Assembly (NCBI RefSeq): GCF_018437265.1
Contig: NZ_JAAMFL010000001.1
Span: 62,001-126,000 of the forward strand
Source of the DNA: Fructobacillus parabroussonetiae
GTDB lineage: Bacteria; Bacillota; Bacilli; Lactobacillales; Lactobacillaceae
Reading direction: 5' to 3'
Length of the DNA: 64,000 nucleotides
The translations under genes were made by a program, and so were the position numbers. Below the pieces are notes generated by a model. The model ran no database searches, was not told the DNA's origin, and was given only the letters and a program-made list of their open reading frames with translations. Of the stretch, positions 1 to 64,000 are shown piece by piece (position 1 is the first letter of the stretch; each line of letters starts with the position of its first letter).

Positions 1-1
1 T

Positions 2-2140
2 GGTGGTTTGACTCGTGACCGTGCCGGCGTTGAAGTTCGAGACGTTCACTATACCCACTATGGCCGTATTGACCCAATCGAAACGCCCGAAGGTCCAAAC
101 ATTGGTTTGATTAACTCCCTGGCCACTTATGGTCGTATCAACAAGTATGGTTTCATTGAAACACCATACCGCCGTGTTGATTGGGGAACACACAAGGTAA
201 CCGACAAGATTGATTACTTGACGGCCGATGAAGAAGATAACTACATCGTTGCCCAGGCCAACACGGAACTGGAAGATGATGGTTCCTTCGTTCACAACAC
301 GGCCATGGCCCGTTACGGTGAAGAAAACATCGAAACGCCAGTCGAAAAGATTGACTACGTCGACGTTTCGCCTAAGCAGGTTGTTTCGGTCGGAACTTCC
401 GTTATTCCTTTCTTGGAAAACGATGATTCCAACCGTGCTTTGATGGGTGCCAACATGCAGCGTCAGGCCGTGCCTTTGCTCGACCCACACGCACCAATCG
501 TTGGTACCGGTGTTGAATATAAGGCTGCCCACGATTCTGGTGCCGCCGTTATTTCAACGGCTGCTGGAGAAGTGGAATACGTTGATGCGAAGGAAATCCG
601 CGTGCGTCGTGAAGACGGTCAGTTGGATACTTACGAATTGATGAAGTTCCGTCGTTCAAACGGTGGTAAAAACTATAACCAAAAGCCAATTGTCAAAGTC
701 GGTGAACAAATCGATAACGATCAAGTTTTGGCCGATGGTCCATCAATGGAAAAGGGCGAATTAGCCCTTGGACAAAACCCTGTCATTGCCTTCATGACTT
801 GGCATGGTTACAACTTCGAAGATGCCATCGTTTTGAACGAACGATTGGTCCGTGAAGACGTTTATACGTCAATTCACATCGAAGAATATGATTCAGAGGC
901 CCGTGATACAAAGCTTGGCCCTGAAGAAATCACCCGTGAAATTCCAAACACTGGAGAAGAACAGCTCAAGGATTTGGATGAAAACGGTATTATCCGCGTC
1001 GGTGCGGAAGTAAAGGATGGCGACATCCTGGTTGGTAAGGTAACGCCGAAGGGTGTGACTGATCTATCAGCCGAAGAACGACTTTTGCACGCGATCTTTG
1101 GTGAAAAGGCTCGCGAAGTTCGCGATACGTCATTGAAGGTACCACACGGTGGTGGTGGTGTTGTGCAATCCGTTCGCGTCTTTACGCCTGAAAACGGTGA
1201 TGAATTAGCCCCTGGTGTTAACCAGATGGTTCGTGTTTACATCGCTCAAAAGCGTAAGATTCAAGTCGGTGACAAGATGGCCGGTCGTCACGGAAACAAG
1301 GGTACTGTTTCAGTCGTTGTTCCTGAAGAAGACATGCCATACTTGCCAGATGGAACACCAATTGACATCTGTTTGTCACCCATGGGTGTGCCATCTCGTA
1401 TGAACATTGGACAGGTTTTGGAATTGCACTTGGGTTACGCCGCTAAGAAGCTGGGTATCCACGTTGCTTCCCCTGTCTTCGATGGTGCTACTGATGATGA
1501 AATCGAAGAAGCTTTGGCCGAAGCTGGTTTGCCAGCTGATGGTAAGTCTGTCGTTTATGACGGTCAAACGGGTGAAGCCTTCGATAAGCGTGTTGCCGTT
1601 GGTGTCATGCACTACTTGAAGTTGGCCCACATGGTCGATGACAAGATCCACGCTCGTTCAATCGGTCCTTACTCCCTTGTTACGCAACAGCCTCTTGGTG
1701 GAAAAGCCCAGTTCGGTGGACAGCGTTTCGGAGAAATGGAAGTTTGGGCACTGGAAGCATATGGTGCTGCCTATACCTTGCAAGAAATCTTGACTTACAA
1801 GTCAGATGACGTTGCAGGTCGTGTCAAGGTTTATGAATCAATCATTAAGGGTGAAGCAATCCCTAAGCCAGGTGTACCGGAATCATTCCGTGTCTTGGTC
1901 AAGGAATTGCAGGCACTTGGATTGGACATGCGCGTCTTGAACCAAGAAGGTGAAGCCGTTCAATTGAAGCAAATGGATGAAGATGATTCCGTTTTGCCAG
2001 TGGACGCTTTGGAAAAGTTGGCTCGTACGAACCCCGACTTGTTAAACCGCGACGATGAAGAAGTCAAGGTTGCCTTTGATAAGGTGGATGGTCAACAAGA
2101 GACCCAAGAACAAAGCACCTTTAGCGACGAAGAACAATAA
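2..2140 (+). CDS. rpoB: RNA polymerase beta subunit, 3' part (5' end outside window)
   Basis: This is the C-terminal ~713 residues of the beta subunit; the reading frame is open from base 2 and the true start lies upstream of the window. It begins just after the rifampicin cluster I region and includes the [12 protein letters not shown] segment (cluster II). It continues through the [12 protein letters not shown] catalytic-region motif and the [26 protein letters not shown]-type C-terminal clamp segment. The residue before PIETPEGP is Asp (bases 71-73), where most bacteria have Cys. The acidic tail is typical of lactobacilli. It lies 22 bp upstream of rpoC in the usual rpoBC order. Identity is certain; only the N-terminus is missing. 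Confidence 0.98.
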
Positions 2141-2162
2141 TTTTAGAAAGGTGACCGAATAG

Positions 2163-5100
2163 ATGGCAATCGATGTTAATAAGTTCGAATCTATGCAAAT
2201 CGGTCTTGCTTCTCCTGATCAAATCCATGACTGGTCTCATGGTGAGGTTAAGAAGCCAGAAACGATTAACTATCGAACGTTAAAGCCTGAAAAAGACGGC
2301 TTGTTTGATGAACGAATCTTTGGGCCTACCAAGGATTACGAATGTGCCTGTGGAAAGTACAAGCGGATTCGTTATAAGGGAATCGTCTGTGACCGCTGTG
2401 GTGTTGAAGTTACTTCTGCCAAGGTTCGTCGCGAACGGATGGGTCACATTGAGTTGGCCGCTCCCGTTACTCACATCTGGTACTTCAAGGGTATCCCATC
2501 ACGAATGGGCTTGGTCTTGGACATGTCACCACGATCATTGGAAGAAATCATTTACTTTGCTTCTTATGTAGTGGTTGACCCAGGTGATGCCCCCGTTGAA
2601 AAGAAGCGCCTTTTGACAGAACGCGAATACCGCGACTTGAAGAAGGAATACGGGGCAAACTTTAAGGCAGGAATGGGTGCCGAAGCCATCAAGGAATTGT
2701 TGGCCGACGTTGACTTGGCTGGTGAAGCCGCTGCCTTGAAGGCTGAATTACAAGAAGCAACTGGTCAAAAGCGTGTTCGTGCGGTTCGCCGTTTGGACAT
2801 CATCGAGGCCTTCTTGCAATCTGACAACAAGCCAGAATGGATGGTCATGGATGTTATTCCAGTTATCCCACCTGACTTGCGTCCAATGGTTCAGTTGGAA
2901 GGTGGCCGTTTTGCCACTTCCGACTTGAACGACTTGTACCGTCGTGTGATTAACCGTAACAACCGTTTGAAGCGTTTGTTCGACTTGCATGCTCCTGGCA
3001 TCATCGTTCAAAACGAAAAGCGTATGCTTCAAGAAGCCGTTGATGCTTTGATGGATAACGGTCGTCGCGGCCGTCCGGTTGCCGGACCTGGTAACCGTCC
3101 ATTGAAGTCCCTTTCACACATGTTGAAGGGTAAGCAGGGACGTTTCCGTCAAAACTTGCTTGGTAAGCGTGTCGACTACTCTGGTCGTTCGGTTATCGAT
3201 GTTGGCCCATTCTTGAAGATGAACCAAATGGGATTGCCACGTCCAATGGCAATCGAATTGTTCCGTCCGTTCATCATGAAGGAATTGACGGCCCGTGGTC
3301 TTGCTGGCAACGTGAAGTCTGCTAAGCGCAAGATCGACAAGGCTGACGAAGACGTTATGGACGTATTGGAAGACGTGATCAAGGAACACCCAGTTCTTTT
3401 GAACCGAGCACCTACCTTGCATCGTCTTGGAATTCAGGCCTTTGAACCCGTTTTGGTTTCAGGTAAGGCCATGCGTCTGCACCCATTGATCTGTGAAGCG
3501 TATAACGCCGATTTCGATGGTGATCAGATGGCCATTCACGTGCCTTTGTCTGATGAAGCACAGGCGGAAGCCCGTTTGCTGATGTTGGCCGCCGGCCACA
3601 TCTTGGCACCAAAGGATGGAAAGCCAATCGTTGCCCCTTCTCAGGATATGGTGATCGGAAACTATTACCTGACGACTGAAGAAGCTGGCCGCGAAGGGGA
3701 AGGCATGATCTTCTCCTCTGTTGACGAAGCCCGTTTGGCCTTCGAAAACAAGTTGGTTCACTACCACACACGTGTTGGTATCCAAACTTCTTCATTCCCA
3801 GCAGAAAAGCCATTTACCGACGAACAACGCGGTAAGATTATGGTGACATCAGTTGGTAAGCTCTTCTTTAACGAAATCTTGCCAGTTGATTTCCCATACA
3901 TTAACGAACCTTCTGATGAAAACTTTGAAGGCATTTCGGACGACTTCTTCATGGAAGCCGGCGAAAACATCCACGACTTCTTGGATGAAAAAGACGTAAT
4001 TAAGCCATTTAAGAAGGGCTTCTTGTCTGACATCATCGCTGCGGTTTACAAGCAATACAAGGTAACGGAAACGTCCTTGCTCTTGGACCGTATGAAGGAT
4101 ATCGGTTATGACATCTCAACCAAGTCTGGTTTGACGGTTGCCATGACCGACGTAACGGAATTGGCCGACAAGCCAGAAATCTTGGAAAACGCCCACAAGG
4201 AAGTGGCAACGGTAACCAAGCAATTCCGTCGTGGTTTGATTACAGACGCTGAACGTTACCAGCGTGTGATCGAAATCTGGTCAAAGGCCAAGGATGTTAT
4301 CCAAGACGAATTGATCCAGACCTTTGATCTCCGTAACCCAATCTACATGATGCAGGATTCCGGAGCTCGTGGTAACATTTCGAACTTCGTTCAGTTGGCT
4401 GGAATGCGTGGTTTGATGGCCGGACCTGGTGGTAAGATTATCGAATTGCCAGTTACATCGAACTTCCGTGACGGCTTGACGGTTATGGAAATGTTTATCT
4501 CAACCCACGGTGCCCGTAAAGGTATGTCCGATACGGCCTTGAAGACGGCCAACTCAGGTTACTTGACCCGTCGTTTGGTCGATGTTGCCCAGGACGTTAT
4601 CGTGCGTGAGTATGACAATGGTTCTGACCGCGGTGTCCAAGTCGCAGCCATTACCGATGGTTCATCAATCGTTGAACCATTGTACGACCGTATCCTCGGT
4701 CGTTACGCGATGAAGACGGTCTTTGATCCGGAAACTGGTGAAAAGATTGTTTCTCGTAACGAGATGATTGATGAAATCGCTGCTAAGAAGATTGATGCAG
4801 CGGGTATTGAAGAAGTCACGATTCGCTCTGTCTTCACTTCAACGACGGAACACGGTGTTTCGGTTCTTGACTATGGTCGTAACTTGGCTACTGGTGAAGA
4901 AGTTGAAGTTGGTGAAGCCGTTGGTACGGTTGCTGCCCAGTCAATCGGTGAACCTGGTACTCAGTTGACCATGCGTAACTTCCACACGGGTGGTGTTGCC
5001 GGTGGAAACGATATCACGCAAGGTTTGCCTCGTGTGCAAGAAATTGTTGAAGCACGTATCCCGAAGGGACGCGCTGAAATTTCTGAAGTAACGGGTAAGA

Positions 5101-5822
5101 TTACATCAATCGAAGAAAACCCAGCCGAACGGACAAAGGACGTCACGATTGAAGGCGAGACTGACACTCGGACTTACACGTTGCCTTTGACTGCTCGTAT
5201 GCGCTTTGGTGAAGGCGACTTTATCAAGCGTGGTGAAGCGATTAACGAAGGACCAATTGATCCTAAGGAATTGCTGGCCGTGACGGATACATTGACGACA
5301 GAATCTTACATGCTGTCTGAAATTCAAAAGGTTTACCGTTTGCAGGGTATCGAAGTTTCCGATAAGCACATCGAAGTAATGATTCGTCAGATGCTTCGTA
5401 AGGTGCGTGTCATGGATCCAGGTCAAACGGACTTGCTTCCAGGAACACTTTTGGATATTGCTGACTTTAAGCGGGCAAACGAACCAGCACTCTTTGCTGG
5501 TAAGGTTCCTGCCACAGCACGTCCTGTCTTGCTTGGAATTACAAAGGCTGCCTTGGAGACGAACTCCTTCTTGTCAGCCGCTTCCTTCCAGGAAACGACT
5601 CGTGTCTTGACGGATGCCGCTATCCGCGGAAAGAACGACCCATTGGTCGGACTTAAGGAAAATGTTATCATTGGTAAGATTATTCCTGCCGGAACGGGTA
5701 TGACGGAATACCGGAAGATCAAGCCTGAAGTTGTTGGCGAAGTCGTGGCAAAGCCCGACGAACCAGCCACTGAAATTGAATCATTAGACGACGTGGCCCA
5801 GAAGATGGACCAAGAAGACTAA
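2163..5822 (+). CDS. rpoC: RNA polymerase beta' subunit
   Basis: Full-length beta' subunit of 1219 residues, the usual length for lactobacilli; together with RpoB it forms the polymerase active centre. The Mg-binding motif NADFDGDQ places the catalytic aspartates at 450, 452 and 454. The N-terminal zinc site is intact (Cys61, Cys63, Cys76, Cys79). The second zinc site found in most bacterial beta' subunits is absent: its four cysteine positions are Asn819, Ser893, Ser900 and Asp903, with unchanged spacing. The start is ATG with GAAAGGTGA upstream. It is followed by a strong terminator, ending the rpoBC unit. Confidence 0.98.
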
Positions 5823-5830
5823 TCTAAATG

Positions 5831-5870
5831 GCCAGTTGGCGCATCGAAGGGTGTGCGAACTGGCTTTTTT
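5831..5870 (+). terminator. rpoC terminator
   Basis: GCCAGTT and AACTGGC arms enclose an imperfect inner stem and are followed by six T residues, 9 bp after the rpoC stop. Confidence 0.85.
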
Positions 5871-5927
5871 ATTGAGGCAATGAGCAAAATAGAGTAGACT
5901 AGAGAGTAGATAGTAAAGGAGGCTAGT

Positions 5928-6380
5928 ATGGCACAAGTGAAAATTGACTGGGTCGATTGGGTAAAGAAGTGCTCGAAAAAGCAACTTTGGAGCATTGCCA
6001 TCGGACCAGCTATTCTCGTCCTTATCTTATTCATCTGGCGAATTAAGTCTGGTAGTTCGGAATACGAAACGAATTGGTTTGCCTACGCCTTGGCCATCTA
6101 CTATGCCTTGGCATTCAGCCCCGCAGGGGAGCAAATCCAGTACCGGCTCTTTCCTAAGGCCATTCCGCACAACCAATATCAAGTAACCAACTGGTCGCAG
6201 TGGACGCAAGCCCTGATGGCGAGCGTGGTGCTGTTGATTTTGGCCCTGTTGATTTGGCCACCACAAAACCAAGGTGAGATTGCGGTTCACGTCATTTCAG
6301 CCGTTGTCTTAGGATTCGTGGCGATGTGGTCATGGCGCTGGTTTAACGGGATTAAAGCCCAACGACAGTCGAAAAAATAA
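5928..6380 (+). CDS. Small integral membrane protein, unknown function
   Basis: I do not recognise this 150-residue protein. It has a basic N-terminus and four predicted hydrophobic segments, at about residues 21-38, 50-65, 93-110 and 118-137. The last is rich in tryptophan (MWSWRWF), and the C-terminus is basic. The start ATG follows AAAGGAGG at good spacing. It stands alone between two terminators, after rpoC and before mrnC, so it is probably its own transcription unit. Nothing visible indicates a substrate or enzyme activity. Confidence 0.75.
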   Translation: MAQVKIDWVDWVKKCSKKQLWSIAIGPAILVLILFIWRIKSGSSEYETNWFAYALAIYYALAFSPAGEQIQYRLFPKAIPHNQYQVTNWSQWTQALMASVVLLILALLIWPPQNQGEIAVHVISAVVLGFVAMWSWRWFNGIKAQRQSKK

Positions 6381-6390
6381 AGGTTAAAAG

Positions 6391-6428
6391 GCCCAGTCTG
6401 GCGCGTTTTTCAGACTTGGGTTCTTTTT
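6391..6428 (+). terminator. Terminator after the small membrane protein
   Basis: CCCAGTCTG pairs with CAGACTTGGG (one bulge) and is followed by TTCTTTTT. Confidence 0.8.
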
Positions 6429-6586
6429 ACGTCACGGAGAACTTTTTTATTAGGCATAACTCATGAAAAAGTCTTAAAACGGTCAGTTATGACAAAAAAA
6501 CCAATCTTTTGAACGCACGGCTGGGTAATCGACCATTTTGGCATTACACTAAGGGCGTTCGAAGAGTTGATGATTGAAGAGAAAAA

Positions 6587-7006
6587 ATGGAAAAACTCGA
6601 TTACGAACAAATGAATGGGTTGTCTCTTGCTTACATTGGTGATGCCATCTATGAAATCAAAGTCCGCACCCACCTGCTCCACACTGGCTTAACGAAGGTC
6701 AACGACCTCCAAAAAAAGTCCCGCCACTACGTTTCTGCCAAAGCCCACGCTGCCATCTTTGACCAGATGAAAAAAGCGGCTTACCTGACAGAAGAGGAGT
6801 TGCACTACTTTAAGCGGGGGCGTAACGCTAAGTCGTATACGAAGGCCAAGAACACGAATGTTGTGGCCTATCGGATTTCCACCGGTGTTGAAGCGATGGT
6901 GGGCTATCTTTACCTATCTGGGCAAAGCGAGCGGCTAGAAGAAATGATGCAATGGATTTATCAACAAGTGGAAAACGGGAGTGCAGACGATGCCAAAACA
7001 AAGTGA
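6587..7006 (+). CDS. mrnC: Mini-ribonuclease III
   Basis: Mini-III is the dsRNA-binding-domain-free RNase III that trims 23S rRNA ends in Firmicutes. The 139-residue length fits the family. The signature YIGDAIYE (residues 16-23) carries the catalytic Asp19 and Glu23, and the second acidic motif VEAMVGYLYL lies near residues 100-110. It is preceded by a ~160-base leader without a gene and overlaps the start region of rlmB by 17 bases. The order mrnC-rlmB-sigH-rpmG-secE-nusG matches the Bacillus arrangement. Confidence 0.93.
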   Translation: MEKLDYEQMNGLSLAYIGDAIYEIKVRTHLLHTGLTKVNDLQKKSRHYVSAKAHAAIFDQMKKAAYLTEEELHYFKRGRNAKSYTKAKNTNVVAYRISTGVEAMVGYLYLSGQSERLEEMMQWIYQQVENGSADDAKTK

Positions 7007-7742
7007 ACAGGCTTTTATTTACGGACACCACGCGGTAATTGAGGCCTTAAAGGGCGATCAGAGTTTGAACAAACTCTGGATCCAAACGGGACTCAACCCA
7101 CGCTTGGCACAAGAAGCAACCAAGTTGGCGAAGGACCGTGGTTTGGTCATTACTCAGGGGCCAAAGGGGAAACTAGATGAATTAGCCGATCGCGGAAATC
7201 ATCAAGGCTTGGTGCTTTCGGTTGCCGCCTATGATTATGCAGAGTTAGACGACTTGTTTGACAAGGCAGAAGCAGCAGGTGAAGCGCCCTTTTTCCTCAT
7301 TTTAGATGAGATTGAAGACCCTCATAACTTGGGCTCCATTATGCGAACGGCCGATGCTGCCGGCGTACACGGTATCATTATTCCCAAGCGTCGATCCGTG
7401 CAGTTGACTGGAACAGTTGCCAAGGCCTCAACCGGGGCCATTGAACACGTGCCGGTTTGTCGGGTAACCAACCTGGTTCAGACGGTTAAGACACTGAAAG
7501 ACCGGGGATTATGGGTTTTTGGCACGGATATGAACGGCCAGGATTACCGAACGTGGGATGCGAAGGGCGCCACCGCCTTGATTATTGGAAACGAGGGGAA
7601 GGGAATCTCACCCTTACTCAAGAAGCAGGTTGATGCCATGTTGACGATTCCAATGATTGGCCATGTTCAGTCCTTGAATGCGTCGGTTGCGGCTTCACTG
7701 TTGATTTACCAAGCCTTTGGTACGAGACATCCTAAAAATTAG
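6990..7742 (+). CDS. rlmB: 23S rRNA (guanosine-2'-O-)-methyltransferase, SpoU/TrmH family
   Basis: A 250-residue SPOUT methyltransferase. The N-terminal substrate-binding domain begins with FIYGHHAVIEAL. The C-terminal knot carries motif 1 (DPHNLGSIMRTADAAG), motif 2 (IIGNEGKGISP) and motif 3 (IPMIGHVQSLNASVAA), which bind SAM. I chose the ATG at 6990, which has GGGAG eight bases upstream, over an in-frame GTG at 6981. The gene overlaps mrnC and is therefore likely cotranscribed with it. It could be annotated TrmH family in general, but its position supports RlmB. Confidence 0.9.
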   Translation: MPKQSEQAFIYGHHAVIEALKGDQSLNKLWIQTGLNPRLAQEATKLAKDRGLVITQGPKGKLDELADRGNHQGLVLSVAAYDYAELDDLFDKAEAAGEAPFFLILDEIEDPHNLGSIMRTADAAGVHGIIIPKRRSVQLTGTVAKASTGAIEHVPVCRVTNLVQTVKTLKDRGLWVFGTDMNGQDYRTWDAKGATALIIGNEGKGISPLLKKQVDAMLTIPMIGHVQSLNASVAASLLIYQAFGTRHPKN

Positions 7743-7780
7743 GTAGGCCCTCGTTGCCTACCGAAATTCGGGAGGTAACC

Positions 7781-8371
7781 ATGGGGAAGGATTTTTTGCT
7801 GCCGGCAGTTGTGGCAGCACAACGGGGGCACGAATGTGCCTATTGGCTGTTAAAAAGCGCGACGGTGGGGTTGGTCAAACGATTGTATGAAGAACGAATC
7901 GCTGGCCTGCTTCCGTACGATGATTGGGAATCGGAATCGTTGGTCGTGTTATTAAACGCCGTTCGTTGCTTTAGCGTCAACGATCAAAGGGCGCGTTTTT
8001 CAACCTATTACACGCAGGCTTTGATCAATCGGGCAACGGATTTAAAACGAAAAGAGAGTAGCCAAAAGGAGCACTTTCGAGGACAAATGATTCCCTATGA
8101 AACCGTGGGGAGCACACAAGAAAACATTCAAATTAGTGGGGAAAATCCCGAAGAGTTGTTCCTATTAAAAGACACGCTTGAACGTCTTGTTCTGAGAAAG
8201 GGCCAGACTTATGCCATCGGTGTTGCGCGTTTGAGTGGCCATGCGCCTTTGAAAAAACGGCTGACAGGCCAAGAAAAGCGGCAGCTGGAACAAGTTCAGT
8301 ATCATTTCAAAAAAGTCTTGCAGGATGCCCTTTTGACAGACAGGCCTGAGATTGATTCGCTGAAGGACTGA
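7781..8371 (+). CDS. sigH: Sigma-70 family factor of the SigH/ComX type
   Basis: A 196-residue protein without obvious conservation outside sigma region 2: FSTYYTQALINRATDLKRKESS resembles the -10 recognition helix region and the linker after it. Its main support is position, between rlmB and rpmG-secE-nusG, exactly where sigH lies in Bacillus and where sigH/comX lies in lactobacilli. In relatives this factor drives late competence genes. The start ATG at 7781 follows GGGAGGT; an in-frame upstream ATG at 7754 lacks a ribosome binding site. Region 4 is poorly recognisable, so the call is partly contextual. Confidence 0.72.
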   Translation: MGKDFLLPAVVAAQRGHECAYWLLKSATVGLVKRLYEERIAGLLPYDDWESESLVVLLNAVRCFSVNDQRARFSTYYTQALINRATDLKRKESSQKEHFRGQMIPYETVGSTQENIQISGENPEELFLLKDTLERLVLRKGQTYAIGVARLSGHAPLKKRLTGQEKRQLEQVQYHFKKVLQDALLTDRPEIDSLKD

Positions 8372-8426
8372 GCTTGCTTGTTCTCCTATGGGAATCGTGC
8401 TATGATAACAGGAAGTGAGGTTTACT

Positions 8427-8576
8427 ATGCCTAGTCAAAAAGCATCGTTAGCCTGTGACGTTTGTGGTTCGAGAAACTACACGGTGACTTTGTCAAAGGG
8501 CCGTACAGAACGTCTGGGTGTTAATAAATTCTGTCCGCACTGCGGAAAACATACCTTCCATCGGGAAACTAAGTGA
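8427..8576 (+). CDS. rpmG: 50S ribosomal protein L33 (zinc-binding form)
   Basis: This 49-residue protein reads [19 protein letters not shown] onwards and ends FHRETK. It carries two CxxC pairs (CDVC and CPHC), so this is the zinc-containing (C+) form of L33. Start ATG has GGAAGTGAGG upstream. It lies directly before secE with 9 bases between them, as in other Firmicutes. The zinc site is complete, unlike those of several other proteins in this window. Confidence 0.95.
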
Positions 8577-8585
8577 GGTTTTTTC

Positions 8586-8762
8586 ATGATTACTTATTTT
8601 AAAAACGTGGCTTCAGAAATGAAGAAAGTGACCTGGTTATCATGGGCACAAACGAATCGTGAAACGATCGCTGTGATTGCAATGTCAATTCTTTTCGGAG
8701 TGTTGATTGGGGCCTTTGATTGGGTCTTGAAGCAAGGTGTTAATTTCTTGGTGGCACACTAA
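8586..8762 (+). CDS. secE: Preprotein translocase subunit SecE
   Basis: A 58-residue single-span SecE of the short Gram-positive type. The cytoplasmic amphipathic part, with the conserved EMKKVTWLSWAQTNRE motif, precedes one transmembrane helix (about residues 27-48). It completes the SecYEG channel. The gene sits between rpmG and nusG as expected and is followed by a hairpin with a T-run. Confidence 0.95.
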   Translation: MITYFKNVASEMKKVTWLSWAQTNRETIAVIAMSILFGVLIGAFDWVLKQGVNFLVAH

Positions 8763-8791
8763 GAAAAGCTGTAGTATACTAAAAACAGCCG

Positions 8792-8816
8792 AAAAAGAGT
8801 CGTTTGACTCTTTTTT
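8792..8816 (+). terminator. Terminator between secE and nusG
   Basis: AAAAAGAGTC and GACTCTTTTTT form a short hairpin with a T-run. A possible -10 (TATACT, 8775-8780) lies just upstream, so this hairpin may also act as an attenuator in a nusG transcript. Confidence 0.7.
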
Positions 8817-8831
8817 ATTTACCAATCATTC

Positions 8832-8861
8832 AAAGGAGGGCGGGCTAGAGCTCGCGGCATT
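8832..8861 (+). promoter_or_regulatory. nusG ribosome binding site separated from the ATG by a hairpin
   Basis: The strong AAAGGAGG (8832-8839) ends 22 bases before the nusG ATG, too far for normal initiation. The bases between can fold: GCGGG (8840-8844) pairs with CTCGC (8851-8855) over a 6-base loop, one pair being G-U. Folding would leave only six bases (GGCATT) between hairpin and ATG and restore normal spacing. No closer start codon of a usual type is in frame. Confidence 0.55.
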
Positions 8862-9431
8862 ATGACGGATTCAATCGAAAAAGCATGGTTTGTTGTGCAC
8901 ACTTACTCAGGATATGAACACAAGGTTCAAGCAAACTTGGAATCACGTACACAAACGATGGGGATGGCGGACCAAATTTTCCGCATCTTGGTACCGGAAC
9001 AAGAAGTTGCGACCGTACAAGACGGTGAAGTGAAGACTTCGATTGAAAACGACTTTCCTGGTTATGTTTTGGTCGAAATGGCCACGCCACAAGATGGCAA
9101 CATGACGGATGAAGCTTGGTACGTTGTTCGTAACACGCCAGGCGTTACTGGATTCCTTGGTTCGCACGGTGCCGGTTCAAAGCCCAACTCATTGTTGCCT
9201 GAAGAAGTTGATTTGCTGATGAAGCGAATGGGCATGACGGGTGAAAAAGTCGTGGACTTAGACGTTGAAGTTGGCCAAACCATCAAGATTGTTGCCGGAC
9301 CATTCAACGGAATGGAAGGGGTTATCCGCTCCATCGATCCCGAAAAGCAAGAAGTCGAAGCAACCGTTGAAGTCTTCGGACGCGAAACACCAACGGAACT
9401 TGGCTTTAACGATATCGACACCAATATCTAA
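8862..9431 (+). CDS. nusG: Transcription termination/antitermination factor NusG
   Basis: A 189-residue NusG, normal length. The NGN domain starts KAWFVVHTYSGYEHKVQANLE-like and includes FPGYVLVEM and VRNTPGVTGFLG; the C-terminal KOW domain includes VGQTIKIVAGPFNGMEGVI. It binds RNA polymerase and links it to Rho or the ribosome. The ATG at 8862 is the first plausible start and keeps the conserved N-terminus; its ribosome binding site is unusually distant. A strong terminator follows. Confidence 0.96.
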   Translation: MTDSIEKAWFVVHTYSGYEHKVQANLESRTQTMGMADQIFRILVPEQEVATVQDGEVKTSIENDFPGYVLVEMATPQDGNMTDEAWYVVRNTPGVTGFLGSHGAGSKPNSLLPEEVDLLMKRMGMTGEKVVDLDVEVGQTIKIVAGPFNGMEGVIRSIDPEKQEVEATVEVFGRETPTELGFNDIDTNI

Positions 9432-9433
9432 TC

Positions 9434-9465
9434 AAAAAAGGCCCTTTACGAGAGGGCCTTTTTTT
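9434..9465 (+). terminator. nusG terminator
   Basis: AAAAAAGGCCCT and AGGGCCTTTTTTT arms with a 7-base loop. Confidence 0.9.
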
Positions 9466-9480
9466 GTTAAAATAATAGGG

Positions 9481-9530
9481 CATGTCAAAGACATGTGTGG
9501 AAGTAGCACTGAAGCTACGCGATACCACAA
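9481..9530 (+). promoter_or_regulatory. rplK-rplA leader with L1-type binding structure
   Basis: Two hairpins lie just before rplK. CATGTC/GACATG is followed by a two-part stem: TGTGG (9496-9500) pairs with CCACA (9525-9529), and GTAGC (9503-9507) with GCTAC (9514-9518). They are separated by an asymmetric internal loop (AA against GCGATA). Such a stem-asymmetric loop-stem resembles the ribosomal protein L1 site used for feedback on L11-L1 mRNA. The assignment to L1 is inferred from structure and position. Confidence 0.55.
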
Positions 9531-9548
9531 CACGAGGAGGAAAATATC

Positions 9549-10010
9549 GTGGCTAAAAAAGTTATCAATGTTGTGAAACTGCAAATTGCCGCTGCTAAAG
9601 CAACGCCAGCTCCACCAGTTGGACCTGCTTTGGGACAAGCCGGTATTAACATTGCACAGTTTACTAAGGAATTTAACGCACGGACTGCTGACCAAGCTGG
9701 TTCAACAATCCCTGTTGAAATTTCTGTTTTCGACGATCGTTCATTCGAATTCGTTACGAAGACGCCACCAGCAGCCGACCAATTGCGTAAGATCGTTGGT
9801 AAGGGTTCTGGTGAACCAAACAAGACCAAGTGTGGTAATGTTACCCTTGATCAAATCCGTGCCATTGCGGAAAACAAGATGGCCGATTTGAACGCAAACG
9901 ACATCACAGCTGCCATGAAGATGATCGAAGGTACTGCCCGTTCAATGGGTGTTACAGTCGACGGTGTGGACTTGACTGTTGATGGAACAGCAATCAAGGA
10001 GGAAGCATAA
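9549..10010 (+). CDS. rplK: 50S ribosomal protein L11
   Basis: A 153-residue L11 with a GTG start preceded by AGGAGG. The N-terminal domain contains the conserved [15 protein letters not shown] segment, and the C-terminal rRNA-binding domain runs to GTARSMGV. It is about 12 residues longer at the C-terminus than the common 141-residue form, with a [14 protein letters not shown]-like tail. It overlaps the rplA start by one base. Confidence 0.96.
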
Positions 10011-10702
10011 TGACTACTAAGCATGGAAAGAAGTATTTAGAAGCCGCAGCCAAGGTTGAAGCCGAAAAGGCCTACAACTTGACTGAAGGTGTTTCCTTGT
10101 TGAAGGAAGTTTCATACGCAAACTTCGACGCTTCTGTCGAATTGACGTTCAAGTTGAACGTTGATACTCGTCAAGCTGACCAACAACTCCGTGGCGCCGT
10201 GGTTTTGCCAAACGGTTCTGGTAAGGATAAGAAGGTTGTTGTCTTCGCACAAGGTGACAAGGCAAAGGAAGCCGAAGCCGCTGGTGCTGACTTTGTTGGC
10301 GCTGCTGACTTGGTTCAAAAGATCCAAGACGGTTGGTTGGACTTCGACGTTGCCATTGCAACGCCTGACATGATGGCCCAAGTTGGTCGCGTGGGTCGTG
10401 CATTGGGTCCTAAGGGATTGATGCCAAACCCTAAGACTGGTACGGTTACCATGGATGTTAAGAAGGCCGTTTCTGACGCCAAGGGTGGTCAAGTGACCTA
10501 CCGTACTGATCGTGACGGAAACGTTGCGGTTACTGTTGGCCGTGTATCATTTGATGATGCAAAGTTGGCAGAAAACATCAAGGCAATCGCTTCTGTTATC
10601 TTGAAGGCTCGTCCAGCCGCCGTTAAGGGAACTTACGTTTCAAACGTGGCTTTGGCCTCAACGATGTCACCAGCCGTTACCTTGGATGTTACTTCTCTTT
10701 AA
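10010..10702 (+). CDS. rplA: 50S ribosomal protein L1
   Basis: A 230-residue L1 of typical length, with the domain II motif [18 protein letters not shown]. It binds the L1 stalk of 23S rRNA and in many bacteria represses its own L11-L1 mRNA; the rplK leader carries a candidate site for this. The ATG overlaps the rplK stop, indicating translational coupling. Confidence 0.97.
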
Positions 10703-10734
10703 TTGACAGCCGTCAATTAACCTGTTAGACTAAC

Positions 10735-10858
10735 AAAGTAAATAAAATCAATTTTGCCTAAGACTCAGGTGGTGCTTGCACCTTAATCTCCTGCCGAGGA
10801 AGTTATGAAATTAACTGACCCGTCTGTCTTTTGGCAGGCGGGTTTCTTTTGCAAAAAA
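10735..10858 (+). promoter_or_regulatory. L10 leader with transcription attenuator before rplJ
   Basis: The stretch between rplA and rplJ has the L10-leader layout, with the CCTGCCGAGGAAG-like element (10791-10803) that typifies the L10(L12)4 binding RNA. It ends with a terminator hairpin, ACCCGTCTG (10818-10826) against CAGGCGGGT (10835-10843), then TTCTTTT. This would let excess L10 stop transcription before rplJ. The leader class is known in Firmicutes; the terminator arms are directly visible here. Confidence 0.8.
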
Positions 10859-10881
10859 ATCTTGAGGAAGGAGAATTTCAC

Positions 10882-11403
10882 ATGAGTGAACAAGCTATTG
10901 CTTTAAAGGCGCAAAAGGTTGCTGAGATCGCTGACCAGTTCAAGAACTCAACTTCTGCCGTTGTTGTTAACCCCCGTGGTTTGACCGTTGCGGAATCAAC
11001 TGACTTGCGTCACCAATTACGTCAAGAAGGTGTCGTATTGGAAGTTATCAAGAACAAGGTTCTTGTTCGTGCTTCTAAGGACGCTGGCTTTGAAGAATTG
11101 AACGATTTGTTTGCTGGTCCTACGGCCGTTGCCTTCTCTGAAGATGACGCCGTTGCCCCTGCACGCATTTTGAAGAAGTACGCCGACGCTAACGAAAAGC
11201 TCGTTATCAAGGGTGGTGTGATCGATGGATCTGTTGTATCAATCGAAGACATCAACAAGTACGCTTCATTGCCTTCACGTGAAGGTTTGCTTGGTCAATT
11301 GATGGCCGAGTTCCAGTTCCCAGTCCGGAGCTTTGCTTATGCTGTTAAGGCATTGCAAGAAAAGAAGGAAGCGGAAGGCGAAACTGCCGAAGCTGCCGAA
11401 TAA
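10882..11403 (+). CDS. rplJ: 50S ribosomal protein L10
   Basis: A 173-residue L10. I chose ATG 10882 (MSEQAIALK) because GAAGGAG sits upstream and the N-terminus matches the family; an upstream in-frame ATG lies inside the leader terminator. L10 anchors L7/L12 dimers to the stalk base. Conserved segments include NPRGLTVAE and the C-terminal helix that receives L12. The gene precedes rplL with 44 bases between them. Confidence 0.96.
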   Translation: MSEQAIALKAQKVAEIADQFKNSTSAVVVNPRGLTVAESTDLRHQLRQEGVVLEVIKNKVLVRASKDAGFEELNDLFAGPTAVAFSEDDAVAPARILKKYADANEKLVIKGGVIDGSVVSIEDINKYASLPSREGLLGQLMAEFQFPVRSFAYAVKALQEKKEAEGETAEAAE

Positions 11404-11447
11404 GTTTGACTTATTACTAAACATTTATAAATTGGAGGAAATTAATC

Positions 11448-11816
11448 ATGGCTTTTGATAAAGACGCGATTATCGCATCATTGAAGGATGCAACGATTTT
11501 GGACTTGGCTGACTTGGTTTCAGCTATCGAAGAAGAATTTGACGTTTCAGCTGCTGCTCCTGTAGCCGCTGCTGGTGCTGCTGGTGCCGACGGTGCCGCT
11601 GCAAAGTCAGACTTCGACGTTGAATTGACTTCTGCAGGTACTGCAAAGGTTAAGGTTATCAAGGCAGTTCGCGAAGCAACTGGTCTTGGTTTGAAGGAAG
11701 CAAAGGACTTGGTTGACAACGCACCTTCTGTCATCAAGGAAGCTGTTCCTGAAGCAGATGCCAACGCAATGAAGGAAGCTTTGGAAGAAACTGGTGCCTC
11801 AGTTACTTTGAAGTAA
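11448..11816 (+). CDS. rplL: 50S ribosomal protein L7/L12
   Basis: A 122-residue stalk protein. The N-terminal dimerisation helix region runs to about residue 35, followed by an Ala/Gly-rich hinge. The C-terminal domain contains [24 protein letters not shown], the factor-binding face. The start has GGAGG upstream. A strong TTCG-loop terminator follows. Confidence 0.97.
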
Positions 11817-11825
11817 TTCATAAAA

Positions 11826-11850
11826 GAAGAGCACTTCGTGCTCTTTTTTT
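11826..11850 (+). terminator. rplL terminator
   Basis: GAGCAC and GTGCTC arms with a TTC loop and a run of T residues. Confidence 0.9.
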
Positions 11851-11888
11851 GTACATAAATGCAACTTTTGTATATTAAGGAGAAAAAC

Positions 11889-12515
11889 ATGGGCGAAAAA
11901 GTAGGCGGGCAGCAGTATTTCACGGCCGATCCAACGGCGGAACACGATTACCAAAACTTTGACTTTGAATTGTTAGGTCAAAAGCTCCATTTTCAAACCG
12001 ATGCCGGTGTCTTTTCAAAGAAAACGATTGATTTTGGTACACGAGTGATGCTTGACGCTGCCGCTGATCAGGAATTTGTTGCTGGAAAAGTCTTAGATTT
12101 AGGCTGTGGTTACGGACCAGTTGGCAATGCTGTCGCGAAGGCTTGGCGGCGTCAAGTCGACATGGTCGATGTTAACGATCGTGCGCTGGATTTGGCGAAG
12201 AAGAACTGTGAACGAAACGGCCTTGCAGATAAAACCCAGGTATTTCAATCGTCGATTTACGATCAAGTTGTGGATAAGTACGCGCTAATCCTGGTTAATC
12301 CCCCAATTCGCGCCGGGAAAACCGTCGTCACCGCCATGCTTCAAGACGCAACAAAGCATCTGCTTCCAGGCGGGGCCATCGTTGCGGTTTTGCAGAAAAA
12401 GCAGGGGGCGCCATCGGCACAAAAGAACCTCGAAGCCGTTTTCGATGATGTGTCGGTCATTGGTAAGAAGAAGGGCTACTTTGTCTTAATGGCAAAGTCA
12501 CCCAAGGAGGATTGA
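11889..12515 (+). CDS. Class I SAM-dependent methyltransferase, RsmC/YbxB type
   Basis: A 208-residue methyltransferase. The SAM-binding motif I is LDLGCGYGP (about residue 66), and the catalytic motif is LVNPPI, in place of the NPPF/Y typical of N2-guanine methylases. Size and position after rplL match Bacillus YbxB, a presumed rRNA methyltransferase. I chose ATG 11889 (MGEKVGGQQ), which has AAGGAG upstream, rather than an in-frame ATG at 11859. The tadA start follows 1 base after its stop. Confidence 0.85.
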   Translation: MGEKVGGQQYFTADPTAEHDYQNFDFELLGQKLHFQTDAGVFSKKTIDFGTRVMLDAAADQEFVAGKVLDLGCGYGPVGNAVAKAWRRQVDMVDVNDRALDLAKKNCERNGLADKTQVFQSSIYDQVVDKYALILVNPPIRAGKTVVTAMLQDATKHLLPGGAIVAVLQKKQGAPSAQKNLEAVFDDVSVIGKKKGYFVLMAKSPKED

Positions 12516-12516
12516 G

Positions 12517-13041
12517 ATGGCTTCGGTTCCGACTTTGTCATCGACTGACATAAAAACCTTCATGACCGCTGCCTTAGAAGAGGCGAAAAAGGCTGGTGCG
12601 CGAGGAGAAGTGCCCATTGGAGCAGTTATCGTCAAAGATGGTGAGATCATCGCTTCGACCGGTAACCGGCGGGAAGAAGATCAGAAGACGGATGCCCACG
12701 CCGAGATGCACGCCATTTTGGCGGCAAACGAAAAGCTTGGCAGTTGGCGCCTGGAAGATACCGCGCTCTTCGTTACGTTGGAGCCCTGCCTGATGTGTGC
12801 GGGAGCGATTTTGAACGCGCGGATCCCCCTCGTTTACTTCGGGGCCCAAGATAAGAAGGCCGGTGCGGTGACTTCACTTTACTCGGTTTTTGATGACGAC
12901 CGACTAAATCACCAGGTCAAAGTCATACCGGGTGTTCTGAAGGATGAATCAGCAGCACTTTTGAAGGACTTTTTCCGAGGTTTGCGCGCCAAACAGAAGG
13001 CGAAGAAGCGGGCGGCAAAAGAGAACGAACACTTGTCTTAA
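12517..13041 (+). CDS. tadA: tRNA-specific adenosine deaminase
   Basis: A 174-residue deaminase that makes inosine at the wobble base of tRNA-Arg(ACG). The zinc site is complete: HAEMHAI supplies the His ligand and catalytic Glu, and PCLMCAGA supplies the two Cys ligands. The N-terminus has a short extension, and the C-terminus is basic (KQKAKKRAAK). The start lies immediately after the methyltransferase stop with GGAGG upstream. The next gene is SRP RNA, then dnaX, the order seen in many Firmicutes. Confidence 0.94.
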   Translation: MASVPTLSSTDIKTFMTAALEEAKKAGARGEVPIGAVIVKDGEIIASTGNRREEDQKTDAHAEMHAILAANEKLGSWRLEDTALFVTLEPCLMCAGAILNARIPLVYFGAQDKKAGAVTSLYSVFDDDRLNHQVKVIPGVLKDESAALLKDFFRGLRAKQKAKKRAAKENEHLS

Positions 13042-13077
13042 AAGGGGCATTTTTACGATAAAAATCGTCGTAGAAGT

Positions 13078-13106
13078 TTGCGCAGGGTCGTAAACTTCGA
13101 TATAAT
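13078..13106 (+). promoter_or_regulatory. Promoter of SRP RNA
   Basis: TTGCGC (13078-13083), a 17-base spacer and a perfect TATAAT (13101-13106). Transcription would begin at about 13112. Confidence 0.75.
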
Positions 13107-13111
13107 AAAGA

Positions 13112-13198
13112 AGCAGGCAAAGGTTTTCTTTCGAACCGAGTCAGGACAGAGATGTAGCAGCTCTAAGATTGCTTGACCTTGTGCTTGTGTACATAGCA
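13112..13198 (+). ncRNA. ffs: Signal recognition particle RNA, small bacterial type
   Basis: The Ffh-binding helix 8 is clear: GTCAGG (13140-13145) and AGCAGC (13156-13161) form the symmetric and asymmetric loops around a C-A/T-G stem closed by a GAGA (GNRA) tetraloop, with the canonical 22-base spacing. Flanking bases (AAGCA..CAAAGG with CCTTGTGCTT) pair to close the long hairpin. A consensus promoter precedes it and a terminator follows. It sits between tadA and dnaX as in other Firmicutes. Ends are approximate. Confidence 0.88.
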
Positions 13199-13200
13199 AA

Positions 13201-13223
13201 ACCGCCTTGGGGCGGCTTTTTTT
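13201..13223 (+). terminator. SRP RNA terminator
   Basis: CCGCC and GGCGG with a TTGG loop, then seven T residues. Confidence 0.85.
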
Positions 13224-13237
13224 GTAAGGGAGAAACG

Positions 13238-15241
13238 ATGGCTTATCAAGCACTGTACCGGGTATACCGGCCAAAGACTTTTTCAGAAATGGTTGGCCAA
13301 GAGGTCATTACCAAAACACTGCAAAACGCCATTGATAAGAAACAGACTGGCCACGCCTACTTGTTTGCAGGACCGCGAGGAACTGGAAAGACGTCGGCAG
13401 CCAAAATTTTTGCGCGCGAAGTCAACGGTATTCCAGCCGACCAGGCCGGACAGTCGCAGCCCGACATCATCGAAATCGATGCCGCTTCGAACAACGGTGT
13501 GGATGAAATTCGGTCGATTCGCGATTCAGCCAACTACGCCCCCATCGAGTCGCCCTATAAAATTTACATCATTGATGAAGCGCACATGCTGTCAACCGGT
13601 GCCTTTAACGCCTTGTTAAAGACCTTGGAAGAGCCGCCAGCACAGGTGAAGTTCATTTTAGCAACCACCGAAATTCAAAAGATGCCGGCAACGATTTTGT
13701 CTCGAACGCAGCGTTTTGAGTTTAAGCGTCTATCGAACCAAACGATTAAAGGCCGTCTTGAAGAAATTTTGAAGACTGAAAAGCAAGCATACGAAGAGGC
13801 GGCTTTGGACGTGGTGGCGACGGCGGCCGAAGGTGGAATGCGTGACGCCTTATCCATCATGGATCAAGTCATTGCCTTCGGACCCGAAAAGGTGACGGTT
13901 CAAAACGCCCTAACCGTAACGGGTTCTGTCGATATCGAGCAGGTGTTAACTTACTTGCACCAAGTGTTGGCGGGCCAAACCGCCCAGGCACTCGAAACCT
14001 TGTCGGAGATTCTCCTTTCGGGTAAGGATGCCAACCGCTTCCTGTCGGATTTAATTGCGACTTTACGTGATGTGATGCTGGTTGATTTGGCACCTGATTT
14101 GGTCAAAGCAAAGGCCAAAGAGGATGAACTAAAGGCTTTTTTGGCTGAAACGAGTCAGCAACAGATTCAAGAAATGCTACAGGTCATTGATCGTATCAAA
14201 ACCGCTTTGACACAGTCACTGCAGTCAGATATCTATCTGGAGATTTTGACCGTCCAATTGGCCGAAAAGAATTCGGATCAAGTTGAAAAAGCCTCGACTG
14301 AAAAGGTGAATGCAAAAGCTGCACCAGTTAGCGATCAAGAAAGTTCATCAACAAAGCAAGAGCCAAAGACAAAACCAATCCCAACAGTTTCTTCGGCCGA
14401 ACAAAAGGGCGAAGGAGTAGCCGCTTCAAATCTGTCAGATGTACCAGACGTAGAAGAGTCGACTGATCAAGCAACTGTTGAAGAAGGTCCTGATGATGCC
14501 GCTGCTTTGTCGAACGAACAGGCAGCTAGCCCACAATCAACAACGACAGCAGAGCCAGTATCAACAGCCGCTGCCGCCCCAGTCGCTGCCGCTGTAGAAA
14601 CAGCTGAAGAGAAAGCCGTTGCCAAAGCACCGGCGGCTGAAGAATCAGTAACGACTGCTGCAACAGCTGCCTCAAATTCGACGCCTTCTGATCGAAGCCA
14701 AACTTCGCCGGTTGCCGATTGGCAGTTGACGATTTATACGGGTAACGAACCCGTACAGGCAGTTTTGGCCAAGGCGAAGCGCGATCAACTGAACAAGATT
14801 CAATCGGATTGGAAGCGCGTGGTTGCTGAAATGCCCGTCAAGGATCAGGCGGTCTTGCAAACGGCAGAACCAGTGGCTGCCTCAATGGAGGCGACTGTTT
14901 TGGCCTTTGATTATCCTGCTTTGCAGGATAAGGCTGAAAAGGATAATGCTTTGCAGGGACAACTGGCCAATGCCCTTCATCAGATGGGCTTGCCCACGAC
15001 TTTGGTCATGCGAAGCCAGGATCAGTGGCAAAGTGATCGAGCGGATTATGTGAAGGCGTTGAAGGCAGGCCAAGTCGTCAAAATTGCCCTTTCGGATTTG
15101 ACCGCCACAACGGTGGTTCAGGCAGCAGCCGGTGAGCAAAAGAGTCCAGAAAGAAAAGTTGAAAAAAGCGCGCAAGACGATGTCGTTTCAGCTGCAAAGG
15201 CGCTTTTCGGGGATGACCTTGTTCAAGTGAAAGAAGACTAA
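13238..15241 (+). CDS. dnaX: DNA polymerase III subunit gamma/tau
   Basis: A 667-residue clamp-loader ATPase. Walker A is GPRGTGKTS (45-53), and the Walker B region is YIIDEAHML. The sensor-1 motif [15 protein letters not shown] and the tau collar follow. Residues from about 360 to 500 form a long Ala/Ser/Glu/Thr-rich linker before the polymerase-binding C-terminal domain. The four-cysteine zinc module that normally precedes [14 protein letters not shown] is missing; the segment (about 61-78) contains no Cys. I chose ATG 13238 (MAYQALYR) over an in-frame ATG at 13169, which lies inside SRP RNA. Confidence 0.95.
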
Positions 15242-15255
15242 ACAAAGGAAGTATC

Positions 15256-15861
15256 ATGCAGTATCCAGAACCAATTGCAAAACTAATTGATTCCTATTCA
15301 AAGTTACCTGGAATTGGTGCGAAAACGGCGTCCCGGTTGGCCTTTTATACCCTGTCCATGGACCAAGACGACGTGCTGAACTTTTCGAAAAACCTGGCAT
15401 CTGCCAAAGAGTCGATTACTTTTTGTGAAATTTGCGGTAATATTACCAGTAAGGACGAAAATCCTTGTGCGATCTGCACGGATCCATCAAGAGACCGGTC
15501 AACCGTTTTAGTTTTGCAAAATCCAAAAGACGTCATGGCCATGGAACAGACGCAGGAGTACCACGGCCTTTACCACGTGCTAAACGGTGTGATTTCGCCG
15601 GCCGCGGGAACGGGCCCGGAGGATATTAATCTGCCTTCTTTAATCCGTCGTTTATCAAAGGATGATGAAATTAAAGAAGTGATTGTGGGGACCAACGCCA
15701 ATACCGATGGTGAGGCAACGGCCATGTACATTGCCCGGTTAGTGAAACCAGCCAATATCAAAGTCACCCGCTTGGCCTCCGGCCTGGCGGTTGGATCAGA
15801 CATTGACTACGCTGACCAACTCACCTTGATTAAGTCAATTGAAGGTAGGAATGAACTGTGA
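15256..15861 (+). CDS. recR: Recombination protein RecR
   Basis: A 201-residue RecR of normal length. It contains the helix-hairpin-helix [13 protein letters not shown], an intact C4 zinc finger (CEICGNIT...CAICTD) and a Toprim domain ([13 protein letters not shown]). It loads RecA with RecFO and follows dnaX by 14 bases, as is usual. It overlaps the next gene by four bases. Confidence 0.96.
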
Positions 15862-16124
15862 TCTTTAAGAAAAAACCAGTGAAACACCAAAATATTAAGG
15901 CGGAGTACGACAAGATTCTCTTAGATGAAGTCAACCACGCCCGCACCGACTTTCACCAAGCCCAGGACTCGGAAACGGCCCTGGTTGATTCCCGTGTGAA
16001 CGGGCACATGGTGCAGGCCCAAACGGCCCTGAAGAAGGTCCGCTTTACCTACTTGTACCGGGAGGCCAAGCGGCGTAAGACCGTTGCGTCGGATTTGCGC
16101 CTTTACCACCCGGTGGATGATTAA
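15858..16124 (+). CDS. YaaL-like small protein (DUF2508)
   Basis: An 88-residue basic, helical protein with a GTG start overlapping the recR stop (GTGA). Its length and position between recR and tmk match Bacillus YaaL, of unknown function. Family assignment rests on context and general composition rather than a diagnostic motif. It is likely cotranscribed and translationally coupled with recR. Confidence 0.75.
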
Positions 16125-16133
16125 GGGGGAGCC

Positions 16134-16784
16134 ATGACAACGCCAAACTTTATTTCATTTGAAGGGCCAGAGGGTGCCGGGAAGACAACGGTGATTCAAG
16201 CAGCCCTGCCCGAAATCGAGCGGATTAGCCAAAAGAAGGTTTTATTGACTCGCGAACCGGGTGGAAACAAGATGGCCGAGGCGATTCGTGACCTGTTGAA
16301 GGCACAGACCAATCCGGCGATTGATCCCTGGACAGAGGTCTTCTTACTGGCTGCTTCACGACGTGAGCACGTGGTGCAAACTATTTTACCGGCCCTTTCG
16401 AAAGACCAGGTTGTGGTTTCCGACCGTTACCTTGATTCGTCTCTTGCTTATCAAGGCGGTGGCCGTGGTTTGGGTCAGTCGGCCGTACAAGAGATTAATG
16501 ACTTCGCCATTGCTGACCCGAAAACAAAACAACCGGTGCTACCGGCACTGACCATTTACTTAGACTTACCGGTTGAGATCGGTTTGGAGCGGATTTTTCA
16601 AAACCGTACGGACAAGATTGATCGAATGGACAAAGAAGACGTGCTTTTCCACCAAAAAGTGCGCGCAACCTACCTGGATTTGGCAAAGGAGAACCCGGAG
16701 AGAATCAAGGTGGTTGATGCCAGTCAATCAAAGGCTGACGTATTAAAAGACGTCAAAGCGATAATTGCTGAATATTGGAGGTAG
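16134..16784 (+). CDS. tmk: Thymidylate kinase
   Basis: A 216-residue dTMP kinase. The P-loop is FEGPEGAGKTT (residues 8-18), and the substrate-binding loop is LTREPGG. DRYLDSSLAYQGGGRGLG carries the DRY motif. It makes dTDP for DNA synthesis. AGGGGGAG precedes the ATG. It is part of the conserved recR-yaaL-tmk-darA-holB cluster. Confidence 0.96.
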   Translation: MTTPNFISFEGPEGAGKTTVIQAALPEIERISQKKVLLTREPGGNKMAEAIRDLLKAQTNPAIDPWTEVFLLAASRREHVVQTILPALSKDQVVVSDRYLDSSLAYQGGGRGLGQSAVQEINDFAIADPKTKQPVLPALTIYLDLPVEIGLERIFQNRTDKIDRMDKEDVLFHQKVRATYLDLAKENPERIKVVDASQSKADVLKDVKAIIAEYWR

Positions 16785-16786
16785 AC

Positions 16787-17110
16787 ATGAAACTGATTAA
16801 TGCCATTGTACAAGATAAAGATGCCACGAAGTTAGCCAACGCACTCGTTAAGGCGAAGATTCAGGCGACCCGCCTATCAACGTCGGGTGGTTTCCTGCGT
16901 TCTGGGAACACGACTTTTCTAGTGGCCATTGATGACGAACGAGTACAAGAAGTGCTTGATATCATCAAGGAAGTTTCGCAAAAACGTAAGCAGTTCATGG
17001 TCCCACCAATGGGCGTTGAAGGCGAACGTGCGGCGGCCTTTCCAGTTGAAATCGAAGTTGGTGGAGCCACGGTCTTCACGCAAACGATCGATGACTTTTA
17101 CCAGTTCTAA
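16787..17110 (+). CDS. darA: Cyclic-di-AMP receptor, PII-like
   Basis: A 107-residue PII-like signalling protein (DarA/PstA/YaaQ). The start MKLINAIVQDKD is preceded by GGAGGT; an in-frame ATG at 16775 would overlap tmk and lacks a ribosome binding site. Family features are the TRLSTSGGFLRSGNTTF segment and the GATVF motif near the C-terminus, which contact the nucleotide and trimer interface. Location between tmk and holB is characteristic. Its downstream partner is not visible here. Confidence 0.92.
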   Translation: MKLINAIVQDKDATKLANALVKAKIQATRLSTSGGFLRSGNTTFLVAIDDERVQEVLDIIKEVSQKRKQFMVPPMGVEGERAAAFPVEIEVGGATVFTQTIDDFYQF

Positions 17111-18069
17111 TGGCGGCTTCTAAAAAGTCCGCTGACAAGCAGGGGAGTGAGTCGGCTGTTTTTGAAATGGCCGATTTTTTCGACCAGGCAAAGGCGGCGT
17201 ATCCGGATAATTTTGCTCAGTTAGCACAGGCTGTCGAAGAAGATCGCCGCTCCCACCTTTATTTGTTGGCGGGTCCTGGGGATGAAGAAAAGTTAGCCCT
17301 AGCGCTGAGTTTTGCCCAGCTTGCTTTTGGCCAAAACGATGAGGCTAGTCAGGCCCGCATTGGGAAGCTGGATCACCCTGATTTGGTGACGGTTTTACCC
17401 GAAAAGAAGGGCGCGGCCATTAAAATTAGTCAGATCCGGGCCATTGTGCCTGAATTGACGACCACGTCCTTGGAAGCGCCGGTCAAAGTCTTCATTATTG
17501 ATCGAACGGAAACGCTGACAACGGCGGCAGCCAACGCGCTTTTGAAGTTTATTGAGGAACCGGCTGGCCCCCAGCTAATCATCTTGTTGGCGGATAAAGC
17601 CGAAGATGTCTTACCAACCATCGTTTCCAGAGCCCAGGTTGTCCACCTGCAGCCTAGTCCCGCAGTCGCTGAAAAGGCGGCGGCGAGCTTGGCCGCCTTT
17701 CAAGACGAGGTGCAACCCTTGGTTTTTAAGTGGTTTGAAAAAGTCGTTGCCAGAGACGTGTCGTCCATGGCTTACTTGCAAACCACACTCATTAAAAAGA
17801 TTAGTGAAAAGGACCGGGAAGAGGCCGTCTTACTTTGGCTGCAGCAGTTGAGTCGGGACCTTTTAATGGCAAAGACCTTGCCGGAACCAACCCTTTATTT
17901 TAAGCAGTTAACCGGTTTTTACCAACAGGCCAATAGCCGCTATAGTCGCGAGCAACTCCAGCAACTACTGACGACTTTTTTGGCCGTTGACCAACTAAAA
18001 AAGGTGCAAATCGCCTTTCAATCAAAATTAGAAAAGTTGGCACTTGAAAGTGCCATTCTCTTGGGATAA
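17110..18069 (+). CDS. holB: DNA polymerase III subunit delta'
   Basis: A 319-residue clamp-loader subunit. It has the AAA+ fold, with SIKISQIR-like region AAIKISQIRAIVPEL, VFIIDRTETLT and ANALLKFIEEP, then a divergent C-terminal collar. Walker A is degenerate (AGPGDEEKLAL), which is tolerated in delta'. The zinc module usually found before the HPD motif is absent: residues 71-90 contain no Cys. The ATG overlaps the darA stop by one base. The N-terminus is extended by about 20 residues. Confidence 0.9.
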   Translation: MAASKKSADKQGSESAVFEMADFFDQAKAAYPDNFAQLAQAVEEDRRSHLYLLAGPGDEEKLALALSFAQLAFGQNDEASQARIGKLDHPDLVTVLPEKKGAAIKISQIRAIVPELTTTSLEAPVKVFIIDRTETLTTAAANALLKFIEEPAGPQLIILLADKAEDVLPTIVSRAQVVHLQPSPAVAEKAAASLAAFQDEVQPLVFKWFEKVVARDVSSMAYLQTTLIKKISEKDREEAVLLWLQQLSRDLLMAKTLPEPTLYFKQLTGFYQQANSRYSREQLQQLLTTFLAVDQLKKVQIAFQSKLEKLALESAILLG

Positions 18070-18071
18070 GC

Positions 18072-18977
18072 ATGCAAAGACAACAGTCCTTTACAACTCA
18101 TGAAAGCGGCACGCTCTACTTGGTCGGGACGCCGATTGGCAATTTGTCCGACATGACGAACCGTGCCATTGAGGTATTGTCCTCCGTTGATCTGATTGCT
18201 GCAGAGGATACGCGGCACACGCAACTTCTGCTCAACTACTTTGAAATCAAAAACGAGAAGACCTCCTTACATGAACATAACTGGCAGGAAAAGGCGCCAG
18301 AGCTAGTGGCAAAACTGCTGGCCGGGCAATCGATTGCCCAGGTTTCAGACGCTGGTCTACCCTCGATTTCTGATCCAGGGAAAGAGCTGGTCGCTCAGGC
18401 AATTGCGGCGGGCATTCCCGTTGTGCCGGTTCCCGGTGCTTCGGCAGGGATTACGGCGCTCATCGCCTCTGGCTTAGTCCCACAGCCCTTTTACTTTCAC
18501 GGGTTCTTACCGCGAAAGAAGCAAGAGCAGCAAGAAGCACTCGAAGCGCTTTCCTGGCGACCTGAAACCATGATTTTTTACGAGGCACCCCACCGGCTGA
18601 AGAAGACGCTGGCAAACATTGTGGCGGTCTACGGTGAAAAGAAACGACTGGTGCTGGCTCGCGAGTTGACGAAGCGCTACGAGGAATTTCTGCGGGGAAC
18701 GGCCCAAGAGGCGCTCGACTGGGCAGAGCAAGAAGAGGTTCGCGGTGAATTTGTCTTGTTAATTGAAGGGAACGCGAACGGTAGCGGCTTGCCGGTACAG
18801 GCGGCAGACAGCAGCGCGCTTCTCCAGGCCGAAGAGGACCCGGAAGCAGCGGTCCAATCCTTGATCGATCAGGGCTTGAAACCAAATGCCGCCATTAAGC
18901 AAGTTGCTAAAGACAGCGGCAAAAGTCGCCAAGAAATCTACAAAATTTATCATCATATCGAGGAAGAAAATGGCTGA
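18072..18977 (+). CDS. rsmI: 16S rRNA (cytidine-1402-2'-O)-methyltransferase
   Basis: A 301-residue tetrapyrrole-methylase-fold enzyme. Key segments are LYLVGTPIGNLSDMTNRA, AEDTRHT, SDAGLPSISDPG and VPGASAGITAL. All are typical of RsmI (YraL), which methylates C1402 of 16S rRNA. A short C-terminal extension contains a helix-turn-helix-like stretch. It starts two bases after holB and overlaps the thioesterase by eight bases. Confidence 0.94.
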   Translation: MQRQQSFTTHESGTLYLVGTPIGNLSDMTNRAIEVLSSVDLIAAEDTRHTQLLLNYFEIKNEKTSLHEHNWQEKAPELVAKLLAGQSIAQVSDAGLPSISDPGKELVAQAIAAGIPVVPVPGASAGITALIASGLVPQPFYFHGFLPRKKQEQQEALEALSWRPETMIFYEAPHRLKKTLANIVAVYGEKKRLVLARELTKRYEEFLRGTAQEALDWAEQEEVRGEFVLLIEGNANGSGLPVQAADSSALLQAEEDPEAAVQSLIDQGLKPNAAIKQVAKDSGKSRQEIYKIYHHIEEENG

Positions 18978-19713
18978 TATTTATTCCATAGAACGACCCG
19001 TTGAATACTATCAAGTGGACTTAACACGAAAACTGTCCCTGGCAATGATGCTCAACCTCGCCATTTTGTGTTCAAGAATGCAGGGCGAGCATCTCAAGGT
19101 CGGCTATCGCGAAACCGACCGTCGCGGCCTTGGCTGGGTGATTCTCCAATATGACGTCAAGATTTTGCGTCGACCAAAACTGGGGGAACAGATCACCATT
19201 GAAACGAAGGCGGGCGAATGGGGTTCCTACTTTGCCAAGCGTGGCTTCTACTTTAAGGATGCGGCTGGTGAAGTCATTGTTGACATGGACTCCCTTTGGG
19301 CCCTGATTGACTTGGATAGCCGTCGCATGATTAAGTTGCCGCTTGACCTGGTGCAGCCATACGGCGGCGAGGAAAAGAAGCGCTTGGAAAAGATGGTGCG
19401 AATTCCAAAGATTAAGGACGAACCCGTCGAAATGGATAAGCCATATCAAGTTCGCTTCTTAGACATCGATGGCAATCGTCACGTCAATAATTCCAAGTAC
19501 CTGGAATGGATGGTCGATGTCTTGCCCCTCGACTTTTTGAAGGGACACGAGCCCACCGGCTTTTCCATTCGTTATGAAAACGAAGTGCACTATGGCCACC
19601 AAGTTGATTCTCAGGTCATAATGGGCGATAATGAAACAAAGCACCGCGTCTTAAACGGTGATAAAACGGCAGCAGAGGCCATTATTCACTGGGCCGACGC
19701 GCAGGATAAATAA
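18970..19713 (+). CDS. Acyl-ACP thioesterase
   Basis: A 247-residue acyl-ACP thioesterase family protein with two hot-dog folds. The N-terminal fold contains RETDRRGLGWVI, and the second contains DIDGNRHVNNSKYLEWM, whose Asn/His residues match the family active site. It hydrolyses acyl-ACP, releasing fatty acids. I chose ATG 18970 (MADIYS), which has GAGGAAG upstream; it overlaps the end of rsmI. Its physiological role in Lactobacillaceae is unclear, and it lies far from the fab cluster at the end of the window. Confidence 0.88.
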   Translation: MADIYSIERPVEYYQVDLTRKLSLAMMLNLAILCSRMQGEHLKVGYRETDRRGLGWVILQYDVKILRRPKLGEQITIETKAGEWGSYFAKRGFYFKDAAGEVIVDMDSLWALIDLDSRRMIKLPLDLVQPYGGEEKKRLEKMVRIPKIKDEPVEMDKPYQVRFLDIDGNRHVNNSKYLEWMVDVLPLDFLKGHEPTGFSIRYENEVHYGHQVDSQVIMGDNETKHRVLNGDKTAAEAIIHWADAQDK

Positions 19714-19725
19714 GCGAGGACAGAC

Positions 19726-20721
19726 ATGTCAGTATTAGTTTTGGGTGGTGCCGGCTACATCGGTTCCCACATGGTTCGTCAATTGTTGGCTAATGGCCAA
19801 GATGTGGTCGTGGTTGATAATTTGGTCAAGGGGCACCGTGCGGCGGTAGCACCAGAAGCCAAGTTCTACGAAGTGGATATTCGTGATAAAAAGGCCCTTT
19901 CCGAAGTCTTTGATAAGGAAGATATCGAGGCCGTTGTGCACTTTGCGGCTTTTTCAATCGTGCCCGAATCCGTTGCGGAACCATTGAAGTATTTTGATAA
20001 CAACACGGCCGGCATGGTGACCTTGCTCGAAGTGATGAAGGAACACGACGTGAAGAAAATCGTCTTCTCATCAACGGCAGCCACCTATGGGAACCCGGTC
20101 AACATTCCAATTAAGGAAACGGACCCACAAAACCCCATCAATCCCTATGGTGAATCCAAGTTGATGATGGAAAAGATGATGGCTTGGGCTGATTCTGCTT
20201 ATGACATTAAGTGGGTCGCCTTGCGCTACTTTAACGTGGCGGGGGCCATGCCGGATGGTTCGATTGGGGAAGACCACGGACCAGAAACGCACTTGGTTCC
20301 AATCATTTTGCAGGCCGCTTCCGGTCAGCGTGATTACATTGAAATGTTCGGGGATGATTACAATACGCCGGACGGCTTTAACGTCCGTGACTATGTCCAC
20401 GTTGTTGACTTGGCCGATGCCCACATCTTGGCTTTGAATTATTTGAAGGCTGGCAAGCCATCTGCCCAGTTCAACCTTGGTTCAGCCACTGGCTTCTCCG
20501 TTAAGGAGATGGTCGAAGCGGCGCGTAAGGCAACGGGTGTTAACATCGAGGCCAAAGTTGGCCCACGTCGTGCGGGGGATCCTGATATCCTGGTTGCTGA
20601 CTCAACGGCTGCACGTGAAGTGCTTGGCTGGAAGCCAAAGTACGATAACGTCGAAGACATTATCAAGACGGCCTGGAAATGGGTTGAAAAGCACCCAAAG
20701 GGCTATGACGATAAGAAGTAA
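19726..20721 (+). CDS. galE: UDP-glucose 4-epimerase
   Basis: A 331-residue short-chain epimerase. It has the NAD-binding GGAGYIGSH (residues 7-15), the active-site SSTAATYG and the catalytic YGESK (Tyr-x3-Lys). It interconverts UDP-glucose and UDP-galactose for galactose use or cell-envelope polysaccharide. There are no other gal genes nearby, so a role in envelope synthesis is plausible. A terminator follows. Confidence 0.95.
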
Positions 20722-20722
20722 T

Positions 20723-20748
20723 AAAAAACCAGCTGCGGCTGGTTTTTT
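20723..20748 (+). terminator. galE terminator
   Basis: AACCAGC and GCTGGTT arms followed by T residues. Confidence 0.9.
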
Positions 20749-20867
20749 ATTTGCTTCAGCGGGCGACTTTGAGAGGTAATAGACCAAAAATAGTCGAATT
20801 GTCCTTTTTCTTGGTTTTATCTGACTTTATGGCCTAGACCAGTTTGTAAAATCAAGCCTTTCCACTA

Positions 20868-20896
20868 TTGTTTGCGCTTCAAAAAGACTTTATAAT
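20868..20896 (+). promoter_or_regulatory. Fructokinase promoter
   Basis: TTGTTT (20868-20873), a 17-base spacer and TATAAT (20891-20896). No operator was recognised. Confidence 0.65.
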
Positions 20897-20930
20897 ATGT
20901 AGTGCAAATACGAGAGGAAAGGGCGTCACT

Positions 20931-21806
20931 ATGTCATTATTAGGCGCAATTGAAGCGGGCGGCACGAAGTTCATCTTAGCCGTCTGCGATGAAGATTTTA
21001 AGATAATTGATCGAACGGTTTTAAAAACCGAGGATGGACCAGCAACCTTAGCCAAGGTCACCGTTTACTTCGATCGTTTTCCAGACATCGCGGCGGTCGG
21101 TGTTGCCGCCTTTGGACCGATTGATCTGAACCCACAGTCGACGTCCTATGGTTACGTGCTCGACACGCCAAAGGCCGGCTGGGCAAATTTTGATTTTTTG
21201 GGCTATCTAAAAAAATGGCGCGACATTCCTTACTATTGGACGACGGATGTGAATGGCTCGGCTTGGGCCGAATATCGTCACGGGGCCAACTCCGAAGTGA
21301 AGTCACTGCTTTATTTGACGGTTGGAACGGGTGTCGGAGCGGGAATCATCGTTAACGGCCAATTACTGTCAGGTTTTGGCCATCCGGAAGCAGGGCATAT
21401 CATGATTCAAAAGAATCCAGAGGATCACTATGCCGGACATTGTCCATTTCATCAGGACCGTTGTTTAGAGGGCCTGGCCTCCGGACCAGCCATGGAAGAC
21501 CGCTGGGGCCTTTCCGCCAAGGAGTTGGTTGACGACCATCCGGCCTGGCGAATCGAAGCCGATTATCTAGCCCAGGCAGCCATGACCTATACGACGATTT
21601 TGCGGCCCGACCGGATTGTCTTTGGTGGTGGTGTTAACCACCGTGAGGTATTACTCCCCCTTGTCCGAAAGCGTTTCTCGGAGTTGATGGCGGGTTATCT
21701 CGCGACGCCGAATGTCGACGATTACCTTGTTCCCGTTGCTAACGGGGATGACGCGGGGATTCTTGGTTGCTTTTACTTAGCAAAGTCCGCATTGACAAGG
21801 GCTTGA
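20931..21806 (+). CDS. scrK: Fructokinase, ROK family
   Basis: A 291-residue ROK kinase. The ATP-binding motif EAGGTKF is at residues 7-13. The ROK zinc motif is GHCPFHQDRCLEGLASG, with the Cys/His ligands intact, and the sugar-binding HPEAGH precedes it. Fructokinases of this type phosphorylate fructose to fructose-6-phosphate. The ATG at 20931 has GAGAGGAAAGG upstream. It is monocistronic, with its own promoter, and has no adjacent sucrose genes. Confidence 0.9.
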   Translation: MSLLGAIEAGGTKFILAVCDEDFKIIDRTVLKTEDGPATLAKVTVYFDRFPDIAAVGVAAFGPIDLNPQSTSYGYVLDTPKAGWANFDFLGYLKKWRDIPYYWTTDVNGSAWAEYRHGANSEVKSLLYLTVGTGVGAGIIVNGQLLSGFGHPEAGHIMIQKNPEDHYAGHCPFHQDRCLEGLASGPAMEDRWGLSAKELVDDHPAWRIEADYLAQAAMTYTTILRPDRIVFGGGVNHREVLLPLVRKRFSELMAGYLATPNVDDYLVPVANGDDAGILGCFYLAKSALTRA

Positions 21807-21894
21807 AAGATGAAAAAAGGGTCGAAATCAACGAAAAAACCTTGTCAGTCTAATCAAGCTATGGTATGATATCTTTTGTTGATATAGACACCAT

Positions 21895-21967
21895 GGTCAG
21901 TTAGCTCAGTTGGTAGAGCAACGGACTCTTAATCCGTGGGTCCAGGGTTCGAGCCCCTGACTGACCA
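21895..21967 (+). tRNA. tRNA-Lys (anticodon CTT)
   Basis: Standard cloverleaf of 73 bases. GGTCAGT pairs with ACTGACC. The D stem is GCTC/GAGC, the anticodon stem ACGGA/TCCGT with loop CTCTTAA, and the T stem CAGGG/CCCTG. The 3' CCA is not encoded. A terminator follows 4 bases later. Confidence 0.97.
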
Positions 21968-21971
21968 TCCC

Positions 21972-21999
21972 AAGGACCGGCTATGCCGGTCCTTTTTTT
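21972..21999 (+). terminator. tRNA-Lys terminator
   Basis: GGACCGGC and GCCGGTCC with a TAT loop, then a T-run. Confidence 0.9.
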
Positions 22000-22016
22000 G
22001 TACATAGGAGGAAGAC

Positions 22017-22775
22017 ATGTCTAAGAAAAGAAATTGGCTGATTGGCCTTGTGGCGATCGTGATTATTGTTTTCGGCGCTAGTCTCTTTTATTTTAAAGAA
22101 GCGAATAAAAGTCAAAGTACTGGGCAAAAGACCAGCAGTTCGTCCAAAACAAAGTTGACTAACCTGCCCAAGGGCGTGAAGTCAACGGACTGGGATTTAG
22201 TGCTCGTGAATAAGTGGCACCCCCTTTCTTCTGAAATGAACTTCGAGAAGGCAACGGTATCGGGGGCAACGGTTGATGCACGAATCAAGCAGGCCGTACT
22301 TGATATGCAAAACGGCGCACGAGCAGCAGGCTATCTGACGAACCTCATTTCTGGTTACCGATCCATTCAATACCAACAAGAGGTCTTTGCGAACGTGAAG
22401 AAGAACAATCTGGCTCAGGGGATGACCGACGAACAGGCGCAAAAGGCGACGGCGGCGGTTGTACAGGAGCCGGGCTCTTCCGAACACCATACGGGTCTGG
22501 CCATTGATATTGCCGGTAGCGATGCCTTTGAAAAGTATCCAAACCTGGAAGCCAACATGGATCAGTTTGCTTCCCAGCAGTGGCTGATTAATCATGCAGC
22601 CGATTACGGCTTTGTCTTGCGTTATCCGAAGGAAAAAAGCCAGATTAAGCAAACGGGAATCGATTATGAATCCTGGCACTTCCGCTACGTTGGGGTTGCC
22701 AACGCGAATTATATGAAAGCACACAACCTGACGCTCGAGGCCTACGTGAAGGCTTTGAAGGCAGCTGGCCGATAA
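22017..22775 (+). CDS. Membrane-anchored D-alanyl-D-alanine carboxypeptidase, VanY family
   Basis: A 252-residue protein with an N-terminal membrane anchor (about 7-25), a Ser/Lys/Thr-rich linker and an external VanY peptidase domain. The zinc site is visible as SEHHTGLAID (155-164, the SxHxxGxAxD motif) plus ESWHFRYVG near residue 220. ISGYRS is the usual substrate-side motif. It would trim the terminal D-Ala from peptidoglycan stem peptides. GGAGG precedes the ATG, and a terminator follows. Confidence 0.92.
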   Translation: MSKKRNWLIGLVAIVIIVFGASLFYFKEANKSQSTGQKTSSSSKTKLTNLPKGVKSTDWDLVLVNKWHPLSSEMNFEKATVSGATVDARIKQAVLDMQNGARAAGYLTNLISGYRSIQYQQEVFANVKKNNLAQGMTDEQAQKATAAVVQEPGSSEHHTGLAIDIAGSDAFEKYPNLEANMDQFASQQWLINHAADYGFVLRYPKEKSQIKQTGIDYESWHFRYVGVANANYMKAHNLTLEAYVKALKAAGR

Positions 22776-22779
22776 GAGA

Positions 22780-22807
22780 AAGCGGGATCGAGAGGTCCTG
22801 CTTTTTT
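22780..22807 (+). terminator. Carboxypeptidase gene terminator
   Basis: AGCGGGATC and GGTCCTGCT (with G-U pairs) around a GAGA loop, then T residues. Confidence 0.75.
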
Positions 22808-23047
22808 CTTTTGTCATGCTTTTGTAAAAGTCAAGGAGGACCAATCACCTCTTTTCAACTAGACCAATAAAAGAATGCCTGTTCGGTTGTTTTAGGCGGA
22901 TGCTTGTGTATCATTTCTTTACAAAATGACCCGTTCGTCTTTTTTGTTTTCCTTTAACCTTCGTTTAACCTAAATTAGCGCTTTCGACTCTCAAAAAGGG
23001 AGTAAAAACCGAAGGATTGAAAGGGAAAAACGACCGAACAAATGTGC

Positions 23048-23271
23048 TTATCAACAGCTGTGGATAAGTCTGTGGATAAAATCCGCCAATCGGGGATAAA
23101 TGGCTTAAATAGGCGTTTTTTGACTTTTGAAAACTTCTTGGCAAAAAGAGGGTGAAAAAGAATAAAATTGTGGATAACTAGAAGAAAATGCGACGGTAAG
23201 CGGCCTTTTTCCCAGAATTTCTTGAGATAACTGTGGATAAGTCGGTGGATAAGTATTGTTTTCGGGGATAA
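23048..23271. repeat. DnaA-box cluster upstream of rlmH
   Basis: Four perfect TGTGGATAA sites (TTATCCACA on the minus strand) lie at 23059, 23071, 23169 and 23232. One-mismatch sites are TTATCAACA at 23048 and GGTGGATAA at 23244. Two weaker CGGGGATAA sites are at 23091 and 23263. That makes eight DnaA-like boxes in 224 bases, seven in the same orientation. The intergenic stretch 22808-23308 holds no gene I can support. All surrounding leading-strand genes point the same way and dnaA is not here, so this is more likely a DnaA-binding or titration site than the chromosomal origin. Confidence 0.8.
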
Positions 23272-23308
23272 CTTTTGGGCTTAGACCAAAAAGAAAGTGG
23301 AGAATTTA

Positions 23309-23788
23309 ATGAAAATTAAAGTTGTAACAGTGGGGAAATTAAAGGAAAAGTACCTCAAAGATGGGATTGCTGAATACGCGAAACGGCTCCAACGTTTTGC
23401 CAAAGTCGAATTAATCGAACTCGCTGATGAGAAGACGCCCGAAAAGGCTTCTGATGCGGAAAATCAAGAAATTATGGCCAAGGAAGGGGAGCGCATTTGG
23501 GCCAAGATTGGTGAACGTGACTACGTCGTTGTTTTGGCCATTGAGGGTAAGCAACTCCCATCCGAAAAGTTATCCCAAACGTTGGAGGCGGCCAAACTTT
23601 CCGGACACGGTACGCTAACCTTTGTTATTGGTGGATCGCTCGGATTAACAGCAAAAATTAAAAAACGGGCCGATCTCTTGTTATCCTTTGGTCTGTTGAC
23701 CCTACCCCACCAATTGATGCGCTTAGTCTTGATGGAACAAATTTATCGAGCTCAGATGATTGCGGTCGGATCGCCTTATCACAAATAA
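23309..23788 (+). CDS. rlmH: 23S rRNA pseudouridine-1915 N3-methyltransferase
   Basis: A 159-residue SPOUT enzyme, exactly the family length. It starts [19 protein letters not shown]-knot motifs FVIGGSLGL and [17 protein letters not shown] are complete, and the C-terminus SPYHK is the family end. The ATG at 23309 has GTGGAG six bases upstream; an in-frame GTG at 23297 overlaps that site. rlmH is often near the origin in Firmicutes. Here it directly follows the DnaA-box cluster, which could influence its transcription. Confidence 0.96.
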
Positions 23789-23790
23789 AA

Positions 23791-23815
23791 AAAGCCAGAC
23801 GTTGTCTGGCTGTTG
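23791..23815 (-). terminator. Terminator between rlmH and nnrE
   Basis: AGCCAGAC and GTCTGGCT around GTT. On the minus strand it is followed by TTTTTTTATT, so it serves nnrE best; the + strand T-tract is weak. Confidence 0.75.
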
Positions 23816-23824
23816 CTTGAGTAA

Positions 23825-24472
23825 TTATTGGATTGAGAAGGCAAAGTCATCGGCAGTGATCAGGCCAATGTTTTGTGTGATGACCCGGCCGGCCATCTTT
23901 TTTCCTTGACCGCGCTGGCAACCGGCTTTTGGATAACCGAAGGCGATGGTTGCCTTGGCTTTCAAAGCCGCCCCACGAACTTCGCCAGAATCGGCGTCGA
24001 TACCGGTTGGCATATCGAGGGCGACAACGGTGTTGTCGATATGGTTGGCCGCCTTTAACATCTTTTGGAGACCGTCGGGCAGATCCTTGTTCAGGCCGAT
24101 TCCAAAAATGGCATCGATGATTAAGGAAGGCTCCTTAAAGTCGGACTTTTCAGCTCGCGGAACACCGCAGGCATTGGCGGCCTTCAGTTGGTTCTTGACG
24201 GCCTGACTGGCCCGGTTGACATTGCCAACAAACTGGAGTGTGACTGGAATCTTTGCCTGATGGAGCAATCGGGCAAGGGCAACGCCATCGGCCCCGTTAC
24301 CGCCCAAACCGGCTAATACTAAGACCTTTGACAGGTCGAAGCGGCCGGCGGCCAAGACATTCAGCGTCGCCATGGCTGCACGTTCCGTCAAAACAGCAGT
24401 GGATAAGCCGCTTTCTTCCATTGTGTAAGCTTCGATTTGTTGCATCTCATCGACCGTTACGAGTTGTGTCAT
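23825..24472 (-). CDS. nnrE: NAD(P)H-hydrate epimerase
   Basis: A 215-residue YjeF N-terminal domain protein that epimerises damaged NAD(P)HX for repair by the dehydratase. The signature is LAGLGGNGADGVALARLL, and the ribose-binding LDMPTGIDADSG is present. The partner dehydratase domain is not fused and not in the window. I chose the ATG at 24472, with AAGGTGG upstream; an in-frame GTG lies nine bases earlier within that site. It is one of the few minus-strand genes here and is divergent from the next gene. Confidence 0.92.
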   Translation of the reverse strand: MTQLVTVDEMQQIEAYTMEESGLSTAVLTERAAMATLNVLAAGRFDLSKVLVLAGLGGNGADGVALARLLHQAKIPVTLQFVGNVNRASQAVKNQLKAANACGVPRAEKSDFKEPSLIIDAIFGIGLNKDLPDGLQKMLKAANHIDNTVVALDMPTGIDADSGEVRGAALKAKATIAFGYPKAGCQRGQGKKMAGRVITQNIGLITADDFAFSIQ

Positions 24473-24548
24473 GTTTTCCACCTTAGTATAATAGATATAG
24501 TTATTATAGTATAGAAACGTATAAAACGCAGTGAAAAGGAGACCGGCA

Positions 24549-24878
24549 ATGGATAATCTTGAAGTCGCCGATGACTATCAACAAGTAAAAGACCAGGTGG
24601 CCATCTTGAATGCCCGTGGTGAAAAGGTGACGGAAAATCAGGTGATCAAGCGGACCTTGAAGCGCAGTTTAGAGCAGATTTTAGATTACCGAATGGACGG
24701 TACTTTTTACACGGTGGCCTGGGATGATGAAGGCAACCTGGCGTTGACCGATGTTTATGACAAGCCTGCGGGCGTGATCCGTCCAATTGGCGATTCCTTG
24801 ATTGAAGACTTTAAAAAAGACGACCAGGGTGTTTGGGATCACTTTAACTTGGCCATCATGAAATCCATCGCCCGCTAA
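24549..24878 (+). CDS. Small acidic protein, unknown function
   Basis: I do not recognise this 109-residue soluble protein. The N-terminal half is helical and mildly basic (ENQVIKRTLKRSLEQIL). The C-terminal half is acidic and rich in aromatic residues (FYTVAWDDEGNLALTDVYDKP). The start MDNLEVADD has AAAAGGAG upstream. It is divergent from nnrE, and an AT-rich stretch with TATAAT/TATACT-like elements on both strands separates them. tRNA-Ser follows. Confidence 0.7.
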   Translation: MDNLEVADDYQQVKDQVAILNARGEKVTENQVIKRTLKRSLEQILDYRMDGTFYTVAWDDEGNLALTDVYDKPAGVIRPIGDSLIEDFKKDDQGVWDHFNLAIMKSIAR

Positions 24879-24951
24879 GGAATCGACGGGCCGTTCCGGC
24901 CTTCTTAGCTTGTCGACAGGCAGATAATCTGGTATAGTATTATCTGTTATT

Positions 24952-25039
24952 GGAGAAGTACTCAAGAGGCTGAAGAGGCGCCCTTGCTAAGGGTGTAGAC
25001 GTGTTAAAGCGTGCGAGGGTTCGAATCCCTTCTTCTCCA
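24952..25039 (+). tRNA. tRNA-Ser (anticodon GCT)
   Basis: Class II tRNA of 88 bases with GGAGAAG/CTTCTCC acceptor stem, anticodon loop TTGCTAA, long variable arm and T loop TTCGAAT. It decodes AGC/AGU. CCA is not encoded. A terminator follows. Confidence 0.96.
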
Positions 25040-25049
25040 CTATCGATAA

Positions 25050-25098
25050 TAAAGGCTGGCATCGGTAGTCAAAATGACTGGTGTTCAGCCTTTTTTTA
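25050..25098 (+). terminator. tRNA-Ser terminator
   Basis: AAAGGCTG and CAGCCTTT enclose an inner stem and are followed by a T-run. Confidence 0.85.
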
Positions 25099-25150
25099 TT
25101 ATTTGAAAACAAGGGAAAATCAGCGATTATTTCGCAGGAATTAGAAGAAA

Positions 25151-25711
25151 ATGGGGGCTATGGGGATGGATTCGAGTCAACTGATTGCATATTTAGAAAA
25201 GCAGTATGAAAATAATAACAAGTGGCTCGGCCTGTATAAGTTATCGAGGAACATTTTGATTTTTTGTTTCGTTTTTCTGGTTTTATCCTTGTTCATTAAC
25301 TTTGCCCCCTTTGTCCTGTTAATTGCATTCCTGGGTATCTGTGGTGTCTTTTTCATCGTGCGTCAGATTCGGTTTGTCACTGAGATTAATCTGTATTTAC
25401 AAGATTTAATCGATCATACGAATATCAGAACTTTAAACTTGCGAGAACGCCCAAAGCAGTCGATAAAAAATTTTTTTGCTCGACACAGCCTGATCTACTG
25501 TATCTTTCTCAGACCACCTTACTATTTATACGGCATCATCAATAAGAAAGAAACCTATGAACTGATTGTCTTCCCCTTTAAAGAAAATGAAGAGGTAGCG
25601 ATCATAACTGTTCCAAAAGATGATCAACGGTACGACAAGATGCTTGGTGAACTATGGGTGAAAAGGAATAAGCTCTTGGCCATGCCAACGCCTCTGATTC
25701 GTCATTTTTAA
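25151..25711 (+). CDS. Two-span membrane protein, unknown function
   Basis: I do not recognise this protein of up to 186 residues. Two adjacent hydrophobic segments at about 33-50 and 53-70 are followed by a cytoplasmic basic C-terminal part. Base use is more AT-rich than in neighbouring genes and codons are less biased, consistent with an accessory or recently acquired gene. Three in-frame ATGs lie close together (25151, 25160, 25166); the last gives MDSSQLIAYLEKQ and may be the real start. No operon partner is visible. Confidence 0.6.
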   Translation: MGAMGMDSSQLIAYLEKQYENNNKWLGLYKLSRNILIFCFVFLVLSLFINFAPFVLLIAFLGICGVFFIVRQIRFVTEINLYLQDLIDHTNIRTLNLRERPKQSIKNFFARHSLIYCIFLRPPYYLYGIINKKETYELIVFPFKENEEVAIITVPKDDQRYDKMLGELWVKRNKLLAMPTPLIRHF

Positions 25712-26008
25712 AAACAATTCATGTTGGCGTTGGACTTTTCAGAAGATGAATAATTCAGTGATGGGTCTGATTGATGACCAACATTTGCAATTAACTGCTG
25801 GTCATCGTCTAAATTCGAAACGCAAACAGGTGCGTTTTTGGCATACATGGCGGCGGAGCCAAATCGCGCGCGGTAGTGCGCAAGAAAAATGGGGCCGACG
25901 GGAATTGGAAAAAGTGTGCCCCTTCCCCTTCGACTATTAAAAAGCGCCACGGTTGTTGGCAAAAGGCTTACAATAGACAGAGAAGATTCGTTTTGAAAGG
26001 ACGTCATA
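25712..26008. other. Intergenic stretch without a recognisable gene
   Basis: About 300 bases between the AT-rich membrane gene and the FMN reductase. Short open frames exist on both strands but lack ribosome binding sites or family resemblance. A possible promoter -10 (TACAAT) lies at 25971-25976 before the reductase. It could be remnant coding DNA. Confidence 0.5.
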
Positions 26009-26560
26009 ATGAAAGTTGCCATATTAGTTGGATCGAATCGGCAGGTGTCGGTGTCTCGAAAAGTCGCCCGCTGGCTCCGGCCTTTGTTAGAGATGAAGGG
26101 ATTTGATGCCGAAATTCTGGACTTAGCCGAAATTAATTTACCCTGGTTGGATGAGCCAGAGCTCCCTGCTTCAGGACTTTATCAACTGGAGGCAACGAAA
26201 ACCTGGTCCGAAATGGTCAAGGGGTTCGATGCCATGGTGATTGTCTTTCCCCAATATAATTGGGGTTATCCAGCGGTGCTGAAGAACGCCTTGGATACGC
26301 TCTACCAGGAATGGCAGGGGCTGCCGGTTGCGACGATGGCGATTGGCTCACACGGTGGTTTTCAAGGGGAATTGGCACTGTCGCTCGTCTTGCAAGGCTT
26401 AAAGATGAAACGTTTAGCCGTGAATCCACGGCTGTCCATTAAGCCGGATGAGATTGCACGTGATGCCGAGGAAGCAGAAATCGCTGCCTTCTTAGCACCT
26501 TATCTCGATCAAGTTGACTTGTTGGCACAGGCATTAAATGCTGAAGGAGCGAAAAAATGA
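26009..26560 (+). CDS. NADPH-dependent FMN reductase family protein
   Basis: A 183-residue flavodoxin-fold oxidoreductase. The phosphate-binding loop is LVGSNRQVSVSRKVA (about 7-21), and the flavin-contacting motif is FPQYNWGYPAVLKNALD (about 81-97). Such proteins reduce FMN, quinones or azo compounds; the substrate cannot be read from sequence. GAAAGGACG precedes the ATG. It overlaps the next gene by four bases (ATGA), so the two are translationally coupled. Confidence 0.88.
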   Translation: MKVAILVGSNRQVSVSRKVARWLRPLLEMKGFDAEILDLAEINLPWLDEPELPASGLYQLEATKTWSEMVKGFDAMVIVFPQYNWGYPAVLKNALDTLYQEWQGLPVATMAIGSHGGFQGELALSLVLQGLKMKRLAVNPRLSIKPDEIARDAEEAEIAAFLAPYLDQVDLLAQALNAEGAKK

Positions 26561-26913
26561 TGCTATTGACTAAAATTTTTGCCGTCTTAGTGGCCTTGGA
26601 GTTTTTCTATATCTTATATTTGGAGACTTTTGCCACCCAATCAGAAGCGACGGGGCGGGTCTTTTCCATGACGGAAGCAGACTTGGCCAATGAAAAGGTC
26701 CAATTGCTTTTCAAAAACCAAGGCGTTTATAACGGCTTGATTGCCCTCGGGGTCTTGTACGCCGCCTTTTTCCAGCAGTCACTCTTGCTGCCCTGCCTGC
26801 TCTACATCTTACTGGTAGCGGCCTACGGTGCTTATTCGGCTCGAAAAGTCGGCCTCTTTTTCAAGCAGGGGGCGCTGGCCTTGGTGACCGTGCTGTTACT
26901 ATTGTTGGTCTAA
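26557..26913 (+). CDS. DUF1304 family membrane protein
   Basis: A 118-residue protein with four hydrophobic helices, at about 3-22, 57-73, 76-92 and 100-118. The family-type segments LLFKNQGVYNGLIALG and AAYGAYSARK are present. Function is unknown. It is coupled to the FMN reductase gene, an association that suggests a common redox or stress role, but this is only inference. Confidence 0.85.
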   Translation: MMLLTKIFAVLVALEFFYILYLETFATQSEATGRVFSMTEADLANEKVQLLFKNQGVYNGLIALGVLYAAFFQQSLLLPCLLYILLVAAYGAYSARKVGLFFKQGALALVTVLLLLLV

Positions 26914-26917
26914 GACG

Positions 26918-27229
26918 ATGGCAGCAACGATCATTCACGGATTGGGTCTTGGACCTGAGGGCACCTGTCAGCACTATCATTCCGACCTTGATGTCGTGGC
27001 GCTGTTATGTGGGACTTGTCAGGCTTACTTTGCCTGCTACCACTGCCACGATGCCTTGCAATCACACGCCTTTACGGCAGTTGACGAAGGGGTGGGCAAA
27101 CCGGTTTTGTGCGGGCGTTGCCGAACAAAGTTAAGTTATCAAGCTTATCAAAAGGGCTTTTGCCCGAATTGCCAGGCTGCCTTTAATCCGGCCTGTGCGC
27201 GCCATCATGATTTTTATTTTAAAAGCTAG
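26918..27229 (+). CDS. CHY-type zinc-finger protein
   Basis: A 103-residue Cys/His-rich protein. It contains the ordered pairs CQHYHSD, CGTCQAYFACYHCHD, CGRCRTK and CPNCQAAFNPACARHH, a CHY-like zinc domain binding several zinc ions. Function is unknown. It is downstream of the reductase and DUF1304 genes with four bases between, so it is likely in the same operon. It is notable that this protein keeps a dense cysteine set when several core proteins in the window have lost theirs. Confidence 0.85.
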   Translation: MAATIIHGLGLGPEGTCQHYHSDLDVVALLCGTCQAYFACYHCHDALQSHAFTAVDEGVGKPVLCGRCRTKLSYQAYQKGFCPNCQAAFNPACARHHDFYFKS

Positions 27230-27250
27230 TCAGGGAAACCTGGCTTTTTT
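27221..27250 (+). terminator. Terminator after CHY protein gene
   Basis: AAAGC..CAGG and CCTG-GCTTT arms around GAAA, then T residues; overlaps the stop codon. Confidence 0.75.
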
Positions 27251-27279
27251 ATTTAAATGAGTAAATTTTAATAAAATCA

Positions 27280-27308
27280 TTGACATTCCGCTTTAATAAA
27301 CTTATTCT
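27280..27308 (+). promoter_or_regulatory. hicD promoter
   Basis: Perfect TTGACA (27280-27285), 17-base spacer, TATTCT (27303-27308). Confidence 0.75.
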
Positions 27309-27335
27309 TGATTAAAAGAAAGTGGGGATGCCGTC

Positions 27336-28262
27336 ATGCGAAAAGTTGGAATTATTGGAATGGGCCACGTGGGTTCTGCTGTTGCACACGCCATGGTGCA
27401 GGAGGGGGACTTTGACGAGTATGTCTTGATTGACAAAAAGGAAGAAAAAGTTCGGGCGGAAGCCTTGGATTTGGAAGATGCGGCGGCCAACCAGGACAGC
27501 GCTTATCGAATCATCATGAACGATTATGGTGCGCTGTCGGATGCTGACGTCGTCATTTCAGCAGTCGGCAATATCCAGTTGCAGCACAATAACCCAACAA
27601 AGGATCGCTTTATCGAGTTACCCTACAACGTTGATCAAGTGCGCCAGGTATCTGCTCAGTTGAAGCAGACAGACTTTGCTGGGGTCTTGATTGTGATCAC
27701 AAATCCCTGCGATGCCATTGCGGCCCTTTATCAGCAAGAAACCGGTTACCCTACTGAAAAAGTCATTGGAACCGGAACCTTACTGGACACCGCCCGCATG
27801 CGTCGTGCCACCGGTGCGGCTTTCCAGGTTTCGCCAAAGTCGGTCAGCGGGTATAACCTTGGTGAGCACGGTAATACGCAGTTCACCGCATGGTCAACCG
27901 TTGCTGTAGCCGGGCAACCAGTCGAGAAGCTGGCGAAAGCGAAAGGCTTGGATCTGGCAGCCATCGAAAAGGATTCGATTGTGGGCGGTTACACGGTCTT
28001 TTCTGGTAAGGGCTTTACCTCCTATGGCATTGCCTCAGCTGCCATCGTTTTGGCTAAGGCTGTCGTGTCGGACGCCCATCAGGAATTGCCGGTCTCCCAT
28101 TATCAGGCCCGCTTTAACACCTATCTGTCCACACCGGCGGTTGTCGGCCGACAGGGGATTGTGACGGAGTCGGCGTTATCTCTAACGGCGGAGGAAGAGA
28201 AAAAGCTTTCCCAATCAGCCGATTCGATTGCGCAGAAGTTTAACGAAGTTGTTGGAAAGTAG
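27336..28262 (+). CDS. L-2-hydroxyisocaproate / L-lactate dehydrogenase
   Basis: A 308-residue NAD-dependent 2-hydroxyacid dehydrogenase of the LDH/MDH fold. It has the dinucleotide motif GMGHVGSAVAH (8-18), the substrate-binding GTGTLLDTARMRR and the catalytic YNLGEHGNTQF with the active-site His. GTGTLLDTARM and SGYNLGEHGNSQF-like segments closely match the Weissella L-HicDH, which reduces branched 2-oxo acids, rather than classic LDH. AGTGGGGA precedes the ATG. It stands alone with its own promoter. Confidence 0.88.
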   Translation: MRKVGIIGMGHVGSAVAHAMVQEGDFDEYVLIDKKEEKVRAEALDLEDAAANQDSAYRIIMNDYGALSDADVVISAVGNIQLQHNNPTKDRFIELPYNVDQVRQVSAQLKQTDFAGVLIVITNPCDAIAALYQQETGYPTEKVIGTGTLLDTARMRRATGAAFQVSPKSVSGYNLGEHGNTQFTAWSTVAVAGQPVEKLAKAKGLDLAAIEKDSIVGGYTVFSGKGFTSYGIASAAIVLAKAVVSDAHQELPVSHYQARFNTYLSTPAVVGRQGIVTESALSLTAEEEKKLSQSADSIAQKFNEVVGK

Positions 28263-28287
28263 ATTGATTCATCAACCTTCCTTTTTT
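28252..28287 (+). terminator. hicD terminator
   Basis: Imperfect hairpin (GGAA..TTGA / TCAA..TTCC) followed by six T residues; the 5' arm lies in the last codons. Confidence 0.55.
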
Positions 28288-28369
28288 AATGTTCGTGTTT
28301 TATTAAAAATAATCGGTATTAGTTAATAATAAAGTTATTATTGACTTTTATAACCGAACAATATAAGAT
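28288..28369 (+). promoter_or_regulatory. Promoter with PurBox before the SAM-hydrolase operon
   Basis: TTGACT (28341-28346) and TAAGAT (28364-28369) form a promoter. Between them, ATAACCGAACAAT (28350-28362) matches the PurR box AWWWCCGAACWWT at every position. Two weaker copies in the opposite direction lie at 28308-28320 (AATAATCGGTATT) and 28288-28300 (AATGTTCGTGTTT). Binding within the spacer would be expected to repress. Confidence 0.65.
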
Positions 28370-28381
28370 ATAGTTATTGAA

Positions 28382-28650
28382 GCGATGAAGAGATAAGTAA
28401 AAAGAGTGGACAGCTCAGAGAGCCGGTGTTTGGTGAGAACCGGCCTGTCAGTATTTTGAAAATGGTCTTGGAGCTTTTGTTGGGGTGAGCCTTTGTGAGC
28501 CCTGGCCGGGAATCGCCCGTTATAGCGAAGGCTTTTCCAACGAATTGGAGAAGTTAATGAGGGTGTTTTCGCAAGGAAACGCCAAACACACCAGGTGGTA
28601 ACGCGAACTTTCGTCCCGGGTAGGTCTTTTGACCTATCCGGGTTTTTATT
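28382..28650 (+). promoter_or_regulatory. T-box leader, probably methionine-specific
   Basis: The distal stem I element AGAGAGCCGGTGTTTGGTGAGAACCGGC-like is present (28418-28444). So is the T-box sequence AGGTGGTAACGCG (28593-28605). The terminator pairs CCCGGGTAGGTC (28615-28626) with GACCTATCCGGG (28631-28642), followed by T residues. The likely specifier is ATG at 28462-28464 after GAAA, suggesting uncharged tRNA-Met as the signal. It controls the following SAM-hydrolase and ECF genes. Confidence 0.88.
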
Positions 28651-28691
28651 TGCCATCAAAGACAGCGGGCTCAATGAGCAGGAGGAAGAAG

Positions 28692-29537
28692 ATGAAAGCA
28701 GCACTTGTATTGCAGACGGATTTTGGTTTGAATGATGGCGCCGTGTCGACCATGTACGGCGTTGCCCGCCAGGTCGACCCAGGGGTGACGGTTGCGGATT
28801 TGACGCACGGCATCACGCCCTTTAATATCTTTGAAGGATCCTTTCGACTCTCCCAAACGGTGAAGTATTGGCCGGCGGGAACGGTTTTTGTTTCTGTGGT
28901 TGATCCGGGGGTCGGATCAAAGCGCTTGTCGTTGGTGGCCAAGTTGAAGACTGGCCATTACGTGGTCACACCGGATAACGGAACGTTGACGCACTTGGAC
29001 AAACTCTATGGCATCGAAGCGGTTCGAGTGATTGACGAAAGTATTGACCGCTTGCCTGGCTCTGAAAAGTCCGCGACTTTCCACGGTCGAGACATCTATG
29101 TCTACAATGGCGCTCGCTTAGCCGGTGGGGAAGTCACTTTTGAAAATATCGGAAAGCCATTGCCGGTCGAAGATATCGCTCGGTTGCCTTTGAATCCGGC
29201 TCGGATTGAAGGAAATAAGGTTGTTGGAAACGTCGACATCACCGACGTCAACTTCGGTTCGCTTTGGACAAACATTGAACAGGACCGCTTCGACCAGGAA
29301 TTTGGCGCTCGCTATGGGGATGTTTTCTTGGTGTCGGTCTTCTACGAAGGAAAGCGAGTATACCAGGCCAAGCTACCTTACTACAAGACTTTTGCTGATG
29401 TTAAAAACGGCGAAACGCTGATTTACATGAACTCGGTTTACACGGTTGGAATTGCCATTCGAATGGGCTCGATGGCTGCAGAAAACCACTTGTCGGCCGG
29501 ACAAAACTGGACAATTGAGATTGAAAAGGTGCAATAA
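28692..29537 (+). CDS. SAM hydroxide adenosyltransferase / SAM hydrolase (DUF62)
   Basis: A 281-residue DUF62 protein. The N-terminal domain starts LVLQTDFGLNDGAVSTM and carries DLTHGI, VVDPGVGSKR, VTPDNGTLT and FHGRDIY, typical of the family fold related to fluorinase. The C-terminal domain includes DITDVNFGSLWTNI. Characterised members cleave S-adenosylmethionine with water to adenosine and methionine. I chose ATG 28692, with AGGAGG upstream. It is the first gene of an operon with a complete ECF transporter, behind a T-box and PurBox. That points to methionine/adenosine recovery. Confidence 0.9.
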   Translation: MKAALVLQTDFGLNDGAVSTMYGVARQVDPGVTVADLTHGITPFNIFEGSFRLSQTVKYWPAGTVFVSVVDPGVGSKRLSLVAKLKTGHYVVTPDNGTLTHLDKLYGIEAVRVIDESIDRLPGSEKSATFHGRDIYVYNGARLAGGEVTFENIGKPLPVEDIARLPLNPARIEGNKVVGNVDITDVNFGSLWTNIEQDRFDQEFGARYGDVFLVSVFYEGKRVYQAKLPYYKTFADVKNGETLIYMNSVYTVGIAIRMGSMAAENHLSAGQNWTIEIEKVQ

Positions 29538-29538
29538 A

Positions 29539-30096
29539 ATGAAGAAAAAAGGGTTAGCAACAAAGGATGTGGTGGCGATTGGTATCGGGGCGGCCGTCTT
29601 CTTGATTCTCTTCAAATTCATCGCCATCCCAACGGGGATTCCGAACACGCAGATAAATGTCGCGCAGTCTTGGTTATCCTTGTTATCGATTATTTTCTCG
29701 CCAATTGTGGGCTTTTTCGTTGCCCTTTTGGGCCACAGTTTGAACGACGCCGTTTCATACGGGTCGATCTGGTGGTCCTGGGTCATTGCCGATGGGCTTT
29801 ACGCCTTCATTTTTGCCTTGTTGGTAAAGCGTGCCCACCTGCTTCGAGGGAAACTGACGACTTGGAAGCTGCTTTGGTTCAATGTTAGCCAGGCGATTGC
29901 CAACGTTGTTGCCTGGTTGGTGATTGCGCCGACTTTGGATATTTTGATCTATGCCGAACCCGCTAACAAAGTCTTTTTGCAGGGTGGCTTGTCCGTTGTT
30001 GTCAACATTATTTCGACGGCGATCATCGGGTCGACTTTGTTATCCCTGTACGTGAAAAACAAGGGGCAGCAAGAATTACTTCGTAAAGAAGATTAA
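29539..30096 (+). CDS. ECF transporter substrate-binding (S) component, UPF0397 type
   Basis: A 185-residue membrane protein with about five to six hydrophobic helices. The IPTGIPNTQINV and YGSIWWSWVI segments match the UPF0397 / ECF-riboflavin-like S-component family. It would capture the substrate for the following ATPase and T component. The start MKKKGLATK lies one base after the DUF62 stop. The substrate is not known from sequence; T-box context suggests methionine, SAM or a related compound. Confidence 0.85.
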   Translation: MKKKGLATKDVVAIGIGAAVFLILFKFIAIPTGIPNTQINVAQSWLSLLSIIFSPIVGFFVALLGHSLNDAVSYGSIWWSWVIADGLYAFIFALLVKRAHLLRGKLTTWKLLWFNVSQAIANVVAWLVIAPTLDILIYAEPANKVFLQGGLSVVVNIISTAIIGSTLLSLYVKNKGQQELLRKED

Positions 30097-30111
30097 GAAA
30101 GAGAGACTGGA

Positions 30112-31791
30112 ATGGTTGAGACAGCCATACAATTAAAAGACCTTTCCTTTCGTTATCACAGCCAGGCGGAAGAAACGCTGAAAAATCTGAATACCACCAT
30201 TAAAAAAGGCAGCAAAACCTTAGTTTTGGGTCCTTCGGGTTCTGGGAAATCGACTTTGATTTCTTTAATCAACGGCTTGGTGACGGATAAAGACGGTGAA
30301 ATTTCGGGAACGCTGACAATCGATGGGCAAGATCAACAGGCAGGGGATGCCTTTGAACGCTCCCTGGCCGTCGGGACGATTTTGCAAGATACGGATCGAC
30401 AGTTCGTCGGCTTAACGGTGGCAGAAGACATCGGTTTCGTTTTAGAAAACGAAGCGGTTCCGGTTCGACAATTACGGGCGGCTGTCAAGCGGATGGCCGA
30501 GCGCTTAGAGTTAACGGCCTTGTTGCCGCTTGGACCAGAATCCCTGTCGGGTGGACAAAAGCAGCGGGTTGCGATGGCCGGCGTTTTGGTTGGGGATAGC
30601 CCAATCCTCGTATTGGACGAACCTTTGGCTAGTCTTGATCCGAAGACGGGCCAGCAAATTTTGGAGACGATTGACCAGCTGCACCAAGAGGGCATTACGA
30701 TTATCATGGTTGAACACCGTTTGGACGAAGTGCTGCGCCAGGGTGTTGATCAAGTGCTCGTGCTACAGGATGGCGAATTCGTTTTCGATGGGCAGACCGC
30801 TGACTTACTGAAGGAACCGGCCTTTCATGATTGGCAGTTGGCCCAACCGGCCTATCTTTCGTGGATTGAAAACAGTGGCTACCCACTGGCACAGCTGGAA
30901 AACCGGCAAGATGTTGACCGAGTGACGGGGCCGGGCTTGGCTGAGGCGCTTGAAAAGCTGGGGCAGTCAGAAGCGGCCACTTCGATTGCCAAAGTCGGAG
31001 ACGACGAAGCTTTGTCTGTCAGCAATCTTTCCTATGCCTATGGGGACCGACAAATACTGAAAAATTTGTCCTTTCGCATCGAACGCAATCGTTGGCTGGC
31101 GCTGATTGGGGAGAATGGCTCAGGTAAGTCAACGTTGGCCAGAATCCTGGCCGGCTTCTTACCGATTCAAACGGGCTCGATCCTGGCGACTGATGCTGGA
31201 TCGCCCGCTGGTGAACGGATTGATTTTGCCGACTTAACGCTTTCGGAACAGGCACAGTACGTTGGCTACGTCTCACAGAATCCGAATGAAATGTTGATTG
31301 GCCTGTCGGTTTTCGATGAGGTCGCGACGGGATTGCGACTGCGCAACGTCCCAGAGCAAATCATTGAAGAAAAAGTCTTCTTCGCTTTGAAAAAGGCCAA
31401 CTTGTATCCCTACCGGAACTGGCAGAGTCAGTCGCTTTCCTTTGGTCAAAAGCGTCGACTTTCAGTTTTGGCGGTGGCAATTTTGGAACCAGCCGTTTTG
31501 ATTTTAGATGAACCAACGGCCGGTCAAGACGATGTTTCAGCAAAGGGTTTGCTGGAGTATTTGTCGATATTGCGTCAAGATGGCATCGCACTTGTGACCG
31601 TGACCCATGACATGGCTTTGATTGAGAAGTGGGCGGATCAGGTGCTTTCGTTTGTCGACGGTCAGCTATCCGAAAAGATGCGGCCGGCTGAACTTTTTCA
31701 GTCAAAGTCCTTACTGAAGGAGACGGCCTTGATTACACCATCGGACCAGATTTTAAGAGAGCGTTTGTTGAAGGGGGTGTCCCATGACTGA
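30112..31791 (+). CDS. ECF transporter ATPase with two fused ABC domains
   Basis: A 559-residue YkoD-type energy-coupling protein with two ABC domains. The first has Walker A GPSGSGKST (40-48), signature LSGGQKQR and Walker B LVLDEPLASLD. The second has Walker A GENGSGKST, a variant signature LSFGQKRR and LILDEPTAGQD. Fused ATPases normally power a dedicated S component, here the preceding gene. Its end overlaps the T-component start by eight bases. Confidence 0.93.
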   Translation: MVETAIQLKDLSFRYHSQAEETLKNLNTTIKKGSKTLVLGPSGSGKSTLISLINGLVTDKDGEISGTLTIDGQDQQAGDAFERSLAVGTILQDTDRQFVGLTVAEDIGFVLENEAVPVRQLRAAVKRMAERLELTALLPLGPESLSGGQKQRVAMAGVLVGDSPILVLDEPLASLDPKTGQQILETIDQLHQEGITIIMVEHRLDEVLRQGVDQVLVLQDGEFVFDGQTADLLKEPAFHDWQLAQPAYLSWIENSGYPLAQLENRQDVDRVTGPGLAEALEKLGQSEAATSIAKVGDDEALSVSNLSYAYGDRQILKNLSFRIERNRWLALIGENGSGKSTLARILAGFLPIQTGSILATDAGSPAGERIDFADLTLSEQAQYVGYVSQNPNEMLIGLSVFDEVATGLRLRNVPEQIIEEKVFFALKKANLYPYRNWQSQSLSFGQKRRLSVLAVAILEPAVLILDEPTAGQDDVSAKGLLEYLSILRQDGIALVTVTHDMALIEKWADQVLSFVDGQLSEKMRPAELFQSKSLLKETALITPSDQILRERLLKGVSHD

Positions 31792-32608
31792 TTTTCTTGG
31801 CTATCAAGAACGTGATTCCATTGTTCATCGGTTAAACGCGACCAGCAAGTTGCTGGCCTTTCTCTTGTTAACCGTCGCAGGGATTCTTTCCTTTGATATT
31901 CGCTTCCTGCTTTTGCTGACGGCTTTTGCCGGACTGCTGCTCGTTCTTTCAAAAATTTCCTGGCAATCGATTCGAATTTTGGTCTACTTAACGGTTGTCT
32001 TTGCCCTACTGAACTTAATCCTGATTTACGTCTTCGCACCGCAGTATGGGGTGGAACTTTACCAGACGAAAACGGTTTTGATTGGTTCTGGGGACTACGC
32101 ACTGACGAGCCAGCAATTGTTTTATGAACTGTTGGTCTTGCTGAAGTATTGTTTTTCAGTCCCTCTTTCGCTAGCCTTCTTGCTGACCACGCAGCCCTCC
32201 CAATTGGCGGCTGGCTTAAACCGGATTGGCGTTTCCTACAAAGTCGCCTATGCCTTTTCGCTGACTTTGCGTTATCTACCAACGGTACAAAACGAATTCC
32301 AAACGACCCGAAAGGTTCAGGAAGCGCGCGGCTTTGCCTTGGGGAAGAAAGCATCGTTGGCGAAAAAAGTCGTCGCCTCCACGCGACTTTTGTTAGCGCT
32401 CGCCTTTTCAACGTTGGAAAAGGTGGAGACGATTTCAGACGCCATGGCCTTACGTCGTTTTGGTAAAAAGAAGAAGCGGACTTGGTATTATAGTCAACCA
32501 TGGCGAGTGGGCGACTGGTTTACCTTAGCTGTGGCCATTCTGCTCTTACTGCTGGCTCTTTTCCTGGTTTCTGTTGATGGAGGGCGTTTTTGGAACCCTT
32601 TTGTTTAA
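31784..32608 (+). CDS. ECF transporter transmembrane (T) component
   Basis: A 274-residue CbiQ/EcfT-type protein with several hydrophobic helices. The coupling-helix motifs are EARGFALGKK and ALRRFGKKKK, the two Arg-containing segments that contact the ATPase. It overlaps the ATPase gene and completes a dedicated S-A-A-T operon with the SAM hydrolase. Confidence 0.9.
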   Translation: MTDFLGYQERDSIVHRLNATSKLLAFLLLTVAGILSFDIRFLLLLTAFAGLLLVLSKISWQSIRILVYLTVVFALLNLILIYVFAPQYGVELYQTKTVLIGSGDYALTSQQLFYELLVLLKYCFSVPLSLAFLLTTQPSQLAAGLNRIGVSYKVAYAFSLTLRYLPTVQNEFQTTRKVQEARGFALGKKASLAKKVVASTRLLLALAFSTLEKVETISDAMALRRFGKKKKRTWYYSQPWRVGDWFTLAVAILLLLLALFLVSVDGGRFWNPFV

Positions 32609-32690
32609 CATTAAAGGAAAAGAGAATCTTTTAAGAAATGATCATTATTTCTTTTATCATGTGGTAAAGGATTGTGGCATCATGACCCAT

Positions 32691-32763
32691 TGCCTTGTCG
32701 TTCGGTTGGTCGAACATCGCACTGTTAATGCGAAGGTCGCTGGTTCGAGCCCAGCCGGGACAG
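32691..32763 (+). tRNA. tRNA-Asn (anticodon GTT) with irregular acceptor stem
   Basis: The 3' half is standard: anticodon stem TCGCA/TGCGA with loop CTGTTAA, T stem GCTGG/CCAGC with TTCGAGC, discriminator G. The D stem GTTC/GAAC is fine. The acceptor stem is weak: TGCCTTG against CGGGACA gives one C-A mismatch and two G-U pairs. Bases 8-9 are TC rather than the usual TA. It may be a working but unusual tRNA or a decaying copy. The 3' CCA is not encoded at the normal position. Confidence 0.75.
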
Positions 32764-32770
32764 TCCATCT

Positions 32771-32806
32771 AAAAAGCACCCACCGAAAAACGGTGAGTGC
32801 TTTTTT
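32771..32806. terminator. Bidirectional terminator between tRNA-Asn and pnuC
   Basis: AAAAAGCACCCACCG and CGGTGAGTGCTTTTTT (one mismatch) around five A residues. T-runs lie on both strands, serving both converging units. Confidence 0.85.
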
Positions 32807-32807
32807 C

Positions 32808-33536
32808 TTAGTTTTTTGATTTTTGATACCAGTACCAAACACCGTATAAAGCATTGACCAGCATGACAATTTGCAAGACGAGCATGGAAACGGCGTAGGA
32901 ACCATCGAGAACAAAGATGTTTCGGGCCCAGACCGTTACCTGGACAACGTCGACTAAAATCCAGGCAAGCCATTGGGAACGGTAACCGTAGGTCATGAGT
33001 ACCTGGCCAACAATGTTTAAGGGAAGAACGGCGGAATCGAGATAGATTTGCAGGCCGTGTAGGTGTTTGGAGATTGACAGCACGACCAGGTAGGTTGCAA
33101 TCGTTAGGATGAAAACGGTCAAAGCCAAAGGCTTTGATAAGGCTTTGGCCTTTAATTCACCCTGATCATCCCGCGCCCTTGCCCAAAGTCTTATGCCGAA
33201 GAACTGCATGACGAAGGCAAAACCCTGAGCGAAAACATCGCCGAAGGTACGGGAGTGGAAGGCGACGATTAGCCAAGCGGCTGTGCAAAGAAGCCCCCAG
33301 AAGAAGTTGCTTTGCTTGCCCTGGTCGACGAGGGCGAGGTTAATCACGGCTGCCAGACCGGTCCAAAGCGTCAACCAGGCAAGACCTGAGCGATCGGCTG
33401 ACAGTGAAAAAGTCAGCACTTGTGCGCCAATCATCAGGGCGAGCAGTCCCTTTGTTGCTTGCTTCAAGGTGACCAAGTCCTGCCAGATGGCTTTGGGGCT
33501 AAAAGTCAGTCGAAGACTTTCGTTGATTTGTTTCAT
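32808..33536 (-). CDS. pnuC: PnuC-family nicotinamide riboside/mononucleotide transporter
   Basis: A 242-residue membrane protein with about seven hydrophobic helices. The C-terminal region LMTYGYRSQWLAWILVDVVQV is the PnuC substrate-site segment, with its aromatic and Gln/Trp residues. It moves NAD precursors by facilitated diffusion, trapped by intracellular phosphorylation. GGAGAAAG precedes the ATG. It is monocistronic, with its own promoter region containing two palindromes. Confidence 0.87.
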   Translation of the reverse strand: MKQINESLRLTFSPKAIWQDLVTLKQATKGLLALMIGAQVLTFSLSADRSGLAWLTLWTGLAAVINLALVDQGKQSNFFWGLLCTAAWLIVAFHSRTFGDVFAQGFAFVMQFFGIRLWARARDDQGELKAKALSKPLALTVFILTIATYLVVLSISKHLHGLQIYLDSAVLPLNIVGQVLMTYGYRSQWLAWILVDVVQVTVWARNIFVLDGSYAVSMLVLQIVMLVNALYGVWYWYQKSKN

Positions 33537-33590
33537 ATTCTTTCTCCTATTGTTTTTTAGGTGCCGTCATCGGAAGCAACGCACCGGATT

Positions 33591-33651
33591 GAATGTTTCA
33601 CCAGATGGTGAAACATTCCGATTATAGCACAGTGTGCTCGAAGGAGAGCAA
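33591..33651 (-). promoter_or_regulatory. pnuC promoter with two palindromes
   Basis: On the minus strand TTGCTC (33651-33646) and TATAAT (33626-33621) lie 19 bases apart. AGCACA-G-TGTGCT (33626-33638) fills the spacer next to the -10. A perfect 12-base inverted repeat, GAATGTTTCACC with a 4-base centre (33591-33618), covers the expected start point. These are candidate repressor operators; the regulator is not in the window. Confidence 0.6.
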
Positions 33652-33718
33652 TGGTCGAATAGTCGGGAATTCGATTGTCGCTTGAGTAAATGATACTTTT
33701 TAATTGAAAATATACGTT

Positions 33719-33761
33719 ATTTCCGAACAATTTTATTGTTTTAATTGAAATATTCGGATTT
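33719..33761 (+). promoter_or_regulatory. PurBox pair upstream of the nucleoside transporter
   Basis: ATTTCCGAACAAT (33719-33731) matches AWWWCCGAACWWT fully. The inverted copy AATATTCGGATTT (33749-33761) reads AAATCCGAATATT on the other strand, one base off. They are 17 bases apart, the geometry of PurR operators. An extended -10, TGGTATAAT (33807-33815), follows. Confidence 0.75.
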
Positions 33762-33860
33762 ATTTACTGTTTTTTTAGGCAAAACACTCGTCCTTTTATT
33801 TTCTGATGGTATAATTAGGATGTTTATGCAAACTGTCGGAATTACACAGGGGGTAACGAC

Positions 33861-35126
33861 ATGTATTTATTGGTTAACGCGATAGGACTGCTAATCTTCA
33901 TTGGTTTAGCAGTCCTATTTTCGAAGAATCGGTCCAAGATTAACTGGCGTTCGATTGCGACGATGGTCGTCGTCAACTTAGCTTTGGCCTGGTTCTTTAC
34001 GTCCTTTTCCATCGGACGGGACATGGTTGATGGTGCGGCAACTGGCTTTAACGAATTAATCTCGGTGGCTCGCGAGGGAATTGACTTTGCCTTGAAGCCA
34101 ACGGGCATGGCCTTGCCAAGTAACTTCTTTATCTCAGTGTTGCTGCCAATTCTGTTGGTTGTGCCACTCTTTGATATTTTGACTTACTTCGGTATCTTGC
34201 CATTTGTGATTAAATGGCTTGGAAAGGGCTTGTCAAAGCTCTTCGGACAGCCAAAGTTCGAATCGTTTTTCTCCATTGAAATGATGTTTCTTGGCAATAC
34301 CGAGGCCTTGGCGGTTTCGGCTTTGCAGTTGAAGAAGATGAAGGCTGATCGCATGCTGACCTTGGCCATGATGTCCATGTCTTGTGTGACGGCTTCCGTG
34401 ATTGGTTCTTACACGCAAATGATGCCGGGCCGTTACATTTTGACGGCCGTGCCAATCAACGTCATCAACGCTTTGATTGTCACAGCCATCTTGAATCCGG
34501 TTGAGGTAACGCCAGAAGAAGATACGATTGCTAAAATCGGCGCTGCGCCAGCTGCTGCCGAAGACATTGATTCCGGCTCAGAGAAGCTGGCAACCAAGGA
34601 AGTTGAGAATGCGGTTCATGAAGAACGCGAACCATTCTTCTCCTTCTTGGGTGACTCAATCCTTGGTGCCGGAAAGTTGATTTTGATCATCGCAGCAAAC
34701 GTTATTGCCTTTGTTGCTTTGGCGGCCATGGTTGATAAGCTGCTTGGTTTGGTCAACCCTTGGTTGTCACTTGAACACATTCTAGGTATTATTATGTACC
34801 CATTTGCCTGGTTGCTTGGTGTCGGATCACACGCCTTTGATCTCGCCCAACTCATGGGAACGAAGTTGGTTACCAACGAATTCGTTGTCATGGGGACCGT
34901 AACCAATAAGATTAGTCATTTCCCAGATCACTACGCAGCGGTCTTGACGGTCTTCTTAACTTCCTTTGCGAACTTCTCGACAGTTGGCATGATTGTTGGT
35001 TGCTTCAAGGGAATGGTTTCAGACGATAAGAGTAAAGTCATTGCCAAAAACGTTGGCTACCTGCTCTTGTCTGGTATCTTGGTTTCGCTTTTCTCAGCGG
35101 CCATGGTCGGACTCTTCGTCTGGTAA
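33861..35126 (+). CDS. Concentrative nucleoside transporter (CNT/NupC family)
   Basis: A 421-residue transporter with roughly ten hydrophobic helices. Family features are the N-terminal segment, the FFSIEMMFLGNTEALAVSALQLK core resembling the CNT gate region with Glu-Ala motif, and the C-terminal FANFSTVGMIVGCFKGM. An unusual acidic cytoplasmic loop at about 215-255 is rich in Glu/Ala. It imports nucleosides with H+ or Na+. The PurBox pair upstream fits nucleoside uptake for purine supply. AGGGGGTAA precedes the ATG. Confidence 0.92.
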   Translation: MYLLVNAIGLLIFIGLAVLFSKNRSKINWRSIATMVVVNLALAWFFTSFSIGRDMVDGAATGFNELISVAREGIDFALKPTGMALPSNFFISVLLPILLVVPLFDILTYFGILPFVIKWLGKGLSKLFGQPKFESFFSIEMMFLGNTEALAVSALQLKKMKADRMLTLAMMSMSCVTASVIGSYTQMMPGRYILTAVPINVINALIVTAILNPVEVTPEEDTIAKIGAAPAAAEDIDSGSEKLATKEVENAVHEEREPFFSFLGDSILGAGKLILIIAANVIAFVALAAMVDKLLGLVNPWLSLEHILGIIMYPFAWLLGVGSHAFDLAQLMGTKLVTNEFVVMGTVTNKISHFPDHYAAVLTVFLTSFANFSTVGMIVGCFKGMVSDDKSKVIAKNVGYLLLSGILVSLFSAAMVGLFVW

Positions 35127-35140
35127 AAAGTGAATAAAAA

Positions 35141-35162
35141 GGCGGCCTCCGGGCCGTTTTTT
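35141..35162 (+). terminator. Nucleoside transporter terminator
   Basis: CGGCC and GGCCG arms, TCCG loop, T-run. A second hairpin (AAAAGTCAGCC/GGGCTGACTTTT, 35171-35199) follows and may add to termination. Confidence 0.8.
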
Positions 35163-35277
35163 GCGTTTTCAAAAGTCAGCCACCCCCGGGCTGACTTTTA
35201 ATGTTATTGGCTCTTTTACCAGAAGCCTGCTAAAATGAAAGATGAAGCTTTCGTTGTTTTGGAAAGGACTTTGGCAA

Positions 35278-35664
35278 ATGGCAGAAGAACAAAACGAGTC
35301 AGTTAAGAAGAATCAAGACGTGCAAGAAAAGGTCGATGACAAGCAGTCGAACGATCAATTGGAACAGGCAAAGGCCGAAGCCCAAAAGGGCGCCCAAGCC
35401 GCCGTTGATTCCGCAAAAGATGTGGTCGACCGTGTGAAGAACCGCTCCGAGTGGTCAAATCCGATCATTGTCGTGCTGGCGGTGATTGTGCTACTCGTGT
35501 TGATTCGCCTGCTGTTTGGCTCACTTTTCAACGCCCTCTTTACTTATTTGGGTGAATTGCTCATGGCTGTTTTGACGAAGAGCCTGTGGCCGATTGTCTT
35601 TGCTGCCGTTATTTTCTATTACCGGCACGAGATTCGCGATTTGTTGAATCGTCTGGGTCGCTAA
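35278..35664 (+). CDS. Membrane protein with acidic cytoplasmic tail, unknown function
   Basis: I do not recognise this 128-residue protein. The N-terminal ~60 residues are charged, Gln/Lys/Glu-rich and probably coiled coil. Two hydrophobic segments follow (about 63-82 and 92-112), then a short basic end (YYRHEIRDLLNRLGR). I chose ATG 35278, with GGAAAGG upstream; an in-frame ATG at 35242 has no clear site. It is the first of three envelope-type genes before valS. Confidence 0.7.
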   Translation: MAEEQNESVKKNQDVQEKVDDKQSNDQLEQAKAEAQKGAQAAVDSAKDVVDRVKNRSEWSNPIIVVLAVIVLLVLIRLLFGSLFNALFTYLGELLMAVLTKSLWPIVFAAVIFYYRHEIRDLLNRLGR

Positions 35665-35699
35665 TTGATTTCAAGTTTTATAATTGAAAGGAAATAAAT

Positions 35700-36185
35700 A
35701 TGTTATCACGTTCAAAGCGTCGTCAAACCGATAAGCGCGGCTTGACCTTTTATAAAAAATGGTGGTTTTGGTTGCTAATCGTTTTGGTTGTTGGTGGAAT
35801 CGCCCTTTACATGGTTGGTGCTGCCTCATCAAAATCTGATGATGACTCCCCAACACCTGACATTTCATACTCTTCAACTAAGCACCACTCAAGTACCTCA
35901 ACGTCTTCATCAAACGATGATGAGGACACGGATGCTGCAAACGATGAAGCGGCAGCCAAGGCTAGCTCGGAAGCAGCTGCTGCCAAGTCTGCACAAAACG
36001 CTAAGGCTGCAGCCGATGCTGCTGCAGCGGCTCAATCATCTAAGAACGCCGCGGCTTATTCTTCAGAATCCGCAGCTAAGCAATCGGCCGCTGATGCTGC
36101 TTCAAAGGCAAGTGCGGAGGCAGCTTCAAAGGCTTCTGCTGATACTGCTAATAATAACAACAATAATCAACAAAACCACCAGTAA
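35700..36185 (+). CDS. Cell-surface protein with Ala/Ser repeat tail, unknown function
   Basis: A 161-residue protein with a basic N-terminus, one membrane segment (about 20-42, KKWWFWLLIVLVVGGIAL) and an external low-complexity tail. The tail begins with an Asp/Ser/Thr region and continues as Ala/Ser/Lys quasi-repeats (KASSEAAAAKSAQNAKAAAD type), ending in Asn/Gln. The tail likely forms an extended or helical surface stalk. No enzymatic domain is visible. GAAAGGAAA precedes the ATG. Confidence 0.7.
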   Translation: MLSRSKRRQTDKRGLTFYKKWWFWLLIVLVVGGIALYMVGAASSKSDDDSPTPDISYSSTKHHSSTSTSSSNDDEDTDAANDEAAAKASSEAAAAKSAQNAKAAADAAAAAQSSKNAAAYSSESAAKQSAADAASKASAEAASKASADTANNNNNNQQNHQ

Positions 36186-36222
36186 TTTTTAATAAAGAAT
36201 TAAATCTGGTAAAAATGTTTAA

Positions 36223-36248
36223 GAACAGCCTAAGAAGGCTGTTTTTTT
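36223..36248 (+). terminator. Terminator after the Ala/Ser-tail gene
   Basis: ACAGCC and GGCTGT with a TAAGAA loop and seven T residues. Confidence 0.85.
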
Positions 36249-36302
36249 GTATACAAATGATCGTCAAAAGGTATACTTATTTCTGTTGAAAATAGGGATA
36301 GG

Positions 36303-37112
36303 ATGAAGATGATGACGATAACGCGTAAAAAGATTCTTTGGACGGTTTTGCTGCTAGTGGTTGCGACAGCTGCAACAACAGCGGTTTTAATTCAGCACGG
36401 GCGTGAAGAAAGTAAACGTGCCGCAGCGGCGAAGTCTGAGTCGATTAAAAATCGGAAGGCTGTGCAGCCTCTGTTGAACATTAAGAGTGGTCAGACGAAG
36501 GCTGTTAATGGTTTGAAGATTCAAGTGGAGTCGATTGCCAAAACGGACTACAAGGCTTATGGCACGCGCAGCGTTGCCAAGTTTAAGCTGAAGATGACGA
36601 ATACGACCAAGTCGAATCTCTATATCGTTGCCGCAGCGCCACACGGTGCCTTTGATGCCGGCTTTGCCGATTCGGAAAACTGGAATTTAACGGGGGTGGC
36701 GACGGATAACATCTCAGCCAAGTATTGGACGCCAAGCATTTCCTTGTTTACCAATGACAAGGGTGATCTGAAGGATAAAAACCTGATTAGTGACCAGCTG
36801 CGGAAAAAGTCCGGCGTAACACTTGGTGTCGGTGCCAATTATAAGTACCTTTGCTGGAAGTTGAAGCCTGGCCAGACAATCGCAGGAAACGCCTACGGGG
36901 TTTACGATGCCAATCCAGATAAACCGGATCAATTACCGGTTTTGAAGGTGAATAGCGATCAGATTGGTGTGCCAAAATCGACGGTCGACCTTTATCGCGA
37001 TGAGTATAAGCGCGAAGTCAAAGAAGGAACGGAACGCGAAAAGGCCATCAAGGAAGAGCAAGAAGCCGAAGCAAACAGTGAACAACAAGCAACAGATGAT
37101 AATGCTGAATGA
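36303..37112 (+). CDS. Membrane-anchored extracellular protein, DUF4352-like, unknown function
   Basis: A 269-residue protein with an N-terminal signal anchor (about 8-30), an external domain from 55 to 215 and a charged C-terminal helix rich in Glu/Lys. The external domain has beta-strand patterns such as VNGLKIQVESI and VAKFKLKMTNTTKSNLYIV, like the immunoglobulin-type DUF4352 modules of exported Gram-positive proteins. The resemblance is general; function is unknown. There is no lipobox cysteine. Confidence 0.65.
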   Translation: MKMMTITRKKILWTVLLLVVATAATTAVLIQHGREESKRAAAAKSESIKNRKAVQPLLNIKSGQTKAVNGLKIQVESIAKTDYKAYGTRSVAKFKLKMTNTTKSNLYIVAAAPHGAFDAGFADSENWNLTGVATDNISAKYWTPSISLFTNDKGDLKDKNLISDQLRKKSGVTLGVGANYKYLCWKLKPGQTIAGNAYGVYDANPDKPDQLPVLKVNSDQIGVPKSTVDLYRDEYKREVKEGTEREKAIKEEQEAEANSEQQATDDNAE

Positions 37113-37118
37113 TTGGCG

Positions 37119-37146
37119 GGTCGGTCTAAGTGACCGGCTTTTTTTC
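37119..37146 (+). terminator. Terminator before the valS leader
   Basis: GTCGGTC and GACCGGC arms (one G-U) around TAAGT, then a T-run. Confidence 0.8.
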
Positions 37147-37162
37147 TTATAGCAATAAAAAC

Positions 37163-37191
37163 TTGACTAAGTTCTGGAAGCTTTGTAAACT
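37163..37191 (+). promoter_or_regulatory. valS promoter
   Basis: TTGACT (37163-37168), 17-base spacer, TAAACT (37186-37191). Confidence 0.75.
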
Positions 37192-37197
37192 TAAAAC

Positions 37198-37390
37198 TAC
37201 CTAGAGGAGTATGCAGGCGCTGCTAGAAAGAGACTCGTTGTTTGCTGGAAAACGGGAGAGTTAATGCGGAAGGTTGCTAGGGCTAACAATTAAGTTGAAT
37301 GAAGTGGTGCTTTCAATGTTATTGAAAGCGCAATTTAGGTGGTACCACGTGCAAGCGTCCTAATCGAATGATTAGGGCGCTTTTTTATGG
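37198..37390 (+). promoter_or_regulatory. T-box leader of valS
   Basis: The T-box sequence AGGTGGTACCACG (37337-37349) is followed by the terminator GCGTCCTAATC/GATTAGGGCGC (37355-37380) and six T residues. Stem I elements precede it. A GTT in GAAGGTTGC (around 37270-37278) is a candidate valine specifier. Transcription of valS would rise when tRNA-Val is uncharged. Confidence 0.88.
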
Positions 37391-37431
37391 CAATCAATCT
37401 AAAAAGCTCCGATAAAAGTGAGGAAAAACCA

Positions 37432-40110
37432 ATGCGTGAAGTCAACATGTCAACCAAATACGACCCAACGGCGGTCGAAGCCGGTCGCTACCAAGACTGG
37501 TTGGATAACAAGCTCTTTGCCCCTGAAGCCAACAAGGCGATTCAGGGCAACGAACCCGAACCTTATTCCGTGGTGATTCCACCACCAAACGTGACGGGAA
37601 AGTTGCACTTGGGCCACGCCTGGGACACGACTTTGCAAGACATGTTAATCCGTCAAAAGCGGATGCAGGGCTTCGATACACTCTGGTTGCCGGGAATGGA
37701 CCATGCCGGTATCGCCACCCAGGCAAAGGTTGAACAGCGCTTGCGTGCAGAAGGCGTTTCCCGTTATGATCTGGGTCGCGAAAAGTTCGTCGAACAGGTT
37801 TGGGATTGGAAGAACGAGTACGCCTCAACCATCAAAAAGCAGTGGGGAAAGATGGGGCTGGCCCTCGATTACTCCCGCGAACGCTTTACCTTGGACAAGG
37901 GCTTGAATGAAGCGGTTAACAAAGTCTTTATCGATCTTTACAACAAGGGCTTGATCTACCGTGGTGAATACATCATTAACTGGGATCCCCAGGCCCGGAC
38001 GGCTTTATCAGATATCGAAGTGATTTACCAGGACGACGAAGGGGCCTTCTACCACGTTAAGTACCCATTTACCGATGGGACGACGCTGGATGGCAAGGAC
38101 TATATCGAAATCGCCACGACCCGTCCCGAAACGATTTTTGGGGATGTGGCCGTTGCCGTGAACCCTTCAGACGAACGTTACAAGGACATCGTTGGCAAGA
38201 CGGTCAAGGTGCCTTTGGTTGGCCGTGAAATTCCAATCATCGCCGACGAGTACGTGGAAAAGGACTTTGGAACGGGGATGGTCAAGATTACACCAGCCCA
38301 CGATCCAAATGATTTCCAGGTCGGAAACCGTCACGATTTGGAACGCATCAACACGATGACCGAAGATGCGCACATGAACGCCAATGCTGGCAAGTACGAA
38401 GGCTTGGACCGTTTTGAAGCCCGTAAGGCCATGGTCAAGGACATGGAAGCCGCTGGTGACATGCTAAAGATTGAGCCATACGTTCACTCGGTTGGCCATT
38501 CAGAACGAACCGGTGTGGCCATTGAATCACGCCTATCAACGCAGTGGTTCGTTAAGATGGAGCCCTTGGCTAAGCAGATTTTGGCCATGCAGCAAAATGC
38601 AGATGAAAAAGTCAACTTCGTACCCGGTCGCTTTGAAGATACCTTTACTCGTTGGATGGAAAACATCCGTGATTGGGTGATTTCTCGTCAACTCTGGTGG
38701 GGACACCAAATTCCAGCTTGGTACAAGAATAAGGGAACGGATCAAGAAGAAATCTACGTCGGTGAAGAAGCACCAGGCGCTGACTGGGAACGTGATCAAG
38801 ACGTTTTGGATACCTGGTTCTCTTCTGCTCTCTGGCCATTTTCAACGATGGGTTGGCCAAACAACTTGGACGAGGACTTTGCCCGCTACTACCCAACGAA
38901 TACGTTGGTAACGGGTTACGACATCATCTTCTTCTGGGTTGCCCGGATGATGTTCCAAGGAAAAGAATTTACCGGGGAACGACCATTTAAGAACGTGTTG
39001 ATTCACGGTTTGATTCGTGATGGCGAGGGACGAAAGATGTCTAAGTCCCTTGGTAACGGGGTTGATCCAATGGATGTCATTGAAAAGTACGGAGCTGACG
39101 CCCTGCGCTGGTTCTTGGCAACCGGTTCAACGCCAGGTCAAGACGTTCGCTTTACTTACGAAAAGATGGACGCGGCCTGGAACTTCATTAATAAGATTTG
39201 GAACGCTTCCCGCTATGTCATCATGAACTTGGAAGACGACACCGTTGCCCGTATTCCGGATGCCGATAAATTGTCCTTGGCGGACAAGTGGATTCTTGAC
39301 CGCTTGAACAAGACGGTCAAGGAAGTGACGGATAACTTCGACAAGTTTGAATTCGGTGAAGCTGGTCGTGACCTCTACAACTTCATCTGGTCGGACTTTG
39401 CTGACTGGTACATCGAAATGACCAAGGAATCACTGAACGGTGATGGTGATAAGACGGCGGTCCAAGAAACATTGGCCTACGTTTTGGACCAGACTTTGCG
39501 TTTGTTGCAACCAATCATGCCGTTCATGGCCGAAGCCATTTGGCAGGAAATGCCTGCACAGGCTGGCAAGGATGCTCACCTTGGCATTCAGGCTTACCCA
39601 ATTTATAAGAAGGAATTGGAAAACGAAGAAGCGGCCGCTTCCTTTAAGTCCTTGCAAGATTTGATTGTGGCGGTCCGGACCATTCGTGCCGAAGCCAAAG
39701 CACCAATGTCAAAGGAAATCGACGTGATGATCAAGGTCAAAGACGAGCAGTTGGTTGCCATCTTTAACGATAACGCCGATTACATCCAACGCTTTGTCAA
39801 GCCAAAGTCTCTGACGATTGCAGCCGATGTTCAAGTGCCAGACTTGGCCATGTCACAAGTCATCTCGGGTGCTGAGATTTACGTACCACTTGCTGGTTTG
39901 ATCGATATTGACGCTGAAATTGAACGATTGGAAGGCGAATTGGCGAAGTTTGACAAAGAAGTGAAACGTGGCCAAGGGAAGCTTTCAAATGAAAAGTTCG
40001 TTTCTTCCGCACCTGAAGCCGTTGTGGCAAAGGAAAAGGAAAAGTTGGCCGACTGGCAGGAAAAGGCTGCCTCAACCAAGAAGCGTTTGACTGATTTGAA
40101 GAAAGCCTAA
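37432..40110 (+). CDS. valS: Valyl-tRNA synthetase
   Basis: A class Ia synthetase of 892 residues. The HIGH motif is [14 protein letters not shown], an editing CP1 domain lies in the middle, and the KMSKS motif is [14 protein letters not shown]-terminal coiled coil ([21 protein letters not shown]) is the valine-specific arm. I chose ATG 37432, with GTGAGG at good spacing; another ATG 15 bases later is possible and an upstream one at 37387 overlaps the T-box terminator. Confidence 0.97.
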
Positions 40111-40132
40111 GCTTTATTTATTGACAGCACAT

Positions 40133-40162
40133 AAAAAAATCCTCACCTTTGGTGGGGTTTTT
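40133..40162 (+). terminator. valS terminator
   Basis: CCTCACC and GGTGGGG (one G-U) around TTT, flanked by A and T runs. Confidence 0.85.
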
Positions 40163-40252
40163 ATGTTAATTTAGTATAGATTCGTTAATCTGATGTTGAG
40201 CTGAGGAAGCCGTCGAATGGTTTTCTTGCTCGAATACAAAATAGGGATGATT

Positions 40253-41221
40253 ATGATTGGAAGTAAGATACTGGCCACTGGCCATTATGTGCCAGAAGAC
40301 ATCGTAACCAATGACGACTTGGCAAAAGTGGTCGACACTTCGGACGAGTGGATTGTTGCTCACACGGGGATCAAGTCACGCCGGGTTTCCCTGCGAGGTG
40401 AAAATACCTCGGACTTGGCCACCAAGGCGGCAGAAATTGCGCTTGAACGAGCGGGGGTTGCAGCAGATGAACTTGGCTTTATCATTGTGACCACCTTTAC
40501 GCCGGATGGCCTAGCGCCGTCAACGGCCGCCTTGGTTCAACGCAACCTTGGCGCTAAAAACGCCTGGGGATTCGATCTTTCGACGGCCTGTGCCGGTTTT
40601 GTCTTTGGACTGTCAACGGCGGATAAGTTCATCAAAAGTGGTGCCTATCAGTACGGACTGGTGATTGCCGCCGAAGTGAATTCGAAGATGATGGACTTTT
40701 CAGACCGGACGTCAACGGTTTTCTTCGGGGATGGCGCTGGTGCTGCCATTATTGCGCCCAGTGAAGAAGGTGTGATTGCTGCCGAAGAGATGCATACGGT
40801 GGGGGATGAACGAGTCGTTCACTCAGGCCGTATTGCGCCCCTGGAGAAATTAGCGGCGAACAATTATCCCAAGATTGATGCCTTTGCCCAGGAAGGACGT
40901 GCTGTGTACAATGAAGTAACGACCAAGATTCCTGATCACATCGTGACTTTTCTAGCCAAAGAAGGGCTGACGGTTGATGATATCGATTACTTTGTCTTAC
41001 ACCAGGCTAATCTGAAAATGATTGAGAAGGTAGCTGAAACACTTGGGCAACCGATGACAAAATTTGTCACGAATGTCCAAGAATATGGAAACGCCTCATC
41101 TGCAGGTATCGCGATGGCCTTTGACCAGTTGAATAGCCAAGTTGATCTGACCGGAAAGAAGGTGTTACTGACCGGCTTTGGTGCTGGTTTCACATATGGT
41201 TCCTTATTACTCACCATTTAA
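40253..41221 (+). CDS. fabH: Beta-ketoacyl-ACP synthase III, stand-alone copy
   Basis: A 322-residue KAS III. The Cys-His-Asn triad is visible: STACAGFVFG (Cys), VLHQANLKMIE (His) and EYGNASSAG (Asn). It condenses acetyl-CoA or a branched starter with malonyl-ACP. This copy lies outside the fab operon and is one of two fabH genes in the window; the other is at 62373. I chose ATG 40253, with ATAGGG upstream. It may use a different primer or be separately regulated. Confidence 0.9.
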   Translation: MIGSKILATGHYVPEDIVTNDDLAKVVDTSDEWIVAHTGIKSRRVSLRGENTSDLATKAAEIALERAGVAADELGFIIVTTFTPDGLAPSTAALVQRNLGAKNAWGFDLSTACAGFVFGLSTADKFIKSGAYQYGLVIAAEVNSKMMDFSDRTSTVFFGDGAGAAIIAPSEEGVIAAEEMHTVGDERVVHSGRIAPLEKLAANNYPKIDAFAQEGRAVYNEVTTKIPDHIVTFLAKEGLTVDDIDYFVLHQANLKMIEKVAETLGQPMTKFVTNVQEYGNASSAGIAMAFDQLNSQVDLTGKKVLLTGFGAGFTYGSLLLTI

Positions 41222-41373
41222 GTTGCAATGGTGGTTGATTTATTGTAATATAAATGTAACCTATGGGATATTCTGCAGTAACGCGGAGCGTCTACAATAG
41301 GCATATAGATTGAACGCATCGGTTTGATGCGCGAAATATCCAAAAAATAAGTACAAAATATGGAGAGTCTCTC

Positions 41374-42099
41374 ATGAAGAATAACGTAACTAAGACAATC
41401 TTGGCTGCATTAGCGTCTGCTACTGCCTTTGCCGCAGCAGGTGCCCATGCTTCTGCTAACGAAATCACTATCCAAGATGGTGACACTTTGTCACAAATCG
41501 CCGCTAACAACAACGTTACGGTTGATGAATTGGTAGCCAAGAACAACATTGCCAACCCTGACTTGATCATCGCTGGTAACACGATTTCAACTGACGGCAT
41601 TGCCGGTGCAAGCGCATCATCTGATGTACAAGCTTCAGCTGATGAAAACGTAACGGCATCAGCTTCTGATGACACAAACACGCAAGCAACGACGAACACG
41701 AACACGCAAGCACAAGCTGCAACGACGTCATCTGTTGATTACTCAACGTACTCAGCTGGCGCAAACGGTTCTGTTCAAACGATCATCAACGCGATGAACG
41801 CTAAGCGTGCAGCCGCTGGTTTGGCACCTGTATCATACGATGCTTCATTGGCAGCAACGGCTGCTTCACGTGCCGCTAACGCCGAAGCAAACGGTGGTTT
41901 GCCTACTGGTCACTTCCAACAAGTTGCTGGACCTGAAGTTGTTGCCATCGACTGGTCACCATCAGCTGTTGTTGATGCATGGTACAACGAAACTGGTATG
42001 GTTGCAGCACCTGCACACCGTAACTGGTTGATGAACGCTTCATTCACTAAGGTTGGTTTCGCCATCGTTGGTGACACGATCGTTGGTATCGCTGGCTAA
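41374..42099 (+). CDS. Secreted LysM-CAP domain protein
   Basis: A 241-residue exported protein. A cleavable signal peptide ends near AGAHASA (about 28). One LysM module (ITIQDGDTLSQIAANNNVTVDEL) anchors it to peptidoglycan. A Ser/Thr/Asn-rich linker precedes a CAP/SCP domain with LNAKRAAAGLAPVSYD-like and AWYNE...HRNWLMNASFTKVGFAI segments. CAP domains are of varied or unknown activity; in lactic acid bacteria LysM-CAP proteins are wall-associated. Codons are highly biased, suggesting strong expression. Confidence 0.9.
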   Translation: MKNNVTKTILAALASATAFAAAGAHASANEITIQDGDTLSQIAANNNVTVDELVAKNNIANPDLIIAGNTISTDGIAGASASSDVQASADENVTASASDDTNTQATTNTNTQAQAATTSSVDYSTYSAGANGSVQTIINAMNAKRAAAGLAPVSYDASLAATAASRAANAEANGGLPTGHFQQVAGPEVVAIDWSPSAVVDAWYNETGMVAAPAHRNWLMNASFTKVGFAIVGDTIVGIAG

Positions 42100-42118
42100 T
42101 TTATAAATAAATTTCCGA

Positions 42119-42147
42119 GACGGCTAGGTTTTCCTAGTCGTCTTTTT
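42119..42147 (+). terminator. LysM-CAP gene terminator
   Basis: GACGGCTAGG and CCTAGTCGTC with a TTTT loop, then TTTTT. Confidence 0.9.
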
Positions 42148-42291
42148 CTTTATAATTTTATACAATGGTAAAGCTTTTCCTAAGAAAAGGGTCGGAACAG
42201 GCGTTTTAACTTCTGTTTAACATGCTCTGTGATAGAATAGTAGAAATTAAGAAAAAGTCTAAAAAATTGTTAGAAAGCAGAGCACATTTTT

Positions 42292-43455
42292 ATGCAACAG
42301 GAACCAAACCAGTTTTCGCGTAAAGCACGTTATGATGGTGTTCGACAAAAAAATAAGAAGCGAAGCCGCCTTCGTAAGTGGCTCTTGTCCATCTTCGTTA
42401 TCATTGTTCTTACCATCGCCGGTTGGGGAACTTATCTATACGCCCAGTACAAGGGATCGATTGATGACATTCAAAAGTCCGCTAAGATTAATAAGATGCG
42501 GAATGTTTCCAACTTGATTGCTCGCGGAAAGCCTTTCTCGGTTTTGCTGCTTGGAACCGATGTTGGTGAATTGAATCGAAACGATCGTTCAGGTTTGACG
42601 GATTCGATGATGTTGGTTACCATCAATCCTAAGCAGAATAAGGTGACGATGGTTTCCATCCCACGTGATATCATGACGGCCATTCCTGGTTATGAAGATT
42701 CCTTCCCACAGAAGTTAAACGCCGCTTATGCTTATGGTGGTGTTGGGGCAACGATGGAAGCCGTTCAAAACTATTTGAACGTTCCGGTTGACTCCTATGC
42801 ACTGGTTAATATGAAGGGCCTGACGACCTTGGTTGACAAAGTCGGTGGCGTTTCCGTGAAGTCACCAATGGACTTCCAATATAGTCAAGATACGGCTCAC
42901 GCTTATGGTGCCAACTTGTATCGTTTCCACAAGGGATCGACAAAGTGGGAATACTCGGATGACAACGGGGAGACTTGGACGTCATCAAAGACAAAGCTGA
43001 CTGGTGATGCTGCTTTGGCCTTCTCACGAATGCGTTATGATGATCCGCAAGGCGACTATGGCCGTCAGCAACGACAACGGTTGGTTCTTGAAGCATTGAT
43101 CAAGAAGTCTGTGAATGCGGAGACTTTGCTGAACGCTTCCTTCATCAAGTCCTTGTCGAAGTATGCGCAAACCGATCTTTCCTTTAACAACATCATTAAG
43201 ATTGCACAGAAGTATCGTTCGGCTGCAAAGAACCAGGACTCTGACCACATGCAGGGAACGGGTGTCATGTCGGCTGGTGTTTCTTATCAGGCAGTCACGA
43301 CGAAGGAAAAGCAACGGATTACCGATAAGCTTCGTGCCCAACTTGGCCTAGCTGAGAAGGAAACGGGTTCTCAATTCGGTGGTGATGTACCATCGTCTGG
43401 TACAAGCATTGCGTCAACTTATCTTGCACAAATTGGGGAAACCCTTGAAGAGTAA
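42292..43455 (+). CDS. LytR-CpsA-Psr family cell-wall polymer ligase
   Basis: A 387-residue LCP protein. A basic cytoplasmic N-terminus and one membrane helix (about 30-50) precede the external LCP domain, with LLLGTDVGELNRNDRSGLTDSM-type entry, VSIPRDIM and NAAYAYGG. The Arg and Asp residues that bind the polyprenyl-phosphate donor are in place. It attaches teichoic acid or polysaccharide to peptidoglycan. It is monocistronic, with a terminator after it. Confidence 0.93.
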   Translation: MQQEPNQFSRKARYDGVRQKNKKRSRLRKWLLSIFVIIVLTIAGWGTYLYAQYKGSIDDIQKSAKINKMRNVSNLIARGKPFSVLLLGTDVGELNRNDRSGLTDSMMLVTINPKQNKVTMVSIPRDIMTAIPGYEDSFPQKLNAAYAYGGVGATMEAVQNYLNVPVDSYALVNMKGLTTLVDKVGGVSVKSPMDFQYSQDTAHAYGANLYRFHKGSTKWEYSDDNGETWTSSKTKLTGDAALAFSRMRYDDPQGDYGRQQRQRLVLEALIKKSVNAETLLNASFIKSLSKYAQTDLSFNNIIKIAQKYRSAAKNQDSDHMQGTGVMSAGVSYQAVTTKEKQRITDKLRAQLGLAEKETGSQFGGDVPSSGTSIASTYLAQIGETLEE

Positions 43456-43458
43456 ATC

Positions 43459-43489
43459 AAAAGCATCGGATTGTGATCCGGTGCTTTTT
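43459..43489 (+). terminator. LCP gene terminator
   Basis: AAAGCATCGGAT and ATCCGGTGCTTT arms around TGTG, followed by T residues. Confidence 0.85.
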
Positions 43490-43543
43490 CTTTGCCCTCC
43501 ATTCCATGTTATACTGGAGCATAACCCCTAAATGAGGCAGCTG

Positions 43544-44488
43544 ATGCAAGAGAAGACAATTGCAATAATTGATTTGGGCAGTAATTCGGCCCGTTTGGTC
43601 GTTGAAAAGCTGAAAAGCGACGGCTCTTACCGGGAACTTTACCGGGTGAAAGAGGATACTCGTTTGTCGAAGGGCATGGGTGAGTCTTTGCTTTTACAAG
43701 AAGAGCAAATCGACAAGACGCTGGCCGTGTTAAAGGACTACCAGGAAAAAATCCGTCTTTACTCAGTCGATGCGACTTATGGCATCACAACGGCCGCGGT
43801 TCGAACGGCGAAGAATCAGGCGGACTTTTTAAAACGGGTCAAAGAAGAAGTGGGCTTGAACTTGCGCGTTTTAACTGGTGAGGAAGAGGCACACTATGAC
43901 TTCTTAGGTGTTTTAGCTTCGTTACCAGATGAGTCATCGGCCGTTATTTTAGATACCGGCGGTGCTTCCGTTGAATTGATTCCATACCGCAACCGCCAGG
44001 CCGAGGTGGAACTCTCACTGCCTTTTGGTGCAGTCAACCTTTCGGAGAAGTACCAATTGGCTGATAAAGTGGCAAAAGAAGCTGTCCAAGCAGCCTGCCA
44101 GCAGATTACCGCTGCCTACGAGAAACAGCCTTTTATTAAAAATAACCAGGGGCAGCCTGTGATCTTGCTTGGTGGCGCCAACCGGTCACTGGCTAAAATG
44201 GCCGAGAAAAAAGGGTGGACGAAACAGGGACAAAAGAGCCTCCATGGTCTTTTCCTATCCGGCTCTCGGGTGGAACAAATCTTTTCTGAAATCGCGCAAA
44301 TGGATCGAAAGGAACGCGAACACCTGGCTGGACTAGAAAAAAGTCGAGCAGACATCATCGTTTCCGGTCTTTTGCCCGTCTTGAATTTGGTCCGGGCCAT
44401 TCAATCACCAAAGGTCATCTTTTCAGAATCCGGTGTGCGCGAAGGGCTGATTTTTGAATTGATCCAAAAGGAATTTAAGTTGTCATGA
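43544..44488 (+). CDS. ppx: Ppx/GppA family exopolyphosphatase
   Basis: A 314-residue phosphatase of the actin-like fold. The phosphate loops are IDLGSNSARLVV and ILDTGGASVELI, and GEEEAHYDFLG is the catalytic Glu region. It hydrolyses polyphosphate and/or pppGpp; the sequence does not decide which. I chose ATG 43544 (MQEKTIAI), with TGAGG upstream, over an ATG at 43532. Its stop overlaps the mvaA start by four bases, making a tight operon. Confidence 0.9.
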   Translation: MQEKTIAIIDLGSNSARLVVEKLKSDGSYRELYRVKEDTRLSKGMGESLLLQEEQIDKTLAVLKDYQEKIRLYSVDATYGITTAAVRTAKNQADFLKRVKEEVGLNLRVLTGEEEAHYDFLGVLASLPDESSAVILDTGGASVELIPYRNRQAEVELSLPFGAVNLSEKYQLADKVAKEAVQAACQQITAAYEKQPFIKNNQGQPVILLGGANRSLAKMAEKKGWTKQGQKSLHGLFLSGSRVEQIFSEIAQMDRKEREHLAGLEKSRADIIVSGLLPVLNLVRAIQSPKVIFSESGVREGLIFELIQKEFKLS

Positions 44489-45714
44489 CCAAGAAATTTT
44501 ATCAATTAACAGCGGAAGAACGGTTAAATCAGCTGAACTTATCAGCGGAAGACCGGGCCTTCTTTTTTGAGCACCAAGGGAAAGAAAGTGCGCATTTGAT
44601 TGAGAATTATCTAGCTGACTTTGCCTTACCCGAAGGGCTCTTGCCAGCATTGCTCTTAGATGGTCAAAAAAGTATGATTCCAATGGTCACAGAAGAGCCA
44701 TCCGTTGTGGCGGCTGCTAGTAATGGCGCACGAATGGCTGCTTTGGGTTCGGGTTTTTTTAGTGAAAAGGCGAGTCAGGCACGATTGACTGGCCAAATTC
44801 TCTTCCACGATGTTGACCAAAAGCTTTTGGCCAAGCGAATTGAAGAAAGCAAGTCCCGGCTATTTGCCATTGCAAAGGCGGCCAAGCCATCGATGGTGGC
44901 GCGGGGGAATGGCCTTAAATCCGTAGCATATCGCGTCCTTGACGTCCGTCACAGTGTCTTAGAGCTTTCGGTTGATACTGGAAAGGCCATGGGCGCCAAC
45001 GCGGTGAATACGATTTTAGAGGCGGTTAAGGGCGACTTTGACGATTTAAAAGAACAGATTGCTGGCGCGATTTTGTCAAATGCCGGCCAAGAGGCGCTTG
45101 TTTCCGTTTCCACCAAAGTCCCCGTTGATGCTGTGGGGGGGCTGAAACAGGCCGAAAAGATTGTCGCTTTGGCTGAATTTGGCCAAGTGGATGTCGATCG
45201 GGCGGTGACCGAGAATAAGGGAATCTTTAACGGAATTTCTTCGGTCGTTCTCGCCACGGGAAATGATTTTCGCGCTGTTGAAGCCGCCGGGCACGCCTAC
45301 GCTGCTCGTCATGGTGCCTACCGCTCCCTATCATCTTGGGCCTTGACCGATGACCAAAAATACCTGGCTGGTCAACTGACCATGCCATTAAACATCGGCC
45401 TCTTGGGCGGCGCCATGGCGGCCTTGCCAATGGCCTCGAAGAATTTATTGTTGATGGGCCAGCCGGATCTGGATCGTTTGAAAAAACTAATTTTGGCCAC
45501 CGGCTTAGCCAACAACTTAGCCGCGTTGAAAGCAGTATCCGGCAAGGGTATTCAGGCCGGTCATATGAAAATGCAGGCCCGAACACTGGCTATCCAGGCG
45601 GGTGCACAAGAAGATGAAATTGCCAAAGTCGCCAGTCGATTGGCGCACGAAACGACTTTTGATCAGGCAAAGGCAGAAAGAATTTTAGGAGAAATACGAA
45701 CTCATGACGCCTAA
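44485..45714 (+). CDS. mvaA: Hydroxymethylglutaryl-CoA reductase, class II
   Basis: A 409-residue HMG-CoA reductase of the bacterial class II type. Key motifs are EEPSVVAAASNGARM (catalytic Glu), GKAMGANAVNTI, GNDFRAVEAAGHAYAARHG (catalytic Asp) and a C-terminal RLAHET with the catalytic His. It makes mevalonate for isoprenoid synthesis in lactic acid bacteria. It is translationally coupled to ppx and overlaps the next gene by 11 bases. Confidence 0.95.
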   Translation: MTKKFYQLTAEERLNQLNLSAEDRAFFFEHQGKESAHLIENYLADFALPEGLLPALLLDGQKSMIPMVTEEPSVVAAASNGARMAALGSGFFSEKASQARLTGQILFHDVDQKLLAKRIEESKSRLFAIAKAAKPSMVARGNGLKSVAYRVLDVRHSVLELSVDTGKAMGANAVNTILEAVKGDFDDLKEQIAGAILSNAGQEALVSVSTKVPVDAVGGLKQAEKIVALAEFGQVDVDRAVTENKGIFNGISSVVLATGNDFRAVEAAGHAYAARHGAYRSLSSWALTDDQKYLAGQLTMPLNIGLLGGAMAALPMASKNLLLMGQPDLDRLKKLILATGLANNLAALKAVSGKGIQAGHMKMQARTLAIQAGAQEDEIAKVASRLAHETTFDQAKAERILGEIRTHDA

Positions 45715-46675
45715 ATTAACGACATTATTAGAACAAGTCAATCAAACTTATCCCGGAACGGTGATGGTTCGAACTGGTGAAGAAGAGAGCGGCCGACTGC
45801 GAATGGATCGCAGCCAACAATCGTTTTTGGCAGACCGCTTGTTAATTGAGATTCCTGACAAGACCGAAGCGGACTTTGTCATCGGAACGGAATTGCTGCA
45901 ATTGCTCCTTTCTTTGAATGGCATTGTGCCACAAATCTTTTTTGGCCTCACTTTTGAAGATGAAGCACTGGATCAACAGCTAGTGACAATCGCTAGCCGC
46001 CTTCACAAGATGGTCATGCATGGTATCAGCTATCGTGAAATGGCCAAGCAGGGCTTCTTGACTGCTGAAACGGCGACTGCCTTTCAGGCGGGAATCGAAG
46101 ACGAATTGACGCCAGAGGAAAAAGACATTGATGGGCAACACCTCTTCCGTTTGCTGTCCCTTGTTGACGCTCAGATTTTTAACAAAGTCTTAGCTGAAAA
46201 CAAGTTGGCGGAGGCAGCGAAGCAAGCCGATGCGCAGTACAAGACTTTGTATCCAAAAGCCAATGCGGCGGCCAAGTCCCTGTCTGAGCTCATTGTGACA
46301 GCGGACCTGAAGGATTCGCGCACGATTCGCAAAACCATTGTTCGTGTCTTTGCTGGGCTGGATGAACTATTGGAAAAGGCTGATTTACCAACGGTCAACG
46401 CCAAGCAGTACGTAACGCTGGCACCGGTCTTGTCTGAACGGCAGTTGAATGGACCGGTCAAAAACCTCTTTGAAATCTTCCATTCCGAGATGACGGACTT
46501 TGCTTCAAAGGAAAAGGCCTACGTCGGATTGGGTAAGCAGGACCAGCAGAATACTTTCGTCATTGCACCGCCCAAAAACCCGGCTGATCGACCAAAGTTC
46601 TTTACGGAACTGTACGCACTATCGGTGCGCGAACTCTTAGAGAAACTGGCGCTGCCATACATCTTACGTTCGTAA
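45704..46675 (+). CDS. Unknown protein of the type annotated IpaB/EvcA family in lactobacilli
   Basis: A 323-residue soluble protein. I recall genes beside HMG-CoA reductase in lactobacilli annotated IpaB/EvcA family; the match is by size and position, and function is unknown. Visible features are an N-terminal alpha/beta region (LLIEIPDKTEADFVIGTELLQLLLSLNGI), a Glu/Lys-rich middle part and a helical C-terminus. There is no signal peptide or catalytic motif I can name. It is in an operon with mvaA and a sirtuin gene. Confidence 0.6.
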   Translation: MTPKLTTLLEQVNQTYPGTVMVRTGEEESGRLRMDRSQQSFLADRLLIEIPDKTEADFVIGTELLQLLLSLNGIVPQIFFGLTFEDEALDQQLVTIASRLHKMVMHGISYREMAKQGFLTAETATAFQAGIEDELTPEEKDIDGQHLFRLLSLVDAQIFNKVLAENKLAEAAKQADAQYKTLYPKANAAAKSLSELIVTADLKDSRTIRKTIVRVFAGLDELLEKADLPTVNAKQYVTLAPVLSERQLNGPVKNLFEIFHSEMTDFASKEKAYVGLGKQDQQNTFVIAPPKNPADRPKFFTELYALSVRELLEKLALPYILRS

Positions 46676-46696
46676 TTTTGACGGAGGAGGGCGAAA

Positions 46697-47407
46697 TTGG
46701 GACTCGTTCAACAAGATATTCAACAGGCCTTTGATCAGGCCAAACACATTGTTTTTCTAACTGGAGCTGGCGTTTCCACCGCTTCGGGAATTCCGGATTA
46801 CCGCTCGAAAAACGGGGTCTATCAAAATCTGGCTTACACACCGGAATACCTGTTATCCGACCAAGCCTTTGCCGAGATTCCTGAGGTTCAGTATGCCTTT
46901 ATGCAGGAAAACCTTTATTTTCCGGAGGCAAAACCCAACGTGATTCACCAAAAGATGGCCGCCTTTGTCCAAGAGGGCCGTGCCAAAGTCATTACGCAAA
47001 ACATCGATGATTTGGATGTGCGAGCTGGACTGAGTGATTCCGATTTGATTCGTTTTCACGGCTCGCTTTATGATCTCTATACACCAAAAGACGGCGCTTC
47101 GGCGACTTTGGCAGCCTACCAACAGTCCTTGTACCGCGAGGGGGACGGCGCTAAGATTCGCCCAAGAATTACCTTTTACGGTGAGGTGCCTTTTCGAGTG
47201 GAAGAGGCGGTTGATTGGGTGAGTCAGGCGGATTTAATCTGCCTTGTCGGGACTTCTTTTAAAGTCTATCCCTTTGCTGGCTTGCTGAATGCGGCCAAGG
47301 CCAATGTGCCAATTTTTGCCGTTAATTTAACACCTCTACCTGCAATGGCTGGTGTCAAACAAGTGATTGGCGATGCCAGTGAATTTTTCAAAGAATTAAA
47401 AAACTAA
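46697..47407 (+). CDS. Sir2-family NAD-dependent deacetylase lacking the zinc ribbon
   Basis: A 236-residue sirtuin with a TTG start behind GGAGGAGG. NAD-binding motifs are intact: TGAGVSTASGIPDYRS (22-37), QNID (101-104) and the catalytic His121 in RFHGSLYD. The four-Cys zinc ribbon expected between HGS and IRPRITFYGE is gone: residues 125-155 contain no Cys. NAD chemistry may persist, but the zinc module normally supports the fold. It is the last gene of the ppx-mvaA operon. A short terminator follows. Confidence 0.85.
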   Translation: MGLVQQDIQQAFDQAKHIVFLTGAGVSTASGIPDYRSKNGVYQNLAYTPEYLLSDQAFAEIPEVQYAFMQENLYFPEAKPNVIHQKMAAFVQEGRAKVITQNIDDLDVRAGLSDSDLIRFHGSLYDLYTPKDGASATLAAYQQSLYREGDGAKIRPRITFYGEVPFRVEEAVDWVSQADLICLVGTSFKVYPFAGLLNAAKANVPIFAVNLTPLPAMAGVKQVIGDASEFFKELKN

Positions 47408-47426
47408 GCCGAAGGGCTTTTTTTTT
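47405..47426 (+). terminator. Sirtuin gene terminator
   Basis: AAGCC and GGCTT with a short loop and a long T-run; overlaps the stop codon. Confidence 0.7.
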
Positions 47427-47465
47427 ATGCAAAAAACGGTATGATACAAAAAGGAGGAAGCATAT

Positions 47466-48479
47466 ATGTCTCAAAAAAATGAAGGACTGGCTAGAGAAGG
47501 AGCCAGTTCCGTTGTTGCTCACCAAAAGGAAAATCATCTTCACCATCACGAAGGACAGGACGCACAGCCTTCACAGCTACCATACCTGATTGGCATTTCG
47601 TTGAATTTGATTTTCGTTTTGTCCGAGCTTGTTTTTGCTAAGTTGGCCCATTCGACTGCCCTTTTTGCCGATGCCTTTCACAATTTATCCGATGTCTTAG
47701 CTTTGGTCATCGCCTGGTTGGCGGTTTTGGTTTTTGGTATTAAGGCAACCAGGAGTAAAACCTACGGCTGGCACAATGTCTCCATCTTGGCCTCGATTTT
47801 TAATACCGTTCTCTTACTTTTTGCAGTGGGAACGATTTTTGTCGAAGGGGTTAGCGACTTATTGAATCCGGGTAGTATTCATACGAACGGGATGATTATC
47901 ACGGTGGTGGCCGCCATCGGAATCGTTGTTAACCTGTCCACGGCCATGCTTTTCAAAGCCTCTGGAGTCCCAGACGAACACGGTCACAGCCATGCGGGAG
48001 CCGATCAGGATTTGAATGCCAAAACGGCTTACATCCACTTGCTGTCCGATGCCGGGGTGTCCATTGGGGTGATTTTGGCCGGTTGGTTGATCAAAGTCAC
48101 GGGCTGGCAGTTAATCGATCCCGTTGTTTCTTTGCTGATTGGCGTGATTATTTTAGTGACGGCCTGGCCCGTTATGAAAGAAACCGTGAACTTGGCTATT
48201 AATGGGGTTCCTGACGAAGTTGACGCTGATGCGATTTACGATTACCTCGTTCAAAAAGAAGGGGTGATTGGCTTGCATGATTTGCACATCTGGCCACTGT
48301 CGACAACGGAAACGGCTTTGACCGTCCATTTGTCATTATCGGACAGCTGTTTGCAAGACGAACATGGCTTGAAAACACTGAATACGATTGAAAATGAGCT
48401 GAAGGATCGTTTCGGCATTAGCCACGTGACGATTCAAATGGAAGGGCAGCAGAAGGAAGAAAATTGTAACGTGATTTAG
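47466..48479 (+). CDS. Cation diffusion facilitator, zinc/cobalt exporter type
   Basis: A 337-residue CDF protein with six membrane helices and a cytoplasmic C-terminal domain. The metal site is FADAFHNLSDV in helix 2 and HLLSDAGVS in helix 5 (two HxxxD pairs). His-rich stretches lie at the N-terminus (HQKENHLHHHEGQ) and in the middle loop (DEHGHSHAGADQD). This pattern fits Zn(II)/H+ antiporters (CzcD/ZitB group). A CzrA-like metal sensor gene lies 2.4 kb downstream. AAGGAGG precedes the ATG. Confidence 0.92.
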   Translation: MSQKNEGLAREGASSVVAHQKENHLHHHEGQDAQPSQLPYLIGISLNLIFVLSELVFAKLAHSTALFADAFHNLSDVLALVIAWLAVLVFGIKATRSKTYGWHNVSILASIFNTVLLLFAVGTIFVEGVSDLLNPGSIHTNGMIITVVAAIGIVVNLSTAMLFKASGVPDEHGHSHAGADQDLNAKTAYIHLLSDAGVSIGVILAGWLIKVTGWQLIDPVVSLLIGVIILVTAWPVMKETVNLAINGVPDEVDADAIYDYLVQKEGVIGLHDLHIWPLSTTETALTVHLSLSDSCLQDEHGLKTLNTIENELKDRFGISHVTIQMEGQQKEENCNVI

Positions 48480-48582
48480 AATGATAAAAGCGTACAAAAT
48501 CCCTTTAAAATTCTAATAAATAAGAACCGTTCTCGAGTAAATGAGAATGATTCAAGGTTTACTTAAATTAAGAAGTAATCAT

Positions 48583-48618
48583 AAAAAGAGCCTGAACCTT
48601 AGTTTCAGGCTCTTTTTT
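48583..48618 (+). terminator. CDF gene terminator
   Basis: AAAAAGAGCCTGAA and TTTCAGGCTCTTTTTT arms; strong. Confidence 0.92.
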
Positions 48619-48662
48619 CGACTTTTTAGTCAAAAGCGTTTAAAAAGTTACAAAAATTTCGC

Positions 48663-48690
48663 TTGACCTCTCGTCTTTCCCGTGTAATAT
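48663..48690 (+). promoter_or_regulatory. mntH promoter
   Basis: TTGACC (48663-48668), 16-base spacer, TAATAT (48685-48690), giving a ~230-base leader before mntH. Confidence 0.7.
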
Positions 48691-48696
48691 TAAATC

Positions 48697-48929
48697 TAGA
48701 CTTAGGAAAAGTCATTGAGTTAAGTAGCTTTCATAAGCTTTCAACAACCAAGTTGAATGAAATCCTTTATGAAAATTATTTAGCGTTTTAAAAATAATAA
48801 GTCCGGCATCATTTATTAATTTAGAATGATTGCATAATTGGCAAGGGGATTTTCCGGCCTTTTTTGCTTTTGCGCGCTTTTAAAAACGTTTCGATGGCCT
48901 TCCTGAGGAGAAATCCAAAGGAGACAATT
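48697..48929 (+). promoter_or_regulatory. Structured leader of mntH with terminator-like hairpin
   Basis: A nested hairpin has an outer stem TTTCATAA (48729-48736) with TTATGAAA (48767-48774) and an inner stem TTCAAC (48740-48745) with GTTGAA (48752-48757). Further on, AAGGGGATTTTCCGGCCTT (48842-48860) can fold with a small bulge and is followed by TTTTGC, like a weak terminator. The layout suggests metal-responsive attenuation, but no known riboswitch consensus could be confirmed. Confidence 0.45.
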
Positions 48930-50312
48930 ATGGACAATTCCGTAAATAAAAAGCCTCATCACTCATTGATTGAGCACACTGGTGAAAAATCACTGGCTGA
49001 AGTTAACGGATCCATTGAAGTACCAAAGAATGGATCTTTCTGGCGTCGTTTGCTCGCCTTTTCTGGACCAGGGGCCTTGGTTGCCGTTGGTTATATGGAT
49101 CCAGGTAACTGGGTGACATCAATTGCCGGTGGTGCCGCATACCACTACTTGCTTTTGTCTGTTGTCTTGATTTCATCTTTAATTGCCATGCTCTTGCAGT
49201 ATATGGCGGGAAAGCTTGGAATCGTTAAGCAAGAAGACTTGGCCCAGGCAACGGGTAACCGTACCAACAAGTTTGGTCGTTACGCCCTCTGGATCATGAC
49301 TGAATTAGCCCTGGTCGCAACGGATATCGCCGAAGTTGTCGGTGGTGCCATTGCCTTATCACTGCTTTTTGGTTGGCCACTTTTGGTCACGGTCTTCATG
49401 ACGGCCTTCGATGTTATCATCTTGTTGTTGTTGATGAAGTTCGGATTCCGTAAGATTGAAGCGATTGTCATGACCTTGATCTTGACGATTTTGGCAGTCT
49501 TTGTTTACTTGACAATCTTGTCACGTCCTGACTGGATGGCCATCATGGGGAACTATGTGCCTCGTCCTAAGACAATGTCAATGCACGCCCTTCAGGGACT
49601 TGATAGCCCACTTTACATGACGGCTGGTATCATTGGTGCCACGGTTATGCCCCACAACCTTTACTTGCACTCATCAATTTCACAGACTCGTAAGGTCAAC
49701 CACGATGATCCAGCAGAAGTGAAGGAAGCCGTTCGTTTGATGACTTGGGATTCCAACATCCAATTGACTTTGGCCTTCTTCATCAACTCAATGCTCTTGA
49801 TTGTTGGTGCCGCCTTGTTCTTCGGTCACGCCCAAGAATTGTCCGGCTTCCACCAATTGTACGACGCCTTGAATGATCACAACATTGCCGGAGCCATCGC
49901 TTCGCCAGTGTTGTCAACACTCTTTGCCTTGGCCCTCTTGGCTTCTGGACAGAACTCCACGATTACTGGTACCTTGACTGGTGAAATCATCATGGAAGGA
50001 TTCTTGCACTTCCGAATCCCAATGTGGCTTCGTCGTGTCATTACGCGTGGTATTGCCATTACGCCAGTTTTGATTATCGCCCTCATGTATGGCGGTAACG
50101 AAGCAAAGATGGATGATTTGATTGAGTCAACTCAGGTCTTCTTGTCAATTGCCTTGCCATTCTCAATGGCACCATTGATTTACTTCACTTCATCGAAGAA
50201 GATCATGGGCGAGTACGCGAACTCAGCGTGGGTTAAGTGGACTGGTTGGTTCTGCTTCGCTTCGTTAACGTTGATTAACGTGTTCCTTGTTTACCAAATT
50301 TTCGCCGGCTAA
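48930..50312 (+). CDS. mntH: Nramp-family manganese transporter
   Basis: A 460-residue MntH with about 11 membrane helices. The metal-binding motif YMDPGNW is at 55-61 and the second MPHNLYLHSS in helix 6. It imports Mn(II), which lactic acid bacteria accumulate for oxidative protection. I chose ATG 48930 (MDNSVNKKP), with AAAGGAG upstream; an upstream ATG at 48864 lies inside the leader. A universal stress gene follows 22 bases later in the same unit. Codon bias indicates high expression. Confidence 0.95.
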   Translation: MDNSVNKKPHHSLIEHTGEKSLAEVNGSIEVPKNGSFWRRLLAFSGPGALVAVGYMDPGNWVTSIAGGAAYHYLLLSVVLISSLIAMLLQYMAGKLGIVKQEDLAQATGNRTNKFGRYALWIMTELALVATDIAEVVGGAIALSLLFGWPLLVTVFMTAFDVIILLLLMKFGFRKIEAIVMTLILTILAVFVYLTILSRPDWMAIMGNYVPRPKTMSMHALQGLDSPLYMTAGIIGATVMPHNLYLHSSISQTRKVNHDDPAEVKEAVRLMTWDSNIQLTLAFFINSMLLIVGAALFFGHAQELSGFHQLYDALNDHNIAGAIASPVLSTLFALALLASGQNSTITGTLTGEIIMEGFLHFRIPMWLRRVITRGIAITPVLIIALMYGGNEAKMDDLIESTQVFLSIALPFSMAPLIYFTSSKKIMGEYANSAWVKWTGWFCFASLTLINVFLVYQIFAG

Positions 50313-50334
50313 GTTGAACAAATAGGAGGCTACC

Positions 50335-50796
50335 ATGGCTGAATTACAATTGAACATTGAACCAAAACATTTTAAAAACATCTTGGTTGGTGTTGATGAA
50401 TCCGAACAAGGTTACAACGCCTTGGCCAACGCGATTCACCAGGCGCGCGAAGATGATGCACACTTGATTATCGCTTCGGTTTTGGAAATGGGTGACCTGT
50501 CAGCCGTTTCCGCCTTGCACTTGGATGTGATTAAGGAAAAGCGCGAAGAAATCGAAAAGAACTTGGAAAAGTACCGTGCCTATGCTGAAAAGCAAGGTGT
50601 CCAATCCGTTGATACGGTCTTTGATGACGGTGTTAAATTTGGCGAAATCCTTGTCGAAGACATTTCGCCACGTGTCAATGCTGATTTGGTTGTTGTTGGG
50701 GCGCACTCACGTGAAGGTTTCTGGGGATCAATTGGTTCACAGGCAGCTTACATTGCTCGCAACTCAAAAACTTCGGTTTTGATTGTCCAAAACTAA
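50335..50796 (+). CDS. Universal stress protein (UspA family)
   Basis: A 153-residue Usp-fold protein. It starts with ILVGVDESEQGYNAL, and the ATP-binding segment is VVVGAHSREGFWGSIGSQAAYIARNSKTSVLIV. It is the second gene of the mntH unit; mntH-usp pairs are common in lactobacilli. The role is probably in stress survival; no specific partner is known. Confidence 0.92.
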   Translation: MAELQLNIEPKHFKNILVGVDESEQGYNALANAIHQAREDDAHLIIASVLEMGDLSAVSALHLDVIKEKREEIEKNLEKYRAYAEKQGVQSVDTVFDDGVKFGEILVEDISPRVNADLVVVGAHSREGFWGSIGSQAAYIARNSKTSVLIVQN

Positions 50797-50805
50797 AATT
50801 TCTTG

Positions 50806-50836
50806 AAAAGCAGCTGACATGTCAGCTGCTTTTTTA
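50806..50836 (+). terminator. mntH-usp terminator
   Basis: Perfect palindrome AAAAGCAGCTGACAT / ATGTCAGCTGCTTTT followed by T residues. Confidence 0.9.
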
Positions 50837-50882
50837 TTGGTTAAAAAGGCGCATTTGATGGATTCCTTGCTATAATAATTAT

Positions 50883-51212
50883 ATGAAAACAGAAATCCAA
50901 CGTGAATTGAGTCATATCTTTAAATTACTGGCATCGGAGAAACGCTTGGCCATTCTCATGCTTTTAGAAGAAAAGCCTTATTCGGTGAGTGAGTTAATTG
51001 AGGCGCTCCAAATGGAGCAGTCCGCCGTCTCGCATCAATTGAAAAAACTGCGAGAAGAGCAGGTCGTTGCCGTTCAAAAAGTTGGCCGAACGGTCTATTA
51101 CCGCTTAACGGATTCTCATATGATTGACCTTTTAGCCAACGCTGAAAAACACGTTGACCACGTGATGAATGACGAGAGTCATGAGGACTGGCTAAAACGA
51201 AATAAGCAGTAA
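50883..51212 (+). CDS. ArsR/SmtB-family zinc-sensing repressor, CzrA-like
   Basis: A 109-residue winged-helix regulator. The recognition helix region is MEQSAVSHQLKKLREE. The C-terminal helix carries DSHMIDLLANAEKHVDH, which fits exactly the alpha-5 metal site DxH(x10)HxxH of CzrA/SmtB, sensing Zn(II) or Co(II). Its likely target is the CDF exporter 2.4 kb upstream; no operator could be assigned. The ATG has only a weak ribosome binding site, and a TATAAT-like -10 sits just before it, so the mRNA may be nearly leaderless. Confidence 0.9.
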   Translation: MKTEIQRELSHIFKLLASEKRLAILMLLEEKPYSVSELIEALQMEQSAVSHQLKKLREEQVVAVQKVGRTVYYRLTDSHMIDLLANAEKHVDHVMNDESHEDWLKRNKQ

Positions 51213-51239
51213 AAAAGAGCAGAAATCGCTCTTTTTTTA
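51211..51239 (+). terminator. Metal repressor gene terminator
   Basis: AAAAAAGAGC and GCTCTTTTTTT arms overlapping the stop codon. Confidence 0.8.
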
Positions 51240-51289
51240 TTGACAGAAGGGTCGGGCCTTGATAAACTAATAAAGTTGTAAAAGACAAT

Positions 51290-51373
51290 GCCCTTGTGGC
51301 GGAATTGGCAGACGCGCTGGACTCAAAATCCAGTGGTGGCAACACCGTGTGGGTTCGACTCCCACCGAGGGCA
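51290..51373 (+). tRNA. tRNA-Leu (anticodon CAA)
   Basis: Class II tRNA of 84 bases. Acceptor GCCCTTG/CGAGGGC (one G-U), anticodon stem CTGGA/TCCAG with loop CTCAAAA, variable arm, T stem GTGGG/CCCAC. It decodes UUG, a frequently used leucine codon here. CCA is not encoded. Confidence 0.96.
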
Positions 51374-51379
51374 TCCGTT

Positions 51380-51409
51380 AAGAAGCGATTGATTTCGCTT
51401 CTTTTTTTT
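51380..51409 (+). terminator. tRNA-Leu terminator
   Basis: AAGAAGCGA and TCGCTTCTT arms with a T-run. Confidence 0.88.
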
Positions 51410-51417
51410 GTGCAAGT

Positions 51418-51458
51418 AAAAAAGTCGGACAGCGATTCGTTTTTCTGTCCGACTTTTT
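51418..51458 (-). terminator. Terminator of the nuclease/ABC operon
   Basis: AAAGTCGGACAG and CTGTCCGACTTT arms with T-runs on both strands; on the minus strand it follows the nuclease stop. Confidence 0.85.
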
Positions 51459-51464
51459 CATTTT

Positions 51465-52364
51465 TTAGTTAATCGATGCCGCACCCGTTTGATAGTTAAT
51501 CGAAACACCGGGTTGCACGTTGAAAATCCAGTAATTGAGGTTCAGGCTGGCACCGTTATCCTCAACGGATTTGGCCATGTAATGAACACCGCGCGGTACA
51601 AGCTCGTTGCCCGCATACACCGGGGTTACTTGGCCTCGGATAGTGATGCCGGGATGTTCTTTGATTGCGTAGCGAATGTCGTCTTCTGGAACGAGCTGAC
51701 CAGGATAGGCGTTTTCAACACGGGTTCCAGTGGTCATGTTTTCGGTCACCATCGTGGCCATCCCAAAGAACTGGTAGCCGACAATGTGGGACTTGTTCCA
51801 GAGTGATTGCTTACTTCCACCAAGCGTGACTTTGGGGTTGTTATGAGAACCGCCAACCCAAGCATGGCCATTAAAGCTGTCACCCTGATTCCATCCGGAG
51901 GGGCGAACGCTCTTTGGGATTTGACTGGGGCGTTTGGTGACTTGGTTCATCGACTGTTTTGAGGCAAGGAAGTTGGCTTGACCGGAACGACCCAGGCTGT
52001 CCAGTGGTGAAAGGGCGAGGCCGTTAACGGGATTTAACTTGCTGCCGTCCGCCGGGAATGTTTGCTTTAATTCCTCATCTGAAAAAGTCGCTTGGTTCTG
52101 ATTCAAATGAACCAGGTCGCCATCCAATGTGCCATCCCATTTGATGGCTAAGAGTGCTTGATCGGATGCCGATGTTGCCGTTACGTTCGAGGAGCGGTTG
52201 GCTTTTTTGGCCGATTGCAAGACGGTGCTTTGCTTTTGCCCCTCAGGCTTTTGATTTGATTGATTTTGCTTTTGGAAAGTTTGAAAGGCAAAAACCGCCA
52301 CTAAGGCAATAACCATGGTGACGGTTTGTGTCAAACGCTTTTGATTTGCTTTTTTCTTGGCCAT
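51465..52364 (-). CDS. Membrane-anchored DNA/RNA non-specific endonuclease
   Basis: A 299-residue protein with a basic N-terminus, a membrane anchor (about 13-30), a Gln/Ser-rich linker and an external beta-beta-alpha-metal nuclease domain. The catalytic motif is WNKSHIVGYQF, the lactobacillar variant of DRGH, followed by ENMTTGTRVENAYPGQ with the metal-binding Asn. Such enzymes degrade extracellular DNA and act in DNA entry or nutrient recovery. It is the last gene of the ABC transporter operon, with its ATG touching the ATPase stop. Confidence 0.85.
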   Translation of the reverse strand: MAKKKANQKRLTQTVTMVIALVAVFAFQTFQKQNQSNQKPEGQKQSTVLQSAKKANRSSNVTATSASDQALLAIKWDGTLDGDLVHLNQNQATFSDEELKQTFPADGSKLNPVNGLALSPLDSLGRSGQANFLASKQSMNQVTKRPSQIPKSVRPSGWNQGDSFNGHAWVGGSHNNPKVTLGGSKQSLWNKSHIVGYQFFGMATMVTENMTTGTRVENAYPGQLVPEDDIRYAIKEHPGITIRGQVTPVYAGNELVPRGVHYMAKSVEDNGASLNLNYWIFNVQPGVSINYQTGAASIN

Positions 52365-53098
52365 TAGAAAGACATTGCTCCCAAGAACTTTTTAATTCGT
52401 GTTTCCGTCGAGTGGAAGAAGCCGTCGGTTGGTCCTTGGTAGCCAACTGAACCATTGTCAATAAAGACGATTTGATCGGCGACCTGTTCGGCAAAGGACA
52501 TGTTGTGCGTGACAATAATCATCGACGTGTTCTTTTGGGCCAAGTCCTTTAGGACGCGGAGTACCTGGGCCTCTAATTCTGGATCGAGGGCAGAGGTTGG
52601 TTCATCCAAGAGTAAGTACTTGGGTTCCATGGCCAAAGCCCGTAGAATGGCGACGCGTTGCTGCTGACCACCCGAAAGTTGGTAAGGATAGCGATTCTTT
52701 AGCTCCGTCATACCAAACTGCTCTAAAAGTTCTTGGGCTTTTTTTTCAGCGGCTGCTTTTGACTTCTTTTGAACCTTAATGGGCCCTTCCGTCAGGTTTT
52801 TCAAAACCGTTAGATGGGTGAAGAGCGCCTTTTCTTGGAAGACCATGGCGGTCTTTTGACGGATTTGTAAAATCTGATTATTCGTCAATGGGTTGGCCAA
52901 ATCCAAATGAAGGTCATCGATGGTCAACAGACCGCTATTGGGGCGTTCCAAGAGGTTCAGCGCCTGGAGTAAGGTTGACTTACCAGATCCAGAGGGGCCG
53001 ACAATGGCCGTTGTCTCTTCGGCAGGAAAGTCTAATGAGATGTCGTCCAAGGCGATTTTGTCAGGGTAGTGCTTACTGAGATTTTTAACTTGAATCAT
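52364..53098 (-). CDS. Polar amino acid ABC transporter ATPase, probable cystine importer
   Basis: A 244-residue GlnQ/TcyC-type ATPase. Walker A is GPSGSGKST (34-42), signature LSGGQQQR and Walker B LLLDEPTSALDPE, with the His switch VTHNM. It powers the permease encoded upstream in the operon, overlapping it by four bases. The cysteine-codon leader ahead of the operon suggests L-cystine or cysteine as substrate; without it the substrate would be undetermined. Confidence 0.9.
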   Translation of the reverse strand: MIQVKNLSKHYPDKIALDDISLDFPAEETTAIVGPSGSGKSTLLQALNLLERPNSGLLTIDDLHLDLANPLTNNQILQIRQKTAMVFQEKALFTHLTVLKNLTEGPIKVQKKSKAAAEKKAQELLEQFGMTELKNRYPYQLSGGQQQRVAILRALAMEPKYLLLDEPTSALDPELEAQVLRVLKDLAQKNTSMIIVTHNMSFAEQVADQIVFIDNGSVGYQGPTDGFFHSTETRIKKFLGAMSF

Positions 53099-53793
53099 TG
53101 GGCAAACCTCGATGTGTACTTCTCTAAGTAGTGCTGACCGATTGATAGAATGGACGTGAAGAAGGCGTAGACCATGGCGACCAAAATGTACATCGACAAG
53201 ACCTTATAATTGGCGGCAGCGATTTGCTGGGACAAGTAGAAGATTTCGACAATGGTGATGACGGAGGCCAGTGACGTATCCTTCAACAAACCGATTAATG
53301 AATTGGACAGGGGTGGAATTGAAATCCGGGCCGCCTGTGGTAAGACAACGTTCAAGTAAACTTGGCCCCGTGTCATGCCAAGTGATTCGGCTGCCTGCTT
53401 TTGCACTTCGGGAACGGATGAAATCGATGCACGAATCGTTTCGGAAGCGTAAGCGCCGGTGTTCAATGAAAAGACTGTAATCGCTGATACCCAAGCCGAC
53501 TGGAAGAGGGCGATGTGGGCGTTTGGTAGACCGTAAAAGACGATGAAAAGCTGTACAATCAACGGTGTTGAACGGAAGAACCAGACGTAGGCGTTGGCAA
53601 TCCATTTAATAATCTGTAAGAAGGCGGCCGCCCATTCGTTTTGCGGTAATTTTGCCACTCGAATTAAAGCCGTCAGTGAGGCAAAAATCAATCCGAAAAA
53701 GAAGGAAATGGCCGTCAGGGGCAAGGTGTATTTGAGTGCTGCGCTGAATAGTTCGGGCAGGTATTTGACTGCCAGGTTGAAAAAGTCTGTCAT
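53095..53793 (-). CDS. Polar amino acid ABC transporter permease
   Basis: A 232-residue HisM/TcyB-type permease with about five membrane helices. The EAA loop that contacts the ATPase is ESLGMTRGQVYLNVVLPQA. RSTPLIVQLFIVFYGLP is the family N-terminal signature. It is the second gene of the operon, between the binding protein and ATPase. Confidence 0.92.
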   Translation of the reverse strand: MTDFFNLAVKYLPELFSAALKYTLPLTAISFFFGLIFASLTALIRVAKLPQNEWAAAFLQIIKWIANAYVWFFRSTPLIVQLFIVFYGLPNAHIALFQSAWVSAITVFSLNTGAYASETIRASISSVPEVQKQAAESLGMTRGQVYLNVVLPQAARISIPPLSNSLIGLLKDTSLASVITIVEIFYLSQQIAAANYKVLSMYILVAMVYAFFTSILSIGQHYLEKYTSRFAQ

Positions 53794-53825
53794 ACTTTCT
53801 TCCTATATAATCGATTTGCTACTGC

Positions 53826-54620
53826 TTATTCCTTTGTCAGGTCTTGGTTGAAGTACTTCTTAGACAACTTCGTTAATGTGCCGTCTTCGCGAAGTTCCTT
53901 CATGGCCTTGTTGACCATTTCTTGTAGCTTCTTGTTATCCTTGTTCATCAAGACACCATCTGGTGTTGAACCCATTGCCTTTGACACATCAACGGCTTCC
54001 ACGTCGGCATCGGGGTTGGATTGCTTCCAGTTTTCAAAGGCGCCTAGATCGTTTAAGGAACCATCGGCACGGTTGGTTGTCACGAGGTTCATCGCCTCGA
54101 TAATACCAGCAACCGCCTTGATGTTGGCTCCTTCGGCCTTGGCTCGCTTACCGTAGTTTGACGTAACGGATTGGGCCATTGTCTTGCCCTTGATGTCGGA
54201 CAATTGGTTCATTGAGCTATCACCGGTCTTCTTAATCAAAGCCGCCCTTGGGTAAAGGTAGGCGGAAGACATCCGGTAGTTGGCCTTTCGTTCATCGGTA
54301 ATACCAATGTTGTTAATGACGGCATCGTAACGCTTGGAGTTCAAGCCGGCAATCAAGGAATCCCACTTTGATTGGACGAAGTTGACTTTCATGTCCATTT
54401 TCTTGGCCAATGCTCGGGCGATTTCAACTTCAAATCCAGTTAACTGACCCTTGTCATCGTGATAGGAGAAGGGAGCGTAGGTTCCCTCTAATCCAACCGT
54501 GAAAGTTCCGGACTTAATCGTTGTGCTTTCTTTGTTTGATGATGTGAGCTGGCTAATGCCAAAAACGGCTGCGATGACCACCAACAAGCCGGCGATAATA
54601 ATGGTAATTTTCTTATTCAT
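53826..54620 (-). CDS. Amino acid ABC transporter substrate-binding protein
   Basis: A 264-residue periplasmic-binding-type protein. An N-terminal hydrophobic segment (about 4-23) lacks a lipobox cysteine, so it probably stays as a membrane anchor. The ligand domain has FTVGLEGTYAPFSYHDDKGQLTGFEVEIA, typical of cystine/polar amino acid binders, and NNIGITDERK. I chose ATG 54620 (MNKKITII), with AGGAGAG upstream; an upstream in-frame ATG lies in the terminator. It is the first structural gene after the leader attenuator. Confidence 0.9.
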   Translation of the reverse strand: MNKKITIIIAGLLVVIAAVFGISQLTSSNKESTTIKSGTFTVGLEGTYAPFSYHDDKGQLTGFEVEIARALAKKMDMKVNFVQSKWDSLIAGLNSKRYDAVINNIGITDERKANYRMSSAYLYPRAALIKKTGDSSMNQLSDIKGKTMAQSVTSNYGKRAKAEGANIKAVAGIIEAMNLVTTNRADGSLNDLGAFENWKQSNPDADVEAVDVSKAMGSTPDGVLMNKDNKKLQEMVNKAMKELREDGTLTKLSKKYFNQDLTKE

Positions 54621-54648
54621 TTGTTCTCTCCTGAATTTACTCAAAAAG

Positions 54649-54703
54649 AAAAGACCACCCCCAAACAAGACGGAATTGTCTTGTTTGCATTGGGTGGTCT
54701 TTT
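54649..54703 (-). terminator. Attenuator terminator of the cystine transporter operon
   Basis: On the minus strand AAAAGACCACCC pairs with GGGTGGTCTTTT (12 bp) and the inner CAAACAAGAC with GTCTTGTTTG (10 bp), followed by CTTTTT. The 5' arm CCACCC can alternatively pair with GGGTGG (54716-54721), which overlaps the leader peptide stop codon. This gives a terminator/antiterminator switch. Confidence 0.9.
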
Positions 54704-54720
54704 AGCCTATAAACGCCACC

Positions 54721-54795
54721 CTAAAAAAGCGGTGCGCAACAGCAAACCGTTTGAGTCTTCATGTTCTGTCGGTTGTAAGGTGCAGGTACGTTCAT
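54721..54795 (-). CDS. Leader peptide with three consecutive cysteine codons
   Basis: A 24-codon ORF that starts MNVPAPYNRQ and ends TVCCCAPLF, then TAG. The Cys codons are TGC TGT TGC (54736-54744). It has the strong ribosome binding site AAAAGGAGAG, seven bases from ATG, and a consensus promoter just upstream. It is followed by the attenuator terminator. If charged tRNA-Cys is scarce, a ribosome stalled at the Cys codons leaves GGGTGG at the stop codon free to form the antiterminator. If it is plentiful, the ribosome covers that site and the terminator forms. The peptide itself probably has no other role. Confidence 0.88.
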   Translation of the reverse strand: MNVPAPYNRQNMKTQTVCCCAPLF

Positions 54796-54823
54796 AGTTA
54801 CTCTCCTTTTTTAATCTGCTTTT

Positions 54824-54852
54824 AGTTTACCGGTACGTAATTTTTTTGTCAA
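54824..54852 (-). promoter_or_regulatory. Promoter of the cystine transporter operon
   Basis: On the minus strand TTGACA (54852-54847), exactly 17 bases, TAAACT (54829-54824). Transcription would start near 54817, just before the leader peptide ribosome binding site. Confidence 0.85.
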
Positions 54853-55014
54853 TAAAGTTTCATAAAATCATTCAAAATTCCATTCAATTGGTCTGCTCGA
54901 AGAAATCGTTCTTTTGATTAGAAAGCCGGCCTTCGTGAAAAAAAGAATAAAAATGGTTTATTAGGACTTTGTCCCTTTCAGGGGCTGGCTCGTCTGGTTT
55001 GACACGGTGCTTTT

Positions 55015-55023
55015 TGCTATAAT
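55015..55023 (+). promoter_or_regulatory. metG promoter, extended -10
   Basis: TGCTATAAT (55015-55023), an extended -10. A TTGACA at 54999-55004 is too close (13 bases) to be its partner. Between this and the divergent cystine operon promoter (54853-55014) I see no gene. Confidence 0.6.
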
Positions 55024-55063
55024 AGTGGACAGGATTGGCGTCATTAGCCAGAAAGGGACTCAT

Positions 55064-57103
55064 ATGTCAGAAAAAAATACCTTCTATATTACAACCCCCA
55101 TTTATTACCCATCGGGGAAGCTTCAATTAGGAAATACCTATACCACGGTTTTGGCCGATGCGGCCGCCCGTTACCACCGCTTACTTGGTGACGATGTCTT
55201 CTTCTTGACCGGAACGGATGAACACGGCGAAAAAATCCAAAAGAAGGCTGCGGCAGCAGGTACTTCTGAAAAGGCCTACCTGGACAAGATGGCCAAGGAC
55301 ATCAAGGAGTTGTGGTCCTTGATGAACATTTCTTATGATAAGTTCATTCGAACGACCGATGTCGACCATGAACAAGCCGTGCAAAAGATTTTCCAAAGGT
55401 TGCTTGATCAGGGTGATATTTATAAGGGTCAGTACGAAGGTTGGTATTCCGTTTCTGACGAAGAGTACTTTACCGAATCACAATTGGCCGAAGTTTACCG
55501 TGATGATGACGGAAACATGATTGGTGGAAAGGCACCGTCTGGCCACGAAGTCGAAAAGATTCAAGAAGAGACGTACTTCTTCAAGATGTCCAAGTATGCC
55601 GATTGGCTGGTGGACTACTACAAGAGCCACCCCGACTTTGTTCAACCATCGTCTCGGATGAACGAGATGCTGCAAAACTTTATTTTGCCTGGGTTGGAAG
55701 ATTTGGCGGTTACCCGTACTTCCTTTGATTGGGGGGTTCCGGTTCCCGGTGATGAGAAGCATGTCATTTATGTATGGATTGATGCCTTGGCGAACTATAT
55801 CACGGCCCTCGGCTATGGTTCAGACCAGGATGACTTGTTCAAGAAGTACTGGCCGGCCAATGTTCAATTGGTTGGAAAGGAAATCGTGCGTTTCCACATT
55901 ATCTATTGGCCAATTATGCTCCATGCCCTTGGCCTTGAGTTACCAAAGGAAATCATTGGCCACGGTTGGTTGGTCATGAAAGACGGCAAGATGTCCAAGT
56001 CAAAGGGAAACGTGATTTATCCTGAAGACTTAACGAGCCGTTATAGCTTGGATGCCGTTCGCTACTACTTGTTACGTGCCATGCCATTTGGCAATGATGG
56101 GGTTTTCTCCCCTGAAGACTTTGTTGATCGCGTCAACTTTGATTTGGCCAACGATCTTGGCAACTTGTTGAACCGAACGGTGGCCATGATTAACAAGTAC
56201 GAGGCTGGCGTTATTCCTGCCTTTGTTTCCGACCAAACGGCATTTGATGCGGACTTTGAGGCCCTTGTTGCTGAAAAGTTAGCGGCTTACCAAGAGCAGA
56301 TGGCCAGTGTTCACACGGCCGATGCCTTGGAATCCGTTTGGGCCATTGTTCGTCGTGCCAATAAGTACATTGACGAAACCGAACCATGGGTCTTGGCAAA
56401 AAAGGCGGGCGACGACGCGGAAGCAAAAGAAGCATTGGCGGCCGTCATGGCTCACTTGGCAGCCGGCCTGCGGGTGATTGCCGCGATGTTGCAGCCAGTG
56501 ATGGTCGATGTGCCAAAGGCCATCTTTGAGCAACTCGGCATGACTTTGCCAGAAGATGGTTTGTCCTTAAAGGCATTAGCAATGGCCGATCTTCCTTCGG
56601 GTGCCACGGTGGTTAAGAAGGGGCAACCCATTTTCCCACGCTTGGACGTTGAAGAAGAAGTGGCCTTTATTGCCGGCTTGGTCTCCAAGGACACCAAGGG
56701 GAAGGGCCGCGCCGTGAAAGAAGCAGCAAAGAAAGAAGAACAGGCGAAAATGACAGAAGAAGCAACGGGCAAAGCCGCGATTGAATACGACGACTTTGAT
56801 AAGGTTGAGATTTTAGCGGCCAAGATTACGGCGGCCGAACTGTTGCCAAAGTCGAAGAAGCTCATCAAGTTTACCTTGGATGACGGATCGACAAAGCCGC
56901 GTCAGATTCTTTCTGGTATCCGCCAGTGGTATCCAGAACCCGAAGTCTTGATTGGCAAGACGGTGGCTATCGTGGCCAACATGAAGCCACGGAAGATGGC
57001 CGGCGAGCTGTCAGAAGGAATGGTTCTGTCCGCTGAAAAGAACGGCATTGTGACGGTGACGATTTTGCCAGACAGCATCGAAGCTGGTTCAGGTATCGAA
57101 TAA
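55064..57103 (+). CDS. metG: Methionyl-tRNA synthetase
   Basis: A 679-residue class Ia synthetase with a C-terminal tRNA-binding (EMAP-like) domain (about 575-679). KMSKS is intact (GKMSKSKGN). The HIGH motif reads QLGN (residues 21-24, in YYPSGKLQLGNTY), so its first His is Gln. The knuckle region GWYSVSDEEYFTE lacks zinc cysteines. I chose ATG 55064 (MSEKNTFY), with GAAAGGG upstream. Identity is certain; the altered HIGH motif is worth attention. Confidence 0.96.
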   Translation: MSEKNTFYITTPIYYPSGKLQLGNTYTTVLADAAARYHRLLGDDVFFLTGTDEHGEKIQKKAAAAGTSEKAYLDKMAKDIKELWSLMNISYDKFIRTTDVDHEQAVQKIFQRLLDQGDIYKGQYEGWYSVSDEEYFTESQLAEVYRDDDGNMIGGKAPSGHEVEKIQEETYFFKMSKYADWLVDYYKSHPDFVQPSSRMNEMLQNFILPGLEDLAVTRTSFDWGVPVPGDEKHVIYVWIDALANYITALGYGSDQDDLFKKYWPANVQLVGKEIVRFHIIYWPIMLHALGLELPKEIIGHGWLVMKDGKMSKSKGNVIYPEDLTSRYSLDAVRYYLLRAMPFGNDGVFSPEDFVDRVNFDLANDLGNLLNRTVAMINKYEAGVIPAFVSDQTAFDADFEALVAEKLAAYQEQMASVHTADALESVWAIVRRANKYIDETEPWVLAKKAGDDAEAKEALAAVMAHLAAGLRVIAAMLQPVMVDVPKAIFEQLGMTLPEDGLSLKALAMADLPSGATVVKKGQPIFPRLDVEEEVAFIAGLVSKDTKGKGRAVKEAAKKEEQAKMTEEATGKAAIEYDDFDKVEILAAKITAAELLPKSKKLIKFTLDDGSTKPRQILSGIRQWYPEPEVLIGKTVAIVANMKPRKMAGELSEGMVLSAEKNGIVTVTILPDSIEAGSGIE

Positions 57104-57192
57104 GAGTCCGACAAGGGTGTTGATGATCTGAAATTGCTTCGTCAATGAACAGATGACGGACATGAGACACACGGATTAAACAAAATGACATT

Positions 57193-57229
57193 AAAAAAGA
57201 TGATCGCTCAACGAGCGGTCATCTTTTTT
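57193..57229 (+). terminator. metG terminator
   Basis: GATGATCGCTC and GAGCGGTCATC (one G-U) with A- and T-runs; could serve the converging oxidoreductase gene too. Confidence 0.85.
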
Positions 57230-57246
57230 GTTGATAACTTTTTGCT

Positions 57247-58584
57247 TTAGCCAAGGTTATCCAAGGCGGAGTATCCGATTGATGGGAAAATCGTGACTAA
57301 GCGCTTGAGTTGCTTTTGCGTGTAGCCAAATTCGATGGCTGGCAGCATGGCGTTGACGACATCTTCGGCTTTGTCTGAAAGCTCGATGACACCGACCAGT
57401 TGCTTGTTCTTGTTATAAATCAAGGTCCGCTGACCAGCTTTTTCAAAGTCGACGAGTCGGTACCAGTCAGCCATTACATCTTGCTCAACCAGATCGTATT
57501 GATCGGGATGGGCCTTTGCTTCGTCAATGGAAACGCCCGCCTGTGCGAGACGTGGCGTCGTGAAGACGGTTTGGGCAATGGCTGGATAGTGAATGGCTTC
57601 TTTTTCTTCACCGAGAATGTGGCTGACCACGTACTGCGATTCGAAGGTAGCCGTTGGCGTGAGCTTTGGTTGTTCCTTCTTCAACACGTCACCGGTGGCA
57701 TAGACGTTTTCTTGACTGGTTTGTAGGTAGTCGTTGACGATAATACCCTTTTGATCAAAGTCGATGCCGGCCTGTTCAAGGTTTAAGTTCGCGGTGTTTG
57801 GCACGCGACCCGTGGCATCGAGAATGTAGTTTGCAGGGAAAGAGCCCGTCGTCGTGGAAACGCTGTAAGATGAACCGTTTTCCTCAACTCGTTCCACTTG
57901 AGTGTTTTTGATGAACAAGACACCCTTTTGTGCTAATGCCTTGACCAACTGATCGGAATACGAACGGTCGAAGGCTGGGAGGGCCTGTTGGTCACGAAGA
58001 ATAACGGTTACCTGTGAACCGGCAGCCTGCATAATGGCGGCTGCCTCCAAACCGATGAAACCAGCACCGATGATGACCATCTTAGCGGGCACTTCGGGGA
58101 TGCTTAGGAAGTCCTTTGAATCATGGAGAAATTCCTTACCGGGAATGTCCAAGCGGTGGCTGTGTTGGCCAGTGGCAATGACAATCTTATCGGCTGTTAC
58201 TTGCTTGTCGCCAACAGTTAAGGTGTGTGGATCGACAAAGCTGGCGTGGCCAAAGATGAAGTGAATGCCAGCGCCTTCCATGCCTTTTTGGATGGCGGGA
58301 GCGAAGCCGTCGATAATCTGCTGCTTCCGTTGCATGGCCTTTGGCCAGTTAATGTGCGCTTGACCATCAATTACACCGTCTGATTGGCGAATTTCAGAAA
58401 GGAGCTTAGTTGGCGCCTCGAGAATAATTTTGGCATTGCAGCCCCAATTTGGGCAGGTACCACCAACGCGATCTTCTTCGATGAAGGCGACTTTTTTACC
58501 TGCTGCTGTGAGCGCTGGTGCGCCGTCAAAGGCACCGTGGCCGGCCCCGATGAAGACAACGTCGTAATCGTATGTGTGAGACAT
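57247..58584 (-). CDS. FAD-dependent pyridine nucleotide-disulfide oxidoreductase
   Basis: A 445-residue class I flavoprotein. The FAD loop is IGAGHGAFDGA (12-22), and the redox disulfide is GGTCPNWGCNAK (Cys44 and Cys49). The NAD loop IGAGFIGLEAA and second FAD motif YATGDVL are present. The C-terminal His-x4-Glu of classic glutathione reductase/lipoamide dehydrogenase is not seen; the end reads FPSIGYSALDNL. No dehydrogenase-complex genes lie nearby. The natural substrate is unknown; it may be a disulfide, or an NADH-dependent reaction without one. GGAGGAG precedes the ATG. Confidence 0.85.
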   Translation of the reverse strand: MSHTYDYDVVFIGAGHGAFDGAPALTAAGKKVAFIEEDRVGGTCPNWGCNAKIILEAPTKLLSEIRQSDGVIDGQAHINWPKAMQRKQQIIDGFAPAIQKGMEGAGIHFIFGHASFVDPHTLTVGDKQVTADKIVIATGQHSHRLDIPGKEFLHDSKDFLSIPEVPAKMVIIGAGFIGLEAAAIMQAAGSQVTVILRDQQALPAFDRSYSDQLVKALAQKGVLFIKNTQVERVEENGSSYSVSTTTGSFPANYILDATGRVPNTANLNLEQAGIDFDQKGIIVNDYLQTSQENVYATGDVLKKEQPKLTPTATFESQYVVSHILGEEKEAIHYPAIAQTVFTTPRLAQAGVSIDEAKAHPDQYDLVEQDVMADWYRLVDFEKAGQRTLIYNKNKQLVGVIELSDKAEDVVNAMLPAIEFGYTQKQLKRLVTIFPSIGYSALDNLG

Positions 58585-58657
58585 AAAACTCCTCCTTTTT
58601 CTACTTAAGTCTATTATCCCACCGATTGTTAAGAATGTAAAAAAGACAAGGAAATGT

Positions 58658-58689
58658 AAAAAAGCCGGTTTTCTTGAACCGGCAAAAAA
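58658..58689 (-). terminator. Terminator of the ECF S-component gene
   Basis: AAAAAAGCCGGTT and AACCGGC around TTCTTG, with T residues on the minus strand. Confidence 0.8.
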
Positions 58690-58704
58690 GAAGGCAAGTA
58701 TGGT

Positions 58705-59190
58705 CTACGAGTGACTTTGTTGTTTTAATGCTTTTGAGCAAAGGAGGGCAACGACTAATCCGAAGAGGCACTGGCAAAGGTTGCCGGGAATGGAGGCGAA
58801 GCCGGCGGCCCAATTATATAGGAAAGAACCAGCTAAATAGTAGCCAATAATCATGAAAGAAGAGGCAATGGTTAAAGAGCAGCCTTTCATCAGAAGGTTT
58901 CCTTTCATTGCAAAGCCGGCGATCCAGCCTTCGAATCCGTGAATGGCAAAGGAGAAAAGGAGCCACTGCGGGTAGCCGGCGAAGAGGTCAAGCAGGGCGC
59001 CAGAAAAGGCGCCGACGAGGAAGCCGGCTGTTGGCCCCATTCGTAGGGCGGCAATGAAAATGCCAGCCTCCACTAAATTGACAAAGCCGGACGTCGCCGG
59101 AACGGGGATGTGAATAAGATAGGAAAGCGCCACGTTGAGGGCAATAATGGCGGCGACCATCGTGATTTTTTTACTAGACCAATCGGACAT
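58705..59190 (-). CDS. ECF transporter S component, substrate unknown
   Basis: A 161-residue membrane protein with five to six hydrophobic helices. The first carries AAIIALNVALSYLIHIPVPATSGFVNL, with NLVEAGIFIAALRMGPTAGFLVGAFSGALLD as family core, similar to group II S components of the HmpT/ThiW type. No ATPase or T gene is adjacent, so it would share the housekeeping ECF module. No riboswitch was recognised upstream. Confidence 0.8.
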   Translation of the reverse strand: MSDWSSKKITMVAAIIALNVALSYLIHIPVPATSGFVNLVEAGIFIAALRMGPTAGFLVGAFSGALLDLFAGYPQWLLFSFAIHGFEGWIAGFAMKGNLLMKGCSLTIASSFMIIGYYLAGSFLYNWAAGFASIPGNLCQCLFGLVVALLCSKALKQQSHS

Positions 59191-59331
59191 GTTGTTTTTC
59201 TCTTTTCGTGATCGATTAAATTTCTTTTTATTTTACCATGATAAAGTCATGATATTGGCAAAGCCAAACAAATGGTACGGTTTCCCTTGTGAGAAAATCG
59301 GTAAACGATTTGCACTGCTAGGAGGGCGTTG

Positions 59332-59340
59332 TGTTATAAT
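59332..59340 (+). promoter_or_regulatory. gapA promoter, extended -10
   Basis: TGTTATAAT just before the leader of the glycolytic gene; a TTGCAC (59310-59315) 19 bases upstream is a weak -35. Confidence 0.55.
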
Positions 59341-59385
59341 ATTTGTGTTGACTTAGGTCAAAAAATTATTTGGAGGTCTACACAC

Positions 59386-60405
59386 ATGACTGTGAAGATT
59401 GGTATTAACGGATTCGGACGCATCGGTCGTTTGGCATTCCGCCGTATTATGGAATTGGGTGACACAGCTGCTGATGTTGAAGTTGCCGCAATCAACGACT
59501 TGACGAGCCCATCAATGTTGGCATACTTGTTGAAGTATGACTCAACTCACGGAACTTTGGATGCCGAAGTTTCAGCTGATGAAACGGGTATCATCGTTAA
59601 CGGTAAGCACTACACGGTTTACTCAGAACGCGATGCCAAGAACATTCCTTGGGTTAAGAACGATGGTGTTGAATATGTTATGGAAGCCACTGGTTTCTAT
59701 ACGTCAGCCGAAAAGGCACAAGCTCACTTAGATGCCGGTGCTAAGAAGGTCTTGATCACTGCCCCAGCTGGTGATGTACCAACTGTTGTTTATGGTGTAA
59801 ACCAAGACATCTTGAAACCAGAAGACAAGATTGTTTCTGCTGGTTCATGTACGACACAATCATTGGCACCAATGGGTAAGGTATTGGTTGACAACTTCGG
59901 TGTTGAAATCGGTACGATGACGACTATCCACGCCTTCACTTCAACTCAAATGATTTTGGATGGTCCAAAGTCAAAGAAGTTCCGTTCAAACCGTACGGCT
60001 TCTGTTAACACGATTCCTCACTCAACGGGTGCTGCTAAGGCCATCGGTCTTGTTGTTCCTGAATTGAAGGGTAAGGTTGACGGACACGCACAACGTGTTT
60101 CTGTTGTTGACGGATCAGTTACTGAATTGACTTCTGTTTTGTCAAAGAAGGTAACGGCTGAAGAAATCAACGCCGCTATGAAGGCTGCTTCTTCAGATTC
60201 ATTCGGTTACAACGAAGATGAAATCGTTTCATCTGACATCATTGGCGACACACACGGAACCACTTTTGATGCAACGCAAACGCAAATCATCGAAGCCGGC
60301 GACAAGCAATTAGTTAAGACGGTTTCATGGTACGATAACGAATACGGTTTCACTTCAAACATGATCCGTACGTTGTTGCACTTTGCCCACGTTGGTAACA
60401 AGTAA
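59386..60405 (+). CDS. gapA: Glyceraldehyde-3-phosphate dehydrogenase
   Basis: A 339-residue NAD-dependent GAPDH. The dinucleotide motif [10 protein letters not shown] is at 5-14 and the catalytic Cys155 in [15 protein letters not shown]. The usual CTTN reads CTTQ here, so the conserved Asn is Gln158. The His and Arg residues of the phosphate sites ([10 protein letters not shown]) are intact. Codon bias is very strong. GGAGG precedes the ATG. A TTCG-loop terminator follows. Confidence 0.96.
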
Positions 60406-60420
60406 TTCAATACTTTAATG

Positions 60421-60449
60421 AAGAGAACGCTTCGGCGTTCTCTTTTTTT
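60421..60449 (+). terminator. gapA terminator
   Basis: AGAGAACGC and GCGTTCTCT with a TTCG loop and T-run. Confidence 0.92.
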
Positions 60450-60516
60450 CTATTGTGAACCAACACTTCGAACAAAGGTGATTATGCTATACTAATGCCA
60501 ACACAAAGGGGAAACC

Positions 60517-61329
60517 ATGCGTTTAGCAGTCATTTCAGATTTACATTTGGATATTAATCAAATCAATGAAGAAGACGCGCTAAATGAAATGGCCCAATTC
60601 CTTCTCAATCAGCAAATTGGCGTCTTCGTTTTGGCAGGGGATACCTATAATCACCTAAAGGACACAGCGGCCTTTGCCGAAAAGCTAAGCGCTAGGCTTT
60701 CGCCTGTGACAAAAGTCTATTATTTAGCCGGCAACCATGAAATGGGCGATAAAACGCCTGATCAAGTTCTCGAAAGTCCTTTGGATGCCCATTACCTTCA
60801 CCGAAAAAGTTTGGATATTGGCGACTACCGTCTGATCGGCAATAACGGTTGGTACGATTACTCCTTTGATGACGGCCGGCATGATGAAGCCCTCATTCAT
60901 CGCTTTAAACAGTCTTTTTGGTATGATCGGCGGATCGAGGAAGTGCTATCAGACAACAGCCGCGCCGCCCGTTCAGCCAAACAAATTCAAGAAGCGGTGT
61001 TGACAGCCAAAGCGGCTGGGCAAAAGCCAATTATGATCACTCATTTTTCAAATGACCAGCAATTGATTGACCAATTACCTTTTTCACGACCGGAATTAAC
61101 GGTTTTGAAAGCTTTTTTAGGTTCAAAAAAATTAGGACAGCAGCTCATTGACCTGCAGGTGCCCATCCTTGTATCGGGCCACGTCCACTGGCAGCAAGAA
61201 CCCCATCGCGTGCAGCAAACGACTTTTTACAACGTGTCCTTAGGTTATCGGACGCGGCGCATTCACGAATGGCGACAGGGTGACTTTTTTCAGGAATGGC
61301 GTGAGCGCCTGTTAATTCTTGATTTATAA
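60517..61329 (+). CDS. Calcineurin-like metallophosphoesterase
   Basis: A 270-residue phosphoesterase. All metal motifs are present: SDLHLD, AGDTYNH, AGNHE, THF and SGHVH. Substrate unknown; similar lactobacillar proteins are annotated only as phosphoesterases. It has its own promoter region (TATACT at 60488-60493), and AAAGGGGA precedes the ATG. The fab cluster begins 130 bases downstream. Confidence 0.9.
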   Translation: MRLAVISDLHLDINQINEEDALNEMAQFLLNQQIGVFVLAGDTYNHLKDTAAFAEKLSARLSPVTKVYYLAGNHEMGDKTPDQVLESPLDAHYLHRKSLDIGDYRLIGNNGWYDYSFDDGRHDEALIHRFKQSFWYDRRIEEVLSDNSRAARSAKQIQEAVLTAKAAGQKPIMITHFSNDQQLIDQLPFSRPELTVLKAFLGSKKLGQQLIDLQVPILVSGHVHWQQEPHRVQQTTFYNVSLGYRTRRIHEWRQGDFFQEWRERLLILDL

Positions 61330-61348
61330 ATTTTTTTACTCGCGATTT

Positions 61349-61381
61349 ATTCCGACTATCAGATAGTTTGACTATCGAAGT
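61349..61381 (+). promoter_or_regulatory. FabT operators upstream of fabZ
   Basis: Two similar sites, ATTCCGACTATCAGAT (61349-61364) and AGTTTGACTATCGAAG (61365-61380), share GACTATC. They resemble the FabT palindrome (TTTGATTATCAAA type). The fabT gene is the second gene downstream, so this is probable autoregulation and control of fatty acid synthesis. Confidence 0.65.
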
Positions 61382-61456
61382 ATTTGTTGTTAAACTATTT
61401 TTATCTTGAGAAAAAATTCTTTACAACCGGTCAATGGACCCAAGAAAGGACGAACA

Positions 61457-61900
61457 ATGCCAGTCTTAACAAGTACGGAAATCATGGATTTGATTCCAAA
61501 CCGCTACCCAATTCTTTACATGGATTATGTGGAGGAAATGGTGCCGGACGAATCAATCGTTGCCGTGAAGAACGTGACGATTAACGAACAGTTCTTCCAA
61601 GGACACTTTCCTGGCAATCCCGTCATGCCCGGCGTGTTGATTATCGAATCCCTTGCCCAAGCCGCATCGATTCTGATTCTTTCTTCACCGCAATTTAAGG
61701 GGAAGACGGCTTACATGACAGGAATTAACGACGCGAAGTTTAAGAAGATGGTGGTTCCTGGTGATGTCTTGAAGTTGCACGCCACTTTTGGAAAGGTTCG
61801 TGAAAACATGGGAACCGTTGATGTTGTGGCCAAGGTCGATGGAAAAGTCGCAACGAAGGCGGAGCTGATGTTTGTGGTGGCTCCTGATGAAAAAGACTGA
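61457..61900 (+). CDS. fabZ: 3-hydroxyacyl-ACP dehydratase FabZ
   Basis: A 147-residue hot-dog dehydratase. IPNRYPILYMD starts the fold, and GHFPGNPVMPGVLIIESLAQ holds the catalytic His and Glu. It makes trans-2-enoyl-ACP. I chose ATG 61457, with GAAAGGA upstream. It is the first gene of the fab cluster, behind FabT sites, and overlaps fabT by 14 bases. Confidence 0.93.
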   Translation: MPVLTSTEIMDLIPNRYPILYMDYVEEMVPDESIVAVKNVTINEQFFQGHFPGNPVMPGVLIIESLAQAASILILSSPQFKGKTAYMTGINDAKFKKMVVPGDVLKLHATFGKVRENMGTVDVVAKVDGKVATKAELMFVVAPDEKD

Positions 61901-62357
61901 TGTGACAAATTCAACCGTCGACTTTAAGACGGTCAACCAGACGTTAATTGATCTTTTAGCCAACGTTGTTTGGGTTGAAGAAGGCGCCTTAAAACGTGGC
62001 CCCTTTTCAGCTTTAACGGTCAAAGACGTCCATACGATTTACGCCATTTCAATGTACGAAGAAAAGACGGCGTCACAGTTGGCCAAGGCGGTTCACTTAT
62101 CGCCATCGGCGATGACGACAGCCATTGATCGATTGGTTGAAAAGGGCTATGTCGAACGTCGCCGTTCCAAGACAGATCGACGGGTCGTGAAGCTTGGCTT
62201 GACCCACCAGGGCCGGGTATTGTACCGCGCTCATCAAGCCTTTCACCTGCAAATGACCAAAGCGATGTTTAACGGCTTTACCGATAACGCGGCCGCCATT
62301 TTGGAAAAGGCGCTGGGCAACCTGCAAGCTTACCTGCAGGATATCTTGAAAGAGTAA
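61887..62357 (+). CDS. fabT: MarR-family fatty acid synthesis repressor FabT
   Basis: A 156-residue winged-helix regulator. The recognition region is TASQLAKAVHLSPSAMTTAIDRLVEKGYVERRRSKTDRRV with the MarR wing. Its position between fabZ and fabH defines it as FabT, which represses fab genes with acyl-ACP as corepressor. I chose the ATG at 61887; in-frame TTG 61872 is less likely. Confidence 0.92.
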   Translation: MKKTDVTNSTVDFKTVNQTLIDLLANVVWVEEGALKRGPFSALTVKDVHTIYAISMYEEKTASQLAKAVHLSPSAMTTAIDRLVEKGYVERRRSKTDRRVVKLGLTHQGRVLYRAHQAFHLQMTKAMFNGFTDNAAAILEKALGNLQAYLQDILKE

Positions 62358-62372
62358 GCAAAGGGATTGATG

Positions 62373-63347
62373 ATGGAAAAGATGAAGATTGTGGCGACCG
62401 CTCGGCAAGTGCCGGAACGCGCCGTGTCAAACGATGACTTAGCGGAACTGATGGAGACATCAGACGAATGGATTTACCCCCGTACGGGGATCCATCGTCG
62501 GCACGTGGTGACCGATGAAAACACCTCGGACTTGGCGGCTGCCGTGGCCGAAAAGCTCTTGGCAAAAGCCGGTTGGCAGGCAGACGATTTGGACTTTATC
62601 ATTGTCTCAACGATGTCCCCGGATGCCTTGTCCCCACACACTTCAGCCATTGTGCAGGGGAAGATTGGCGCTCAAAAGGCCTTTGCTTTTGACATTAACG
62701 CCGCCTGTTCAGGATTTGTGTACGGCCTGTCCGTTGCTTCTTCCTTCTTATCATCTGGTCGTTACCAAAAGGGCATGTTCATTGGCGCAGAAGTGCTGTC
62801 AAAACTGGTTGATTGGAAGGATCGGACCGTGTCCGTTCTCTTCGGCGACGGTGCTGGTGGTGTCTTGCTTGAGGCGACAAAAGAAGAAGAAGGCCTCTTA
62901 TCCGAAGAGCTACAAGCTTACGGTGATCGTGGCGAGGCCATTTTGACCGGGCGCTTTGCCAATCAAAACGCCTTTGCTGGGGAAATTTCGCCTTTGGATC
63001 CATACTTCCACCAAGATGGCCGCGGCGTTTATTCCTTTGCGACTCGAGAGGTACCCAAGGTCTTGAACAAGGCCTTGGCAAAAGCCGGCTTGCAGGCCGA
63101 TGATGTGGACCTTTACTTGGCCCACCAGGCCAACCATCGGATTATCGAATCGATGGCGAAAAACTTTGGCCAACCAATGGAAAAGTTCCCAACGAACATG
63201 GTCGAATATGGCAACACTTCGGCCGCTTCAACCGCCATTCTCTTGGATGAGTTAATGGAAGCTGGCCAAGTGCAAAAGGGGATGAAAGTCGCCTTCGTTG
63301 GCTTTGGTGGTGGCCTCGCCATTGGGGCGCAAATCTGGCAGCTCTAA
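62373..63347 (+). CDS. fabH: Beta-ketoacyl-ACP synthase III (fab cluster copy)
   Basis: A 324-residue KAS III. Catalytic residues lie in NAACSGFVYG (Cys), LAHQANHRIIES (His) and EYGNTSAAS (Asn). It starts fatty acid chains. ATGs at 62370, 62373 and 62382 are close; 62373 best fits AAAGGG spacing. It lies between fabT and acpP as in other Lactobacillales. The second copy at 40253 is more divergent in context. Confidence 0.94.
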   Translation: MEKMKIVATARQVPERAVSNDDLAELMETSDEWIYPRTGIHRRHVVTDENTSDLAAAVAEKLLAKAGWQADDLDFIIVSTMSPDALSPHTSAIVQGKIGAQKAFAFDINAACSGFVYGLSVASSFLSSGRYQKGMFIGAEVLSKLVDWKDRTVSVLFGDGAGGVLLEATKEEEGLLSEELQAYGDRGEAILTGRFANQNAFAGEISPLDPYFHQDGRGVYSFATREVPKVLNKALAKAGLQADDVDLYLAHQANHRIIESMAKNFGQPMEKFPTNMVEYGNTSAASTAILLDELMEAGQVQKGMKVAFVGFGGGLAIGAQIWQL

Positions 63348-63462
63348 GCGACTAGCCCGGTGAATGCCGGGCGTTTTCAAAAAATAACTAAAATGCGGTG
63401 TAGTAGGCTGCACCGTAAAAATCAAACGTATTGCAATACGAAACCTATAGGAGAACGTGCTC

Positions 63463-63705
63463 ATGACACAAGAAGAGATTTTTGACAAGGTAAAGGACAT
63501 CTTGGTTGACCAATTTGATTTGGAAGACTCAGAAGTAACGATGACAACCAACATGACGGACGACATCGATGCCGACTCATTGGACTTGTTCGAAGTTTTG
63601 AACCAAGTCGAAGACGAATTCGACATTAAGTTGGAAGATACAGAAGAAGTATCAACAGTTGCTGACTTGGTTAACAAGATCAAGGAACAAACTGACAAGA
63701 AGTAA
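63463..63705 (+). CDS. acpP: Acyl carrier protein
   Basis: An 80-residue acidic ACP. The phosphopantetheine site is DIDADSLDLFEVL (Ser in DSL). I chose ATG 63463, with ATAGGAG upstream; an in-frame GTG lies six bases before. It carries acyl chains for the whole cluster. fabK follows after a 61-base gap with a GC-rich hairpin. Confidence 0.95.
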   Translation: MTQEEIFDKVKDILVDQFDLEDSEVTMTTNMTDDIDADSLDLFEVLNQVEDEFDIKLEDTEEVSTVADLVNKIKEQTDKK

Positions 63706-63766
63706 GACTTCTCATCAGGCGGCGTCCGTCGCCGCATACATAAAAGTAAAAGGTAAGGCATAGAAT

Positions 63767-64000
63767 ATGACAGTTAAAGTTGGAAACGAGATTTTTGATC
63801 AACTCGGCATGAAGTACCCGATTGTGGAAGGCGGCATGACCTGGGCCGGAACTGGTGCGTTGGCCGCAGCGGTTTCAGAAGCTGGTGGTCTTGGCTTCAT
63901 CGGAACGGGTTACTGGCATGGCGAAGATGTTCGCAAGGAAGTTCGTCGGGCCAAAGCATTGACCGACAAGCCATTTGGTGTGAACGTGATGTTGATGTCC
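63767..64000 (+). CDS. fabK: Enoyl-ACP reductase II FabK, 5' part (runs past the window)
   Basis: The first 78 codons of a TIM-barrel flavoprotein. The start is MTVKVGNEIFDQLGMKYPIVEGGMTWAG, then AAAVSEAGGLGFIGTG and KPFGVNVML, which are the FabK/nitronate-monooxygenase N-terminal motifs. Position after acpP in a fab cluster identifies it as the enoyl reductase of the FabK type. AGGTAAGG precedes the ATG. The 3' end is outside the window. Confidence 0.92.
   Translation, partial: MTVKVGNEIFDQLGMKYPIVEGGMTWAGTGALAAAVSEAGGLGFIGTGYWHGEDVRKEVRRAKALTDKPFGVNVMLMS

Follow-up and report, generated by a model that had tools for sequence, protein, structure and literature searches.

A probable cysteine-codon attenuator of a cystine-type transporter operon in Fructobacillus and related leaders in Lactobacillaceae

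How might a Fructobacillus cell match the output of a transporter operon to its supply of cysteine? The question is raised by a short open reading frame (ORF) with three adjacent Cys codons, which lies between a promoter and a terminator in front of such an operon, on the minus strand of the analysed window (64,000 nt of Fructobacillus parabroussonetiae DNA; all positions are those of the window). Our analysis favors the reading that transcription of a cystine ABC transporter operon is attenuated here through the ribosome in a cysteine-specific manner, a reading to which we give a probability of about 0.86.

The operon encodes a substrate-binding protein of the SBP_bac_3 type (53826–54620), a permease (53095–53793) and an ATP-binding protein (52364–53098), all on the minus strand. 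In profile searches the top NCBIfam models were of the cystine type for the binding protein, a cystine permease and TcyN, respectively, each match lying under its curated cut-off. The best solved relative of the binding protein is 2yln (E 3.5e-56), which we take to be the Neisseria cystine receptor. Judged by these matches, the operon is a probable cystine-uptake ABC transporter, and the assignment of cystine/cysteine made in the original prediction fits, though with all three models below their cut-offs. The transporter is present in all 13 Fructobacillus genomes compared (the window's genome, which is 93% complete, and 12 others). By comparison, a cysteine synthase over the model cut-off was found in none of the 13, with weak matches in eight, so that uptake of cystine or cysteine should matter in this genus. 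At the far end of the operon, a gene for a protein with a DNA/RNA non-specific endonuclease domain (51465–52364) shares a single base with the end of the ATPase gene and may belong to the same operon.

Upstream of these genes, TTGACA (54852–54847) and TAAACT (54829–54824) form a sigma-70-type promoter with a spacer of 17 nt (54824–54852, minus strand). A promoter had been predicted at this place and is there, but the word 'consensus' was generous, because the two boxes match at 10 of 12 positions and the –10 element by itself at 4 of 6. TTGACA, the identical spacing and TACACT or TAAACT recur before all 13 Fructobacillus leaders. Further 3’, the ribosome binding site AAGGAG (54808–54803) precedes an ATG at 54795, with which a leader ORF of 24 codons begins (MNVPAPYNRQNMKTQTVCCCAPLF, then TAG; 54721–54795, minus strand). 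The locus has in this way the short leader ORF with a ribosome binding site expected of an attenuator, and both the strong ribosome site and the Cys codons TGC TGT TGC were found as predicted. These proposed regulatory codons are codons 18–20 (54736–54744). Among 54 window ORFs that do not overlap and have 150 codons or more, Cys accounts for 49 of 17,057 residues (0.29%) and CC does not occur, so that CCC in an ORF of 24 codons is far from chance; at this Cys frequency a CCC run in 23 codons is expected with a probability of about 5e-7. As a separate observation, the start-codon region CTATGAACG (54789–54797) can pair with CGTTTATAG (54707–54715), just 3’ of GGGTGG. This pairing is part of the minimum-energy fold and can be drawn by eye in the seven CCC leaders, not in the other Fructobacillus leaders, and it might mask the leader start codon.

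The leader is followed by a two-part intrinsic terminator (54649–54703, minus strand) with 12 + 10 pairs, the 22 pairs predicted, a folding energy of –31.2 kcal/mol and the T-rich tail CTTTTTGA after it; an intrinsic terminator consequently stands between the leader and the first gene. GGGTGG (region 2, 54721–54716) includes the final base of the stop codon TAG and forms the 5’ half of the antiterminator. Its complement CCACCC (region 3, 54692–54697) lies in the 5’ arm of the terminator and has two possible partners, region 2 in the antiterminator and a GGGTGG of the terminator 3’ arm, which confirms the complementarity described earlier. When the leader RNA was folded together with its terminator, none of 200 shuffles did as well (z –5.1), most of this effect being due to the terminator; the antiterminator fold alone reaches z –1.6, with 15 of 200 shuffles as good, and is insignificant by itself. 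The original prediction missed a hairpin around the Cys codons, P1 (CGGU...ACCG; 54730–54749; –8.4 kcal/mol), and the T6 run directly after it (54723–54728), as well as other layouts and kindred leaders before cysteine-biosynthesis operons. P1 and the T6 run, which is broken in one Fructobacillus leader (L002, TTATTT), may act together as a first terminator or as a pause site.

According to the mechanism that we propose, RNA polymerase would start just after the promoter, and a ribosome would load on the leader ORF. With ample Cys-tRNA, the ribosome would pass the Cys codons, reach the stop codon and cover GGGTGG, leaving the CCACCC arm free to form the terminator. With scarce Cys-tRNA, it would stall at TGC TGT TGC and open P1, and GGGTGG would pair with CCACCC; the terminator would then be blocked and the transporter made.

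Comparison of the 13 Fructobacillus leaders (class A) revealed that the ribosome binding site, in-frame Cys, the hairpin and the terminator are all kept in 13/13, and no terminator is weaker than –15.8 kcal/mol. Codons for the amino acid of the operon, as assigned from best models below their cut-offs, are conserved in all 13: seven leaders have CCC, four a single Cys, F. ficulneus two separate Cys and ESL0958 CC. The peptide otherwise drifts between species except at Cys and at its end. The original prediction had named loss of the Cys codons from loci that keep the terminator as the outcome speaking against it; instead, Cys is kept in 13/13 Fructobacillus leaders, and a Cys leader is present in all but one of the 17 top matches from outside the genus. 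Two leader types deserve mention here. A single Cys codon, as in the four Fructobacillus leaders, is in the classical view a weak sensor. In ESL0958 the stop codon follows immediately after the Cys codons, pairing reaches a weak –7.2, and stalled and stop states come out equal in the model.

ESL0958 does not align and was excluded from the column comparison, which covers 12 rows, 11 of them distinct. The single well-varying column of the antiterminator is paired in 12/12 rows with three pair types (U-A in seven, U-G in four, C-G in one), and the terminator shifts at the same column from A-U to G-C in step, so that both helices of region 3 stay paired. Of the other five antiterminator columns, three are invariant and two have one unpaired row each. 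Conservation of both alternative pairings with covariation, which had been put forward as a check, was borne out at this sole well-varying column, and support for a covarying antiterminator that excludes the terminator is moderate. For P1, the covariation score is 0.263 as compared with 0.108 in shuffles (0/500 as high; best slid control 0.206). Pairs with two-sided changes were reached in 97/500 shuffles and further pair types in 34/500, and two of the nine P1 pairs are mostly unpaired. Swapping regions 2 and 3 between class A species gave no preference for the own pair (–13.8 vs –13.5).

Leaders of the orthologous transporter operon in other Lactobacillaceae form class B, found in groups g6, g16, g39, part of g18 and one g29 genome. 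Among the 17 best non-genus matches (L043–L059), all except L059 carry a Cys leader; these 16 make up the 17 class B rows together with L118, which was chosen by eye from 60 more distant loci and has no visible ribosome binding site; L047 and others among the matches lie on the reverse strand. In a typical leader of this class (MLKLQAVIAYCSNRRIV), P1 comes directly after the first Cys, which is codon 11 in 15 of the 17 rows and codon 13 in L043 and L044. The class B P1 (for example ACCGG..CCGGT) has a covariation score of 0.390 vs 0.237 in shuffles (0/500 as high; best slid control 0.098), with two-sided-change pairs reached in 225/500 shuffles and further pair types in 117/500, these being two of five measures. 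As the alternative structure, the P1 5’ arm and loop can pair with the terminator 5’ arm in a long hairpin of –13 to –24 kcal/mol. The terminator is strong in 16/17 rows; L047 keeps its Cys leader and has a deletion relative to L049, its terminator reaching –4.3 vs –19.7 kcal/mol. Region swaps between class B species gave a mean of –17.8 for own and –14.3 for swapped pairs, a difference that is not independent of ancestry. A covariance model of this P1, run over 397 family genomes, returned 17 strong matches (E up to 1.7e-4), all at this operon and one per genome, and 14 weak matches (E at least 0.004), of which the one read (L172) lies inside a coding sequence and is a chance match.

A Cys leader is not general to cystine-type transporters of Lactobacillaceae, an idea that we rejected. 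Among the 60 more distant loci, scanned over 330 nt before the binding protein gene, a Cys leader with a terminator was accepted in three (L096, L100 and L118); Cys ORFs beside terminators in seven further loci (L062, L067, L073, L079, L085, L086 and L105) were judged to be chance, with no ribosome binding site, the wrong order, an overlap with coding sequence or a T-box. L125 (G292) has no Cys leader. The Cys-rich leaders of L096 and L100 (MTKYCCSMSMCQMQNNEQDQTICRS and MMNLITNLECCYVSENRHAICDHIM, both with terminators) come from two further genera and show still different layouts. Another pattern was seen in g18, where a binding-protein homologue stands behind leaders of other kinds with Cys at the end or within (L130–L134, L136–L141, L143, L147, L149, L151 and L152), such as MKTLMNRC, MALGMRC, MNFRMRC, MRKVCNC and MVTFYHKSRRCLKNNLTGCCC, several of these ORFs having been read by eye. 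A terminator was not found in the nine of these genomes that were scanned (as L077, L081, L082, L066, L068, L075, L108, L113 and kin), and such leaders are perhaps a translational or Rho-type Cys switch.

Similar leaders also precede cysteine-biosynthesis operons (class C), for one of which expression data have been published. In an RNA-seq study of Lacticaseibacillus paracasei FAM18149 from 2018 (PMC6004538), the cysK2-ctl1-cysE2 operon was expressed about 8-fold more strongly when cysteine was withheld than when methionine was, the log2 changes lying between –2.9 and –3.2 for Met-deficient vs Cys-deficient medium. The available portion of that paper describes high coverage of the 5’UTR and a terminator palindrome, credits the palindrome motif to Liu 2012 and reports that a T-box or S-box was not identified there (PMC6004538). 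We found the palindrome in 9/397 family genomes, with a Cys-rich leader ORF upstream at 8/9 loci. On plasmid pFAM18149.25 (NZ_CP017266.1), the leader MMSQSMFNAINCCCRTTRFWRCSAC and the palindrome stand before the cysteine synthase gene, and this ORF is missing from the displayed gene table. The Cys leader ORF is also unmentioned in the available portion of PMC6004538, in the main text of which 'leader peptide' and 'attenuat' occur 0 times. This ORF could be the missing sensor of the cysK2-ctl1-cysE2 operon. DNA akin to the FAM18149 locus was found in 33 plasmid records, 32 of them from Lacticaseibacillus. In these 32 and in L194 to L196, the operon and its leader are plasmid-borne, and most of the plasmids are typed as mobilizable or conjugative, so that operon and attenuator can be transferred together.

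A covariance model of the class C hairpin matches in 43/301 family genomes from 11/40 genera. We read the best 30 loci and two more; all 32 in-family loci have a Cys leader and a terminator, most with CCC or CC and five with CFC, and the first Cys is mostly at codons 11–14. The downstream gene is by eye cysK-like at 27 of these loci and cystathionine-lyase-like at five. The hairpin covaries with a score of 0.320 as compared with 0.132 in shuffles (0/500 as high; best slid control 0.173), two-sided-change pairs being reached in 84/500 shuffles and further pair types in 11/500. In an order-wide search of 295 genomes, the hairpin model gave three matches (L227, L228 and L231) in two genomes outside the family; at the first two, which were read, no Cys leader lies near the match.

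Folding was compared across the three classes. The P1 covariation score exceeds every slid control in classes A, B and C. Dinucleotide shuffles fold less well than the stretch that runs from just past the Cys codons to the terminator 5’ arm, for which the mean z is –2.2 in class A (12 rows), –3.3 in class B (17 rows) and –4.6 in class C (27 of 36 rows tested). When ribosome positions were modeled, the stalled state exceeded the stop state in 12/12 aligned class A leaders (ESL0958 being equal), in 15/17 of class B (L127 lower, L129 equal) and in 35/36 of class C. With the intervening stretch shuffled as a control, 12/12 class A rows lie above the shuffled mean, five of them at ≤0.05 and the window leader at 0.25, as compared with 4/17 in class B and 26/36 in class C, one of the latter at ≤0.05; class A thus stands out modestly, class C weakly and class B not at all. 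Because the control marks the modeled difference between states as mostly trivial outside class A, we gave it no weight. Equilibrium folding indicates that the class A antiterminator also forms without a ribosome, so that something else must stop transcription in that state, a situation on which the original prediction was silent. P1 with its T6 run is the candidate: our guess is that, with no ribosome on the leader, this hairpin and its tail may end transcription first. The same job could be done in classes B and C by P1, which there overlaps the strand of the antiterminator.

Other explanations of the leader start from the same features. The RNA might be a T-box riboswitch, perhaps a degenerate one, that binds tRNA-Cys, with AGGGTGGCG as a T-box-like element and TGC as the specifier. 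AGGGUGG indeed resembles the consensus UaGGGUGGUACCGCG, and UGGC would mismatch the U73 end of tRNA-Cys. The leader RNA, of about 170 nt, has no visible stem I with a specifier loop, and the Rfam T-box model, even with relaxed limits, matches at window position 28376 and not at the leader. Since the ribosome binding site, the reading frame and the Cys codons are also kept in 13/13 Fructobacillus leaders, we hold a T-box to be hardly credible at this locus, notwithstanding a Cys T-box in L. paracasei that precedes an amino-acid ABC transporter operon (PMC6004538, available portion). Two T-boxes were seen elsewhere: the window match is a T-box leader on the plus strand (28376–28621), and L085 (249–510, g29) has one before a homologous binding protein, whose UGGU and AUG specifier, as read, suggest methionine rather than cysteine. 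That the RNA instead binds cysteine or a kindred metabolite as an aptamer, the ORF being incidental, would agree with the conserved hairpins and terminator. It is scarcely plausible given that hairpin sequences differ between the classes while in-frame Cys is kept, and Rfam searches of the leader gave no match to any known RNA family.

The conserved ORF and its good ribosome binding site would also suit a small Cys-rich protein with a function of its own, such as metal or thiol handling, behind which the terminator sets a fixed level. The peptide, however, varies except at Cys and at its end, the surroundings of the Cys codons take part in covarying RNA structure, two partners exist for the terminator arm, and a response to cysteine is reported for the class C operon (PMC6004538, available portion), which together make this reading very improbable. 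Somewhat more room, within what is still a distinctly unlikely explanation, is left for a nascent leader peptide that arrests the ribosome on a ligand (cysteine, cystine, a metal or an oxidant) in place of a wait for Cys-tRNA. Several leaders have a single Cys codon, and the first Cys is codon 11 in most class B rows and near it in class C, as would suit a role for peptide length. In arrest peptides several residues are usually conserved, whereas the class A and B peptides vary widely apart from Cys, and the CCC of seven Fructobacillus leaders argues for codon counting. Attenuation through Cys codons accordingly remains our preferred reading.

Like attenuators of the trp/his/leu/ilv type, the window locus has a leader ORF with codons for the amino acid of its operon and an antiterminator and a terminator that share one arm. 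It differs from them in the amino acid, which is cysteine, in its Bacillota host and in the operon, which encodes a transporter; in Fructobacillus, moreover, a hairpin with T6 behind it encloses the Cys codons, and the stop codon is where the antiterminator begins. Mycobacterial Cys leaders reportedly are, going by a title of Canestrari from 2020, cysteine-responsive attenuators with leaderless ORFs. The Cys leaders known so far come from Actinobacteria, and a Cys run near the leader stop before cysteine genes is common to them and the window locus. In Actinobacteria (Mycobacterium, Propionibacterium and Bifidobacterium), such Cys codon runs lie near the stop of a short ORF, and for mycobacteria the available portion of the study notes no conserved terminator hairpin and suggests a Rho-dependent mechanism (PMC1262725). 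By comparison, the leaders described here have an intrinsic terminator, strong at the window locus, a competing pairing and mostly a ribosome binding site. The Cys/Met T-boxes of lactobacilli likewise end transcription prematurely in response to charged tRNA, as the window locus would; they bind the tRNA directly and need no translation, and a T-box was not found at the window locus. The cysK2-ctl1-cysE2 palindrome, for its part, is the terminator of the class C leader of FAM18149, before an operon that is up without cysteine (PMC6004538); what differs is the Cys leader ORF upstream of it, which the available portion of that paper does not mention.

Control of cysteine and methionine genes in lactobacilli has been credited to T-boxes and to motifs lacking a known sensor (PMC6004538, available portion). 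Among the matches listed in a search of the open-access literature, which leaves most subscription papers outside, no title or beginning of an abstract reports a Cys-codon leader in Lactobacillaceae, in agreement with the original description of the mechanism as new or little known in this family. We consider it fairly probable that Cys-codon attenuation is a main, unrecognised form of cysteine control in Lactobacillaceae, that it occurs in at least three layouts and that it explains the orphan 5’UTR termination of the L. paracasei cysK2 operon. The three layouts within this reading would be the Fructobacillus transporter with a possible double terminator, the transporter leaders of other genera, and the cysK and lyase operons, some of them plasmid-borne; their shared logic would consist of Cys codons, a hairpin and a terminator.

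In Bacillota, an attenuator that reads Cys codons and acts through an intrinsic terminator would be an additional type of sensor. Through it, cystine/cysteine is assigned to the transporter of a genus in which no cysteine synthase exceeds the model cut-off, and the L. paracasei cysK2-ctl1-cysE2 operon, which is linked to sulfur flavour in cheese, gains a concrete sensor candidate. The natural variants, with one, two or three Cys codons and differing hairpin layouts, allow the minimum needs of an attenuator to be tested. Related bacteria with the same design before their cysteine genes probably sense a shortage of cysteine through the movement of a ribosome along a short gene.
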